Translations under genes and position numbers: made by a program | Source of the DNA: an uncultured Pelagibacteraceae bacterium | GTDB taxonomy: Bacteria > Pseudomonadota > Alphaproteobacteria > Pelagibacterales > Pelagibacteraceae | Length of the DNA: 64,000 bases | Assembly: GCA_902596925.1 (NCBI GenBank) | Contig: CACJVT010000006.1 | Span: forward strand, 28,631-92,630 | Reading direction: 5' to 3' | The notes under the pieces: generated by a model | Database searches by the model: none | The model's input: only the letters and a program-made list of their open reading frames with translations | Told to the model about the DNA's origin: nothing | In this document: in pieces, positions 1-64,000 of the stretch | Layout of the letters: the number at the start of each line of letters is the position of its first letter | How positions within the stretch are numbered: the first letter of the stretch is position 1

Positions 1-1
1 T

Positions 2-799
2 TTTTCTAGAGAAAAAATTCTTTATCTATGCACAGGTAGCCAAGGTGAGCCAATGGGTGCAATGATGAGAATTGCAAATTATATCCATCCAGATGTATTT
101 ATTGAGAAAGGTGACGCTGTTATTTTTTCATCAAAAATTATCCCTGGAAATGAAAAAAAACTTTATAAACTTCATAATCAATTAGTGAAAGATGGTATAG
201 AGGTCATCTCTGAGGAGACTGAGTTCATTCATGTATCAGGGCATCCAAATCGAGAAGATCTTAAAGATATGTATCAATGGGTTAAACCACAATGTGTTAT
301 CCCAGTCCACGGAGAGCACCGACATATGATAGAACATATTAATTTTGCAAAAGAAATGCAGGTTCCCCATCCTGTTCAAGTTGAAAATGGAGATATTGTA
401 AAATTATCTCCTGGTGATAAACCAGAAGTTTACGATAAAGCACCAAGCGGAAGATTGTATTTGGATGGCAATGTAAGTGTGGAAGAGGATTCTCAGTCTA
501 TAAAAGACAGAAGAAACCTAAGTAGTAATGGTTATCTAGAAATTACAATTTTAATTACTCCAAAAGGAAATATCCACAACACCCCTATAATAACCTTCAG
601 AGGTTTACCTATTTATGAGAAAGAGGAGTTTTTATATGGATTAGAAGATGAAATTGAAAAAACAACAAGAACATTTAAACTTGGTAATAAACAGCAAGAG
701 CACAATTTAATAGATGCGCTAAAAATTGCTTGTCGTAAATTTACTAAAGAAAAAACTGGAAAAAAACCTTTCGCTAATATTAACCTGGTTAAGATTTAA
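2..799 (+). CDS. rnj: Ribonuclease J, C-terminal part (5' end outside window)
   Basis: Frame is open from base 2 (FSREKILYLCTGSQGEPMGAMMRIA...), CTGSQGEP and PVHGEHRH motifs of the RNase J metallo-beta-lactamase family; the listed ATG at 53 is internal. Confidence 0.9.
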   Translation, partial: FSREKILYLCTGSQGEPMGAMMRIANYIHPDVFIEKGDAVIFSSKIIPGNEKKLYKLHNQLVKDGIEVISEETEFIHVSGHPNREDLKDMYQWVKPQCVIPVHGEHRHMIEHINFAKEMQVPHPVQVENGDIVKLSPGDKPEVYDKAPSGRLYLDGNVSVEEDSQSIKDRRNLSSNGYLEITILITPKGNIHNTPIITFRGLPIYEKEEFLYGLEDEIEKTTRTFKLGNKQQEHNLIDALKIACRKFTKEKTGKKPFANINLVKI

Positions 800-1044
800 T
801 GAGCCTTACAGGTTTAGCAATAATCTATATAATTATTTGGTGGATAATTTTCTTTGCAATTCTACCAATAGATGTAGAGAGAAATAAAGTGATTAAAATT
901 GAAGGAGAAGATCCAGGTTCCCCAGAAAATCCAAAAATGTTTAAGAAATTTGTTTATTGTACTGTAATTACAACAGTTTTATTTATAATCATTTATTTAC
1001 TTATGAAATTTGAATATTTAAATTTAAGAAATATAATCACTTAA
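799..1044 (+). CDS. DUF1467 family small membrane protein
   Basis: 81 aa, two TM segments, typical alphaproteobacterial position between rnj and proS. Confidence 0.75.
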   Translation: MSLTGLAIIYIIIWWIIFFAILPIDVERNKVIKIEGEDPGSPENPKMFKKFVYCTVITTVLFIIIYLLMKFEYLNLRNIIT

Positions 1045-1045
1045 A

Positions 1046-2380
1046 ATGTATATTTCACAATCATTTATTCCAATTTTAAAAAATAATCCTTCAGAAGCAA
1101 AAATAAAATCACATCAATTAATGTTACGTGTAGGGATGATCAAACAATCATCTGCAGGGATTTACTCGTGGTTACCATTAGGTTTCAAAGTCATGAAAAA
1201 AATTGAAGATATTGTTAGAGAAGAGCAAAACAAAATTGGAGCTCAAGAAATTTTAATGCCAACAATACAATCAAGTGAGATATGGAAAGAGAGTGGTCGA
1301 TATGAGGACTATGGTGAGGAAATGCTAAGAATAAAAGACCGTCAAAATCGTGAAATGCTTTATGGACCAACTAATGAGGAACTTGTAACAGATATATTCA
1401 GAGCTTCAGTGAAATCTTATAAATCACTTCCACAACTTTTATATCATATTCAATGGAAATTTAGAGACGAGATTAGACCACGATTTGGAATAATGAGATG
1501 CAGAGAGTTTTATATGAAAGATGCTTACTCATTTGATATTTCTGATGAGGAAGCTTTATTTTCTTATAATAAATTTTTCTTATCGTATTTAAAAACTTTT
1601 AAAAGATTAGATCTTACTGCCATTCCAATGGCTGCTGACACTGGACCTATAGGAGGTAACCTTTCTCATGAGTTTATTATTTTAGCTGAAACTGGTGAAA
1701 GTAAAATTTACACGGATAAGAGAATTTTTGATTTAAAAAGTGAGGGCACAAAATTAGAAAAAAAATCGTTAGAAGACCTGAGAAAAAAATACGAAGAATT
1801 TTATTCAGTTACTGATGAAAAATTTAACAAGAATGAGTTTGAAAAAAAAGTTTCAGAAACTAATCGGTTAAAAACTAAAGGTATTGAGGTTGGTCATATA
1901 TTTTATTTTGGTGACAAATATTCAAAACCAATGGGTGCTTCAGTAGATCTTCCTGGTGGTAAAAAAGATTTTGTTAAAATGGGCTCATACGGCATAGGGG
2001 TTTCAAGGTTAGTAGGCGCAATTATAGAGGCAAAATACGATGAGAAAAATCAAATCATGAAATGGCCAATATCTGTTGCACCATATGAGATTGGAATAAT
2101 ACCAATGATAAATAAAAATGATAATTCAGCTTTAGAAAAAGCAAATAAGATAAATTTTGAATTAAAAAAAAACAACATTGATGTAATAATTGATGATACT
2201 GATGAAAATTTTTCATCAAAAATAAAGAAGATGAATTTAATAGGTGCTCCGTATCAAATAATAATAGGTAAACAAACTGAGGGTGACTTAATAGAATTTA
2301 AAGAAGTTGGAAAAGACACTCAAAAATTAAAAATAACTCAAATAATAGAAATAATTAAAAAACAAAAAGAGAAAAATTGA
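1046..2380 (+). CDS. proS: Prolyl-tRNA synthetase (short alphaproteobacterial type)
   Basis: Class II aaRS motifs, GPTNEELVTDIFR, MKDAYSFD. Confidence 0.95.
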   Translation: MYISQSFIPILKNNPSEAKIKSHQLMLRVGMIKQSSAGIYSWLPLGFKVMKKIEDIVREEQNKIGAQEILMPTIQSSEIWKESGRYEDYGEEMLRIKDRQNREMLYGPTNEELVTDIFRASVKSYKSLPQLLYHIQWKFRDEIRPRFGIMRCREFYMKDAYSFDISDEEALFSYNKFFLSYLKTFKRLDLTAIPMAADTGPIGGNLSHEFIILAETGESKIYTDKRIFDLKSEGTKLEKKSLEDLRKKYEEFYSVTDEKFNKNEFEKKVSETNRLKTKGIEVGHIFYFGDKYSKPMGASVDLPGGKKDFVKMGSYGIGVSRLVGAIIEAKYDEKNQIMKWPISVAPYEIGIIPMINKNDNSALEKANKINFELKKNNIDVIIDDTDENFSSKIKKMNLIGAPYQIIIGKQTEGDLIEFKEVGKDTQKLKITQIIEIIKKQKEKN

Positions 2381-3609
2381 TTTCTACTTTAGAAAAAGAA
2401 ATTACGTTCAGGTTTTTGAAAGCTAGAAAAAAAGATGGCTTTTTAAATGTTATTTCAATTTTTTCCTTTATAGGTATCAGTCTTGGTGTTGCCGTTTTAA
2501 TTATTGTTATGTCTGTTATGAATGGTTTTCGAACTGAACTAATCAATAAGATTGTTGGTTTTAATGCCCATATAACTGTCAAACCATATGAAAATATAAT
2601 TGAAATTGAAAAGCTAAAACAAAACAATTTAAAACTTATTTCTAATGAATTGATTTTGAGTAATTCAGGTGAAGCTATAATGATTAAAAGCGAGACCTCT
2701 AAAGGAATATTATTGCGAGGTTATACAAATAATGATTTCCCAAAACTTGAACTAGTTAAGAATAAAAATTTTTTAGGCAATAGAAATAACTTAAGTAAAA
2801 ATTTTATCTCAATTGGAAAAGAACTCAGTTTTACTTTAAATCTTGATATAGGTGATGATATTACAATTATGTCCTCAAGTGGAATTGAGACTATAATAGG
2901 TAATATACCTAAACAAAAAACCTTTACAGTTGTATCAATTTTTGAAAGTGGACTTGTTGATTTCGATAACAATATAGCTTTTATAAATTTATCAACTTTA
3001 GAGGAGTTCTTTAATCTAAATAAGGATGATAGAAATTTAGAAATTTATCTTAAAAATCCTCAAAAAATTGAAGACCAAAAAGAAATAGTACAGAAAATTT
3101 TTAAAAATGAATTTGTATATTCTTGGTCGGATATGAATAGTGCACTTTTTTCAGCTCTTAAGGTTGAGAGAAATGTAATGTTTATAATATTATCTTTAAT
3201 TATTATTGTAGCTGCATTTAATATTATCTCTGGTTTAACGATATTAGTTAAAAACAAAACAAAAGATATTGCTATACTAAAATCTATTGGTGTACTTAAT
3301 AAATCAATCATAAAAATATTTTTTTTAGTTGGAGTAATCATAGGAACCTCAGCTACAATTTTTGGTATTATTCTTGGTGTTACTTTTTCAATTTATGTAG
3401 AAAATTTAAGACAATTTTTAAGTACATTATTTAATATTAGTTTATTTCCAGAAGAAATATATTTTTTAAGCACAATGCCTTCAGAGATAAACACACCATC
3501 AATTTTATTAATCTCGTTGTGCTCAATAACTATTACAATCATCGTTTCAATTTTCCCTGCTTTAAAAGCAGCAAAACTAGATCCTGTTAAAGCATTAAAA
3601 TATGAATAA
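2377..3609 (+). CDS. lolC: Lipoprotein-releasing ABC transporter permease LolC/LolE family
   Basis: MacB/FtsX-type permease, 4 TM, adjacent lolD; TTG start overlapping the proS stop. Confidence 0.88.
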   Translation: MISTLEKEITFRFLKARKKDGFLNVISIFSFIGISLGVAVLIIVMSVMNGFRTELINKIVGFNAHITVKPYENIIEIEKLKQNNLKLISNELILSNSGEAIMIKSETSKGILLRGYTNNDFPKLELVKNKNFLGNRNNLSKNFISIGKELSFTLNLDIGDDITIMSSSGIETIIGNIPKQKTFTVVSIFESGLVDFDNNIAFINLSTLEEFFNLNKDDRNLEIYLKNPQKIEDQKEIVQKIFKNEFVYSWSDMNSALFSALKVERNVMFIILSLIIIVAAFNIISGLTILVKNKTKDIAILKSIGVLNKSIIKIFFLVGVIIGTSATIFGIILGVTFSIYVENLRQFLSTLFNISLFPEEIYFLSTMPSEINTPSILLISLCSITITIIVSIFPALKAAKLDPVKALKYE

Positions 3610-4285
3610 TTTTATTAAACTTTCAAATATTTCTAAGTCTTTTACTCACCAAAAAAATCTAAGAGTTTTGAAAAAACTGACATATAATTTTAAACTTGGA
3701 AAAATTTATTCTTTAATGGGACCTTCTGGTTCTGGAAAATCAACATTATTAAACTTGTTGTCATTAATTGATAGACCATCAGCTGGCACAATGAAATATG
3801 GAAATAAACAAATCGATTTTAAAAATTCTAACTATAACGATATTTTAAGAGCGAATAAAATTGGAATTATATATCAACAAGACAATTTGCTTCCGGATTT
3901 TACAGCTTTAGAAAACGTATACTTGGCTAATCTAGCGATTGAAAAAAATAAAGAAATTTCGTTAATAAAATCAGAGAAATTATTAAAAAAAGTTGGTTTG
4001 TCGAAACGAATTTACCATTATCCTGCAGAACTTTCTGGAGGTGAAAAACAAAGAGTATCAATAGCGAGAGCTTTAATTAACGACCCTCAAGTTATCTTAG
4101 CTGATGAACCAACAGGAAGTTTAGATCTAGAAACTGCAAAGAATATTTTTGATCTTTTAAAAAAACAAATAAATGCAAACCGACTGATAATCTTTGCAAC
4201 TCATAATAGATTTTTTGCTAAAAAGGCAGATTGCATGTTGGAAATAGTTAATGGTAATATAAAAATCATTAATGCAAAAGTCTAA
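3602..4285 (+). CDS. lolD: Lipoprotein-releasing ABC transporter ATP-binding protein
   Basis: Walker [10 protein letters not shown], signature LSGGEKQRVSIARAL. Confidence 0.92.
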   Translation: MNNFIKLSNISKSFTHQKNLRVLKKLTYNFKLGKIYSLMGPSGSGKSTLLNLLSLIDRPSAGTMKYGNKQIDFKNSNYNDILRANKIGIIYQQDNLLPDFTALENVYLANLAIEKNKEISLIKSEKLLKKVGLSKRIYHYPAELSGGEKQRVSIARALINDPQVILADEPTGSLDLETAKNIFDLLKKQINANRLIIFATHNRFFAKKADCMLEIVNGNIKIINAKV

Positions 4286-7200
4286 TTTTGAAAATTTTAA
4301 TCATCTAAAAATACATTCTCAATTTTCTATTTGTGAAGGAGCTATCAAGTTAGATGATTTAAAAGATATTTCTAAAGATAATAAAATAAAAGCAATAGGT
4401 TTGTGTGACACCTCCAATCTATGTGGTGCATTAGAGTTTGCTGAAAAATTATCTAAATCTGGATCTCAACCAATAATTGGAACTCAAATTAATTTTAAAT
4501 TAGGTGATACTACAGGTCTTATACCTTTATTCGCATTAAATGAAGATGGATATAAAACAATAATAAAGTTGTCTTCATTATCTTTTTTAAAAAATGACGA
4601 GCTTTCTGAACCTCATTTAGATTTTGATGAGCTACTAAATAAAAATAAAGGAGTAGCAATATTTTCTGGAACGGTTAATGGTTTTTTTGGACAATTATTC
4701 AATAAAGGTAAATTTACTGAAATTCATGAAATTTTTTTAAATTTAAAAGATAATTATGGTGATAGATTTTATATTGAAATACAGCGTCATGGTGATTTAA
4801 ATGAAAAAGAGTTTGAAAAATTTAATTTAACAAGTTCAAAAAAATTAGATATTCCTCTAATTGCTACTAATGAAGTATTTTACATAGATAAAGATATGCA
4901 TGAGGCACACGATGCATTGATATGTATAAAAAATAAAACTTATGTAAATGAAAAAAATAGAGTTAGATTTAGTAATCAGCATTATCTTAAAACCAATTCA
5001 GAAATGGTTGATTTATTTGCTGATTTACCCGTAGCATTAGAAAATAATTATAACTTTCCATTTCGATGTAATTTTAGACCTTTATCATCTAAACCTATAT
5101 TGCCTAATATCAGTTCTGACAAAGGTGTCAGTGCAGATGAAATTTTAAAGAAAAACTCATTAGATGGTCTTAATAAAAAATTTATAAAGCTATTAAATTT
5201 AAATGAAAAAGATTTTTTATCTGACAAAAATTATTTGAAATATAAAGATAGATTAGACCATGAATTAGAAATTATAATTAAAATGAATTATGCAAGTTAT
5301 TTTTTAATTGTATCTGACTATATTAAATGGGCAAAAGAAAATGATATACCAGTTGGACCTGGTAGAGGATCTGGTGCTGGTTCCTTGGTCGCTTGGTGTC
5401 TTTCAATAACTGATGTTGATCCAATAAAATTTAATTTAATTTTTGAGAGATTTTTGAACCCCGACAGAATCTCAATGCCTGATTTTGATATAGATTTTTG
5501 CGAAGAAAAAAGAGATTTAGTTTTTGAATATTTAACAAGAAAATATGAAAATAGTGTAGCTCATATAATCACATTTGGAAAATTAAAAGCCAGAATGGTT
5601 ATTAGAGACGTTGGGCGTGTTTTAGGATTGGCTTATGGTTTTGTCGATAGTATATCAAAAATGATACCGTTTGATCCATCGAGGCCACAAAATCTAACAG
5701 AATGTATAGCTGGAGAGCCACGACTTCAAAAACTGATAAATGAGGATAGCAGAGTAAAAAAACTTACAGATCTTTCATTAAAATTAGAGGGACTAAATAG
5801 AAATGTTGCAACACATGCTGCAGGTGTAGTTATAGCAGACAAAGAGTTAACTGAGATGGTCCCATTATATAAGGACGCAGCATCTGACTTATTATTACCT
5901 TCAACACAATTTGATATGTACTCAGCTGAAAATGCAGGATTAATTAAGTTTGATTTTTTGGGATTAAAAACTCTAACAGTTATAAATAACACTCAAAAAC
6001 TAATAAGAAAAAAAGATAAAAAATTTAATATCGAAAATATAAATTTTGAAGATCAAAAAGTTTTTGATTTATTGTCATCTGGCAAAACTGTTGGTTTATT
6101 TCAAATTGAAAGTGCTGGAATGCGTGAAGCATTGATGCAAATGAAACCGAATCACATAGAAGATATTATTGCCTTAGTTGCACTTTATAGACCAGGTCCA
6201 ATGAGCAATATACCAGTTTATAATGATTGCAAACATGGAAAAAAAACACCCGATTATTTACATCCTTTACTTGAGGATATTTTACGACCTACTTATGGAG
6301 TGATAATTTACCAAGAGCAAGTAATGCAAATTGCACAAAAGCTTTCTGGTTTCACTGCTGGTCAGGCAGATATTTTAAGAAGAGCTATGGGTAAAAAGAA
6401 AAGAGCGGAATTAGAAAAACAAAAACAAAGTTTTATTTCTGGTGCTGTAAACAATGGAATTAGCAAAGATGTTGCTGCAGGAATATTTTTGAAAATAGAG
6501 CCTTTTGCAGAATATGGTTTTAACAAAAGTCATGCAGCTGCATATGCAATTATATCTTATCAAACAGCTTATCTTAAAACATATTATCCTAAAGAGTTTA
6601 TTGCTGCATCAATGACCATGGATATTTCTAATCAAAATAAATTAAGTGAATTTTATGAAGAATTAAAAAGGTTAAATATTGAAATAGTTAGACCAGATAT
6701 AAACGAATGTTATGCTGATTTTAGGACTGATGGAGAAAAATTTTACTATGCATTAGGTGCCATCAAAGCTGTTGGATATGAAGCAGTTTCAAATATTGTT
6801 GAAGAAAGATTGAAAAATGGAAAATTTAGCTCGATAAACAATTTTTTGAATAGAGTAAATCCAAAAGATATAAACAAATTACAGCTAGAAGGTTTGGTAA
6901 AAGCAGGAGCGTTTGACAATATAAGTTCAAATAGACAATCACTTTTTAATTCAATACCAAATTTTATTACTAAATCTAAAAATATTCATGAAAATAAATC
7001 TATTAATCAGATTGATTTATTTGGTGAAAATAATTCTCAAGATAATGAAATAATAATGAATATAGATGATTGGAAGTTTGAGGAAAGATTATCGAAAGAA
7101 TTTGAATCTGTAGGCTTTTTTATATCTGATCACCCTTTAAATCAATTTAAAGAAATATTTAAAGACTATAATATTAATGATTACCTTAATTTTAATAGTG

Positions 7201-7688
7201 ATAATGATAAAATGAACTCAAATATTGCCGCAACTTTATTAAAAATACAGGAGAGAAAAACAGCCAAAGGTAATTCTTATGCTGTTTTAAAATTGACTGA
7301 TCTAACTAGTGTTTTTGAATTATTTATTTTTTCTGAAGTTTTAGAGAAAAATCGAGATCTATTGAAAGAGGGATCATCAATAATATTAACTTTAGCAAAA
7401 TCTATTTCAGATGAGGAGAATCGATTTAAAAGAATAAATGTTCAGAAAATAGCCTCGCTTTCAGAATTGATAAACAAGCCGATTGAGGAAGTGCTTTTCA
7501 ATTTAAAATCATTAAAGGAATTAAACGAAATTTCAAAAATTATCCCTAATGATGGAAATACAGTTGTTAAAATTAGATTGAGAGACCAAAACAATGAATT
7601 AGACTTTAAGCTAAAAAATAAAAGAAAAATCGATAGGAAAATGTTAAATATAATCAGAAATAAGGAGATTTCTGCCATTATAAGATAA
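4272..7688 (+). CDS. dnaE: DNA polymerase III subunit alpha
   Basis: 1138 aa, PDFDIDFCEEKRD, GPGRGSGAGSLVAW, FNKSHAAAYA motifs. Confidence 0.97.
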   Translation: MQKSNFENFNHLKIHSQFSICEGAIKLDDLKDISKDNKIKAIGLCDTSNLCGALEFAEKLSKSGSQPIIGTQINFKLGDTTGLIPLFALNEDGYKTIIKLSSLSFLKNDELSEPHLDFDELLNKNKGVAIFSGTVNGFFGQLFNKGKFTEIHEIFLNLKDNYGDRFYIEIQRHGDLNEKEFEKFNLTSSKKLDIPLIATNEVFYIDKDMHEAHDALICIKNKTYVNEKNRVRFSNQHYLKTNSEMVDLFADLPVALENNYNFPFRCNFRPLSSKPILPNISSDKGVSADEILKKNSLDGLNKKFIKLLNLNEKDFLSDKNYLKYKDRLDHELEIIIKMNYASYFLIVSDYIKWAKENDIPVGPGRGSGAGSLVAWCLSITDVDPIKFNLIFERFLNPDRISMPDFDIDFCEEKRDLVFEYLTRKYENSVAHIITFGKLKARMVIRDVGRVLGLAYGFVDSISKMIPFDPSRPQNLTECIAGEPRLQKLINEDSRVKKLTDLSLKLEGLNRNVATHAAGVVIADKELTEMVPLYKDAASDLLLPSTQFDMYSAENAGLIKFDFLGLKTLTVINNTQKLIRKKDKKFNIENINFEDQKVFDLLSSGKTVGLFQIESAGMREALMQMKPNHIEDIIALVALYRPGPMSNIPVYNDCKHGKKTPDYLHPLLEDILRPTYGVIIYQEQVMQIAQKLSGFTAGQADILRRAMGKKKRAELEKQKQSFISGAVNNGISKDVAAGIFLKIEPFAEYGFNKSHAAAYAIISYQTAYLKTYYPKEFIAASMTMDISNQNKLSEFYEELKRLNIEIVRPDINECYADFRTDGEKFYYALGAIKAVGYEAVSNIVEERLKNGKFSSINNFLNRVNPKDINKLQLEGLVKAGAFDNISSNRQSLFNSIPNFITKSKNIHENKSINQIDLFGENNSQDNEIIMNIDDWKFEERLSKEFESVGFFISDHPLNQFKEIFKDYNINDYLNFNSDNDKMNSNIAATLLKIQERKTAKGNSYAVLKLTDLTSVFELFIFSEVLEKNRDLLKEGSSIILTLAKSISDEENRFKRINVQKIASLSELINKPIEEVLFNLKSLKELNEISKIIPNDGNTVVKIRLRDQNNELDFKLKNKRKIDRKMLNIIRNKEISAIIR

Positions 7689-7740
7689 TTTTAAGCTTGT
7701 TAAATAAACAAAATCTTTGTAAATAGATTTCTAATTTAAA

Positions 7741-7819
7741 CAAAAACGCACACAGTTTTTGGTTTTATACCTCCGGTCCTTAATTGGAAATAACTGTGGT
7801 GGCTTAACCGGGAAAAAAT
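7741..7819 (+). promoter_or_regulatory. Structured rpsB leader: CACAGTT/AACTGTG helix, loop CCGGT to ACCGG pseudoknot next to the SD, and an alternative CAAAAAC/GTTTTTG hairpin
   Basis: Complementary segments 7751-7757 with 7792-7798; 7773-7777 with 7807-7811; 7741-7747 with 7755-7761. Confidence 0.65.
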
Positions 7820-8620
7820 ATGAAAATACCTGAAATTACAATTCAACAATTATTAGAAGCCGGTGTTCACTTAGGACACAAAACTTTAAGATGGAACCCA
7901 AAAATGAAGAGGTATATTTTTGGCAAAAGAGACTCTATTCACATAATAGATTTAACCCAAACTTTAGAATTGATTAAAGTAGCACTTGAAAAGATACATC
8001 AAGTAATCTCAAATAACGGAAAAGTGTTATTTGTATCAACAAAAAAACAAGCCTCTGAAGCAATTGCAGAAGTAGCGAAAGAAACTGATCAATATTTTGT
8101 TAATTATAGATGGTTGGGTGGAATGTTAACAAATTGGGGTACTATTTCAAATTCTATAAAAAAATTAAAAAAGTTAGAATTAGATTTAGTTGCAGAAAAT
8201 AGAGGTTTTACAAAAAAAGAGCTTCTTAAAATGAGTATCAAAAAAGACAAATTACAAAGATCTTTAGGTGGCATTTCAGAAATGAAAAAAGTCCCAGATT
8301 TAGTTTTTATAATTGATACCAATTATGAGTCACTTGCTATTCAAGAGTCAGTCAAATTGGGAATACCTATAGTTGCAATACTTGATAGTAATTCTAATCC
8401 AGATGGGATTGATTTTCCAATTCCAGGAAATGATGATGCAAGAAGAGCAATCGATTTATATTGTAATCTTATTAAAGAAACAATTATTTCAGCGAAAGAC
8501 TCAATACCAGTTGAAGAAAAAAAGGACACAAAAAACAAAGAAAATAAATCAAAAACTATCCAAGAAATAGATAGAGATAAATTAGAAAAAAAATTTTCTG
8601 AAAAAAAAACTATTAATTAA
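7820..8620 (+). CDS. rpsB: 30S ribosomal protein S2
   Basis: [35 protein letters not shown]. Confidence 0.97.
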
Positions 8621-8621
8621 T

Positions 8622-9473
8622 ATGAGCGATATAGAGAAAGTTAAAAAATTAAGAGAAGCGACAGGTGCCGGGTTTAAGGATTGTAATTCAGCAATTAAAG
8701 AGTCAAATGGAGATCTGGACAAAGCTATAGAGATTTTAAGAATAAAGGGTATTTCTAAAGCTTCAAAAAAAATGTCCAGAGAAGCTAAGGAAGGAGTTGT
8801 TGCAATAAGCGGCGATGAAAAAAAAACTTCAATAATAGAAGTCAACTGTGAAACAGATTTTGTAGCTAAAAATGATGATTTTATTAATTTTGTTAAAGAA
8901 TTGAGTGAGCTGAATAATCAAAATAATTCAAATATTGAAAAGCTCAGATCAACTAAAATGAAAAATGGATCTTCAGTAGATGATACACTCGTTGCTTTAA
9001 TTGCTAAGATTGGCGAAAAAATCACAATTGGACAAACTAAAACGATCTCTAATTCTTCATCTGTTAATTATCGATATCTTCATACAGTGGTAAAAGATAA
9101 TTTAGCTAAATTAGCTGTTGTAGTTTCTTTAGAAACTAAAGAAAATTCTGAAACTGTAAAAACTTTTGGAAAACAATTGTCAATGCATATAGCTGCATCA
9201 AATCCATTAGCTCTAGACTCAAGTTTAATTGAAAAATCAATAATTGATAAAGAGCAAGAATTGATCACAGAGGAACTTAAAAATTCTGGAAAACCTGAGG
9301 ATATTGCTAAAAAAATTAGTCTAGGTAAAATGAATAAATTTAAAGAGGAAAATGCTCTTTTAACCCAAGCTTGGGTAATGGAACCAAAAAAGAAAGTTCA
9401 GGACGTTTTAAAGGAACTTGCTATTAATGATCTGAAAATTAAGGAGTTTAGCAGAATTAAAATAGGCGAATAA
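8622..9473 (+). CDS. tsf: Elongation factor Ts
   Basis: [31 protein letters not shown]. Confidence 0.97.
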
Positions 9474-10025
9474 ATGTTCGATGAAAAATCACATAGCCTT
9501 AAGATGGATAAAGCGATTGAAGTTTTTTCCAAAGAATTATCTTCATTAAGAACAGGAAGAGCAAACTCTGCAATGCTAGATTTGGTTAAAGTAGATGTTT
9601 ATGGTCAACAAATGCCTATTAATCAAATTGGGAGCATTACAACACCTGAACCCAGAATGATTAATATTCAAGTGTGGGATCAAAATAATGTGCCCTTAGT
9701 AGACTCAGCTATAAAAAAATCAGAATTAGGACTGAATCCACAGATAGATGGTCAACTAATTAGATTGCCAATACCGGAGCTTAATGAGGAGAGAAGGACA
9801 GAGCTCAAGAAATTAATCAAATCAATGGGAGAAAAATGTAAAATTTCAATTAGAAATATAAGAAGAGATGCAAATGAAGAATTAAAGAAGCTTTTAAAAA
9901 CTAAAGAAATAGGTGAAGATGAAGAGAAGTCATTCGAAAAAAATGTTCAAAATATTACTGATAAACATATTGCAACTGTCGATGAAAAAGTTTCAAATAA
10001 AGAAAAAGAAATAATGACCATATGA
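9474..10025 (+). CDS. frr: Ribosome recycling factor
   Basis: LRTGRANSAMLD, NIRRDANEELKK. Confidence 0.96.
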   Translation: MFDEKSHSLKMDKAIEVFSKELSSLRTGRANSAMLDLVKVDVYGQQMPINQIGSITTPEPRMINIQVWDQNNVPLVDSAIKKSELGLNPQIDGQLIRLPIPELNEERRTELKKLIKSMGEKCKISIRNIRRDANEELKKLLKTKEIGEDEEKSFEKNVQNITDKHIATVDEKVSNKEKEIMTI

Positions 10026-10696
10026 ACCCATTAAATCATGTAGCCATTATCATGGATGGTAATGGTAGGTGGGGATTAAAAAGAAAAAATTCACGAAATG
10101 CTGGTCATAGAGCAGGCTTAAATACTGTTGAAAAGATTATAAAAGAGACTATCAAACATAAAGTTAAATTCTTAACATTATATGCTTTTTCCACAGAAAA
10201 TTGGAAAAGACCAAAAAATGAGATTAATTTTTTGTTCAGTTTATTGGAAAATTTTCTTAAAGATAAAATTGAAGATTTGAATAAACAAAAAATTAAGCTT
10301 AAATTTATTGGTAAAAAAAATTTTTCATCTAAATTAAATTATCTTCTAAGAGTCTCTGAAAAAAAGACATACCAAAATAAAAGATTGCAAATAAATTTAG
10401 CTTTGAATTATGGGTCTAAAGCAGAATTAATAAATGCTTTTAAAGAATTAAAAAAAAATAAAGAGGATATTAATGAAAAAAATTTAAATAAATACTTACA
10501 AACATATAATACTCCAGACCCGGACTTATTAATTAGAACAGGAGACACAAAGAGGTTAAGTAATTTCTTACTATGGCAACTAGCGTATTCAGAGATATTT
10601 TTTGAAAAAAAATTATGGCCTGATTTTAATGAAAAAGATTATAATAAAATAATAAAGAAATATAAGAATATCAAAAGAAATTTTGGAAATATCTAA
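10022..10696 (+). CDS. uppS: Undecaprenyl diphosphate synthase
   Basis: HVAIIMDGNGRWG, LYAFSTENWKRP. Confidence 0.95.
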   Translation: MNPLNHVAIIMDGNGRWGLKRKNSRNAGHRAGLNTVEKIIKETIKHKVKFLTLYAFSTENWKRPKNEINFLFSLLENFLKDKIEDLNKQKIKLKFIGKKNFSSKLNYLLRVSEKKTYQNKRLQINLALNYGSKAELINAFKELKKNKEDINEKNLNKYLQTYNTPDPDLLIRTGDTKRLSNFLLWQLAYSEIFFEKKLWPDFNEKDYNKIIKKYKNIKRNFGNI

Positions 10697-11337
10697 TGGA
10701 AAAGGAACTTCAAAAAAGAATATTAAGTTCGATAATAATCATACCTTTATCTCTTTTTTTTATTATCAAGGGATCAGCGTTTTTTATCTTATTTATAACA
10801 ATTTTGTTTTTAATAGCTTGTTTAGAGTGGTTTAAAATGACAAAAAGATATGACTTTAAACTCTTTGGAATAGTCTTTTTATTATTTTCTTTTTATTCAG
10901 TATATCTAGTTAGAGATAGAGGATTATTTGAATTTTTATTAATCTTATTAATTTGTATTTCAACAGATATTGGTGGTTATATTTTCGGAAAAACATTCAA
11001 AGGACCAAAGTTAATTAAGATAAGTCCAAATAAAACATACTCTGGTGTTGTAGGAGGGTTTTTGGTGTCCATTATTGTTGCATACTTATTTCACGCAAAA
11101 TATGATAATTATTTTATCGTAAATCAAAATTTTACTAGTGACCTACGTTTTATATTAGAGGTTTTTTTAATTTCTAGTGTTAGTCAAATAGGTGATTTAA
11201 TCATCTCATACTTCAAAAGAGCATCTAACATAAAAGATACAGGAAATCTCTTTCCGGGCCATGGAGGATTATTGGATAGAATTGATGGAATGATTTTTGT
11301 TTTTCCTTTTATTCATCTGATTTCAAAAATTTTTTAA
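10696..11337 (+). CDS. cdsA: Phosphatidate cytidylyltransferase
   Basis: CDP-DG synthase signature SQIGDLIISYFKRASNIKDTGNLFPGHGGLLDRIDG. Confidence 0.94.
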   Translation: MEKELQKRILSSIIIIPLSLFFIIKGSAFFILFITILFLIACLEWFKMTKRYDFKLFGIVFLLFSFYSVYLVRDRGLFEFLLILLICISTDIGGYIFGKTFKGPKLIKISPNKTYSGVVGGFLVSIIVAYLFHAKYDNYFIVNQNFTSDLRFILEVFLISSVSQIGDLIISYFKRASNIKDTGNLFPGHGGLLDRIDGMIFVFPFIHLISKIF

Positions 11338-12500
11338 TGAAAAAAAAAGTTGCTATTTTAGGTTCAACAAGTTCTATCGGAAAGTCTTTACTAAATATTA
11401 TTAATAAAGACCAAAAAAAATTTAAGATAGAATTATTAACTGCTAATACAAATTATAAAGACCTAATTAATCAAGCAAAAAAATTTAATGTAAAAAACAT
11501 AATCATAACTGATCCAAATAGTTATAGAAAAGCAAAAAAAGATAATAAAAGGAAAAAAATAAATATATTTCAAAATTTTGAAAATCTAAAAAGGATTTTA
11601 CCAAAAAAAATCGATTATGTAATGAGTGCTATATCAGGAATTGAAGGATTATTACCTACATATGAAATAATTAAATATACAAAATTAATTGCGATAGCTA
11701 ATAAAGAGTCAATTGTATGTGGATGGTTGCTCATTAAGAAAGAATTAAAAAAAAATAAAACAATATTTATACCTGTTGACTCGGAACATTTTTCAATTTT
11801 TTCATTAATACAAAATAGTGAAATAAGTGATATTGAAAAAGTTTATATTACAGCCTCAGGTGGTCCATTTATGAATTTACCAAAAAGTGAGTTTAAAAAA
11901 ATAAAATTAAATGATGCACTTAAACACCCCAATTGGAGAATGGGCAAAAAAATAACAATTGATTCAGCTACATTAATGAATAAAGTTTTTGAAATAATTG
12001 AGGCAAAGAATATTTTTGAAATTAATTATAATAAATTATCTATACTCACTCATCCAAAGTCATATGTACATGCAATTATAAAGTTTAAAAATGGATTAAG
12101 TAAATTTCTAGTTCATAAACCCGATATGAAAATACCTATCTATAATTCAATTTTTTATAAGTCTTGTAAAAGTTTTAAAACTGACTCTCTAGATTTTAAA
12201 ATTTTGAACAACTTAAATCTTAAAGAAGTTGAAACAAACAAATTTCCATTAGTTAGATTACTTAAAAAAATGCCAAACAATCCCTCTTTATATGAAACAG
12301 TTTTGATAACAATTAATGACTATTTAGTATACAAATTTTTAGATAAAAAAATAAATTTTCAAAAACTTACAAAATTAATTTACAAAATTTCAAATTTAAA
12401 AGAATTTCAAAAATATAAGAAAATTCACCCCAAAAACATTAAAGATATATATAATTTGAGAGATTATGTTCGTTTAAAATTACATACTTTAGGTATATAA
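11337..12500 (+). CDS. dxr: 1-deoxy-D-xylulose 5-phosphate reductoisomerase
   Basis: ILGSTSSIGKS, ANKESIVCGW, PVDSEHFSIF, TASGGPF. Confidence 0.95.
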   Translation: MKKKVAILGSTSSIGKSLLNIINKDQKKFKIELLTANTNYKDLINQAKKFNVKNIIITDPNSYRKAKKDNKRKKINIFQNFENLKRILPKKIDYVMSAISGIEGLLPTYEIIKYTKLIAIANKESIVCGWLLIKKELKKNKTIFIPVDSEHFSIFSLIQNSEISDIEKVYITASGGPFMNLPKSEFKKIKLNDALKHPNWRMGKKITIDSATLMNKVFEIIEAKNIFEINYNKLSILTHPKSYVHAIIKFKNGLSKFLVHKPDMKIPIYNSIFYKSCKSFKTDSLDFKILNNLNLKEVETNKFPLVRLLKKMPNNPSLYETVLITINDYLVYKFLDKKINFQKLTKLIYKISNLKEFQKYKKIHPKNIKDIYNLRDYVRLKLHTLGI

Positions 12501-12510
12501 ACCATTTGTA

Positions 12511-14754
12511 ATGATGAATTTTTTTTCAAAAATTATTATTATTTTTTGTATTTTTACAACTTCTGCTGTATCAGAAATTTTAAAAAAAATTGAGATCACA
12601 GGTAATAAGAGAATTTCTAGTGAAACAATAATTATTTTTTCTGAAGTCAAAATTAATGATCAGATAAATAAATCAAAATTAGATAAAGTAATTAAAAACT
12701 TATACCAGACCAATTTTTTTAGAAACATTAGTCTTAATTTTGAAAATCAAATTCTTTTTTTAAATGTTGAAGAAAACCCAATTATTGAAAATTTAGAGAT
12801 TAATGGCATAAAAAAACAATCTTTAGTTGAATTCATAAAAGGCAAAATACAACTTGCTGAAATGAAATCATTCAATGAGGAACTATTAGCTGTAGATCTC
12901 GATTTGATTAATAATATTTTAAAAACCAATGGTTATTATTTCACAAAAATATCAAGCTCAAAAAATATAAATAGTGATCTTAATACTATTAATTTGAGAA
13001 TAAATATTGATTTGGGAGAAAAAGCTAAAATCAAAAAAATTATTTTTCTTGGTGAAAAAATATTTAAAGAGAAAAGATTAAAAGAAGTAATAGCATCAGA
13101 GGAACATAAATTTTGGAAGTTTATTTCCAATAACGTTTATATTAATCAAGAGTTAATTAATCTTGATAAAAGATTATTAGTCAGCTATTTTAAAAACAAT
13201 GGGTTTTATGATGTAAAAGTTGAAAATTCTTTTGTAGAATTTGACAAAAACTCGAATTTTAATTTAATTTTTAATATAATTCCTGGCAAAAAATATTTTT
13301 TTAATGAATTTAATTTAAATTTACCGTCAAATTATGACACAAACTTATTTAAATCTATTACAAAAAAATTCCCCAAGCTAAAAGGAGACACTTACTCTCT
13401 ATTGAAAATTAATAAATTATTAAATGAAATAGACAAGATTGCTTTATCGGGACAATATGAATTTATAAATGCAAAAATCATTGAAAAAGTTGATGGAAAT
13501 AAAATAAATTTTGAAATTAATATTTCGGAGAGTGAAAAATTTTATGTTGAAAAGATTAATATTAATGGAAATTTCAATACCCTAGAAGAGGTTATAAGAA
13601 ATAATTTGATTATTGACGAGGGCGATCCTTTTAATGAAATTTTATTTAATAAATCGGTGAATGAAATACAAAGTTTAGGTATTTTCAAAAATGTTAAAAC
13701 AGATATACAAGAAGGTTCTAATCCGTCTTATAAAATAATTAATTTAGATGTAGAGGAACGTCCAACAGGAGAAATTTCTATATCAGCTGGTTTTGGAACT
13801 GAAGGTGAAACGATTGGAGCTGGTTTAAAAGAAAATAATTTTTTAGGTAAAGGAATTAACCTTAATACAAGTTTAGAATTAACTGCCGATTCTATTAAAG
13901 GTAAATTTATTTATGCAAAACCCAATTTTAATTATAGTGATAATACATTATTTACATCTCTAAAAAGCTCAACTTCAGATTTTATGACTGACTCAGGCTA
14001 TAAAACTTCTGAGATTGGATTTGCGCTAGGTACTAAATTTGAACAATTTCAAAATATTTTTCTAAGTCCAGAAATTGACTTCCTACTTGAGGATTTGGAG
14101 ACTTCAGATAAAGCCTCAAGCAATCTAAAAAAACAAGAAGGTTCATATACAGATTTATATTTTAATTATTCGATAAATCAGGATTTAAGAGATAAGAAAT
14201 TTAGGACAGAAGACGGTTATATAACTACATTTTCTCAAGAAGTACCAATTTTGTCAGATAATTCAGAATTTGCTAACTCATTTGAGGTAACTAAATTTCA
14301 AAAATTATCATCCACATCAGACATGGTAGGAAAAATAAGCTTCTTCGGCAAAACAATAACTGGTTTAAGTGATGACGTAAGAATTTCAAAAAGATTAAAT
14401 GTACCATCCTCAAGATTGAGAGGTTTTGAAAGAGGAAAAGTTGGCCCAGTAGAAAATAATGACTATATTGGTGGTAACCATGTATCAACATTTAATTTAT
14501 CTGCAACTTTACCAACTGTTGTAGAGGGTTTGGATAATTTGGATATTGGTATTTTCTTTGATGCTGCTAATGTTTGGGGTGTTGATTATGACAGTTCATT
14601 AGATGACAAAAGTAAAATAAGATCATCAACTGGAGTTGCATTGAACTTAATGACACCAATTGGACCATTAAGCTTTTCTTTCGCAAATGCCATCACAAAA
14701 GCCACATCAGATAAAACAGAAACATTTAGATTTAATTTAGGAACTCAATTTTAA
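12511..14754 (+). CDS. bamA: Outer membrane protein assembly factor BamA
   Basis: Signal peptide, POTRA repeats, C-terminal beta-barrel with SSRLRGFERG and terminal F. Confidence 0.93.
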   Translation: MMNFFSKIIIIFCIFTTSAVSEILKKIEITGNKRISSETIIIFSEVKINDQINKSKLDKVIKNLYQTNFFRNISLNFENQILFLNVEENPIIENLEINGIKKQSLVEFIKGKIQLAEMKSFNEELLAVDLDLINNILKTNGYYFTKISSSKNINSDLNTINLRINIDLGEKAKIKKIIFLGEKIFKEKRLKEVIASEEHKFWKFISNNVYINQELINLDKRLLVSYFKNNGFYDVKVENSFVEFDKNSNFNLIFNIIPGKKYFFNEFNLNLPSNYDTNLFKSITKKFPKLKGDTYSLLKINKLLNEIDKIALSGQYEFINAKIIEKVDGNKINFEINISESEKFYVEKININGNFNTLEEVIRNNLIIDEGDPFNEILFNKSVNEIQSLGIFKNVKTDIQEGSNPSYKIINLDVEERPTGEISISAGFGTEGETIGAGLKENNFLGKGINLNTSLELTADSIKGKFIYAKPNFNYSDNTLFTSLKSSTSDFMTDSGYKTSEIGFALGTKFEQFQNIFLSPEIDFLLEDLETSDKASSNLKKQEGSYTDLYFNYSINQDLRDKKFRTEDGYITTFSQEVPILSDNSEFANSFEVTKFQKLSSTSDMVGKISFFGKTITGLSDDVRISKRLNVPSSRLRGFERGKVGPVENNDYIGGNHVSTFNLSATLPTVVEGLDNLDIGIFFDAANVWGVDYDSSLDDKSKIRSSTGVALNLMTPIGPLSFSFANAITKATSDKTETFRFNLGTQF

Positions 14755-15272
14755 TGAAGTTTTTAATTTCAAAAATAATTTTTTTTTTTTTAATAGTCAA
14801 TATTTCTCAAGCTAATGAAAATATTAGATTTATTAATATTAATTATATAATTAATAATTCTGATGCAGGCAAAATATTAAATAATCTTATCAAAAAAAAA
14901 AATAATAAATTTACTGATGAATTGAATAAAATTGGTAAATCTCTGGAAGAAAAGAAAAATAAAATTATCTCACAAAAAAATATTTTAAAAAAGGAAGAAT
15001 TTGAAAAATTAATAAAAGAATATGATGTAGATGTAAAAAATTTTAATGAAACAAGAAAAAAAAAAACTAATGAATTAAGTAATTTTAACGCCAACTCAAA
15101 AAAAAAAATGCTTGATTTATTGAATCCTCTCATAAAAGATTATTTACAAAAAGAGTCTATTCAGATACTTCTCCAAAAAGAAAAAATCATATTTGGTGAT
15201 GAAAAACTTGATATTACAAAAGAGATTTTAGCTACTTTTAATAGCAAATACAAAAGTATAAAATTTGAGTAA
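14754..15272 (+). CDS. skp: OmpH/Skp-family periplasmic chaperone
   Basis: Signal peptide, Lys-rich coiled coil, position after bamA. Confidence 0.75.
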   Translation: MKFLISKIIFFFLIVNISQANENIRFININYIINNSDAGKILNNLIKKKNNKFTDELNKIGKSLEEKKNKIISQKNILKKEEFEKLIKEYDVDVKNFNETRKKKTNELSNFNANSKKKMLDLLNPLIKDYLQKESIQILLQKEKIIFGDEKLDITKEILATFNSKYKSIKFE

Positions 15273-15284
15273 ATTTAAAATCAA

Positions 15285-15737
15285 ATGGCCAAAAATAGTC
15301 TATCAAAAAAAGAAATAATAGAATTGCTTCCTCATAGAGAACCTATGTTGCTAATAGATAAGTTAATAGATATCAAACATCTTCATTCAGCTACAGCAAT
15401 AATGAATGTTAAAAAAGATGCTTTTTATGTTAACGGACATTTCCCGGGAAATCCTGTTTTGCCAGGAGTTTTAATTGTAGAAGCTTTCGGTCAAGCTGCA
15501 GCTGCTCTTACAGCCCATGGCATAGATAAAAAAGAATATGATAATAAACTTGTTTTCTTAATGAGTGTAGAAAAAGCAAGATTTAGAAATCCTGTTATAC
15601 CAGATTGTATATTGGAATTAAAAATAGAGGCTATTAGATCTCATGGGAGAGTTTGGAAATATAAAGGTGAAGCATTTGTTGACGGAAAAAAAATGTCTGA
15701 TGCTCAGTGGTCAGCTACGATAGTTGACAGGAAATAA
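15285..15737 (+). CDS. fabZ: 3-hydroxyacyl-ACP dehydratase FabZ
   Basis: LLPHREPMLLID, GHFPGNPVLPGVLIVEAFGQ. Confidence 0.95.
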   Translation: MAKNSLSKKEIIELLPHREPMLLIDKLIDIKHLHSATAIMNVKKDAFYVNGHFPGNPVLPGVLIVEAFGQAAAALTAHGIDKKEYDNKLVFLMSVEKARFRNPVIPDCILELKIEAIRSHGRVWKYKGEAFVDGKKMSDAQWSATIVDRK

Positions 15738-15791
15738 TTAGCAATAAATCTTGATAAGCTTTTAAAATAAGTTTTGATATTAAACTTATTA

Positions 15792-16769
15792 ATGATTAAT
15801 CCTTTTTTTAAAAATACTGGACCTTATAACTTAAACTATTTGCTGAAAGCTATTGATTTAAAAGATAATAATTATCTTGAGGATAAGATTAATGATATAA
15901 AAGATCTTAACTCATCAAAAAAAAATGAAATAACTTTTTTGCATTCGAGAAAATATTCTGATTTAGCAAAAAAAACTAAAGCATCTTATTGTCTAACATC
16001 TGAAAATTTTAAATCATTTTTGCCAAACAACTGTAAGGCGATAATTACTGATAAAGTTTTATTACATACCGCTCAAATAACAAAAATTTTTTATCCAGAT
16101 TCTATTACTGATAATTATGATAACACTGTTAAAGATATAAACGATACAGAACTTAAAAAAAAAGTTAAATTTGGAAAAAATGTTCTCATTGGTGAAAACG
16201 TAAAAATTGGTAGTAATTGTTTAATTGGTCATAATTCAATAATAGAAAAAAATGTGAAGATAGGTGATAATTGTTCTATTGGATCAAATGTAATTATTAG
16301 AAATTCATTAATAAATAACAATGTTCACATTTTAGACGGTTGTGTGATTGGAAAAAAAGGATTTGGTTTTTTTCCTAATAAAGATAATAATTTTAGATAC
16401 CCTCAAATAGGTATTGTGATAATTGAAGATAATGTTGAGATAGGTTGTGGATCTACAATAGATAGAGGATCTCTTTCAAATACAATTATAGGAAAAAATA
16501 CATATTTAGATAATCAAATACATATAGCTCACAATGTTAAAATTGGTGAAAATTGTATTATTGCTGGACAAGTAGGTTTTGCTGGAAGTTCTATTTTGGG
16601 TAACAACGTTATGATTGGAGGTCAGGCAGGTATTTCAGGTCATCTCAAGATCGGCAGCAATGTACAAATAGGTGGTGGGAGTGGAGTTATAAAGAGTATT
16701 CCCGATAATTCTAAAGTAATGGGTTATCCAGCGAAAGATTTAAAAAATTTTATAAGAGAAAATAAATGA
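15792..16769 (+). CDS. lpxD: UDP-3-O-acylglucosamine N-acyltransferase
   Basis: Hexapeptide repeats; ATG at 15792 (MINPFFKNTG) preferred over the listed TTG at 15774. Confidence 0.9.
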   Translation: MINPFFKNTGPYNLNYLLKAIDLKDNNYLEDKINDIKDLNSSKKNEITFLHSRKYSDLAKKTKASYCLTSENFKSFLPNNCKAIITDKVLLHTAQITKIFYPDSITDNYDNTVKDINDTELKKKVKFGKNVLIGENVKIGSNCLIGHNSIIEKNVKIGDNCSIGSNVIIRNSLINNNVHILDGCVIGKKGFGFFPNKDNNFRYPQIGIVIIEDNVEIGCGSTIDRGSLSNTIIGKNTYLDNQIHIAHNVKIGENCIIAGQVGFAGSSILGNNVMIGGQAGISGHLKIGSNVQIGGGSGVIKSIPDNSKVMGYPAKDLKNFIRENK

Positions 16770-17542
16770 TAGATAAAACTGCTATTATAAATAAAAATGC
16801 AAAAATTCATTCTAGTGTCAAGATTGGACCATATGCCGTTATCGGTCCTAATGTAGAAATTGGAGAGAATACTGAGATCCAATCACACGTAAGCATTACT
16901 GGAAACACTAAAATAGGAAAAGGAAATAAGATTTATCCATTTGTCTCAATTAATGATCCTCAAGATTTAAAATATGACGGTGAAGAAACAAGTTTAGTCA
17001 TTGGCGATAATAATAAAATTAGAGAGTATGTAACTATAAATCCTGGAACAATTGGTGGTGGAGGTAAAACTACAGTTGGAAATAATTGTTTATTTATGAT
17101 TTCATCTCACATAGCCCATGATTGTCAGGTAGGCAATAATGTCATTATAGCGAACAATGTACCTTTAGGAGGTCATGCTATCATTGAAGATAACGTAGTG
17201 ATAGGTGGAAATTCTGCTGTTCAACAGTTTACAAGAATTGGTAAAATGGCAATGATCGGAGGTATGACAGGAGTATTGCATGATGTTATTCCATATGGAT
17301 TATCAACAGGAAATAGAAATTCATTACAAGGATTAAATTTAATAGGGTTGAGAAGAGCAAAATTTGAAAATAAGGATATTTTAGGTTTGAGCGAGGCCTA
17401 TAAGGAGATTTTTGCTAGCAAAAATATTAATGAAAATATAAGTAAATTAAATGGCTCATTTCAGGAAAATCCATTAGTTAAAGAGGTAATAGAATTTATT
17501 ACTAAGGATAAAAAAAGATCTATTTGCACTCCATTTTCATAA
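16766..17542 (+). CDS. lpxA: UDP-N-acetylglucosamine acyltransferase
   Basis: Hexapeptide repeats, EYVTINPGT, HIAHDCQVGNNVI. Confidence 0.94.
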   Translation: MIDKTAIINKNAKIHSSVKIGPYAVIGPNVEIGENTEIQSHVSITGNTKIGKGNKIYPFVSINDPQDLKYDGEETSLVIGDNNKIREYVTINPGTIGGGGKTTVGNNCLFMISSHIAHDCQVGNNVIIANNVPLGGHAIIEDNVVIGGNSAVQQFTRIGKMAMIGGMTGVLHDVIPYGLSTGNRNSLQGLNLIGLRRAKFENKDILGLSEAYKEIFASKNINENISKLNGSFQENPLVKEVIEFITKDKKRSICTPFS

Positions 17543-17543
17543 G

Positions 17544-18338
17544 ATGATAGGATTAATTTTTGGTGATACAGATTTTCCAAATAAAATACTAAAAACAATA
17601 AAGAAAAGAAAAATAAAGTACCTAATAATAGATTTATCTACATCAAAGAAATTTAAAAAAGAGAATAAATCTCATTTAGTTTCTATAGGTCAATTTGGTA
17701 AAATAATTAATATTCTTAAGGAAAACAACTGTAAAAAAGTCTTATTTGCTGGGAAAGTCAATAGGCCAAACTTTTCTAAATTAAAGTTAGATTTGAAAGG
17801 AATCTATTATATTCCAAGAATTATCAAAGCTTCAAAGCTTGGCGATGCTGCAATTTTAAAAGAAATTATAAAAATATTAGCTCAAAATAAAATAAAAACT
17901 GAAAGTTCTCTTAAATTTAATCCAGAACTTACTCTAAAAAAGGGAAATTATTCAAAAATTAAACCAAATAATAATGATCAATTAGATATTAAAAAAGGTA
18001 TTAAAACACTAAATAATTTAAGAGAATATAATTACAGCCAAGCTGTAGTAGTTAGAAATAAAAAAGTAATTTCAATAGAGGGAAAAGGTGGGACTACAAA
18101 AATGCTTGAAAAAAGCAAAAGTAAAAAATTTCGAAACCACGGTGTTTTAGTTAAGTTTCCAAAAAAGAAACAGGATCTTAGAGTTGATTTACCTACCATT
18201 GGTTTCAAAACGTTGAAACAAAGTAAGACAGCTGGATTAAAAGGCATTGTTGTAAAAGGTAAACAACATATATTTTTAGATAAAAATAAATGTATTAGTT
18301 TTGCTAATAAAAATAAGATGTTTATCTCAGTGAAATGA
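17544..18338 (+). CDS. lpxI: UDP-2,3-diacylglucosamine pyrophosphatase LpxI (DUF1009)
   Basis: GDAAILKEI, KKGIKTLNNL, DLPTIGFKTL; position lpxA-lpxI-lpxB. Confidence 0.88.
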   Translation: MIGLIFGDTDFPNKILKTIKKRKIKYLIIDLSTSKKFKKENKSHLVSIGQFGKIINILKENNCKKVLFAGKVNRPNFSKLKLDLKGIYYIPRIIKASKLGDAAILKEIIKILAQNKIKTESSLKFNPELTLKKGNYSKIKPNNNDQLDIKKGIKTLNNLREYNYSQAVVVRNKKVISIEGKGGTTKMLEKSKSKKFRNHGVLVKFPKKKQDLRVDLPTIGFKTLKQSKTAGLKGIVVKGKQHIFLDKNKCISFANKNKMFISVK

Positions 18339-19471
18339 AAAAAATTTTTATATTAACAGGGGAACCTTCAGGAGATAAACTGGCATCAACTGTAGTTTCA
18401 AAACTTCAACAAAATTATTCAGATATAGAATATTTAAGTGTTGGAGGATTCCATTTAAATAATCTTAGAGTTAAATCGATATATGATCTTAAAGAAATAA
18501 CTTACATTGGCTTTACTAGTGTTATTCTAAATTTATTTAAAATCAGAAACAAAATAAATGAAACTGTAAATAAAATAATTGAATTTAATCCTGATATTCT
18601 ATTTAGTGTAGATAGTCCAGATTTTACACTAAGAGTTGCTGAAAAAGTAAAAAGTATAAATCCTAATATTAAAACAATACATTATGTTGCACCACAAGTA
18701 TGGGTATGGAGAGAGGGTAGGGTAAAAAAATTTAAAAAATTTTTAGACCATGTTTTATTATTATTCAATTTTGAAAAGAAATACTTTGATAAAGAAAATA
18801 TTAAGAATACTTTCGTTGGCCATCCATTACTTGAAAATAAAGAAAATGTTAAAACAGATTTATCAAATATAATTGATGACAATAAAAAAATTATATCTTT
18901 ATTCGCTGGGAGCCGTACATCTGAAATCAATATTCTTTTACCAATTTTGTTAAACTTCATTAAATTAATGAATGAAAAATTCAATACATACAATTTTGTT
19001 TTTCATGCAACTGATCAAAACAAAGATTTAATAAAAGATGAGATTAAAAAAACAAATTACAAAAATGTTGAGGTCATATCTGATGAGAATATAAAATTTA
19101 AAATACTATCAAACTCTGTATTCGCTGTAGTGAAATCTGGAACTGTATCTCTTGAAATTTGTAATGCAAAAGTTCCATCTATCATTATTTATAAAATGAA
19201 TTTTATTAATTTTTTTATTGTAAAATTTTTAGTAAAAACAAAATATGCAAATATAATTAATATAATTAACAAAAAAGAAATAATTCCAGAATTAATTCAA
19301 AAAGAATGTAATTCAAAAGAAATTTTTAGATCTGTAGTATATTTTTTAAAAAACCCCGAGCTTATGAAAAAACAAGTCCTTGATGTGAACAATACTTTAA
19401 ATGAGATTAAATCTAAAACTTCTTCATCTTCAGAAGCTTCAGCAGTAGTTTCAAGCTATCTTAGCACTTAA
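18335..19471 (+). CDS. lpxB: Lipid-A-disaccharide synthase
   Basis: TGEPSGDKLAS, YVAPQVWVWREGRVKKF, FVGHPLLE. Confidence 0.94.
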   Translation: MKKIFILTGEPSGDKLASTVVSKLQQNYSDIEYLSVGGFHLNNLRVKSIYDLKEITYIGFTSVILNLFKIRNKINETVNKIIEFNPDILFSVDSPDFTLRVAEKVKSINPNIKTIHYVAPQVWVWREGRVKKFKKFLDHVLLLFNFEKKYFDKENIKNTFVGHPLLENKENVKTDLSNIIDDNKKIISLFAGSRTSEINILLPILLNFIKLMNEKFNTYNFVFHATDQNKDLIKDEIKKTNYKNVEVISDENIKFKILSNSVFAVVKSGTVSLEICNAKVPSIIIYKMNFINFFIVKFLVKTKYANIINIINKKEIIPELIQKECNSKEIFRSVVYFLKNPELMKKQVLDVNNTLNEIKSKTSSSSEASAVVSSYLST

Positions 19472-20848
19472 CCGTTTTTGAACTTCTTCTTTTCCTAATG
19501 ATAAAATAATATCATATATACCAGGTCCAAACTTTGAACCAGTAAGCGCAATCCTTAATGGTTGTCCAACACCCTTAAAATTTGTGCCGTGCGATTTTAT
19601 AAGCTCGTTTACTATTGGTTCTAAAATTTCTCTTGAAGGCAGGTCTATTTTTTCAAATTGATTTTTAAAATCAGAAATTACTTTTCTTGCTTTATCGTCA
19701 ATTAATTTAAGATCATCATTATTAAAATCAACCTCATCTTTTATAATATATTGAGCATTATTAAATATATCTTCCAAAGTTTTTGCTTTATTTTTCAAGA
19801 ATGTAAGAGATTTTTTAATCTTATCTTTTTTATCTGATTGAATTTCACTTTTATATAATTTGCAATATTCAATTAATTGATTGAATAAATCATTTTCATT
19901 AATATTTTTAATATAATGTTCGTTCATTGATAAAATTCTACTCATATCAAGCTTTGATGGTGATTTACCAATTCCTTCAAGATTAAAATATTTAATACTT
20001 TCATCTAAAGTAAATATTTCTTTATCTTTATAAGACCATCCTAATCTTAGAAGATAATTTCTTAAAGCATCAGGGATAATACCAATTTTAGAATAATCAT
20101 CTAATGTAGAGGCCTGATCTCGCTTTGATAATTTCTTTCCTTCAATTGTATGTATCAATGGTATGTGAGCAAATGAGGGTAATTCCCATTTCATGGCTTG
20201 ATAAATTTGAATTTGTTTGAAGGTGTTTATTTTATGATCGTCACCTCTTATAATATGTGTCATATTCATTTGATGATCATCTACGGATGCTGATAAATTA
20301 TATGTGGGAGTCCCATCATTTCTTAAGATAATAAAATCTTCAATAGTATTATTTTCTATTTCGACATTACCTTGAACCAAATCTTTCAATATTGATGTTC
20401 CATCAATCTTACTTTTAAATCTTATAACAGGTTTAATACCTTTGGGAGCATCATTTTCATTTTTATTCCTCCATTTTCTATCATAAATATAGGGAATTTT
20501 TTTTTGTCTTGATCTTTTTTTTTGTTCTTCTATTTCTTCGCTTGAGCAATAACATTTATATGCATTACCATTTTTAAGTAGCTCATTTGCAACTTTTATG
20601 TGATCATCTACTTTTTTTGATTGAATATATTCTTCACCATCATAATTGATACCGATCCATTTAAGCGATTGTATTATTTGATCTTTGAATTCATCTCTAG
20701 ATCTTTCTTTATCTGTATCTTCCACCCTTAAATAAAATTTACCATTGTGATTTTTGGAGTATAACCAATTAAACAATGCTGTTCTAACACCTCCAATATG
20801 CAATGCACCAGTAGGTGAGGGAGCAAATCTAGTTGCTACTTTTTTCAT
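19451..20848 (-). CDS. gltX: Glutamyl-tRNA synthetase
   Basis: RFAPSPTGALHIGGVRTALFNWL, KLSKRD. Confidence 0.96.
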   Translation of the reverse strand: MKKVATRFAPSPTGALHIGGVRTALFNWLYSKNHNGKFYLRVEDTDKERSRDEFKDQIIQSLKWIGINYDGEEYIQSKKVDDHIKVANELLKNGNAYKCYCSSEEIEEQKKRSRQKKIPYIYDRKWRNKNENDAPKGIKPVIRFKSKIDGTSILKDLVQGNVEIENNTIEDFIILRNDGTPTYNLSASVDDHQMNMTHIIRGDDHKINTFKQIQIYQAMKWELPSFAHIPLIHTIEGKKLSKRDQASTLDDYSKIGIIPDALRNYLLRLGWSYKDKEIFTLDESIKYFNLEGIGKSPSKLDMSRILSMNEHYIKNINENDLFNQLIEYCKLYKSEIQSDKKDKIKKSLTFLKNKAKTLEDIFNNAQYIIKDEVDFNNDDLKLIDDKARKVISDFKNQFEKIDLPSREILEPIVNELIKSHGTNFKGVGQPLRIALTGSKFGPGIYDIILSLGKEEVQKRLSAKIA

Positions 20849-20870
20849 TAAAATGGTTTAGACTATTTTT

Positions 20871-21548
20871 TTAGAAGTTTCTATATAAAGATACTAATAC
20901 ACCCTGAACTTTTACTCTATCAGGTCCAAATATTTTAGTTTCGTAATTTTTGTTGGCACTTTCTAAAGCAACAACTTTACCTTTTTTCCTAATTCTTTTT
21001 AACATTGCTTCATGCTCATCAATCAGAGCAACAACAATTTTTCCATTATCAGCTGTATCTGTTCTTTTAATAATTACTGTATCACCTTCATGAATTCCAG
21101 CTTCAATCATCGAGTCTCCTTGAACTTTTAAACCAAAATAATCTCCATTTTTCTCTAAATTACTTGGCAAAGGTATTCTCGAAACCTCATTTTGAATAGC
21201 TTCAACAGGTGTTCCAGCAGCAATTTTTCCTAAAACTGGTACCTCGGCATCATCTGATGATAAATTTTCTTCATCTAAACCACCTTTAATAACACTTGGT
21301 GAAAAACTGTTGTAAATGTCGTTTGCAGAGGCCGTTTCTGGCAATTTAATTACTTCTAATGCTCTTGCTTTATGAGCAAGTCTTTTAATAAAACCTCTCT
21401 CTTCTAATGCACTTATAAGTCTATGAATTCCAGACTTAGACTTAAGGTTTAACGAAGCTTTCATCTCCTCATAAGAAGGAGAAACACCAGAGCTTCTCAA
21501 CTTCTTGTTGATAAATAAAAGCAGGTTTTTTTGTTTTTTTGTTAGCAT
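20871..21548 (-). CDS. lexA: SOS repressor LexA
   Basis: N-terminal w[11 protein letters not shown] cleavage site, GDSMIEAGI Ser and LKRI Lys region. Confidence 0.95.
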
Positions 21549-21550
21549 AA

Positions 21551-21587
21551 GAACAAATATCGTACAAAATCTGTTCTACAAAAGTTC
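21551..21587. promoter_or_regulatory. LexA (SOS) operator: perfect GTTC-N7-GTTC plus adjacent GAAC-N7-GTAC
   Basis: GTTCTACAAAAGTTC at 21573-21587; GAACAAATATCGTAC at 21551-21565, immediately upstream of lexA. Confidence 0.75.
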
Positions 21588-21636
21588 TTTTCAATTCACA
21601 ATAGTAAAAAACCCAATAAAATAGGGAACTATTTGA

Positions 21637-22428
21637 CTAAAGCACTGAGAAAATAGAATTATTTTCCAAATTTTTCAAAAGTGATTCACCGATTAGAAAA
21701 GTTTTAATAGATGTTTTATTTGAGAGTTCTAATAGTTCATCTTTTGTTTTTATTCCACTTTCAGAAATTAATGGGCCTTTATGATTAACCAAAACATCAT
21801 GAATATCAAAAGTTGTATTTATATCAGTTTGAAGAGTTTTTAGGTTCCTATTATTGATACCAATCAATGCATCTTTAAATTTTAAAGCTTGTTTTGCTTC
21901 CTCAACTGTATGCACCTCAACTATAACAGACATATTAAATTTTAAAGCTTCCTCATATAATTCATTTGCAAGGCTTTCACTTACACCAGCTAATATAATT
22001 AATATTGCATCTGCTCCATAACTCTTTGCTAATGGAATTTGAAATTTATCTACAAAAAAGTCCTTACAAAGAATTGGCAAATTAATATTTTGTTTAATTT
22101 CACTTATATGTCTCAAATCTCCTAAAAAAAAATTTTCTTCAGTCAAAACAGACAAACAAGTTGCTTTGTTATCATTATATATACCAGCTATTTTAACAGG
22201 GTTATAATCATTTATGATTACACCTGCAGAAGGACTAGCTTTTTTGATCTCAGCAATAATTGAAAATTTATTTTCCTTAATATTTTTTTCAATATTTTCT
22301 TTAAAATTAATAAATATTTTATTTTTCCCAATTAATTCATTTAATGACCCTATTGAAATATTTTTTTTAGAATCTTCTATTTTTTCTTTTTTCTTTTTAA
22401 TTATTTTTTCGAGAACATTTTCAGGCAT
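21637..22428 (-). CDS. trpC: Indole-3-glycerol phosphate synthase
   Basis: EIKKASPSAGVI, LCKDFFVD, IGINNRNLKT, ISESGI. Confidence 0.95.
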   Translation of the reverse strand: MPENVLEKIIKKKKEKIEDSKKNISIGSLNELIGKNKIFINFKENIEKNIKENKFSIIAEIKKASPSAGVIINDYNPVKIAGIYNDNKATCLSVLTEENFFLGDLRHISEIKQNINLPILCKDFFVDKFQIPLAKSYGADAILIILAGVSESLANELYEEALKFNMSVIVEVHTVEEAKQALKFKDALIGINNRNLKTLQTDINTTFDIHDVLVNHKGPLISESGIKTKDELLELSNKTSIKTFLIGESLLKNLENNSIFSVL

Positions 22429-23413
22429 TTTGAATTTTTTCTAAATGTTTGATAACTTTGTTTGATAAAATATGATCTCTTGCATTTTTATATGCTTCAC
22501 TAAACTCTTCATGAGTTTCATTAACAATCAATCCTGCTGCAGCATTTAAACATATTGCTTTAGAAAAATCATTATCTTCACCTTTAAATATTTCAAGAAT
22601 CTTATTTGCATTAAATTTTGCATCGTCACCAACAAGATTTTTAAATTTGTCTGCATTTATATTTAATTTTTTTGGATCAATTACGATTTCTGATATGACA
22701 TTATTTTTTAATTGAATAACATTTGTTTTAGCATAGGGTGAAATTTCATCTAAACCATCTTCACTATTGACGATCCATGCAAATTTAATATCTAAACTTT
22801 TTAAAGCATTAGCAAATATTTTTAACAACTTTTTTTCAAAGACACCAACTACCTGTCTTTTAACTAAAGCTGGACTACTCAAAGGACCAATCATATTAAA
22901 AATTGTTCTCTTACCAATTTTTTTTCTTGTAGGTCCAACGTATTTCATTGCACTATGGTAATTCGGTGCAAACATAAAACCAAAATTATTTTTTTCAATT
23001 TGTGACTCAATATCATTTGGTTCTAAATTAATTTCTATATTTAATGCCTCTAAAACATCGCCAGATCCACATTTTGAAGATACTGCTTTATTTCCATGTT
23101 TTGCTACTTTAACACCCATACTAGCAAGCAATAATGCAGAAGCTGTTGAAATATTGAGTGTGTTCATTCCATCACCGCCCGTACCACATGTATCGATACA
23201 ATTTTGTACATTTACTCTTTTTGATTTATTTCTTAGAACGTATACTCCTCCAGCAATCTCATTTGAAACTTCACCTTTAGCAGATAAAAGTGTTAAAAAA
23301 TCAAATATTTCCTGTTCATTTGCCTTACCTTCCATTAATAATTCGAACGCTGCCTTACTTTCCTCAAAGGAGAGATCATCTTTATTTTTAATTTTGTCTA
23401 TGAATTGTTTCAT
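22421..23413 (-). CDS. trpD: Anthranilate phosphoribosyltransferase
   Basis: DTCGTGGDGMNTLNIST, KHGNKAVSSKCGSGDVLE. Confidence 0.96.
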   Translation of the reverse strand: MKQFIDKIKNKDDLSFEESKAAFELLMEGKANEQEIFDFLTLLSAKGEVSNEIAGGVYVLRNKSKRVNVQNCIDTCGTGGDGMNTLNISTASALLLASMGVKVAKHGNKAVSSKCGSGDVLEALNIEINLEPNDIESQIEKNNFGFMFAPNYHSAMKYVGPTRKKIGKRTIFNMIGPLSSPALVKRQVVGVFEKKLLKIFANALKSLDIKFAWIVNSEDGLDEISPYAKTNVIQLKNNVISEIVIDPKKLNINADKFKNLVGDDAKFNANKILEIFKGEDNDFSKAICLNAAAGLIVNETHEEFSEAYKNARDHILSNKVIKHLEKIQNA

Positions 23414-23418
23414 AAATT

Positions 23419-23988
23419 TTAAAGTCTTATAAAATTTTTTAAAATTTTAATACCTTGTTTAGTTTTAATACTTTCAGGGTGAAATTGCACTCCATGAACA
23501 TTATATTTTTTATGCTGAATACCCATTACTAAACCATCTTTGCTCTCAGCAGTGATTTCAAGATGTTTTGATAGTGTTTTTTTATCAATAATTAAGCTGT
23601 GATAACGTGTTGCCTCAAATGATTTTGGAAGATTCTTTAAAATTCCCAACTTTTTTGAAACAATTTTGCTTGTTTTACCATGCATTAGTTTTTTAGCCTG
23701 AACAATTTTAGAGCCAAATACCTGTCCAATAATTTGATGACCAAGACAAACACCAAGAATTGGAATTTTTTTATATAAAGACTTTACTATTTTTAAACAA
23801 TTACCTGATTGATCAGGGTTACCTGGGCCTGGTGAGATTACAATTTTATTATATTTTCTTTTTAATATCTCATTAGATGTAATGTGATCATTTCTTATCA
23901 CATCTACCTTAACTTTAAATGAAGATAGGTAATGATAAAGATTAAAAGTGAAACTATCGTAATTATCTATAAGAATTATTTTTTTCAT
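23419..23988 (-). CDS. trpG: Anthranilate synthase component II (glutamine amidotransferase)
   Basis: DNYDSFTFNLYHYL, GVCLGHQ, GVQFHPES. Confidence 0.95.
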   Translation of the reverse strand: MKKIILIDNYDSFTFNLYHYLSSFKVKVDVIRNDHITSNEILKRKYNKIVISPGPGNPDQSGNCLKIVKSLYKKIPILGVCLGHQIIGQVFGSKIVQAKKLMHGKTSKIVSKKLGILKNLPKSFEATRYHSLIIDKKTLSKHLEITAESKDGLVMGIQHKKYNVHGVQFHPESIKTKQGIKILKNFIRL

Positions 23989-25445
23989 TTTAAAGCATTA
24001 ATTAAAGCTTTTGCTTTATTAACAGTTTCCTCGTACTCTTTTAAAGGTTTACTATCAGCAACAATTCCAGCACCAGCTTGAACATAAAATTTATTATTTT
24101 TAGCGACTGCTGTTCTTAAAGCTATACATGTATCAAATTCTCCGTTAGCTGAAAAATAGCCAATACCACCAGCATAAACTTTTCTCTTAGTTTTTTCTAA
24201 TTCATCAATTATTTCCATAGCTCTAATTTTCGGTGCTCCTGAGACAGTTCCTGCAGGAAAACCAGCTAGAAGTGATTTAAACTTAGAAAATTTCTTATTA
24301 TACACACCGATGACATTTGATACTATGTGCATTACATGAGAATATCTCTCAATAATAAAACTTTCAGTTACTTTTACCGTATTAATTTTTGAAACTTTAC
24401 CAGCATCATTTCTTCCTAAATCTAATAACATTAAGTGCTCTGAAAGCTCCTTTTTGTCATTAAGAAGATCTTTTTCATAAAAAAGATCCTCTTTTAATGT
24501 TTTTCCTCTTGGTCTCGTTCCAGCTATTGGTCTTACAGTAATTTTATTATCTCTTAGTCTCACTAAAATTTCTGGACTCGCACCAATAATTTGGAAGTCA
24601 TTGAAATTAAAAAAAAACATAAAAGGTGATGGGTTAGTCACTCTAAGTTTTTTATAAATATCAATCGGTTTTTTTGTTAATTTAGCTTCAAATCTTTGAC
24701 TTAAAACTACCTGGAATATATCTCCTAATTTTATATATTTTTTGGCTGTATTGATCATTTGCAAGAATCTATTTTTAGAAGTATTAGATTTAACTTTAAT
24801 ATTTTTTGATTTTAATGGAGTCCTATTATTTATATTTTTAATTGATGATTGAATAAGTAATCTAAAAAGATCTGATTTTACCTCATCAAATTTTTTTTTA
24901 TAATCTCTAATCTTTTCGTCTTTATAGATATTTCTAATATAAAAAATCTCTTTTTTTAAATTATCGTGAATAATTAGTGTTCTTGGTCTCAGAAGTCTTA
25001 CATCAGGTATATTTAGATCATCCTTACAATTATTAGGGATTTTCTCTATATATCTTATAGAGTCATATGAGAAATATCCTGAAATTAAAGAACATAGTTT
25101 TGGTAAATTTTTGGGAGTTTCAAATTTAAATTCTTCAATAATTTTCTCAATCAAGTTTTCAGGTTTATCTTTCAGTTTAATTTTTTTTTTATTTTGAATT
25201 AAATAAGAAGTTTTATTTTTGAATTCCCATATCTTGTCAGGATTTTTGCCAAATATAGTGTATCTTCCTTTGATTTTTCCTTTCTCTACCGACTCAAATA
25301 TAAAGCTATTTTTTTCACTTAAAAAATTATCTATTAAATTTAAAATCTCTTCATCTTCTTGGATTTTTTTTGAAGTATATATAATTTGATTTTTATTGCT
25401 TCTATGTCGAAACTTAAAATCTTTGAAGCTTCGATTTATGTTCAT
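23985..25445 (-). CDS. trpE: Anthranilate synthase component I
   Basis: Chorismate-binding domain, RPIAGTRPRG, GAPKIRAMEIIDELE. Confidence 0.95.
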   Translation of the reverse strand: MNINRSFKDFKFRHRSNKNQIIYTSKKIQEDEEILNLIDNFLSEKNSFIFESVEKGKIKGRYTIFGKNPDKIWEFKNKTSYLIQNKKKIKLKDKPENLIEKIIEEFKFETPKNLPKLCSLISGYFSYDSIRYIEKIPNNCKDDLNIPDVRLLRPRTLIIHDNLKKEIFYIRNIYKDEKIRDYKKKFDEVKSDLFRLLIQSSIKNINNRTPLKSKNIKVKSNTSKNRFLQMINTAKKYIKLGDIFQVVLSQRFEAKLTKKPIDIYKKLRVTNPSPFMFFFNFNDFQIIGASPEILVRLRDNKITVRPIAGTRPRGKTLKEDLFYEKDLLNDKKELSEHLMLLDLGRNDAGKVSKINTVKVTESFIIERYSHVMHIVSNVIGVYNKKFSKFKSLLAGFPAGTVSGAPKIRAMEIIDELEKTKRKVYAGGIGYFSANGEFDTCIALRTAVAKNNKFYVQAGAGIVADSKPLKEYEETVNKAKALINALK

Positions 25446-26857
25446 TGAAAGAAATTTTTAACTCGTTCTATTGTTTTTTGATTTAAATTAACATCATATC
25501 TGCTGTTTAGATATAGATCATATGATTTTAACATATTATTTTTTTGATTTGAATTTTGTTTACTCATATATTCATTTATCTTATCATCATTTTCCATTGT
25601 CTGATTTTGAAAGTTCTTTATTTTAGCTAAGTAAATATTGCTCATCTCATCATTTATAAGGGTAAAAGAATTTATGGGTAATGAGTAAAGAAGTTCAACA
25701 GCTTTAATATCAAATTTTTTGTTATCTTTGATTGAATTTAATAATAAATTTTCAATTTTCTTATTTCCCATCTCTACAAAGTTTTCATTGTTGAAATTTT
25801 TTTCATCAATTTTTTTTATTAAATTCTTGTTATATTCATACTTATTTTTTTCAAACATAAGTCCTAAGATCTCTTCTCTGAGGACAGGATCATTTACATT
25901 AGGAGAACGTTGTTCTGACTTAATTATTTTGTAAAGAATATAATCATCTTTAAATTCAATGATATCAAATTCATTATTTCTTGCTTCAAATATCTTTTTT
26001 TCTATATCGCTTTTATCATAAGTAAATCTGAAATCTTTGATTTTCTTAGACTTTAAATTAAAGTTTGTAACTATGTTTCCAAAAGGAAGTTCATTCGAGA
26101 TATCAATTTCTATTTGGTCAATTTTATCAAAAAAGGTCTGATTAAATTCATCTACACCAACTAAATTTTTGGGGTTTATTATGGAATAATCAAAATCAAT
26201 ATATTCTACTTTTAAGTCATTCTTATTTTCATCTAGAAATTTTTTTATATCGTTATCTGTAAAACTATCTTTCTTTTTATAAAATTGATTTAAATTTATA
26301 TAATCTATCTCTAATTTTCTATTTTCATCCTGATAGAGCTTTTTAACTAAAAATTTTGGAGAAACAGTTCCAGCACCCACAAAGCTGAACAAGTTTTTTT
26401 GTAATTCACGATTTTTTAATCGTAATTCAAACTGAGGTGCAGATTGATTATTTTCAAGTAAAAATTTTTCGTATTTAAGTCGTTGAAAACGTCCTTGTTC
26501 GTCTAAAAAATTTTTATTTTTTTTTATCATTTCGAGTAGTGTTTCTTTTGAAATAATTAAATTGTATTCCTCAATTTCTAAATCTAAAATTTTTGTCGAA
26601 ATCAATCCAGATAATAATTCTTCAATAATATTATCATTTAAATTTTCTCTTATTGTATCCTGAGGAATTCCAGAATTATTTAAGTAATCAATAAATTCTT
26701 CTGTAGAAATATTAGTCTCATTTATTTTTACAATTGAATTTGTATTTCCGCTACTGAACATGCTCCCCATACCCCAAAATACAAATGGAATAATCATTAT
26801 AAAAACTAATATCCCAGCGAACTTTGTTTTGGCAAAATTTCTAAATGCACCTATCAT
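25442..26857 (-). CDS. ppiD: SurA/PpiD-like peptidyl-prolyl isomerase with N-terminal membrane anchor
   Basis: N-terminal TM, SurA_N-like region (FGNIV/LSTEEFIDYLNN style), position upstream of trpE; PPIase core not obvious. Confidence 0.75.
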   Translation of the reverse strand: MIGAFRNFAKTKFAGILVFIMIIPFVFWGMGSMFSSGNTNSIVKINETNISTEEFIDYLNNSGIPQDTIRENLNDNIIEELLSGLISTKILDLEIEEYNLIISKETLLEMIKKNKNFLDEQGRFQRLKYEKFLLENNQSAPQFELRLKNRELQKNLFSFVGAGTVSPKFLVKKLYQDENRKLEIDYINLNQFYKKKDSFTDNDIKKFLDENKNDLKVEYIDFDYSIINPKNLVGVDEFNQTFFDKIDQIEIDISNELPFGNIVTNFNLKSKKIKDFRFTYDKSDIEKKIFEARNNEFDIIEFKDDYILYKIIKSEQRSPNVNDPVLREEILGLMFEKNKYEYNKNLIKKIDEKNFNNENFVEMGNKKIENLLLNSIKDNKKFDIKAVELLYSLPINSFTLINDEMSNIYLAKIKNFQNQTMENDDKINEYMSKQNSNQKNNMLKSYDLYLNSRYDVNLNQKTIERVKNFFQ

Positions 26858-26928
26858 TACTATATAAATTTATTGATCTATAAAAAACAAACCTATAGAT
26901 TAAATTTTAGTATAAGACAAATAAATAT

Positions 26929-27651
26929 ATGTATTTTATTGCTAATTGGAAAATGTTTGGTGGATTGAGTACATTAAATTCACTAAAAAAAGTAATCAAA
27001 TTTCTAAAAATTTTTAAAAAATCAAAAAAAATTAAAATTATTTATTGTCCGCCCAATACATTAATCCGTTCAATGTCTAAAAAAGTTATAAATTCTAAAA
27101 TTCAAGTTGGTGCTCAGAATTGCCATGAAAGCCTTGCTTATGGCGCTTCAACTGGTTCCATAAATCCTACGATGCTAAAAAATGTTGGGGCAAAATATGT
27201 TATTTTAGGTCATTCAGAAAATCGTGACACTGGTGAAACGGATAAATTAATTAATGCTAAGATTAAAGCAGCAACTCAAGCAGGTTTAAAGGTTATTTTT
27301 TGTATTGGTGAAACCTTAGGTCAAAAACGAAAAAAAATTACTAAAAAAATTTTATCTAAACAGATTATTGTAGGCTTACAAAAAATTAAGAAAAGAAAAA
27401 ATATTGTAATTGCTTATGAACCTGTGTGGTCAATTGGAACAGGTCTAATTCCTAAGGCAGATGACTTATTTAACACTATTAATTTTATAAAAAAAAAAGC
27501 TAGAAATATTAAAGTTTTATACGGGGGTTCGGTAAATCCAAAAAATATAAATAAATTAAAGTTAATAAAAAATATTGATGGATTTCTAATTGGAGGTGCC
27601 TCTCAAGATCCCAAAAAATTTATTGATATAATCAAAAAAACGTATAATTAA
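26929..27651 (+). CDS. tpiA: Triosephosphate isomerase
   Basis: ANWKMFG, GHSENRDTGETD, AYEPVWSIGTG, YGGSVNPKN. Confidence 0.96.
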   Translation: MYFIANWKMFGGLSTLNSLKKVIKFLKIFKKSKKIKIIYCPPNTLIRSMSKKVINSKIQVGAQNCHESLAYGASTGSINPTMLKNVGAKYVILGHSENRDTGETDKLINAKIKAATQAGLKVIFCIGETLGQKRKKITKKILSKQIIVGLQKIKKRKNIVIAYEPVWSIGTGLIPKADDLFNTINFIKKKARNIKVLYGGSVNPKNINKLKLIKNIDGFLIGGASQDPKKFIDIIKKTYN

Positions 27652-27656
27652 CCTGC

Positions 27657-27950
27657 ATGGAAAATATATTGTTAGTACTAAATATCATTCTTGCATTAAT
27701 TTTAGTTTTATTAGTTTTAATGCAAAAATCTGAGGGTGGAGCACTTGGAATCGGAGTTTCCCAGGAAAATATGATGTTTTCAAAGTCAGCAGGAAATTTT
27801 ATGACAAAAGCAACTGGTGTTGTTGCAACTCTGTTTATCATATGTAGTTTAGCTCTAACGATAGTATCTAGGGGTGATTTGACACCATCTAGCTCAGTTT
27901 TAGATCAAGTCGAAGAGGATACACCATCAATCCCAGAAAATAATAATTAA
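27657..27950 (+). CDS. secG: Preprotein translocase subunit SecG
   Basis: LVLLVLMQKSEGGALGIG, two TM segments. Confidence 0.9.
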   Translation: MENILLVLNIILALILVLLVLMQKSEGGALGIGVSQENMMFSKSAGNFMTKATGVVATLFIICSLALTIVSRGDLTPSSSVLDQVEEDTPSIPENNN

Positions 27951-27981
27951 TACTTTTAATTTACTTTTTTATTAGCTATAA

Positions 27982-30427
<2,446 letters not shown>

Positions 30428-30428
<1 letters not shown>

Positions 30429-31684
30429 TGAGTAAAATTACAAAAGTAAAAGCCCGACAAGTTTTTGACAGCAGAGGTAATCCAACAATCGAAGCTGAGG
30501 TTTTTACAAAAAACAAAAGTGCAATAGCAATTTGTCCCTCTGGAGCATCAACAGGAACTTATGAAGCTTTTGAAAAAAGAGATAAAAATAATAAAAAATA
30601 TTTAGGAAAAAGTGTTCTTAATGCAATTAGTTTAGTTAATTCTAAGGTTTCAAAAAAACTTAAAGGACAAAATATTCATCATCAAGAAAGGATAGATGCT
30701 TTAATGATTAACCTGGATGGTACAAGACAAAAAACAAAACTAGGGGCAAATTCTATATTAGCTGTGTCTATGGCTGTAAAAAAACTTTCAGCAAAAATTA
30801 GAAAAAAACCATTATATAAAACTTTTTTAATTAAAAATAATTTTAAATTACCTTTTCCACTTATGAATATAATTAATGGTGGAGCACATGCTAATAATGG
30901 TTTGAGAATTCAAGAATTTATGATCAGGCCAGACCGCGCAAAAAATTTCACTGATGCGATGAGAATTTGTTTTTTAGTGATTAAAAATTTAAGTAAAATT
31001 ATTAAGAATAAAGGACTTTCAACATCTGTTGGTGATGAAGGTGGATTTGCACCAATGATTAGCAATAATAATCAGGCATTAGATTTAATTGTTTCAGCTA
31101 TTAGGAAGTCAGGATTTGTTAACGGTAAAGATGTTTCAATTTGTTTGGATGTGGCTGCAAATGAATTATATAAAAGAAATAAATATTCTATTCATTCAAA
31201 AAGCTATATTTCTGTAAAAAGATCTATTCAAGAATATAAAAAAATAATTAGTAAATATAAGATTAAATCAATAGAAGACCCATTTGCAGAAAATGATTGG
31301 ATATCATGGAATAAATTAATGAAATCACTTAAAAAAGTTCAGATTGTAGGTGACGATCTTTATGTTACTAATCTTGAGCGACTCAAAAAAGGTTTTTTAA
31401 ATTTATCATCTAACGCAATTTTAGTTAAATTAAATCAAATCGGCACAGTTTCAGAAACCTTAGATGTAATTCGATTTGCTCAAGCCATTGGATTTCAAAC
31501 AATCATTTCTCATAGATCTGGAGATAGTGAGGATACATTTATTGCAGATCTTGCAGTAGGTACTAATTCTAATCAAATAAAAACTGGATCTTTAGCAAGA
31601 TCAGAAAGAGTTGCTAAATATAATCAATTATTAAGAATAGAAGAAGAACTTGGAAAAAAAGCCAGAATGAATAAGATTCATTAA
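30428..31684 (+). CDS. eno: Enolase
   Basis: ARQVFDSRGNPTIE, SVGDEGGFAP, SHRSGDSEDTFIADLAV; GTG start. Confidence 0.97.
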
Positions 31685-31992
31685 TGCTTCAAAGATTAAA
31701 AAAAAATTATTTTCTACTTATATCAGTTTTTCTGATCATATATTTTTTCTTTAATCTCTTGTCGGGTGAAAGAGGATTAATTTCATATTATGAAAAAAAA
31801 CAAATCCTAAACGATTTAAAAATTAAGGAATTATCATTAAAAAATCAGATAAATGACTTGGATTTTAAGAATTCGTTATTAAGTGACAATCTAGATCTTG
31901 ATTATATTGAGACATTAATTAGAGAGAGGTTCTTATTTGGAAAAAAAAATGAAAAAATTTATATTATAAAAAAACATGACGCAAAAAATTAA
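31684..31992 (+). CDS. ftsB: FtsB/DivIC-like septum formation initiator
   Basis: N-terminal TM plus coiled coil, position after eno. Confidence 0.8.
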
Positions 31993-32908
31993 ACCTAGGC
32001 ACCCTGAAAAAATAAACAATCCAATTAATCCAATTAAAAAAAAACCTGATTGGATTAGATCTAAACTGAATAATAGTAAAGAATTTTTTTTAACAAAAAC
32101 AATTGTAAATAAAAATAATCTTGTAACTGTTTGTCAGGAAGCAAATTGCCCAAATATAACTGAGTGTTGGAGTAAAAGACATGCAACTTTTATGATAATG
32201 GGTGATACGTGTACAAGAGCATGTGCTTTTTGTGATGTAAAAACTGGTAAACCAGAAAAATTAGATAAGCTAGAACCAATTAAAATATCGCAAGCTGTTA
32301 AAAAATTAGATTTAAAACACGTTGTAATCACATCAGTTGATAGAGATGATTTAGACGATGGTGGTTCAAATCATTTTTACGAGGTTATAAACCAAACAAG
32401 AAAAACTAATCCAAATACAACTATAGAAGTTTTAACGCCTGATTTTTTAAGAAAAGGTGATGCTTACAAAAGAGTATTAGAAGCTAATCCTGATGTTTTT
32501 AATCACAATATTGAGACTGTACCTAGTCTATATTTAAAAGTTAGACCAGGTTCAAGATATTTTGCATCTCTTGAGCTTTTAAAAAATGCAAAAAAAATGA
32601 ACAAGAAGGTTTTTACTAAATCTGGAATAATGGTTGGTTTAGGTGAGACGAGAGACGAAATTTTACAAGTAATGGATGATTTAAAATCTGCTGATGTAGA
32701 TTTTTTAACAATTGGACAATACTTACAACCATCTGTAAAACATTTTCCATTAGATCGATATTATAAACCTGAGGAGTTTAAAGAATTGGGTGATATTGCA
32801 AAAGCAAAGGGTTTTTTATTAGTTTCTTCATCTCCTTTAACAAGATCTTCATATCATGCTGATGAAGACTTCGCTAAACTTCAACAAAATAGATTAAACA
32901 GTCATTAA
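31976..32908 (+). CDS. lipA: Lipoyl synthase
   Basis: CQEANCPN and [10 protein letters not shown] cysteine motifs. Confidence 0.96.
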
Positions 32909-33366
32909 TGCCAAAAGCTTCAGTTAAGCGATTAATTGAATGTAAAAAAAAAGATTTAATTGATTTAGTTTTGGATATTGAAAAATATCCAGAATTTGTT
33001 CCATTCTGTTTCGGCGCAAAAATATATGAAAATAAAAATGAAGGTGATTTAACAAAAATAATTGCAGACTTAACAATAGGAAAAGGACCGTTTAAAGACA
33101 CTTATAAAAGTGATGTAGTTTTTGATAGAAAGAAAGACTCAATTTTTGTTAAGAATATAGAAGGACCTTTAAATCATTTATCCAACAATTGGATTTTTGT
33201 TGATAAAGAGAATGGAATTACTGAAGTAACTTTTGATATTGATTTTGAAATTAAAAATAAATTTTTAAATTCATTAATGATTGTATCTTTTCAATTTGGA
33301 TTAGAGAAAATAGCTGATGCATTTCAAAACAGGGCTGAGCAGTTATTTAGCAGCTCTAAGAAGTAG
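32908..33366 (+). CDS. ratA: RatA/COQ10-type START-domain protein
   Basis: DIEKYPEFVPFC and C-terminal FQFGLEKIADAFQNRAEQLF; adjacent to lipA. Confidence 0.88.
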   Translation: MPKASVKRLIECKKKDLIDLVLDIEKYPEFVPFCFGAKIYENKNEGDLTKIIADLTIGKGPFKDTYKSDVVFDRKKDSIFVKNIEGPLNHLSNNWIFVDKENGITEVTFDIDFEIKNKFLNSLMIVSFQFGLEKIADAFQNRAEQLFSSSKK

Positions 33367-33804
33367 ATTTAGGGCTGTTTTTACAGTAGCTTTTCGGATT
33401 GAGGATCTTTTTTTACTTTTGAATAAAAATTTATTTATCTCGATTTTAGCTCCTTTTTTAACTCCAATATAAACTAAGCCAACAGGCTTTTTTTTGGTGC
33501 CACCTCTGGGTCCCGCAATTCCGGTAATCGAAACATTAATATTGGCTTTTGAGATTTTAGATAAATTATTAACCATTGCATAGCAACATTCATAGCTAAC
33601 AGCACCATATTTTTTGATAATTTTTTTATTTACTTTTAAAATCTTTATTTTTGCTTGATTAGAGTAGGTGACCAAACCTAGATTGAATATTTTAGATGCA
33701 CCACTAATTGAAGTGATAGCAGAAGCTAATAATCCTCCTGTGCAAGACTCAGCTACTGATATTTTAACTTTTTTTCTAATTAATTGCTTGATTAATAATT
33801 TCAT
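33343..33804 (-). CDS. cinA: CinA C-terminal domain (nicotinamide-nucleotide amidase family)
   Basis: VAESCTGGLLASAIT, TGIAGPRGGT.KKPVGLVYIG. Confidence 0.92.
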   Translation of the reverse strand: MKLLIKQLIRKKVKISVAESCTGGLLASAITSISGASKIFNLGLVTYSNQAKIKILKVNKKIIKKYGAVSYECCYAMVNNLSKISKANINVSITGIAGPRGGTKKKPVGLVYIGVKKGAKIEINKFLFKSKKRSSIRKATVKTALNLLLRAAK

Positions 33805-34307
33805 CTCACAAAATAACTACTTAAAACCATAAAACAAATTAAAGATAAAACAACATAAATTCCTGCAATTACATCATCCATAATTACGCCAAAACTATTT
33901 TTAAAGTTTTTGTCAAAAAAATTTACGGGAAATGGTTTTGCAATATCAAAAAATCTGAATAAGGCAAAACAAATACCATAAAAAATTAATGCTTCATTTG
34001 GTGATTTTTCTGTACCATGTGAAATTTCATAAAGATAAATCGGTATTGATTGACCAATAAATTCATCGATAATTACTTCTTTGGGATCTTTATTTTCATT
34101 ATCTTTGATATGATGTGCCACAGCAGAAAAAGATAAAATGAAAATAACTACTAATAATATTAATATTAAGTTTGAAGATAAATTAAATACGTGGAAAAAA
34201 AGATAAAGAATAATTACTGTAGCTAATGATCCAAAAGTACCTGGAATTTTTGGAATTTTACCTAAACCTAACATTGTTACAAACAAAGTATTAATAGTTT
34301 TAATCAT
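33801..34307 (-). CDS. pgpA: Phosphatidylglycerophosphatase A
   Basis: GLGKIPKIPGTFGSL, EVIIDEFIGQ, FRFFDIAKPFP. Confidence 0.92.
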   Translation of the reverse strand: MIKTINTLFVTMLGLGKIPKIPGTFGSLATVIILYLFFHVFNLSSNLILILLVVIFILSFSAVAHHIKDNENKDPKEVIIDEFIGQSIPIYLYEISHGTEKSPNEALIFYGICFALFRFFDIAKPFPVNFFDKNFKNSFGVIMDDVIAGIYVVLSLICFMVLSSYFVR

Positions 34308-35406
34308 ATTTTGTTATTGAAATTATAACTTCACATGCAATGGCTTTTTCTTTTCCAATCAAACCAAGTTTTTCAACTGTTTTACCCTTTAAATTTATAA
34401 GATCTTTTCTCAACATCATTAGTTTAGAGACAGAATTAATTATTAGATCTCTGTATTTTGATACTTTTGGTTGTTCACAAATCAAATTAATATCTAAATT
34501 ATTTATAAAAAAATTTGATTTATAAAGACTTTCAACAACTGGTTTCAATATTTTTGGAGACCTAATATTTTTATATTTTTTTGTGTTTGGAAAAAAAGAT
34601 CCAATATCTTTATTTCTCATTGCACCTAAGATCGAATCTATGATTGAATGCAAAATTACGTCTCCATCTGAATGTCCTTTCAATCCCGAGTGAAATGGTA
34701 TTTTAGCACCACCTAAATAAAGTTTCTTTTTTTTAATTAATCTATGAATGTCAAAACCAATTCCAAAGTAAGTTTTTGCTAATTTTATATCACTTCTAAA
34801 AGTGATTTTATTATTAGTATTTTCTCCTTTTATAAATTTAATTTTTAGATTTTTATTGACGAATAAAGTTGCCTCATCTGTAATTTTATTTTTTTCATTA
34901 ATTGCAAGTTCGTATAAACTTTTAAACTTAAATGCTTGTGGTGTTTGAGTAAGATAAGTATTTTCTCTATTGAGATTGTATAATTCATTTTTGACTCTAT
35001 ATTTTATTGTATCTTTAGAGTTAATATATGGAATTACAGCTATATTTCTTTTTAAATGACCTAATAATTTTTTTAAAATTTTGATTGAAAAATCGGGTCT
35101 AGCAGCATCATGTATAAGAATATTATTTGGTTTATACTTTTTTAAATATTTTAATGCTATTAAAGAGGAGTCAGATCTTTCTTTACCTCCCCTTATTACT
35201 TTGACTGAATTGTGGGTCTTCTTTTTTTTAAAATGATTAATATTATTAGTGACAACTAAAATCTTTTTAAAAAGCTTTGAATTGACTGATTTTTCAATTG
35301 AGTGATCTATAATTTCTTTATTTTTATAATTAAAGAATTGTTTAGGTAATTTATTATGAAATCTCTTACTTTTTCCAGCAGCTAATATTACAAAATAGTT
35401 GTTCAT
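34300..35406 (-). CDS. ispDF: Bifunctional IspD/IspF (MEP pathway fusion)
   Basis: N-terminal cytidylyltransferase (LAAGKSKRF), C-terminal IspF (GIGFDIHRL, GHSDGDVILHSIIDS). Confidence 0.94.
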   Translation of the reverse strand: MNNYFVILAAGKSKRFHNKLPKQFFNYKNKEIIDHSIEKSVNSKLFKKILVVTNNINHFKKKKTHNSVKVIRGGKERSDSSLIALKYLKKYKPNNILIHDAARPDFSIKILKKLLGHLKRNIAVIPYINSKDTIKYRVKNELYNLNRENTYLTQTPQAFKFKSLYELAINEKNKITDEATLFVNKNLKIKFIKGENTNNKITFRSDIKLAKTYFGIGFDIHRLIKKKKLYLGGAKIPFHSGLKGHSDGDVILHSIIDSILGAMRNKDIGSFFPNTKKYKNIRSPKILKPVVESLYKSNFFINNLDINLICEQPKVSKYRDLIINSVSKLMMLRKDLINLKGKTVEKLGLIGKEKAIACEVIISITKYD

Positions 35407-35432
35407 TCCTTTAAATGCTATAATTCTTAAAT

Positions 35433-37211
35433 ATGTTTGAATTTTTGAAAAAAAATATTTTCATAATTATTCTATCTAGTATCACATTATTTTTAGGATT
35501 TTTAACTTTTTTAACATTCATAGATAGAAGTTTTATTGAATTAAACCAAAATAATTTACAATATTTATTAATTGTAAATATTTTATTACTTTTATCATTA
35601 TTTGTATTCATTTTTTTAGAGGTAAAAAAATCAATTCGAAATGATATTGATAAAGATGGTTTAAAATCAAATAAAAAATATATTACTTATTTTTCACTCT
35701 TCACTTTAATTCCTTCAACATTGATTTCAATTTTTTCACTTTTTTTGTTTTCTTTTGCGCTTGAAAAATATTTTGATAAAAAAGTTACCACAGTTGTAAA
35801 TAATTCTTATGAACTTGCAAAAAGTTATGTAGAGGAAGTAAGAAATAAGATTGAGTCTGATATTATATTAATTGCTTTTGACACCAACAAAAGTTCCAAA
35901 TTTTTAAATGATAACAATAAAGAATATATAAGATTTTTAAAAACTCAAAAATTGATTAGGGACATAGATGAAATACATATTATTGATCAAAATAAAAAAT
36001 TATTATTCACCAACTTAAATGATCGTACAAAATATATTCCTCCGATAGATAAAACACTTAAACTTGTATTAGATGATGATAGACCACTTAAAATTATTAA
36101 TGCTCCTGAAAATATCTCGGCTGCAATAATGAGACTTCAAGCTTTTGAAAATAGATTTTTATATGTTGTAAAATACCTTGATAAAGACATATCAAAATAT
36201 TTGAATGAATCTCAAGAGGCAATCAATTTTTATTATACAGTTGAGGAAAGAAGCACAGGTATAAAAATTTCTTTTGCAATAATATATATTATTATTGTTA
36301 CTCTTTTACTATTTATATCAATTACTATTGCCATTAGATTTTCTTCAAGATTTTTTAGGTCTATAAATAATCTAATTTATGCATCTACAGCGATAGGAGA
36401 GGGTGATTTAACCACAAAAGTTCCTGAAATAAAAACAGACAAAGATTTGGAAATTTTAAATAAAAATTTTAACTCAATGATTGTCAGACTAAAAAATCAG
36501 CAGGACAAATTGATTATTAATGAGAGATATGAAGCTTGGGGTAATCTTGCAAGAAAATTAGCTCATGAAATTAAAAACCCTCTTACCCCAATTCAATTAT
36601 CAATTGATAGAATTAAAGAAAAATATATTCAACAAGTTGATGAAAATGAGAAAGATAATTTCGAGGAAAATTTAAAAATTATAAACAATCAAATTAAACA
36701 AATTGGTAATTTGGTAAACGAATTTTCTGATTTTGCCAGAATGCCGAAACCAATTTTAAAAAATAATGATTTAATAAAAATAATTAATGAAAATATTAAA
36801 TTATTAACAGAAATAGATCCAACAATAAAAATTGATTTAATGAATAATAAATCTTCAATTTTATTAGAATGCGATAAGGAACAAATAAGTAGAGTGATAT
36901 TTAATTTAATCAAAAACTCTATTGAAAGTATCCAACAAAAAGCTGAAAATACAAGTAATTTCGATAAAATTATTACTATTGAAATTTTTGAGAGAAATAA
37001 CCAAATTTATATTATAATTATCGATAGTGGGTTAGGCTTTGAAAATATAAAAAATAACATTAAAGATATTTTAAACCCTTACTTTACTACAAAAAAAAAG
37101 GGTACAGGATTAGGTCTTTCGATAGTAAATAAAATTATTAATGATCATAATGGTGAAATAAATTTTGTCTCAATTCCAAATGGAGCAAAAATAGAAATTA
37201 GATTTAATTAA
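35433..37211 (+). CDS. ntrY: NtrY-type sensor histidine kinase
   Basis: N-terminal TM segments, HAMP, H-box LAHEIKNPLTPIQLS, GTGLGLSIV. Confidence 0.92.
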   Translation: MFEFLKKNIFIIILSSITLFLGFLTFLTFIDRSFIELNQNNLQYLLIVNILLLLSLFVFIFLEVKKSIRNDIDKDGLKSNKKYITYFSLFTLIPSTLISIFSLFLFSFALEKYFDKKVTTVVNNSYELAKSYVEEVRNKIESDIILIAFDTNKSSKFLNDNNKEYIRFLKTQKLIRDIDEIHIIDQNKKLLFTNLNDRTKYIPPIDKTLKLVLDDDRPLKIINAPENISAAIMRLQAFENRFLYVVKYLDKDISKYLNESQEAINFYYTVEERSTGIKISFAIIYIIIVTLLLFISITIAIRFSSRFFRSINNLIYASTAIGEGDLTTKVPEIKTDKDLEILNKNFNSMIVRLKNQQDKLIINERYEAWGNLARKLAHEIKNPLTPIQLSIDRIKEKYIQQVDENEKDNFEENLKIINNQIKQIGNLVNEFSDFARMPKPILKNNDLIKIINENIKLLTEIDPTIKIDLMNNKSSILLECDKEQISRVIFNLIKNSIESIQQKAENTSNFDKIITIEIFERNNQIYIIIIDSGLGFENIKNNIKDILNPYFTTKKKGTGLGLSIVNKIINDHNGEINFVSIPNGAKIEIRFN

Positions 37212-38567
37212 ATGAGTATAGAAATATTAATTGTTGATGATAATTCAGATATAAGAAATATTCTAAATGATCTGATTACTGATGCAGGATATCAAACGAG
37301 ATTAGCAGCAAACTATAATCAAGCGTTAAATGAAATTGACAAAAAGATGCCGGATGTTGCAATACTTGATGTTAAATTAGATAAAGGTGATAATGACGGT
37401 ATTCAACTTTTGACACACATAAAATCTAAGAATACAGATGTGCCTGTAATTATGATTTCAGGACACGCAAATATTGAAATGGCAGTAAATTCATTAAAAC
37501 ATGGAGCATTTGAATTTGTTGAAAAACCTTTTGATAAAAACAGATTATTAAATTTTATAAGTAGAGCTGTTGAGAATTTAAACTTAAAGACACAAAATAA
37601 AGAATACGAAAATAAACTTTTTTCTTCTTATGAATTGATTGGTGAAAGTAAGAATATTGTTAATATAAAAGATCAAATTGATAAAATTTCTGTTACTGAA
37701 AGTAGAATTTTCATTAATGGCCCCTCAGGTTCTGGTAAAGAATTGATTGCTCGAAAAATACATAAAAATTCAAAAAGAAAAAATAAACCTTTTGTTATTA
37801 TTAATGGTGCTTTACTTGATAATAATAAATATGATTTAGAGTTATTTGGCGAAGAAAAGAGTGATGGTTCTATATCTTATGGAGCATTAGAAAAAGCAAA
37901 TAATGGAACTCTTCTGGTAGATCAAGTGTCTGAAATACCTCTATCAATTCAATCAAAAATTTTGAGGGTTTTAACAGATCAGAAATTTAAAAGAGTAAAT
38001 GGTAATAATGATATTAATGTTGATGTTAGGTTAATTTGCTCATCTAGTAAAGATTTAAAACAAGAGATTGAATTAGGAAATTTTAGAGAAGATTTATTTC
38101 ATAGATTAAATGTATTTGAAATTAATATTAAACCTTTAAGTGAGAGAATTTCAGATATACCATTACTTATAAAGTATTTCTCAAATAAAATTTCCAAAAG
38201 TTATAATATCAAAAATTTAGAAATTGATGAAAATAATAGTTATATTTTAAATCATAATTGGCATGGTAATGTAAGAGAGTTAAGAAATTTAATTGAGAGA
38301 ATTGCAATATTACAACCTGATACACAGGAAAAAATTTCTAACATTATTAAGGAGTCTTTAAAATCTGGAGTTATTAATAGTAAATTTAGTGAAAATAGTT
38401 TGTCCGTACCTCTAAAAGAGGCTAGAGAAAAATTTGAAAAAGAGTATTTAAGTCTTCAGTTGAAAAAGTTTAATGGGAATATATCAAAAACAGCTACTTT
38501 TGTTGGCATGGAAAGAAGTGCCCTTCATAGAAAACTTAAGGGTCTAGGAATAAAAGAATTTAACTAA
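37212..38567 (+). CDS. ntrX: NtrX-type response regulator (receiver, AAA+, Fis-like HTH)
   Basis: LIVDDNSDIR receiver, GPSGSGKELIA Walker A, C-terminal HTH; adjacent ntrY. Confidence 0.9.
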   Translation: MSIEILIVDDNSDIRNILNDLITDAGYQTRLAANYNQALNEIDKKMPDVAILDVKLDKGDNDGIQLLTHIKSKNTDVPVIMISGHANIEMAVNSLKHGAFEFVEKPFDKNRLLNFISRAVENLNLKTQNKEYENKLFSSYELIGESKNIVNIKDQIDKISVTESRIFINGPSGSGKELIARKIHKNSKRKNKPFVIINGALLDNNKYDLELFGEEKSDGSISYGALEKANNGTLLVDQVSEIPLSIQSKILRVLTDQKFKRVNGNNDINVDVRLICSSSKDLKQEIELGNFREDLFHRLNVFEINIKPLSERISDIPLLIKYFSNKISKSYNIKNLEIDENNSYILNHNWHGNVRELRNLIERIAILQPDTQEKISNIIKESLKSGVINSKFSENSLSVPLKEAREKFEKEYLSLQLKKFNGNISKTATFVGMERSALHRKLKGLGIKEFN

Positions 38568-38568
38568 A

Positions 38569-39960
38569 ATGAATATTATAATTTGTGGTGCTGGAAGGGT
38601 AGGTTTCACTATTGCTAAACTACTCAGTGAACAGGGTCATTCTATTACTGTAATTGATCAATCAAGCGAGGATATACAAAAAATTAATGACTCACTTGAT
38701 GTAAAAGCAATAGTTGGTAAAGCAACCTATCCATCAATACTTGAGAAAGCTAATGCTGCTGAAACTGATATGATAATAGCTGTTACTAGAAATGATGAAA
38801 TTAATATGTTAATTTGTCAAATAGCTTTCTCTATTTTTAACATTCCAAAAAAAATCGCTAGAATAAGATCTCAAGATTATTTAAATCCAAGATTTACTAG
38901 AGTGTACAATAAAGAAAATTTACCAATTGACGTAATAATTTCACCAGAAATTGAAATCGCAAGATCAATACAAAGAAAATTGGAGGCCCCAGGAGCTTTA
39001 GATAGCGTCCCATTTGCAGAAAATCAAATCAGGCTTTTAGAAATATTAATAAAAGGTAATTGTAAATTAATTGGTTTAAAACTTAATGAATTAACAAACA
39101 AATTTCCAAATTTGGATGCAAATATAATTGCGATAATTAGAGAGGATAAATCTTTTATTCCAAAGAAAACTGATCAAGTGAAAGAAAATGACAAAATTTA
39201 TGTAATAATTAATTCTTCACAAATGGCAGAAACTTTAGAGGCATTTGGGCATTCAGAAAAAATATCTAAAAAAATTTTGATTATTGGAGGTGGAAATATT
39301 GGTTTTAACCTCGCTAAAAATATTGAAGATACACTAGAAGGTGTGAGAGTAAAAATTGTAGAAAAAGACAAATTACGATCTGAGTACTTAGCAAATGAAT
39401 TAAATAACACAATTGTAATAAATGGAAATGGATTAGATGAAGAAGTTTTATCTGAGGCAAATTTAGATGAGGCAGAAACTGTTCTAGCTCTTACAAATGA
39501 TGATGAAGATAATTTAATGGTTAGTGTTCTTGTTGAAAAATTTGCTAAAGACCAAAAAGATATTGACGATAAAAGAACAATGGCTTTAATTAATAAACCT
39601 AACTATTCTCTTTTACAATCATCTTTGAAAATTGATGATTTAATCGATCCTAGAATGAATACAGTTTCAAGTATTCTAAAACATATACACAAAGGAACCA
39701 TTGAAAATGCTTATACAATATCAAATGGTGAGTATGAGGTAATAGAAGCAGAAATAATTGAGTCTTCAGAACTTATAAATAAAGAATTAAAAAATTCAAA
39801 TTTACCAGAAGAAATAAGAATTGGAGCAGTCCTTCGAAATAAGAAAGTAATTATACCAAAATCTGATTTTGTTTTTCAAAAAGATGATCAAATTGTATTA
39901 ATTGTGAAAAAAGACACAGTTGGAGTTGTCGAAAATCTTTTCAGACTAAGCTCTGTTTAA
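38569..39960 (+). CDS. trkA: Trk potassium uptake protein TrkA
   Basis: Two RCK domains, IICGAGRVGFTIAKLL and ILIIGGGNIGFNLA. Confidence 0.95.
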   Translation: MNIIICGAGRVGFTIAKLLSEQGHSITVIDQSSEDIQKINDSLDVKAIVGKATYPSILEKANAAETDMIIAVTRNDEINMLICQIAFSIFNIPKKIARIRSQDYLNPRFTRVYNKENLPIDVIISPEIEIARSIQRKLEAPGALDSVPFAENQIRLLEILIKGNCKLIGLKLNELTNKFPNLDANIIAIIREDKSFIPKKTDQVKENDKIYVIINSSQMAETLEAFGHSEKISKKILIIGGGNIGFNLAKNIEDTLEGVRVKIVEKDKLRSEYLANELNNTIVINGNGLDEEVLSEANLDEAETVLALTNDDEDNLMVSVLVEKFAKDQKDIDDKRTMALINKPNYSLLQSSLKIDDLIDPRMNTVSSILKHIHKGTIENAYTISNGEYEVIEAEIIESSELINKELKNSNLPEEIRIGAVLRNKKVIIPKSDFVFQKDDQIVLIVKKDTVGVVENLFRLSSV

Positions 39961-39964
39961 TCAA

Positions 39965-41371
39965 ATGTTCAAATTACAGATCAAATATTTAAGTTTTTTT
40001 TTTGGTATTGTTTCAATACTTTCTTTTTTTAATATCCTTTACTCTTACTATTTTAATTTATATTTAAATCTAGATACTTATTATTATACCTTAGTCACAT
40101 CATTCATTTTATTTATAGTTTTATTTAGATTTGGAAAGTATGATTTAAAATCAAACATTTTTCAGAGAATATTAACGATTTTTTTAGGTTATCTATTAAT
40201 ACCTTTAGTTTTATCAATTCCATTTTATTTTAGTATTTACAATTTAACTTTTTCTAATTCTTTTTTTGAAGCAATATCAGGATTTACATCTACTGGTTTT
40301 ACAGTTTTCGATAATATAAAGTTAGTTGATCAAAGTCTCATTATCTGGAGATCTTCCACTCAATGGATAGGTGGTCTTTATTTTTTATTTTCTATAATTT
40401 ATCTGATAGATATTTATGATGATAGTTTTAAGAAAACTTTAACAAATTTTATATCTTTCAATAGTTCAGAAATTTTAAAACAAGCACTTAAAATTTTCAT
40501 TTTGTATTCATCATTGACAATATTTATATTTATAATTTTAAATATTTTTTCATTAAGAACTTTTGACTCATTAAACTTGGCTTTTACAATAATTTCATCA
40601 GGTGGATTCTTACCAGTCAATGAGCTATCAATGATAATCAAAGAAAATGTTCAAATAATTATATTTTCATTGTTGATGCTATTTTCTTTTTTTAGTCTTT
40701 TTTTCTCTTATAATTTAATATTTTTAAGAAAAAAAAATTTTAATTTTTTTTATGAAGATCTACATTTATTTGTTTACTTATTAGTCGTTGTAACTATTTT
40801 TTTTCTTTTTTTTAGTTTTAATTACGATTTTTTAGTAAATCTTTTTGCAATAGTTAGCAGTATGACTAATATTGGTTTTTCTCTTAGTTCAGGTCAAGAA
40901 AATTTAAACTTCATATATTTGATCTTAGTAATAATAGGTGGATCTTTTTTTTCAACAAGCTCTGGTTTAAGATTTATAAAGATTTATTCGCTTTTTAAGT
41001 TCTCTTTAAACCAAATTTTGTCTTTTAGTAGACCAAAAAATGTGTTTATGAATAGATTAATTTTTACAAAAATTAATTTTAATCTTGACGAGATAAATAA
41101 ATATTTTTTAACAATAATAATCTTCATTTTATCTTTGTTTATATTAACTTCATTGTTAAGTTTAAGTGGAATAACATTTGTAAATTCATTTAAATTGTCG
41201 ATTTTAACTTTGATGAATACTGTTAATTCCTCAATCTATGGTTTAGAAGAATTTGATTTTAACAACCTTCAATTATTTAGTAAATATTGTCTTATTTTCT
41301 TTATGATTGTAGGCAGGATTGAGTTATTAACAATTTTACTTTTAATAAAAAAATTCCTTTTTAAAAATTAA
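39965..41371 (+). CDS. trkH: Trk/Ktr potassium transporter membrane subunit TrkH
   Basis: P-loop-like FTSTGFTVF, ISSGGFLP, MTNIGFSL, NTVNSSIYG; follows trkA. Confidence 0.92.
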   Translation: MFKLQIKYLSFFFGIVSILSFFNILYSYYFNLYLNLDTYYYTLVTSFILFIVLFRFGKYDLKSNIFQRILTIFLGYLLIPLVLSIPFYFSIYNLTFSNSFFEAISGFTSTGFTVFDNIKLVDQSLIIWRSSTQWIGGLYFLFSIIYLIDIYDDSFKKTLTNFISFNSSEILKQALKIFILYSSLTIFIFIILNIFSLRTFDSLNLAFTIISSGGFLPVNELSMIIKENVQIIIFSLLMLFSFFSLFFSYNLIFLRKKNFNFFYEDLHLFVYLLVVVTIFFLFFSFNYDFLVNLFAIVSSMTNIGFSLSSGQENLNFIYLILVIIGGSFFSTSSGLRFIKIYSLFKFSLNQILSFSRPKNVFMNRLIFTKINFNLDEINKYFLTIIIFILSLFILTSLLSLSGITFVNSFKLSILTLMNTVNSSIYGLEEFDFNNLQLFSKYCLIFFMIVGRIELLTILLLIKKFLFKN

Positions 41372-41403
41372 TTTATTATTGTATATGTAAGATTAATTTT
41401 GAT

Positions 41404-41480
41404 GCGCCCTTAGCTCAGCTGGATAGAGCATCGGTTTTCTAAACCGAGGGTCGTAGGTTCGAATCCTTCAGGGCGCGCCA
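41404..41480 (+). tRNA. tRNA-Arg (anticodon TCT), encoded CCA
   Basis: Acceptor GCGCCCT/AGGGCGC, anticodon stem TCGGT-TTTCTAA-ACCGA, T-arm GGTTCGAATCC, 3' GCCA. Confidence 0.95.
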
Positions 41481-41598
41481 GACATCAATTTTATCAGTAA
41501 TTTTAATATAATTATTATCTTGACTAGAATTTCACTGGGTCCAAAATCCCAATAAATACCTCTTGAAGAGTATTTTTGAACATGCTTAAATTATGAAT

Positions 41599-41633
41599 AT
41601 TCAAAAGTAATTTTGAATTATTTGTTAACAAAT
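41599..41633 (+). promoter_or_regulatory. aapJ leader: ATTCAAAA-GTAA-TTTTGAAT hairpin followed by ATTTGTTAACAAAT palindrome
   Basis: Perfect 8-bp stem 41599-41606/41611-41618 and 14-bp palindrome 41620-41633 just upstream of aapJ. Confidence 0.55.
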
Positions 41634-41654
41634 AAATAAACAATAGGAAGAAAT

Positions 41655-42695
41655 ATGTTTAAATACTTAAAACAATTAACTTCTTTAGTTGCTATGGTAG
41701 CTGTGTTGTTCACTTTTACAACAGAGTCTATGGCTGCTAAAAAATCTAAAACACTTAAAAACACTCAAAAGAAGGGTTTTGTAAGATGTGGAGTATCTCA
41801 AGGTCTTCCAGGATTTTCTAACGCTGATGCTGCAGGAAATTGGACTGGTATTGACGTTGATGTATGTAGAGCAGTAGCTGCTGCAGTATTAGGTGATGCA
41901 AACAAAGTTAAGTTTACACCACTAAGTGCTAAAGAAAGATTTACAGCTCTAACTTCTGGTGAGATTGATATCTTATCAAGAAACACAACTTGGACTCTTT
42001 CTAGAGATGCTGATATCGGACTTACATTCGTTGGAGTAAACTTTTACGATGGCCAAGGTTTTATGGTTAGAAAAAGTTCTGGTATTACTTCAACAAGCCA
42101 ATTCAAAGATGGTATCTCAGCTTGTACTAACATTGGTACAACGACTGAGTTAAATATGAGAGACTTCTTTAATTCTAAAGGGATCAAATATGAACCAGTT
42201 GCTTTTGAAAAAGCTGATGAAGTTGTAGCTGCCTATGATGCAGGTAGATGTGATACTTACACTACTGATAAATCTGGACTTGCTGCACAGAGAACAAAAA
42301 TGTCTAATCCAGATGAACACATTGTGTTACCTGAAACTGTTTCAAAGGAGCCATTAGGTCCTGTTGTAAGACAAGGTGATTCTGTGTGGGAAGATATCGT
42401 AAGATGGTCATTAAATACTATGATCGAAGCAGAGGAATACGGTATTACATCAGCAAATGCAGATATGATGAAAACTTCTGATAACCCAGCTATCAAAAGA
42501 TTAGTTGGAGCAGAAGGTGAATTAGGTGCTGCTTTTGGTCTAGATAACGACTGGAGTCTAAGAATTATTAAGCAAGTTGGTAATTATGGTGAAAGCTATA
42601 AAAGAAATATAGCTGACACTGGAATTTTACCTGATAGAGGTCCAAATGAATTATGGACTAAGGGTGGAATTCTTTACGTACCACCTGCAAGATAA
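41655..42695 (+). CDS. aapJ: General L-amino acid ABC transporter, substrate-binding protein
   Basis: Signal peptide; VRCGVSQGLPGFSNADAAGNWTGIDVDVCRAVAAAVLGD, SBP_bac_3. Confidence 0.95.
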   Translation: MFKYLKQLTSLVAMVAVLFTFTTESMAAKKSKTLKNTQKKGFVRCGVSQGLPGFSNADAAGNWTGIDVDVCRAVAAAVLGDANKVKFTPLSAKERFTALTSGEIDILSRNTTWTLSRDADIGLTFVGVNFYDGQGFMVRKSSGITSTSQFKDGISACTNIGTTTELNMRDFFNSKGIKYEPVAFEKADEVVAAYDAGRCDTYTTDKSGLAAQRTKMSNPDEHIVLPETVSKEPLGPVVRQGDSVWEDIVRWSLNTMIEAEEYGITSANADMMKTSDNPAIKRLVGAEGELGAAFGLDNDWSLRIIKQVGNYGESYKRNIADTGILPDRGPNELWTKGGILYVPPAR

Positions 42696-42713
42696 TTGCA
42701 TATTTAAATGATT

Positions 42714-42746
42714 AAAAAGGGCTAGATTTTTCTAGCCCTTTTTTTT
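42714..42746 (+). terminator. Intrinsic terminator/attenuator between aapJ and aapQ
   Basis: GGGCTAGA-TTTT-TCTAGCCC stem-loop (42719-42738) preceded by A-run and followed by T8. Confidence 0.9.
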
Positions 42747-42770
42747 ATAAGCTTCTATATTATTTCCATC

Positions 42771-43922
42771 GTGAATTTTAAACTTAAAGATATCGTTCCA
42801 CAATTAATTACAGTTACTGCTGTTGTATTAGTATTTGGTTTTTTTACCTACAACGCTCAGATTAATATGGAAAATAGAGGTATTGATTTTGGTTATGGGT
42901 TTTTATCACAAGAATCTTCTTTCGATGTACAATTTTCATTAATAGAGTACGATGGCTCACATTCATATTTTAGAGCTTATTTAGTCGGGCTATTAAATAC
43001 AATTCTAGTTTCAGTTATTGGGATTATAATTGCTACTATTCTTGGTGTAATAGTTGGTGTAGCAAGGTTATCTCCTAATTACCTAATAAATAAATTCGCA
43101 GCTTTTTATGTTGAATTTTTTAGAAATATTCCATTACTGCTTCAAATATTTTTTTGGTATTTTGCTGCGTTAAGAGCTTTACCGCTTCCACAAGATGCAG
43201 AGGCAATTTTTGGTGTTTTTTTCTTAACTATTAAAGGTTTATATGTTCCAGCTTTTATTTGGCAAAATTTTAGTGTTTTCTTTTATTCAATTATTGCAGC
43301 AATAATTGCAATAATTGTTATTCGAATTCATGCTAAGAGGGTACAAGAAAATCAAGGAAAACAAATACCAGTATTTTTAATATCAATTGGATTAATATTT
43401 ATTTTACCTCTTTTAAGTTTTTTGATTGGTGGAGTAGGTATTTCATTTGAAGTCCCTGTTTTAAAACAGTTAGCTACAACTTCTTTCATATATGAAGGAG
43501 GTGTAAGTTTACCTCCAGAATTGATAGCCCTTACTTTATCTTTATCTCTTTACACAGCTACTTTTATTGCAGAATGTGTAAGAGCAGGAATTCAAGGTGT
43601 AGGTAAAGGACAAAAAGAGGCTGCTGCATCTATAGGATTAACTCCAAATCAGGTGCTTAAACTTGTAATTATGCCTCAAGCTTTAAGAATAATAATTCCA
43701 CCAACAACAAACCAATATTTAAATTTAACAAAAAACTCTTCATTAGCAGCAGCTATTGCTTATCCAGATTTGGTTTTAGTGTTTGCAGGGACTGCATTAA
43801 TGCAAACCGGCAAAGCTATTGAAATAGTTTCAATAACTATGTTTACCTATTTAACCTTAAGTATTTCAATTTCACTTTTAATGAATTGGTATAACAAAAA
43901 AATTGCAATACAGGAAAAATGA
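42771..43922 (+). CDS. aapQ: General L-amino acid ABC transporter permease AapQ
   Basis: GTG start; LLNTILVSVIGIIIATILGVIVG, EFFRNIPLLLQIFFWYF. Confidence 0.94.
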   Translation: MNFKLKDIVPQLITVTAVVLVFGFFTYNAQINMENRGIDFGYGFLSQESSFDVQFSLIEYDGSHSYFRAYLVGLLNTILVSVIGIIIATILGVIVGVARLSPNYLINKFAAFYVEFFRNIPLLLQIFFWYFAALRALPLPQDAEAIFGVFFLTIKGLYVPAFIWQNFSVFFYSIIAAIIAIIVIRIHAKRVQENQGKQIPVFLISIGLIFILPLLSFLIGGVGISFEVPVLKQLATTSFIYEGGVSLPPELIALTLSLSLYTATFIAECVRAGIQGVGKGQKEAAASIGLTPNQVLKLVIMPQALRIIIPPTTNQYLNLTKNSSLAAAIAYPDLVLVFAGTALMQTGKAIEIVSITMFTYLTLSISISLLMNWYNKKIAIQEK

Positions 43923-45364
43923 TGTCAAAAATAAATTTTCTAAGACCTGATAAAAATAATTTAAATACTTTCTTATATTTAGGTTCTTTTTTATTTTTAA
44001 TTAGTGTATTGGATGTTTTTTTAAATTCATTTTTTAGCTTAAATTTAACTGGTTTTTTACCTGGTTTTTTAAGTTTTTTATTTCCATTAATACTAGGTTT
44101 TATTGGACTTTATTTTATAAGGATAGAATTTAGCGGAATAAAACAATTAGATCTTTTAAATAAACATATAAATACCAACAACTTTAATGCAGTTCTGTCA
44201 TTACTAATTATATTTGTTATTATCAAATCTCTTCCACCTATTCTTAGTTGGTTTGTAATAGATGCTAGTTTCGCCGGTGATACCAAAGATGTTTGCACTG
44301 GTTCAGGAGCTTGTTGGACATACATTAAAGTTTGGATGAGAAGATTTATGTACGGGATGTACCCAAATGCTGAGCAATGGAGAATAAATTTATCATTTAT
44401 AGCCTTAGTATTAATGGGTTCGGTTGGTTATTTTGCAACTGACAGATTTAAGAAATATTTAACACTTTACTATGTTGTTATTTATCCTCTGATTGCATTC
44501 TTATTTATCTTTTTCTTTATATCTGGTGGTCCAGTATTTTTTGATTTTTCATATGGAATTATTGCAGCTATTTTATCTATTATTTTAGGGTTTTTTATAC
44601 CTGCAAAATATAAATTCTATTATTTTTTAATTGTACCTTTAGCTCTTTATATAACTTTAAAGTATTTTATATTTTTTGAGGAATACATTGAGTTAGGTAA
44701 ATTAGATGGTTTAAATTGGGTTGAAACTGGAGCATGGGGAGGATTGTCTTTAACCTTTATAATATCTTTTTTCTGCTTAATTTTCTGTTTTCCAATAGGA
44801 ATGGCTTTTGCTTTAGGTAGAAGATCAAATTTTCCTCTAATTAGATATATCTCAGTTGGTTTTATTGAATTTTGGAGAGGTGTGCCTTTAATAACTGTTC
44901 TGTTTATGTCAGCAGTAATGTTTCCGATGTTTTTACCAGAGGATTTCTTCATTGATAAATTAGTAAGAGCAATTATTGCAATTTCATTATTTGAAGCTGC
45001 TTATGTAGCAGAAGTTATACGTGGTGGTTTACAAGCTTTGCCAAGAGGTCAATACGAGGCAGCAAAATCTTTAGGTATGGGATATTGGAAAATGCATATA
45101 TTCGTAATTCTTCCCCAAGCACTAAAACTAGTAATTCCAGGAATTGCAAATACTTTTTTAGCTTTGGTTAAAGATACACCTTTAATATTTGTAGTAGGTC
45201 TACTAGAAATAGTTGGAATGTTAAATCTAGCAAAAACTAATCCAAAATGGTTAGGTTTTGCAATGGAAGGTTATGTTTTTGCAGCAATAATTTTCTGGAT
45301 TATTTGTTATGCAATGAGTAAATATAGTTATAATTTAGAACAAAAATACAAAACAGATAGATAA
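43919..45364 (+). CDS. aapM: General L-amino acid ABC transporter permease AapM
   Basis: WGGLSLTFIISF, FIEFWRGVPLITVLFMSAVMFPMFLP. Confidence 0.94.
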   Translation: MMSKINFLRPDKNNLNTFLYLGSFLFLISVLDVFLNSFFSLNLTGFLPGFLSFLFPLILGFIGLYFIRIEFSGIKQLDLLNKHINTNNFNAVLSLLIIFVIIKSLPPILSWFVIDASFAGDTKDVCTGSGACWTYIKVWMRRFMYGMYPNAEQWRINLSFIALVLMGSVGYFATDRFKKYLTLYYVVIYPLIAFLFIFFFISGGPVFFDFSYGIIAAILSIILGFFIPAKYKFYYFLIVPLALYITLKYFIFFEEYIELGKLDGLNWVETGAWGGLSLTFIISFFCLIFCFPIGMAFALGRRSNFPLIRYISVGFIEFWRGVPLITVLFMSAVMFPMFLPEDFFIDKLVRAIIAISLFEAAYVAEVIRGGLQALPRGQYEAAKSLGMGYWKMHIFVILPQALKLVIPGIANTFLALVKDTPLIFVVGLLEIVGMLNLAKTNPKWLGFAMEGYVFAAIIFWIICYAMSKYSYNLEQKYKTDR

Positions 45365-45370
45365 AAATTT

Positions 45371-46105
45371 ATGTCAGACAGCATTATCCAAATTAATAAC
45401 ATGAACAAATGGTTTGGTGACTTTCAAGTTTTAAAAAAGATTAATTTAGAGGTTAAACCAAAAGAAAAAATTGTAGTATGTGGACCATCTGGGTCAGGAA
45501 AATCAACTTTGATTAGATGCATCAATAGATTAGAAGAACATCAAGAGGGAAATATTATTGTTGATGGAACTGAATTAACAGAGGATACAAAAAATATTGA
45601 GCAAATAAGAGCTGAAGTTGGTATGGTATTCCAACAATTTAATTTATTTCCTCATTTATCAATTCTAGATAATTGTACATTAGCTCCTATTTGGGTAAAA
45701 AAAATGCCAAAGAAAGAAGCAGAAGAATTAGCATTAAAACATTTAGAAAGAGTACAAATTCTTGATCAAGCACAAAAATATCCAGGCCAATTATCTGGAG
45801 GACAACAACAAAGAGCTGCAATAGCGAGAGCTTTATGTATGGAGCCAAAAATAATGCTTTTTGATGAACCTACATCTGCTTTAGACCCAGAAATGATTAA
45901 AGAAGTGCTTGATGTAATGGTAAATCTTGCAAAACAAGGTATGACTATGATTGTTGTGACACATGAAATGGGTTTTGCTAAAGAAGTAGCTGATCAAATG
46001 ATATTCATGGATGAGGGAATGATAGTAGAAAAAGCGGATACTAAGGAATTTTTTGCTAATCCTAAGAGCGATAGGACTAAACTTTTTCTGAGCCAGATAC
46101 TATAG
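45371..46105 (+). CDS. aapP: General L-amino acid ABC transporter ATP-binding protein
   Basis: [24 protein letters not shown]. Confidence 0.95.
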
Positions 46106-46154
46106 ATACCAGTAATTTCAAGGAATTTTTCTCAAATTATACCCCAAGAATTGC

Positions 46155-46190
46155 TTGACATATTTTTGGAATACCAGGATTTTCCAAAAA
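46155..46190. promoter_or_regulatory. Putative promoter/operator upstream of the XRE gene (TTGACA plus TTTTTGGAA-N10-TTCCAAAAA dyad)
   Basis: TTGACA 46155-46160; perfect 9-bp inverted repeat 46163-46171/46182-46190. Confidence 0.5.
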
Positions 46191-46268
46191 AATAAAAAAA
46201 TAATATTGTTGCAGTAAAGAATAAAAACTTGTTCAATCTGTTTTTAATAAAAATTAAGAGGGGTCTTA

Positions 46269-46637
46269 ATGGAAGATAATTTTAATAAGCACTTAGGCAA
46301 TAAGCTTAAGCTTAGAAGGTTAGCTTTAGGTTTAACACAAACAAAAGTAGCAAAAGCAATAAACGTCACATTTCAACAAATACAAAAATATGAAAAAGGT
46401 ACTAACGGAGTTAGTTCAATAAGATTATTACAGTTATCAAATTATCTTAAAGTTCCAATAAACTATTTCTTTGAAGATTTTCCAGAATACTTAGTTAATT
46501 TAGAAAAATCTCAAGAGGGACATATGAATGTGAATTATAATTTTTTAGTTAAATTATATTCTGAACTTAACGCTGATCAAAAATTGAAATTTAATAAATC
46601 ATTACAAGTTTCAAATAATATATCAAAAGTTGGGTAA
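46269..46637 (+). CDS. XRE-family (HTH_3) transcriptional regulator
   Basis: LGNKLKLRRLALGLTQTKVAKAINVTFQQIQKYEKGTNGVSSIRLLQLSNYLKVPINYFF. Confidence 0.92.
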   Translation: MEDNFNKHLGNKLKLRRLALGLTQTKVAKAINVTFQQIQKYEKGTNGVSSIRLLQLSNYLKVPINYFFEDFPEYLVNLEKSQEGHMNVNYNFLVKLYSELNADQKLKFNKSLQVSNNISKVG

Positions 46638-46642
46638 AATTT

Positions 46643-46717
46643 GGCTCCTCGGGCAGGACTCGAACCTGCGACCAATTGATTAACAGTCAACTGCTCTACC
46701 AACTGAGCTACCGAGGA
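46643..46717 (-). tRNA. tRNA-Asn (anticodon GTT), encoded CCA
   Basis: Reverse complement TCCTCGG...CTGTTAA anticodon loop...CCGAGGAGCCA. Confidence 0.95.
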
Positions 46718-46766
46718 ATGTAAAAAGCAAACTTACTTTTTTTTCTAGCTAAAACAAGATTTTTTT

Positions 46767-46840
46767 TGGAGGCAACGCCCGGAATCGAACCGGGATACAA
46801 GGATTTGCAATCCTCTGCGTAACCATTCCGCCACGTTGCC
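46767..46840 (-). tRNA. tRNA-Cys (anticodon GCA), encoded CCA
   Basis: Reverse complement GGCAACG...GGATTGCAAATCC...CGTTGCCTCCA. Confidence 0.95.
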
Positions 46841-46963
46841 TTATGTTTTAGATGATAGCTACATCAGTTTTATATAAAATTTTTAGGATTAGTCTATCAA
46901 ATAACGTTTTAATTTGATTATTGTTAATTTAGATTAATAAATTATAAACTAACTATATCCAAG

Positions 46964-49588
46964 ATGAGTGATAAATATATACATTCCAATGTAGAAGATA
47001 AGATTTATTCATATTGGGAAAAAAACAAATTATTTAAACCTCAAAAAAACTCTAAAAAATTTTCAGTTGTAATTCCACCACCCAATGTAACAGGAAGTTT
47101 ACATATGGGACACGCTTTAAATAATTCAATTCAAGACATGCTGGTTCGATATTATCGAATGAATAATTATGAAACCTTATGGCAACCAGGTACAGATCAT
47201 GCCGGTATTGCTACCCAAGCACTTGTTGAGAGAAAACTTGAAAATGAAAATCTGGATAAAAATACTCTTGGACGAGAAAAATTCATCGAAAAGGTTTGGG
47301 ATTGGAAAAATCAATACGGAGATATAATTATCAATCAATTAAAAAAACTTGGCTGTTCATGTGATTGGTCCAGAAACGCATTCACCATGGATGAAAACTT
47401 ATCAAAATCTGTAATTAAAGTTTTTGTCGAGTTGCATAAAAAGAAATTGATCTATAAAGCAGAAAAATTAGTAAATTGGGATACAGTTTTAAAAACTGCG
47501 ATTTCGGATTTAGAGGTAGATCAAAGAGAAATGAACTCTAAAATTTACTACATTAGGTACCCAATAGATAAATCATCAGAATTTATCACTATAGCCACAA
47601 CCAGGCCTGAAACTATGCTTGGGGATACAGCGATTGCAGTTAATCCAAAAGATAAAAGATACAAAAGTTTTGTCGGTAAAACAGTTACGATACCTATTGT
47701 AGGTAGAAAAATTAAAATAATAAAAGACAATTATGCAGACCCAGAACAGGGAACAGGAGCATTAAAAATTACCCCAGCTCATGATTTTAATGATTATGAT
47801 GTAGGACAAAGAAATAAACTCGAAATAATAAATGTTTTTACTGAGGAAGGTAAAATAAATGAAAACGCACCGAAAGATTATGTAGGCTTAGATAGATTTG
47901 ATGCACGAAAAAAAATATTAAATGAACTTAAAGAAAAAGATTATTTTGTTAAAGAGGAAAATATAAAAAATAAAGTTCCTTATGGAGATAGATCCAACTC
48001 TGTTATCGAACCTTTTTTAACTGAACAATGGTTTGTTGATGCAAAAAAATTAGCTATCAAAGCAAAAAAAATTGTTAAAACAAAAAAAACAAATTTTTTT
48101 CCAAATAACTGGTCTAAAACTTATTTTCAATGGATGAATAATATTGAGCCTTGGTGTGTTTCTAGACAGTTGTGGTGGGGTCATCAAATCCCAGCGTGGT
48201 ATGGACCCGACAATAAAATATTTGTTGCTTTAAATGAAAAAGAAGCAAGCAAGCAAGCTAAGAAATATTATAAAAAAGATGTAAAATTAGCAAGAGATCC
48301 TGACGTATTAGATACTTGGTTTTCTTCCGGTTTATGGCCGTTTGCAACTTTAGGATGGCCAGATAAAAAAGATTTCGTAAAGAAATTTTATCCAACCACA
48401 GTTTTAGTAACTGGCTTTGATATCATTTTTTTCTGGGTTGCAAGAATGATTATGTTTGGAATGGAATTTCTTAATAAAGAACCTTTTAAAGACATCTATG
48501 TTCACGCTTTAGTAAGAGATGAAAAAGGACAAAAAATGTCTAAATCTAAAGGCAATGTAATTGATCCATTAGACTTAATTAAAAAATATAGTGCAGATGC
48601 ATTACGATTTACTTTACTTTCAATGGCTTCACCTGGAACTGATGTAAAACTTTCAGAGGATAGAGTTAAAGGTTATAGAAATTTTTTAAATAAATTGTGG
48701 AATGCAAATAATTTTTTAATCACAAACAATTGTGATTTTAATAAGACTGATAAAGCTCCTAAAACTAGCTTAAATATCAATAAATGGATTTATTCTGAAT
48801 TGATCGAAATAAAAGATAAAATTCAAAAGAATATTAAAGACTATCGATTTGATGAGGCAGCCAAAAATGCTTATCAATTTGCTTGGCATTCATATTGTGA
48901 CTGGTATATCGAACTTTCAAAAACAATCCTTTATTCAGATGATGAAAAATCAAAAAAAGAGGTAAAAGAGGTATCAGCTTATGTTTTTAAACAAATACTT
49001 ATTATGCTTCATCCATTTATCCCGTTTGTTACTGAAGAAATATGGTTAAAAAATAAGTTTGATAAATCTAATAAGAATTTCCTAATGTATAAAAACTGGC
49101 CATCAGGAAAAGTCAAAAAAGATAAATCCCAAAGGGATGTAGAGAAAATCATCAATATCATCTCAGAACTAAGATCGTTTAAAAATGAATTAAATGTCAG
49201 TCCAGGTTCTTTTGTAGATCTTTCTATGAATAAGATAGCTAAAAAAAATCGATCTTTGATGGATAATAATGAAATAATCTTAAAAAAACTTGGTCGTATC
49301 AATAATTTTTTTGAAAAAGATCAAGATAGACCTTCTGCAACTCTTGTAATTTCAGGTGATATATTCAAGATTTATTTTGATGAAAATGTCGATTTAAATT
49401 TAATCAAAGAAAATTTACTAAAAAGACAAACAAAATACCAAGATGAATTAGATAAGATTTCACAACGATTATCAAATAAAGGATTTGTCGATAAAGCACC
49501 AAAAAATATTGTTGAACAAGAAAAAACTAACTATAGTAACTTAAAAAATGATATCAAAAAAATATCTTTAACAATTGAAAGTTTATAA
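46964..49588 (+). CDS. valS: Valyl-tRNA synthetase
   Basis: [29 protein letters not shown]. Confidence 0.97.
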
Positions 49589-51306
49589 TGCGGAAATTTA
49601 ATAAGAAAAAATTGCCAAGTCGACATACATCTTTAGGACCTGATAGAGCTCCTCATAGATCTTTTTACTATGCAATGGGAGAAACAGAAAAAGATGTTGC
49701 CAAACCTTTTATTGGAGTTGTATCAACATGGAATGAGGCTGCACCTTGTAATATAGCCTTAATGAGACAAGCCCAGTCTGTTAAAAAGGGTGTAAGAGCA
49801 TCAGGTGGAACACCACGAGAGTTTTGTACAATTACCGTAACAGACGGTATTGCTATGGGTCATGAGGGAATGAAATCCTCATTAATATCAAGAGAAGTTA
49901 TTGCTGATAGTGCTGAATTAACTGTAAGAGGTCATTGTTATGATGCATTAGTAGGTATTGCAGGTTGTGATAAGTCTTTACCAGGTTTGATGATGTCGAT
50001 GGTTAGATTAAATGTTCCAAGCGTATTTATATATGGTGGTTCAATACTACCAGGTAAATACAAAGGTAAAGATGTGACTGTTGTAGATGTTTTTGAAGCG
50101 GTTGGAAAACATTCATCAGGACAAATGTCTGCAAAAGAATTAAGAAAATTAGAATTAGTTGCATGTCCAACAGCGGGAGCTTGTGGGGGACAATTTACTG
50201 CAAACACTATGGCCTGCGTATCTGAAGCAATAGGTTTAGCATTACCTTACTCTGCTGGAACACCAGCGCCATACGAAGAAAGAGATAAATATGCAAAAGC
50301 AAGTGGGCGAATGGTTATGGAATTGTTAGCTAAAAAAATTAAACCAAGAGATATAGTTACAAGAAAAGCTTTAGAAAATGCTGCAACAATTGTTGCTGCA
50401 ACAGGAGGATCTACAAATGCAGGTTTACATCTTCCGGCAATAGCAAATGAAGCTGGTATTAAATTTGATTTAATGGATGTTGCAAAGATATTTAAAAGAA
50501 CTCCATATCTTGCCGACTTAAAACCAGGTGGAAAATATGTTGCTAAAGATATGTGGTTAGCAGGTGGAGTACCAATGCTTTTAAAAACTCTTTATGAAGG
50601 TGGATATATTCATGGAGATTGTATGACTGTAACAGGTAAAACAATGAAAGAAAATTTAAAGGGTATTAAATTTAATCCTAAACAAAAAGTAATGAGATCT
50701 TTTAAAAATCCATTATCTCCAACGGGTGGTGTAGTTGGTTTAAAGGGTAACTTAGCTCCTGAAGGAGGAATTGTTAAAATTGCTGGACTTAAAAAATTAC
50801 AATTTACTGGAAGAGCAAGATGTTTTGATAATGAAGAAAATGCAATGAAAGCGGTTCAAAGCAGAAAATATAAAGACGGTGATGTAATTATTATTAGATA
50901 TGAAGGACCCGTTGGTGGACCAGGTATGAGAGAAATGCTTTCAACAACAGGTGCAATTTATGGTCAAGGTAAAGGAGAAAAAGTTGCTTTAATAACTGAT
51001 GGACGTTTCTCTGGAGCAACTCGGGGATTTTGTGTAGGTCATGTAGGACCTGAGGCTGCTTTAGGTGGTCCTATTGCTCTTTTACGTAATGGAGATGTTA
51101 TCGATATTGATGCTAAGAAAGGGACTATTAATGTTCGATTAACTAGAGCACAATTAGCTTCAAGAAGACGAAAATGGAAAGCTAGAAAATCTGATTTTGG
51201 ATCAGGAACTCTTTGGAAATATGCACAAACTGTTGGACCTGCGTATTTAGGAGCACCAACACATCCAGGTAAGAAAAACGAAGTTAAGGATTATTCAAAA
51301 ATTTGA
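49588..51306 (+). CDS. ilvD: Dihydroxy-acid dehydratase
   Basis: [47 protein letters not shown]. Confidence 0.97.
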
Positions 51307-52496
51307 TGAAAATTCGCCCGATTATTTTATGTGGTGGCGCTGGAACAAGACTTTGGCCAAAAGCTAAAAAACATCAAGCTAAACAATTTATAGATTTTGG
51401 TAATTGGACTTTATTAGGTAAAACTTTAGAGAGAGTTAAAGCATCGATATATGATACTCCAATTATAAGCACTAATGCAAAATATTTAAAACAAGTAAAA
51501 CAACACTTAAAAAAACATAAGATAAGAAAATTCAAAATAGTTTTAGAGCCAGCTAAAAGAAATACAGCACCAGCTATTTTAAGTACTGCATTAATAAAAG
51601 ATATACCTAACAAACAACCATTAATGTTTTTAGCTGCTGATCATTTGATAGAGAAGGTTGCATTATTTAATAAAGCTATCAAAAAAAATCAAAAAAAACT
51701 TACTCATAATAATATCTTTATCTTTGGAATTAAGCCTACAATCCCTTCAAGTGAGTTTGGCTATTTTTTAACAAAAAATACTAAAGTAACTAGATTTATA
51801 GAAAAACCAAAAGAGGCTAAAGCTAAACAAATAATTAGTAAAAAAGGTTATTGGAATTCTGGAATGTTTTATTTGAGAAAAGATTCAATAATTAATAATT
51901 TTAAGAAATACCAACCAAATATTTACCGAAATTGTAACAAAGCTGTAACAAAAGCAAAATATAAAAGTAATGTGTATTATTTAAATAAACAAGCATTCAC
52001 CAAAGCAACAACTAAGTCCTTTGACTATGCAATATTAGAAAAAACTAAAGATATAAATGCGATCAAATTAGATATTCCATGGTCTGATTTAGGTTCTTGG
52101 AAAGAAATCTGTAAGATGTATGGAAGAAATAAAAGACATTATTATAAAAAGAAGAATGTATTTCATAGACCTTGGGGCAGTTATGTAAATCTATTTAATG
52201 GTAAGGAATTTTTAATTAAAGAATTATATGTAAAACCAAAAGGTATATTAAGTCTTCAAAAACACCATCATAGAGCTGAGCACTGGGTAGTTACTCATGG
52301 TAAACCTAAAATTACATTAAATAAGAAATATTTTACTATGAAACCTGATGAAACTATTTTTATTCCATTAGGTGCAATCCATAGAATAGAAAACCCATAT
52401 AAAAAACCAGTGAAAATTATTGAAGCTCAAGTAGGCTCAATTTTAAAAGAAACAGATATTGTTCGATACCAGGACGTTTATGGCCGTGTTAAATAA
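51303..52496 (+). CDS. manC: Mannose-1-phosphate guanylyltransferase / mannose-6-phosphate isomerase family
   Basis: [23 protein letters not shown]-terminal cupin [10 protein letters not shown]...[13 protein letters not shown]. Confidence 0.92.
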
Positions 52497-52508
52497 TTAA
52501 CACGACCA
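52481..52508. terminator. Candidate bidirectional hairpin at the manC / PiT-like convergent junction
   Basis: TGGcCGTGTTAA-ATAA-TTAACACGaCCA (11 of 12 bp); the manC TAA stop lies in the loop; no strong T-tract. Confidence 0.5.
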
Positions 52509-52519
52509 CAAAAATATAT

Positions 52520-53485
52520 TTAAAACCAATTGTTTGGTATTATTATATAATGTATTGCAAGCACTATACCTACTGAAACAGTTAAACCGAATACCATTTT
52601 TAGGAAATCTTTTCCAATTAATGGAAAGACGTAACCCAACTTATATTCTTTGTTCATGCTAGCTATAGCAAGTTCTCTTCCACATAATAAACCAACAAAA
52701 ACCCATGTCGTAGACATAGGTAAATCGTTTAGTTCTTTAAAGTAGAATAAGACACCAGCATAAATTACATTAATAATTGTTGCTGATCTTGCGTACCTTG
52801 TTCCTGTTTTTTCAAGAACAACTTTTTGAATTGGTCCACCTTGAATGTAGAAAATATAGAATAACAGTGCTGTAAAGTAACCCATTACTATTAAAAGCAA
52901 TGTTAAATCTAATTGTCTAGGTAGATACACGGCAATATTAGCCACATCGTGAGACAACCACACCCACCATAACCAACCAGAAGAAATCCAAACACTATTT
53001 CTCCAGAAGCCTACCCATTTTTCATCTACTTCATCAAATTTTTCATTAATAAATTTAGAGACAGCTATCCAGGCAATATAAGCAACCATTGCTGCTAAAC
53101 CATACCCAACGACGCTTTTCATAAGCATTTTTTCAAGCACAACCGTTGAGGCAAATGCTGAAAGAACTAAAAAGGTGGTTGAAACAGGTATTCCAATTCT
53201 TGTTAATAATAATAGTATTGCAGGTGCTACTGCGTGATACCATTGAATTTCTTGATAAGGTATTCTAGTTAATCTTCCATAAGAAATATCACCATCATAC
53301 GAATACCATCCCCATGCTAACGCAATAATCATAACAGCTGACGCAGATCCTGCGAGAGTATACCATTTAAACCACTTCTTTTTCGAAGCTATAAATGTAC
53401 CCAGTGTTTGAATTGAGTCGTTAGCAATAACGCTATAACCGGCAAGGGCAAACCCTATAACCGTATAAACTAAAGTCATTTCCAT
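52520..53485 (-). CDS. PiT-like (inorganic phosphate/sulfate permease-like) membrane protein
   Basis: Duplicated STT motifs GIPVSTTFLVLSAF and LPMSTTWVFVGLLCGRE plus N-terminal IANDSIQTLGTF, resembling PiT repeats. Confidence 0.6.
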   Translation of the reverse strand: MEMTLVYTVIGFALAGYSVIANDSIQTLGTFIASKKKWFKWYTLAGSASAVMIIALAWGWYSYDGDISYGRLTRIPYQEIQWYHAVAPAILLLLTRIGIPVSTTFLVLSAFASTVVLEKMLMKSVVGYGLAAMVAYIAWIAVSKFINEKFDEVDEKWVGFWRNSVWISSGWLWWVWLSHDVANIAVYLPRQLDLTLLLIVMGYFTALLFYIFYIQGGPIQKVVLEKTGTRYARSATIINVIYAGVLFYFKELNDLPMSTTWVFVGLLCGRELAIASMNKEYKLGYVFPLIGKDFLKMVFGLTVSVGIVLAIHYIIIPNNWF

Positions 53486-53679
53486 TTTTTATCTCCTTTA
53501 TATTATTGTTTTCGGTTCCTATCGATTCATGACTTAAGATCTATGTAATGTGAGAGTAAAAAAAATTCTATACAAAGAATAAACTAATTTGAGAATCAAG
53601 GGGTGGATTCGCTAACTAGTAAACTATTTAATATTGATGTCTACTTTTAAATATATTTTATTTCTTAATAAAGTTGTAT

Positions 53680-54330
53680 TTATTTAATTAATTTCTTAAT
53701 AAAATATACAGCTATAAGGGCTCCCAAAAATTCAGCTAGAATATATGTTGGTGTATTCATGTAATTTATTCCTGTAAAAGAATCAGTAAAAGTTCTTGCT
53801 ATAGCAACAGCTGGATTTGCAAAAGATGTTGATGATGTAAACCAATAACCAGCCATAATATATGTTGCAACACTAGCAGCTATTGTTATTTTGCCATCTT
53901 TTTGAGTAGCAAAAATAATAAAAATTAAACCAAAAGTAGCAATTATTTCAGATAAGAAAATATGAAAGCCATCTCTATTTTTTGTCGATAACTCAAGAAT
54001 ATCGTGTTCAAAAAAAACATTAGCCAACATAACACCTAGCAAACAACCAAGTATTTGGGCAGGAATATATATGATGAGAAGTTTTCCATTGATTTTTTTT
54101 CTTAAAAACATCGCTAAACTCACAAAAGGATTGAAATGTGCACCTGAAATATTTGCAAAAGCAGTTATTAAGACAAATAGGCCAGCACCAGTTGCGAGTG
54201 TATTAGCCGTTAATCTCAAAGCATTATCATTTGTGAGATTTTCAGCCATTATTCCAGATCCAACAATAACCATTACTAAAAAGCTACTTCCAATAAATTC
54301 ACCTAGAAATATTTTGTTAGTATTTTTCAT
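53680..54330 (-). CDS. MIP/aquaporin-family channel (NPF/NPA variant)
   Basis: EFIGSSFLVMVIVGSGIMAE, SGAHFNPFVSL, SFANPAVAIARTFTDSFTGI. Confidence 0.85.
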   Translation of the reverse strand: MKNTNKIFLGEFIGSSFLVMVIVGSGIMAENLTNDNALRLTANTLATGAGLFVLITAFANISGAHFNPFVSLAMFLRKKINGKLLIIYIPAQILGCLLGVMLANVFFEHDILELSTKNRDGFHIFLSEIIATFGLIFIIFATQKDGKITIAASVATYIMAGYWFTSSTSFANPAVAIARTFTDSFTGINYMNTPTYILAEFLGALIAVYFIKKLIK

Positions 54331-54551
54331 TAGATAATAATTTTATAAATTCCTATTAAAAATAATGGTATTTGTAATCCAAAATTAGTTAGTATTGCTT
54401 TATCTTTGCTAATAAATCCAGCTATAGTCCATCCAATAACTCCTAATCCATGAAAATATATATTTAAAGGATATATATTTAAGTTTGTAAGAAGTATTCC
54501 TACTAAAACTAAAAAAGTACTGATCCACTTTAGATATTTTTTTATAAACAT
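54330..54551 (-). CDS. Small uncharacterised membrane protein (73 aa)
   Basis: ORF with TM segments, ATG overlaps/abuts MIP gene. Confidence 0.6.
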   Translation of the reverse strand: MFIKKYLKWISTFLVLVGILLTNLNIYPLNIYFHGLGVIGWTIAGFISKDKAILTNFGLQIPLFLIGIYKIII

Positions 54552-54611
54552 ATTTTCTCCTTCTTATTAATTATTACACTAATGTTACAAATTTATTAAG
54601 ATGTAACAGTA

Positions 54612-54950
54612 TTAGAGAAAATTAGTTATATATTTATGAATAAAAAAACCAACAACTATAAATCCTAAGCCTGTCCCATAAATTAGGAAGAAATTCATGT
54701 TAAATGATTTTGCAAAAAAGAAGGGTAAAAAAAATAAATAACTCACAGGTACCGCTACTAGTATGCTCTTAGTAAAAAGAATTGTTTTTTCTATATCATT
54801 ATGCTCATAGTAGGAAAAAGCTATAGCTATGAGTGATACAAGAGGCAAAGCAATAATAAAACCTGCAAGTTTTGGATTTTGTCCTGAAAGCCAACTGGCG
54901 AATGCTATTATTATTGCTGCAAGTAAAATCTTTAAGGTAAAAAATATCAT
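54612..54950 (-). CDS. Small membrane protein, DUF3147-like
   Basis: Four TM segments, SWLSGQNPKLAGFIIALPLVSL. Confidence 0.65.
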   Translation of the reverse strand: MIFFTLKILLAAIIIAFASWLSGQNPKLAGFIIALPLVSLIAIAFSYYEHNDIEKTILFTKSILVAVPVSYLFFLPFFFAKSFNMNFFLIYGTGLGFIVVGFFIHKYITNFL

Positions 54951-54963
54951 TAATAATTCAAAT

Positions 54964-55353
54964 TTATTTGGTTATACATTTTTTGCATAAACCAAAAAAT
55001 TCAAGATTATATTTACTATATTTCATACCAGCTTTGTCTTTAAAATTTGATAGATATTTTGAAAGACTAGAATTATTAATTTCTGTTACTTTTTCACAAC
55101 TTTCACATATAGAAAAAGCAGTAGCTTTTGACACTTGACAACTTGAATTTTGACATGCAATAAAAGCGTTTCTACTTTCAATTTTATGAATTTTTCCAAT
55201 TTCAACTAACTTATCTAGTGCTCTATAAACTTGAAGAGGAGCTTTAATTCCTTTTTTTTGAACATTGAAAAGAATTGAATAGGCTTTCATTGGTTCAGGT
55301 GATTTATCAATTATATCAAAAATAATTTGCTGATTTTTTGAAAGAGTATGCAT
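54964..55353 (-). CDS. zur: Fur-family regulator, probably Zur
   Basis: Fur fold (MKAYSILFNVQKKGIKAPLQVYRALDKLVEIGKIHKIES), CESC and CKKC zinc motifs; next to znuBC. Confidence 0.88.
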   Translation of the reverse strand: MHTLSKNQQIIFDIIDKSPEPMKAYSILFNVQKKGIKAPLQVYRALDKLVEIGKIHKIESRNAFIACQNSSCQVSKATAFSICESCEKVTEINNSSLSKYLSNFKDKAGMKYSKYNLEFFGLCKKCITK

Positions 55354-55377
55354 TTTGTTTAGTTTACCGATTCCTCA

Positions 55378-56181
55378 TTAATTTTTCAATTTAATCGACT
55401 GTTTAATGTTTAATAATGATAAAATAAATAACAATAAAGATGCTGCTATAATTGAAGGTCCAGATGCAGTATTAAATTCTAGTGAAGAAAATAATCCCAA
55501 AATCACAGACAACAAACCACCTATAATTGAATACATTACCATTTTCTGAGGGCTTGAAGAAATATTTCTAGCCATTGCGGCTGGTATGATCAACATTCCT
55601 GTAATTAGTAATAAACCAACCATCTTTATTGAAATAGCAATAATCGCTGCCATCAGAATAGTAAAAATAGCTTTTGCACGATCAGGATTTAAACCTTCTG
55701 CTTCAGCCAATTCATAATTAACTGTTGATGCAAACAAAGGTTTCCAAATTAATTTTAGAACTAAGAGGATTAATGCTCCTCCAATCCATATTATCAATAG
55801 ATCATTAACTGTAACAGCTAATATATCTCCAAATAATAATCCCATAATATCGAATCTAATAAATGATAAAAAACCAATGACCACAAGACCTATTGCGAGT
55901 GATGAGTGAGCTAAAAGACCAAGCAAAGCATCACCTGGAAGATTAGTTCTTTTTTGAAGTTGTATTAAAGTTAAAGCTATTAAAGATGAAATTATAAATA
56001 CTGAAAATGCTATATTGAATTCCATTGAGTAAGCTAGTGTTACTCCAAGTAATGCAGAGTGGGCTAAAGTATCTCCAAAATAGGATAATCTTCTCCAGAC
56101 AACGAAACATCCAAGAGGTCCAGTAACTATGGCAACCCCAACACCTGCTATTAAAGCTCTAATAAAAAAATCATCTAGCAT
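55378..56181 (-). CDS. znuB: Zinc ABC transporter permease
   Basis: ABC-3 family TM protein, GPLGCFVVWRRLSYFGDTLAHSALLGV. Confidence 0.94.
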   Translation of the reverse strand: MLDDFFIRALIAGVGVAIVTGPLGCFVVWRRLSYFGDTLAHSALLGVTLAYSMEFNIAFSVFIISSLIALTLIQLQKRTNLPGDALLGLLAHSSLAIGLVVIGFLSFIRFDIMGLLFGDILAVTVNDLLIIWIGGALILLVLKLIWKPLFASTVNYELAEAEGLNPDRAKAIFTILMAAIIAISIKMVGLLLITGMLIIPAAMARNISSSPQKMVMYSIIGGLLSVILGLFSSLEFNTASGPSIIAASLLLFILSLLNIKQSIKLKN

Positions 56182-56928
56182 TTAATTTTTCTTTATTTCA
56201 CCTTCACTTGTATGAACATGATCATGTCTATGCTCATATCTAGATAAAATTTGAGAAGCCTGTTCACCAAACAAAGCTTTGTATTCATTATTTTTCGCTA
56301 CATCCATTGGTGATCCTGAACAACAGACATGACCATTCAAACAAACAACATGATCTGTAGCACTCATTACCGTATGCAAGTCATGAGAAATTAATAAAAT
56401 ACCACAATTTAACTCATCAGAAATTTTTTTAATTAATTCGTATAAAGCAATTTCACCAGTAAAATCTACACCTTGGACTGGTTCATCGAGTACTAATAAC
56501 TCAGGTTTCTTTGAAATGGCTCTTGCAAGTAATACTCTTTGAAACTCTCCGCCAGACAAATCACCTAAATTTTTATCTTTTAGATGAATAACACCAGTTA
56601 AAGACAAGGCCTCATCAATTAATTCATTACTAATACTTTCAGTTAATACCATGAAATCATTTACTCTTAATGGTAGTGTCCAATCAATTGAGATTTTTTG
56701 CGGTACGTATCCAACTTTACTAGTGTATTTTTCTACAGAACCATCAATCTTTTTATAAATACCTAGTGCAATCTTAGCTGTTGTGCTTTTACCTGATCCA
56801 TTAGGACCAATTAGAGTAACTATTTTTCCTTTTTCAACTTGTAGTGATACTCCTTTGACAAGCCATTTATTATTTAAACTAAAACCAGCTCCATTTAACT
56901 TCACAAGTATATTCTGATTTGAGTTCAT
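56182..56928 (-). CDS. znuC: Zinc ABC transporter ATP-binding protein
   Basis: GPNGSGKST, LSGGEFQRVLLARA, His-rich tail HRHDHVH; ATG at 56928 has an AAGGA SD, so it is preferred over the listed 56943 start. Confidence 0.93.
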   Translation of the reverse strand: MNSNQNILVKLNGAGFSLNNKWLVKGVSLQVEKGKIVTLIGPNGSGKSTTAKIALGIYKKIDGSVEKYTSKVGYVPQKISIDWTLPLRVNDFMVLTESISNELIDEALSLTGVIHLKDKNLGDLSGGEFQRVLLARAISKKPELLVLDEPVQGVDFTGEIALYELIKKISDELNCGILLISHDLHTVMSATDHVVCLNGHVCCSGSPMDVAKNNEYKALFGEQASQILSRYEHRHDHVHTSEGEIKKN

Positions 56929-56948
56929 ATTATTCCTTGACATATAAA

Positions 56949-56981
56949 TGTTATATTATTACATAGTGTTATATTATAACA
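56949..56981. promoter_or_regulatory. Tandem Zur-box-like dyads in the znuC/znuA divergent promoter
   Basis: TGTTATATTATTACA (56949-56963) and TGTTATATTATAACA (56967-56981), 18 bp apart. Confidence 0.8.
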
Positions 56982-56998
56982 TTTAAATTATACAACAT

Positions 56999-58051
56999 AT
57001 GAAAAACATAAAAAAATTACCATTAATCTTAACAATATTATCATTCTTAACTATTTTTGTACCTGCAAATGCAGAAATTAAAGTAGTTACATCAATTAAA
57101 CCAATACATTCACTAGCTAGTTATTTAATGGATGGGGTGGCAAAACCAGATTTGATAGTGGACGGTTATGCTTCTCCTCATGGATTTGCACTTAAGCCAA
57201 CTCATGCGAAAATGTTGCAAGAAGCTGATTTAGTATTTTGGGTTGGTGAGGACTTAGAAAATTTTTTAGAAAAACCATTAAAATCGATTGCCAAAAAAGC
57301 TGAAAAAATTGAATTAATGGAAATTAAAGGGTTAACAAAACTTAAATTTAGAGAGAGAAATATTTTCGAGGAACACGACCATGGTCATAAAGAAGATGAT
57401 CACGATGATCATGCAAAGAAAGAGGACGATCATGATGATCACGATCATGACAAAAAAGAGAAACAACATGGTCATGATGAGCACGGACATGACGATGAGC
57501 ATAAAGAAGATGGTCACGATGAGCATGGTCATGAAGGACATGCACATGGTGAACATGATCCACATATTTGGTTAGATCCAATGAATGCAAAAGTAATTTT
57601 AAGTGAAATGGCAGAGCATTTAATTGAGAATGACTCAAAAAATGAGGCTAAATATAAGGCTAATTTAAAAAAAGCTCATAAAGATTTAGATAAGCTTACT
57701 AAAAAAGTAAAATCTGAATTAAATAAAGATTTTAAATCGATAGTTTTTCATGATGCTTATCAATACTTTGAAAAAAGGTTTGACATTAATGTTTTAGGTG
57801 CTTTTACAGTTAATACAGACGTAATGCCTGGTGCTGAGCAATTAGCAGAAATTAGAGAAGTAATTGAGCATGATAAAGTAAGCTGTATATTTTCAGAGCC
57901 TCAATTTAATCCTGATATCATTAAAGCTGTAGCAAAAGATACTAATGTTGCAACAGGGGTTATCGATCCATTAGGAGCTACTCTTAACCCTGGCAAAGAT
58001 TTATACTTCGATTTAATTGGTAATATGTCTAAATCTTTTAAAGGTTGTTAA
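56999..58051 (+). CDS. znuA: Zinc ABC transporter substrate-binding protein with His/Asp-rich loop
   Basis: Signal peptide, VTSIKPIHSL, His-rich insert, DPHIWLDPMNA, FHDAYQYF. Confidence 0.95.
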   Translation: MKNIKKLPLILTILSFLTIFVPANAEIKVVTSIKPIHSLASYLMDGVAKPDLIVDGYASPHGFALKPTHAKMLQEADLVFWVGEDLENFLEKPLKSIAKKAEKIELMEIKGLTKLKFRERNIFEEHDHGHKEDDHDDHAKKEDDHDDHDHDKKEKQHGHDEHGHDDEHKEDGHDEHGHEGHAHGEHDPHIWLDPMNAKVILSEMAEHLIENDSKNEAKYKANLKKAHKDLDKLTKKVKSELNKDFKSIVFHDAYQYFEKRFDINVLGAFTVNTDVMPGAEQLAEIREVIEHDKVSCIFSEPQFNPDIIKAVAKDTNVATGVIDPLGATLNPGKDLYFDLIGNMSKSFKGC

Positions 58052-58093
58052 ATAAAAATTGATCTTTAACCATTAATAATATCTAATATTGGG

Positions 58094-59092
58094 ATGAGTA
58101 CAGTTTCCCTAACATTAGATGAAATTTTTGATTTAGCTAAAAAGACTTTACTAACTAATGGCTGTGATGATGAAACAGCATCTATTCTCTCTGATTTGAT
58201 AAGAAATGCTGAAAGAGATGGATCTTTATCTCATGGTTTGTTTAGGTTGCCCGCATATGTAAGTGGTTTAAAAAGCGGAAAAATTAATGGTAAAGGAAAA
58301 CCTGAAGTAAAAAAAATTTCAGCATCAGTAATAAAAGTTCAAGGGAATAATTGTTTAGCCCCTGTAGTTTTAAATAAAGGATTACCTGAATTAGCAAAAG
58401 CTGCAAAAGAAAATGGAGTGGCCGTACTTGCTATAAATAACTCTCATCATATGGCTGCGATGTGGCCTGAAACAGAAAAATTAGCAGAGGAAGGTTTAGT
58501 TGCCTTCGCTTGCACATCCTACAAGCCTGCTGTAGCACCCGCTGGAGCTATCAAACCCTTGTTTGGAACAAATCCAATTTCTTTTGCATGGCCACGACCA
58601 GGAAAAACTCCTGTAGTTTACGATATGGCAACTGCATCAATGGCCATGGGTGAAGTTCAAGTTGCTAAAAGAGAAGGGCATAAAGTTCCACTTGGAACTG
58701 GTTTAACTAAAGATGGTAAAGAAACAACTGATCCAGGAGCAATAGCTGATGGTGGTGTACTACTTCCTTTTGGTGGATATAAAGGTTCCGCAATAGCAAT
58801 GATGGTAGAATTAATGGCTGGTGCATTAGTTGGTGATAATTTTAGCTTTGAGACAGCTGCAAAAGATAATAATGACGGCGGGCCTCCCAGTGGTGGAGAA
58901 TTTATTCTCGCAATCTCACCTGATAAAACTTCAGGAACTAATTGGCAGAAACACGCTGAAGAATTTTTTAATAAAATGAAATCATTTGAAGGAGTTAGAC
59001 TTCCAGGGGAAAGAAGACATAAAAATAGATTAGATAAGGGCCCTCGTAATATTAACGAAGAGCTGGTTAATAAAATAAAATCTTTAAGCTAA
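58094..59092 (+). CDS. Malate/L-lactate dehydrogenase (Ldh_2) family oxidoreductase
   Basis: NNSHHMAAMWPETEKLAEEG, YDMATASMAMGEVQ, LLPFGGYKGSAIAMMVE. Confidence 0.88.
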   Translation: MSTVSLTLDEIFDLAKKTLLTNGCDDETASILSDLIRNAERDGSLSHGLFRLPAYVSGLKSGKINGKGKPEVKKISASVIKVQGNNCLAPVVLNKGLPELAKAAKENGVAVLAINNSHHMAAMWPETEKLAEEGLVAFACTSYKPAVAPAGAIKPLFGTNPISFAWPRPGKTPVVYDMATASMAMGEVQVAKREGHKVPLGTGLTKDGKETTDPGAIADGGVLLPFGGYKGSAIAMMVELMAGALVGDNFSFETAAKDNNDGGPPSGGEFILAISPDKTSGTNWQKHAEEFFNKMKSFEGVRLPGERRHKNRLDKGPRNINEELVNKIKSLS

Positions 59093-59860
59093 AGTAATTT
59101 CTATTGGGGTATGGTCTGATGGTTTTTCACGGCCTCTTGGATCTTTATTAATATTAATTCCTTTAACTTGGTCTATTAAAGAATTTGATACTAAAAAATG
59201 ATCTATTCTCATTCCATTGTTTTTTTGCCATGCACCTCTCATGTAATCCCAAAAAGTATATCCTTCTTTAGTTTCATTAAAATGTCTATAAACATCATTA
59301 AATCCTAGATTAATCATTTCTCTTAATTTTTTTCTTATTTCTAATCTAAATAGAGCATCATCTTCAAAGCTTTTTGGATTATAGACATCCTCAGCTGCAG
59401 GAATAATATTAAAATCACCACCAAGAATTATATTTTGATTTTTTTTAGTTAAAGCTTTTAATTGTTTAATTAAATCATCGAGCCATTTTTTTTTGTAATC
59501 ATATTTTTCAGTATCAACAGGATTACCATTTGGTGTATAGATATTAATTAATTGAATATTTTTCTTTTTGTGTTCAAGTTCAGCTGAGATTATTCTTGAT
59601 TGTTTTAGTTTATCTTTGATTAAGTCTGTTTTAACATTTTTTAATTTTCCTTTTGAAATAATAGCAACACCATTGTAACTTTTTTGACCAAATACATGAC
59701 TTTCATAGTCCATTGAGGAAAAATCATCATAAGGAAAGTTTACATCTTCAGTTTTAATTTCTTGCATCATCACAACATCAGGTTTGTATTTTAGTAGATA
59801 ACTTTTGATATTTTCAATACGTGCTCGCACAGAATTTACATTCCACGAGGAAATAATCAT
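59084..59860 (-). CDS. xthA: Exodeoxyribonuclease III
   Basis: MIISSWNVNSVRARI, MMQEIKTED, GGDFNIIP, SDHTPI; start set at 59860 (TAATG junction with erpA) rather than 59890. Confidence 0.92.
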   Translation of the reverse strand: MIISSWNVNSVRARIENIKSYLLKYKPDVVMMQEIKTEDVNFPYDDFSSMDYESHVFGQKSYNGVAIISKGKLKNVKTDLIKDKLKQSRIISAELEHKKKNIQLINIYTPNGNPVDTEKYDYKKKWLDDLIKQLKALTKKNQNIILGGDFNIIPAAEDVYNPKSFEDDALFRLEIRKKLREMINLGFNDVYRHFNETKEGYTFWDYMRGAWQKNNGMRIDHFLVSNSLIDQVKGININKDPRGREKPSDHTPIEITLA

Positions 59861-60177
59861 TAAAGAGAAAACGAAACACCACAACCACAAGAAGATTTGG
59901 TTTGCGGATTAGTTATTTTGAATTGTTCACCAATTAATTCAGAAACATAGTCTATTTCTGATCCTTTTAATAAATCTGCAGAGGTTTTATCTATCAATAT
60001 ATTTTCATAATTTAAATCATCGGCTGCTTTTTCTTTGTCAAAAGTAAATTCATATTGAAAACCTGAGCAACCACCACCTTTGATAGCGATTCTAAAAAAC
60101 GACCCTTTGTCTTTTTTAGACAGCAAAACATTGATCTGTTTTAGAGCCTTATCAGTAAATTTAATTTCTTTAATCAT
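59860..60177 (-). CDS. erpA: Iron-sulfur cluster insertion protein (A-type carrier)
   Basis: GGGCSGFQYEF and C-terminal SSCGCGVSF. Confidence 0.93.
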   Translation of the reverse strand: MIKEIKFTDKALKQINVLLSKKDKGSFFRIAIKGGGCSGFQYEFTFDKEKAADDLNYENILIDKTSADLLKGSEIDYVSELIGEQFKITNPQTKSSCGCGVSFSL

Positions 60178-60227
60178 TATTGATCACTGGTATTACTAAT
60201 ATAATACTTAAATTTTAATTTTAAAGG

Positions 60228-61346
60228 ATGAAAAAATACTCAAAGATTGCTCTTACTAAAAGCAAAGGAAGAATATTCAAAGAATCTGTATCAAAATATA
60301 GATCGCCATTTCAAAGAGATAGAGATCGAATAGTTCACAGCGCCTCATTTCGAAGGCTCAAACACAAGACACAAGTATTTGTAAACACAGAAGGTGATCA
60401 TTACAGAACAAGATTAACCCATTCAATGGAAGTTGCTCAAATTGCGCGATCTATTGCAAGATATCTTGAATTGAATGAAGATCTAGCTGAAACCTTAAGT
60501 TTGGCACATGATTTGGGCCACCCACCTTTTGGTCATGCTGGCGAGGACTCTCTTAATGAATGTATGGAAGATTATGGAGGCTTTGATCATAATTTACAAA
60601 CTCTTCGTGTGGTTATGTTTTTGGAGAATAAATATCTTAAGTATAGTGGATTAAATCTTTCAATTGAAACCTTAGAGGGATTGCTTAAGCATAATGGTCC
60701 TGTTTATGAATTAGATTTAGTTGATAGTCTTATTGGGGTAAAAAAATTCAATCATAAGATTAATTTTGAGACTTATCCATCATTAGAGGCTCAAGTTTCA
60801 GCTATTTCAGATGATATAGCTTATAACAATCATGATATTCAAGATGGTATAAATGCAAATTTATTTAAACTAGATGAGTTAATTGAAATTAACTTTTTTA
60901 AAGATATTTATAAAAAATATAAAAAAAAGATAAACAAACATAACTATAAAATTGCAACATATCAGATTATAAGAGATTCTATTGATCAAATGATTAGAGA
61001 TTTAATTAAAAATACCAAAACTAATTTGAAGATTAATAAAATAAAAAATTATAAAGATATTACTAAAGCAAATTTAACAATGGTAGATTTTTCTGAAAAA
61101 GTCAAAGATTCTGTGGATGAAATAAGATTTTTTTTAAAAACAAAGATGTATAATAATAATGCAGTTCTGAAAAAAAACGATAATGGCAAATTAATAATTA
61201 AAAAACTGTTTAATAAAATACAAAAAAACCCTAAAAAATTTATTTCAAAAGATCATCTCTCAAAGGATAAATATAGAGCAATTTCAGATTTTATATCAGG
61301 AATGACAGACAGATATGCAATCAACCTTCACAAAAACTTTAAATGA
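60228..61346 (+). CDS. dgt: dGTP triphosphohydrolase-like HD protein
   Basis: RRLKHKTQVFVNTEGDHYRTRLTHSMEVAQIARS, AHDLGHPPFGHAGE. Confidence 0.94.
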   Translation: MKKYSKIALTKSKGRIFKESVSKYRSPFQRDRDRIVHSASFRRLKHKTQVFVNTEGDHYRTRLTHSMEVAQIARSIARYLELNEDLAETLSLAHDLGHPPFGHAGEDSLNECMEDYGGFDHNLQTLRVVMFLENKYLKYSGLNLSIETLEGLLKHNGPVYELDLVDSLIGVKKFNHKINFETYPSLEAQVSAISDDIAYNNHDIQDGINANLFKLDELIEINFFKDIYKKYKKKINKHNYKIATYQIIRDSIDQMIRDLIKNTKTNLKINKIKNYKDITKANLTMVDFSEKVKDSVDEIRFFLKTKMYNNNAVLKKNDNGKLIIKKLFNKIQKNPKKFISKDHLSKDKYRAISDFISGMTDRYAINLHKNFK

Positions 61347-63073
61347 ATATTTTTGAACAGTATTTAGATAAAATAAAAGAAATCCTTTCAACACTATCTT
61401 CAAATGGAGATTTAATTTTACCAGATTCATTAAACGGGATAACTGCTGAAATTCCACCTTCAAAATTTGATAGTGATATTTCTACCAATGTAGCCATGGT
61501 CCTTTCTAAGATTAATAATAAATCTCCATCAGATCTGGCTTCAATTTTGGCAGAAAAAATCAAAAAAGAGGATAAATTTATTGAAGAGATATCAGTTGTA
61601 AAACCTGGTTTTATCAACATTAAATTTAAACCTATTTTTTGGACAAATTTTATTAAAGAGGTGATTAAAAATTCTAAATCTTTTGGAACAAATAAAAATA
61701 TAAAAAGAAATTACCTAATAGAATTTGTATCTGCTAATCCAACAGGCCCTTTACATGTTGGCCATTGTAGAGGAGCAATATTAGGCGATGTGATGGCTAA
61801 TCTTTTATTATTTAATAATAATAAAGTTACAAAAGAGTATTATATAAACGACTACGGTAATCAGATTATAAATTTTACAAAGTCAGTTTATTATAGAATA
61901 AGAGAGATTTCTTTTAATGAACCTTTTCCAATAGATAATGAAGATTTATATCCTGGAGACTATTTAATTGACTTTGCTCAAAACATTTTAAACTCAAATA
62001 AAAATATTGATTTTAATAATTTTGACAAAATATCTCAAGAATTGACTTCTTTAGCTATTAACGAGGCATTAAAGTTAATCAAAAGTAATCTTAAAAGTCT
62101 TGGTATTAATCATGATAACTTTGTCAGTGAAAAGAAAATAGTTGAAAATCAAGAAGTGGAAAAAGTTGTTGAATTTCTTCAAAAAAATAAATTTGTTTAT
62201 AAAGGAAAAATAAAGGCACCGGCAGGTGAAGATGATAGTAATTGGGTTGAGCGTGAGCAGTTGCTTTTTCGATCGACTGATTTTGGAGATGACAAAGATA
62301 GAGCATTGCAAAAATCTGATGGCGCTTGGACTTATTTTGCAAGTGATGTTGCATACCACAAAAATAAATTAGACAGAAAATTTGATAGGCTTATTAATAT
62401 TTTAGGTGCAGATCATGCTGGTTATATAAAAAGAATTTCATCATCTGTCGAAGCTCTATCAAACTCTAAAGATAGATTAATTTGTAAAGTTAGCCAACTT
62501 GTTAAACTTATTAAAGATAAGAAACCCTTTAAAATGTCTAAAAGAAAAGGGGACTATATAACTATAGATGATTTAATTAATGAGGTAGGAAAAGATGCAA
62601 CAAGATTTATAATGTTAAATCGAAGTAGTGATGTTGAACTCGATTTTGATTTTGATAACGTTATAGAAAAATCAAAAGATAACCCACTTTATTACGTTCA
62701 ATATTGTTATGCGAGAATATGTTCAGTATACAGACATCTTGATAAAGATTTAAAATCAGATCTAGATATTACTAAGTACGATTTTGAATATTCGAAGGAT
62801 GAAATAAAAATCTTAAAAAAATTATCTGAATGGCCCAAGTGTATTGATGTATCTTGTAATAAGCTTGAGCCGCATAGAATACCGACTTATTTATATGAAT
62901 TAGCCTCTTTATTTCATTCATATTGGAATTTAGGTAAGGAAAATCCAGACAAAAGATTTATCAATGATCAAAAAAAAATAACCGATGATAAATTGATTTT
63001 TCTAAAAGCTATTTCCAATGTAGTAAAATCTGGGATGAATATAGTTGGAGTGTCTACGCCAGATAAAATGTGA
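61343..63073 (+). CDS. argS: Arginyl-tRNA synthetase
   Basis: SANPTGPLHVGHCRGAILGD, KMSKRKGDYITIDDL. Confidence 0.96.
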   Translation: MNIFEQYLDKIKEILSTLSSNGDLILPDSLNGITAEIPPSKFDSDISTNVAMVLSKINNKSPSDLASILAEKIKKEDKFIEEISVVKPGFINIKFKPIFWTNFIKEVIKNSKSFGTNKNIKRNYLIEFVSANPTGPLHVGHCRGAILGDVMANLLLFNNNKVTKEYYINDYGNQIINFTKSVYYRIREISFNEPFPIDNEDLYPGDYLIDFAQNILNSNKNIDFNNFDKISQELTSLAINEALKLIKSNLKSLGINHDNFVSEKKIVENQEVEKVVEFLQKNKFVYKGKIKAPAGEDDSNWVEREQLLFRSTDFGDDKDRALQKSDGAWTYFASDVAYHKNKLDRKFDRLINILGADHAGYIKRISSSVEALSNSKDRLICKVSQLVKLIKDKKPFKMSKRKGDYITIDDLINEVGKDATRFIMLNRSSDVELDFDFDNVIEKSKDNPLYYVQYCYARICSVYRHLDKDLKSDLDITKYDFEYSKDEIKILKKLSEWPKCIDVSCNKLEPHRIPTYLYELASLFHSYWNLGKENPDKRFINDQKKITDDKLIFLKAISNVVKSGMNIVGVSTPDKM

Positions 63074-63327
63074 TGCTAAAAGAGATTAAATATTTAATAT
63101 TTTTATTACTCATCAGTTTTTTTATTTTTTTTACAGGTAAGTATTATTTTTCAGATGATAATAAAAAAAATTCTTTTAGATCTTTGAGTAATATTGACAA
63201 AAAAATTGATATTTATTCTGAAAAATTGCCAGTTTTAGAAAATGATACTAAAGACATCATTCAATATGTAGAAAAATCTAATAAAGATAAAAAGAAAAAA
63301 TTTAATTTTTGGAAACTTCTTGATTAA
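63070..63327 (+). CDS. Small single-TM protein at the SPOR-protein position, no SPOR domain
   Basis: 85 aa, N-terminal TM, between argS and nagZ with tight junctions. Confidence 0.7.
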   Translation: MMLKEIKYLIFLLLISFFIFFTGKYYFSDDNKKNSFRSLSNIDKKIDIYSEKLPVLENDTKDIIQYVEKSNKDKKKKFNFWKLLD

Positions 63328-64000
63328 TGAATAATCGAAGATCTTTTATTATCGGAATTAAATCGACAAAACTTAACCCTAGAGAAAAGAATTTTATTAG
63401 AAAATATAAGCCATGGGGAGTAATTTTATTTACTAGGAACATAAAAGATATTAAACAGGCAAAACAATTAACTACGTCTATACGCACGATCTTTAATGAC
63501 GATAAATATCCAATCTTAATTGATCAAGAAGGTGGTAGAGTAAACCGACTTAAAAATATTATATCTTTTGAAAATCTAACTTCTGAATTTTTTGGCAAAA
63601 AGTTTATAAAAAAACCTAAGGAATTTAATTTTTTCTATAAACTATTTATTGATAAAACTTCATATTTATTAAAATTGATAGGAGTTAATATTAATACTTG
63701 TCCTGTTTTAGATCTTAGAAAGAAAGGTTCATCATCAATTATTGGAGACAGATCTTTCTCTAGTAATCCCAAAATAGTTTCAAAAATTGGTGATTATTGC
63801 ATTAACTATCACCATAATAATGGCGTAGGAACTGTTATTAAACATATACCAGGACATGGTTTAGCAAAAGTTGATAGTCACCATTTTACACCCGTAATTA
63901 ATAAAAATTTAGATTACTTAATAAAAAATGATTTTTTTCCTTTCAAAAGAAAAAATTCTTTTTTTGCAATGACAGCTCATATCATATTCAAAAAGATCGA
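63327..64000 (+). CDS. nagZ: Beta-N-acetylhexosaminidase NagZ, N-terminal part (runs off window)
   Basis: Open from ATG 63327: MNNRRSFIIGIKSTKLNPREKNF..., LIDQEGGRVNRL, VIKHIPGHGLAKVDSHH; absent from the ORF track because no stop lies in the window. Confidence 0.92.
   Translation, partial: MNNRRSFIIGIKSTKLNPREKNFIRKYKPWGVILFTRNIKDIKQAKQLTTSIRTIFNDDKYPILIDQEGGRVNRLKNIISFENLTSEFFGKKFIKKPKEFNFFYKLFIDKTSYLLKLIGVNINTCPVLDLRKKGSSSIIGDRSFSSNPKIVSKIGDYCINYHHNNGVGTVIKHIPGHGLAKVDSHHFTPVINKNLDYLIKNDFFPFKRKNSFFAMTAHIIFKKI

Follow-up and report, generated by a model that had tools for sequence, protein, structure and literature searches.

In the window, the whole 64,000-nucleotide stretch of DNA analyzed here, dnaE ends with a stop at 7688 and rpsB begins at 7820; the leader that separates them is the rpsB motif RF01815 as it occurs in SAR11. 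Because it matches RF01815 and the motif was described in 2009 from "Candidatus Pelagibacter ubique," it is already known for the SAR11 lineage. The leader folds into a P1 helix and a pseudoknot, and this arrangement is conserved before rpsB. With a probability of about 0.78, we read it as an mRNA element that binds excess uS2 and represses the translation of rpsB and tsf, the pseudoknot occluding initiation. The features of the locus are collected in Table 1.

Table 1. Features of the rpsB leader and its surroundings (positions in the window)
Feature	Position	Strand	Sequence or basis
Putative promoter	7696-7725	+	Conserved blocks, CTTGTT at 7696-7701 and TTTGTAAATA at 7716-7725
Competing hairpin, 5' arm (initial annotation)	7741-7747	+	CAAAAAC
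Competing hairpin, 3' arm (7755-7757 common to P1)	7755-7761	+	GTTTTTG
P1, 5' strand (A7750 bulged)	7747-7757	+	Rfam RF01815 alignment; compensatory changes
P2, three pairs GGU/ACC (7761-7763 with 7769-7771)	7761-7771	+	Invariant in 29-leader alignment
Pseudoknot, 5' strand (junction J2-3), UCCGGU	7772-7777	+	CCGGT in 208/213 leaders, CCTGT in 5/213
P3, two pairs CC/GG (7778-7779 with 7786-7787)	7778-7787	+	Third pair in some relatives
P1, 3' strand	7792-7801	+	Compensatory changes, pair 7755-7794
Pseudoknot, 3' strand, ACCGG(G), 8 nt before start codon, at Shine-Dalgarno position	7807-7812	+	Compensatory change; spacing comparison
rpsB, ribosomal protein uS2, presumed repressor	7820-8620	+	ATG at 7820, 266 aa
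tsf, elongation factor Ts, presumably in the same operon as rpsB	8622-9473	+	Sequence and rpsB-tsf order

Identity and conservation of the leader

The genome belongs to SAR11 (Pelagibacteraceae), and its closest relatives by rpsB protein are all SAR11. In a permissive Rfam scan RF01815 (rpsB) was matched at 7747-7828 over the complete model (1-132 of 132) with 37.0 bits, corresponding to E-values of 6.6e-6 with 351 nt searched and 4.9e-6 with the genome searched. The window leader has a higher AU content than the model consensus and is shorter, and for this reason it falls under the curated cut-off of 40 bits, so that a default Rfam scan is silent on it. Of 99 SAR11-family genomes sampled, 55 had a match at E <= 0.001 and not one reached the cut-off; across the class Alphaproteobacteria the cut-off was passed by 18 of 76 genomes sampled. 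In their 2009 description of the motif (PMC2704228), Meyer et al. gave it a P1, a P2 of three pairs, a P3 of two pairs, and a pseudoknot in which J2-3 pairs with the extension that follows P1; a further report of it comes from SAR11 strain HIMB5 (PMC6429828). The window leader shares P1, the short P2 and P3, and the J2-3 pseudoknot with its 3' extension, and it lies directly before rpsB, in keeping with the location of RF01815 members directly before rpsB or tsf. The initial annotation, which was made from the sequence alone, was unsure whether the leader was catalogued, a point settled by the Rfam search and the 2009 description; all of the sequence strings it cited are present where it had placed them, with the rpsB ATG at 7820.

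Upstream of the leader, the two putative promoter blocks are present in 96 of 115 upstream regions. The gap between the two search blocks is 15 nt in 91 of these 96, and the distance from the blocks to GCACACA is 21 nt in 66 of them, which places the blocks at a near-fixed distance from P1. A sigma-70 consensus scan and a terminator scan found nothing. If the blocks are a promoter, the transcript would start at about 7733, upstream of all helices. At the other end of the operon, tsf is followed directly by frr at 9473-9474, with no pyrH between them. PyrH (TIGR02075) was not found above its curated cut-off in the window genome or in nine other SAR11-family genomes; there were only weak TIGR02075 matches in longer reading frames, which are probably other amino acid kinases.

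For the comparative analysis 213 distinct leaders and their rpsB genes were assembled, with a tree, from 80 loci found by rpsB protein and from further SAR11 genomes. The extraction pattern demanded the core strings ACCTCCNGTCC and GGCNNAACNGG and left only the fifth variable position free; the invariance of these core bases is therefore partly built in. In a separate alignment of 29 leaders, double changes were counted and compared with slid partners and shuffles. Four pairs had double changes in this alignment, and none did once the partners were slid.

P1 pairs CACAGTT (7751-7757) with AACTGTG (7792-7798). A G-C pair stands at 7755-7794 in 152 leaders, A-T in 59 leaders, and G-T in the other 2; double changes fall on 5 branches of the tree, compared with 0.2 expected under the tree-based null. 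One double change was found at pair 7756-7793, and the remaining core pairs are invariant across the 213 leaders; in the 29-leader alignment, C-G is replaced by T-A at pair 7753-7796 in two leaders (L003 and L080). The helix continues outward, where CGC (7747-7749) pairs with GTG (7799-7801) and A7750 is bulged. Its terminal pair T7757-A7792 is formed in just 87 of 213 leaders and is not conserved. The P1 of the initial annotation (7751-7757/7792-7798) was thus right in its pairing, which the compensatory changes support, and its extent is to be refined at both ends. The three-pair P2, described as such for "Cand. P. ubique" (PMC2704228), and the two-pair P3 are paired in 29 of 29 aligned leaders, so that the leader family has the three-stem junction of RF01815 as well as its P1 with conserved pairing. 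The P3 pair 7780-7785 had 3 double-change branches against 0.1 expected among the 213 leaders.

The pseudoknot is formed by CCGGT (7773-7777) and ACCGG (7807-7811), and its strands match in 213 of 213 leaders, as RF01815 requires. Pair 7775-7809 is G-C in 208 leaders and changes in a compensatory manner to T-A in 5, and the other pseudoknot pairs are invariant. When 7700-7819 was put through dinucleotide shuffles, an H-type arrangement of equal quality arose in 0.4% of them, compared with 15.6% for a perfect 7-bp hairpin with a loop of 3-10 nt; on the sequence alone, therefore, only the pseudoknot exceeds chance. When every pair of columns was scanned for covariation across the genus against a tree-based null, only the P1 pair 7755-7794 was prominent (E ~0.2 on the strict scale of that scan). 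The structured leader with a pseudoknot beside the rpsB start that the initial annotation had proposed is confirmed by the RF01815 match and by compensatory changes. The covariation check suggested there turned up such changes in P1 and the pseudoknot of 213 SAR11 leaders that the tree-based null did not yield.

The start site and proposed control by uS2

The GGGA before the start codon, taken in the initial annotation for the Shine-Dalgarno sequence, is not a clear one: G7810 and G7811 are bases of the pseudoknot strand, and the sister genera include several relatives that read CCGGAAAA, with no GGG at this site. Other Alphaproteobacteria have AACCGG followed by AAAAGGAG or a similar sequence and after it the ATG; a separate Shine-Dalgarno of the AGGAG type thus stands between the pseudoknot and the start codon, which are 11-20 nt apart. 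Most SAR11 leaders have no AGGAG, and the pseudoknot ends about 8 nt from ATG (4-10 nt in relatives). Most SAR11 leaders have thus lost the separate Shine-Dalgarno, and this loss, a lineage difference, brings the pseudoknot 3' strand into the Shine-Dalgarno position, so that pseudoknot strand and initiation site coincide. A few SAR11-family genomes (L247, L249, L250, and L260) retain AAAGGA at 10 nt. The 16S rRNA of the window genome still terminates in ACCTCCTTTCT, with ACCTCC kept. Even so, Shine-Dalgarno-like 4-mers were found before just 5 of the 54 open reading frames of at least 150 aa in the window (mean of shuffles 2.5). As a side observation, the 16S anti-Shine-Dalgarno recurs letter for letter within the pseudoknot junction, as ACCTCC at 7769-7774; in the AGGAG-bearing Alphaproteobacteria, the junction ACCTCC could pair with the Shine-Dalgarno and compete with the pseudoknot.

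For this leader, excess uS2 would bind and stabilize P1 and the pseudoknot. Because the pseudoknot 3' strand stops 8 nt short of the AUG, it would directly block the loading of 30S subunits, and repression would reach tsf through the operon. As newly made 30S subunits draw off uS2, the pseudoknot would open and rpsB would be translated. Autoregulation by S2, already put forward in the initial annotation, is the best explanation in view of the RNA family, the fold, its position, and the control by uS2 in Escherichia coli, where uS2, helped by bS1, represses rpsB-tsf through the 5' UTR (review PMC10931766). The E. coli leader (Aseev et al. 2008, cited in that review) precedes the same operon, and the repressor and the output are presumed to be the same. 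However, the E. coli operator excludes the ribosome binding site, and the review calls the mechanism unclear (PMC10931766); direct occlusion may therefore not apply everywhere. The S15 (rpsO) leaders of E. coli and mycobacteria are likewise cases of autoregulation by a ribosomal protein with a pseudoknot near the start codon (PMC10931766), but with another protein and another fold; the analogy is one of mechanism only.

The proposed competing 5' hairpin

The initial annotation had further proposed a switch between two folds, in which a 5' hairpin excludes P1. What the 2009 paper says on rpsB (PMC2704228) makes no mention of such a hairpin. In the window sequence all seven of its base pairs are perfect, and its predicted energy is -4.2 kcal/mol when isolated, compared with -14.3 kcal/mol for the P1 element. 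Predicted folding of growing transcripts gave the 5' hairpin as the minimum-energy fold until 7796 and P1 thereafter. This is the course that a two-state mechanism would take: the hairpin (7741-7747/7755-7761 or shifted by one) would form first and block P1 and the pseudoknot, leaving the start site open, and uS2 or time would then shift the RNA to the P1-pseudoknot fold. We consider this mechanism unlikely on the comparative evidence.

Among the 23 closest leaders the 7-bp form is kept in 13, and no other leader in the clades examined has it. Relatives carry TTAACAC/GTTGTT or TTAATAC/GTTATT instead, for which pairing is possible in the register shifted by one. In that register C-G, T-A, and A-T combinations are all seen. 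Over the 213 leaders, however, pair 7745-7758 is at chance: 94 leaders are paired (null 78), and there are 6.5 double-change branches compared with 6.6 expected under the tree-based null. The pair is outside the top 45 of the genus-wide covariation scan, the double-change counts for the hairpin in the 29 leaders are within those of the shuffles, and covariation exceeds chance in neither register across the genus. Covariation of 7745 and 7758 had been suggested by the 80 loci and was not upheld by the larger leader set.

The strongest figures for the hairpin come from a clade of 129 leaders around the window, which was picked after looking and whose null tends to disrupt pairing: pair 7745-7758 is formed in 89 leaders compared with 47 ± 15 under the null (P 0.002), and the hairpin energy is -2.91 compared with -1.28. 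Outside this clade the pairing is rare. The association between 7745 and 7758 reached a likelihood ratio (LR) of 26.5, compared with 27.8 and 26.9 for neighboring columns of the same arm that are unable to pair. Since non-pairing columns attain equal association, block-wise changes between clades suffice to account for it. A Pagel test of correlated evolution for 7745-7758 (p ~3e-5) was discounted as evidence, as non-pairing controls gave equal values. The hairpin in the 129-leader clade is more likely incidental, and it does not appear to be clearly supported by related genomes. The two-fold switch is not supported: the 7-bp hairpin is confined to immediate relatives and its covariation is at chance across the genus. 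A combined scheme, which we regard as quite unlikely, would make the SAR11 rpsB leader a Shine-Dalgarno-less regulator with the pseudoknot strand in place of the Shine-Dalgarno as the controlled site; in part of the genus a 5' hairpin formed during transcription would in addition delay P1 and allow some time for translation before uS2 can act.

Other explanations and significance

Pseudoknots near start sites can also aid the binding of the ribosome or of bS1, and the conserved fold might in that case act independently of uS2, for example as a structured landing site for the ribosome or bS1 that aids initiation on mRNA lacking a Shine-Dalgarno. High affinity for pseudoknots is ascribed to bS1 (PMC10931766), and the scarcity of Shine-Dalgarno-like 4-mers before the long reading frames of the window (5 of 54) makes other initiation aids plausible. 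However, the same RNA family stands before rpsB in many Alphaproteobacteria that do bear a Shine-Dalgarno, and repression by uS2 through the rpsB leader has been shown in E. coli (PMC10931766), which together make a uS2-independent role distinctly improbable. That the elements are chance inverted repeats in AT-rich intergenic DNA would fit the unremarkable folding energy of 7735-7835 alone (z -0.82) and the frequency of 7-bp hairpins in shuffles, but the rarity of the H-type arrangement in the same shuffles, the RF01815 match, and the compensatory changes leave this a negligible prospect, already contradicted for P1 and the pseudoknot; the competing hairpin may still be such a repeat.

The leader can be removed from the list of unknowns; it had looked uncatalogued since the Rfam cut-off excludes all of the SAR11-family genomes sampled. 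Default annotation will miss RF01815 in SAR11, the very lineage from which the motif was described. The main part of the finding is ordinary and already known, and the Shine-Dalgarno loss and a possible clade-limited 5' hairpin are two small additions of modest interest. Although it is a modest difference between lineages, the loss of the Shine-Dalgarno makes autoregulation by uS2 through direct occlusion testable in a very small regulator.
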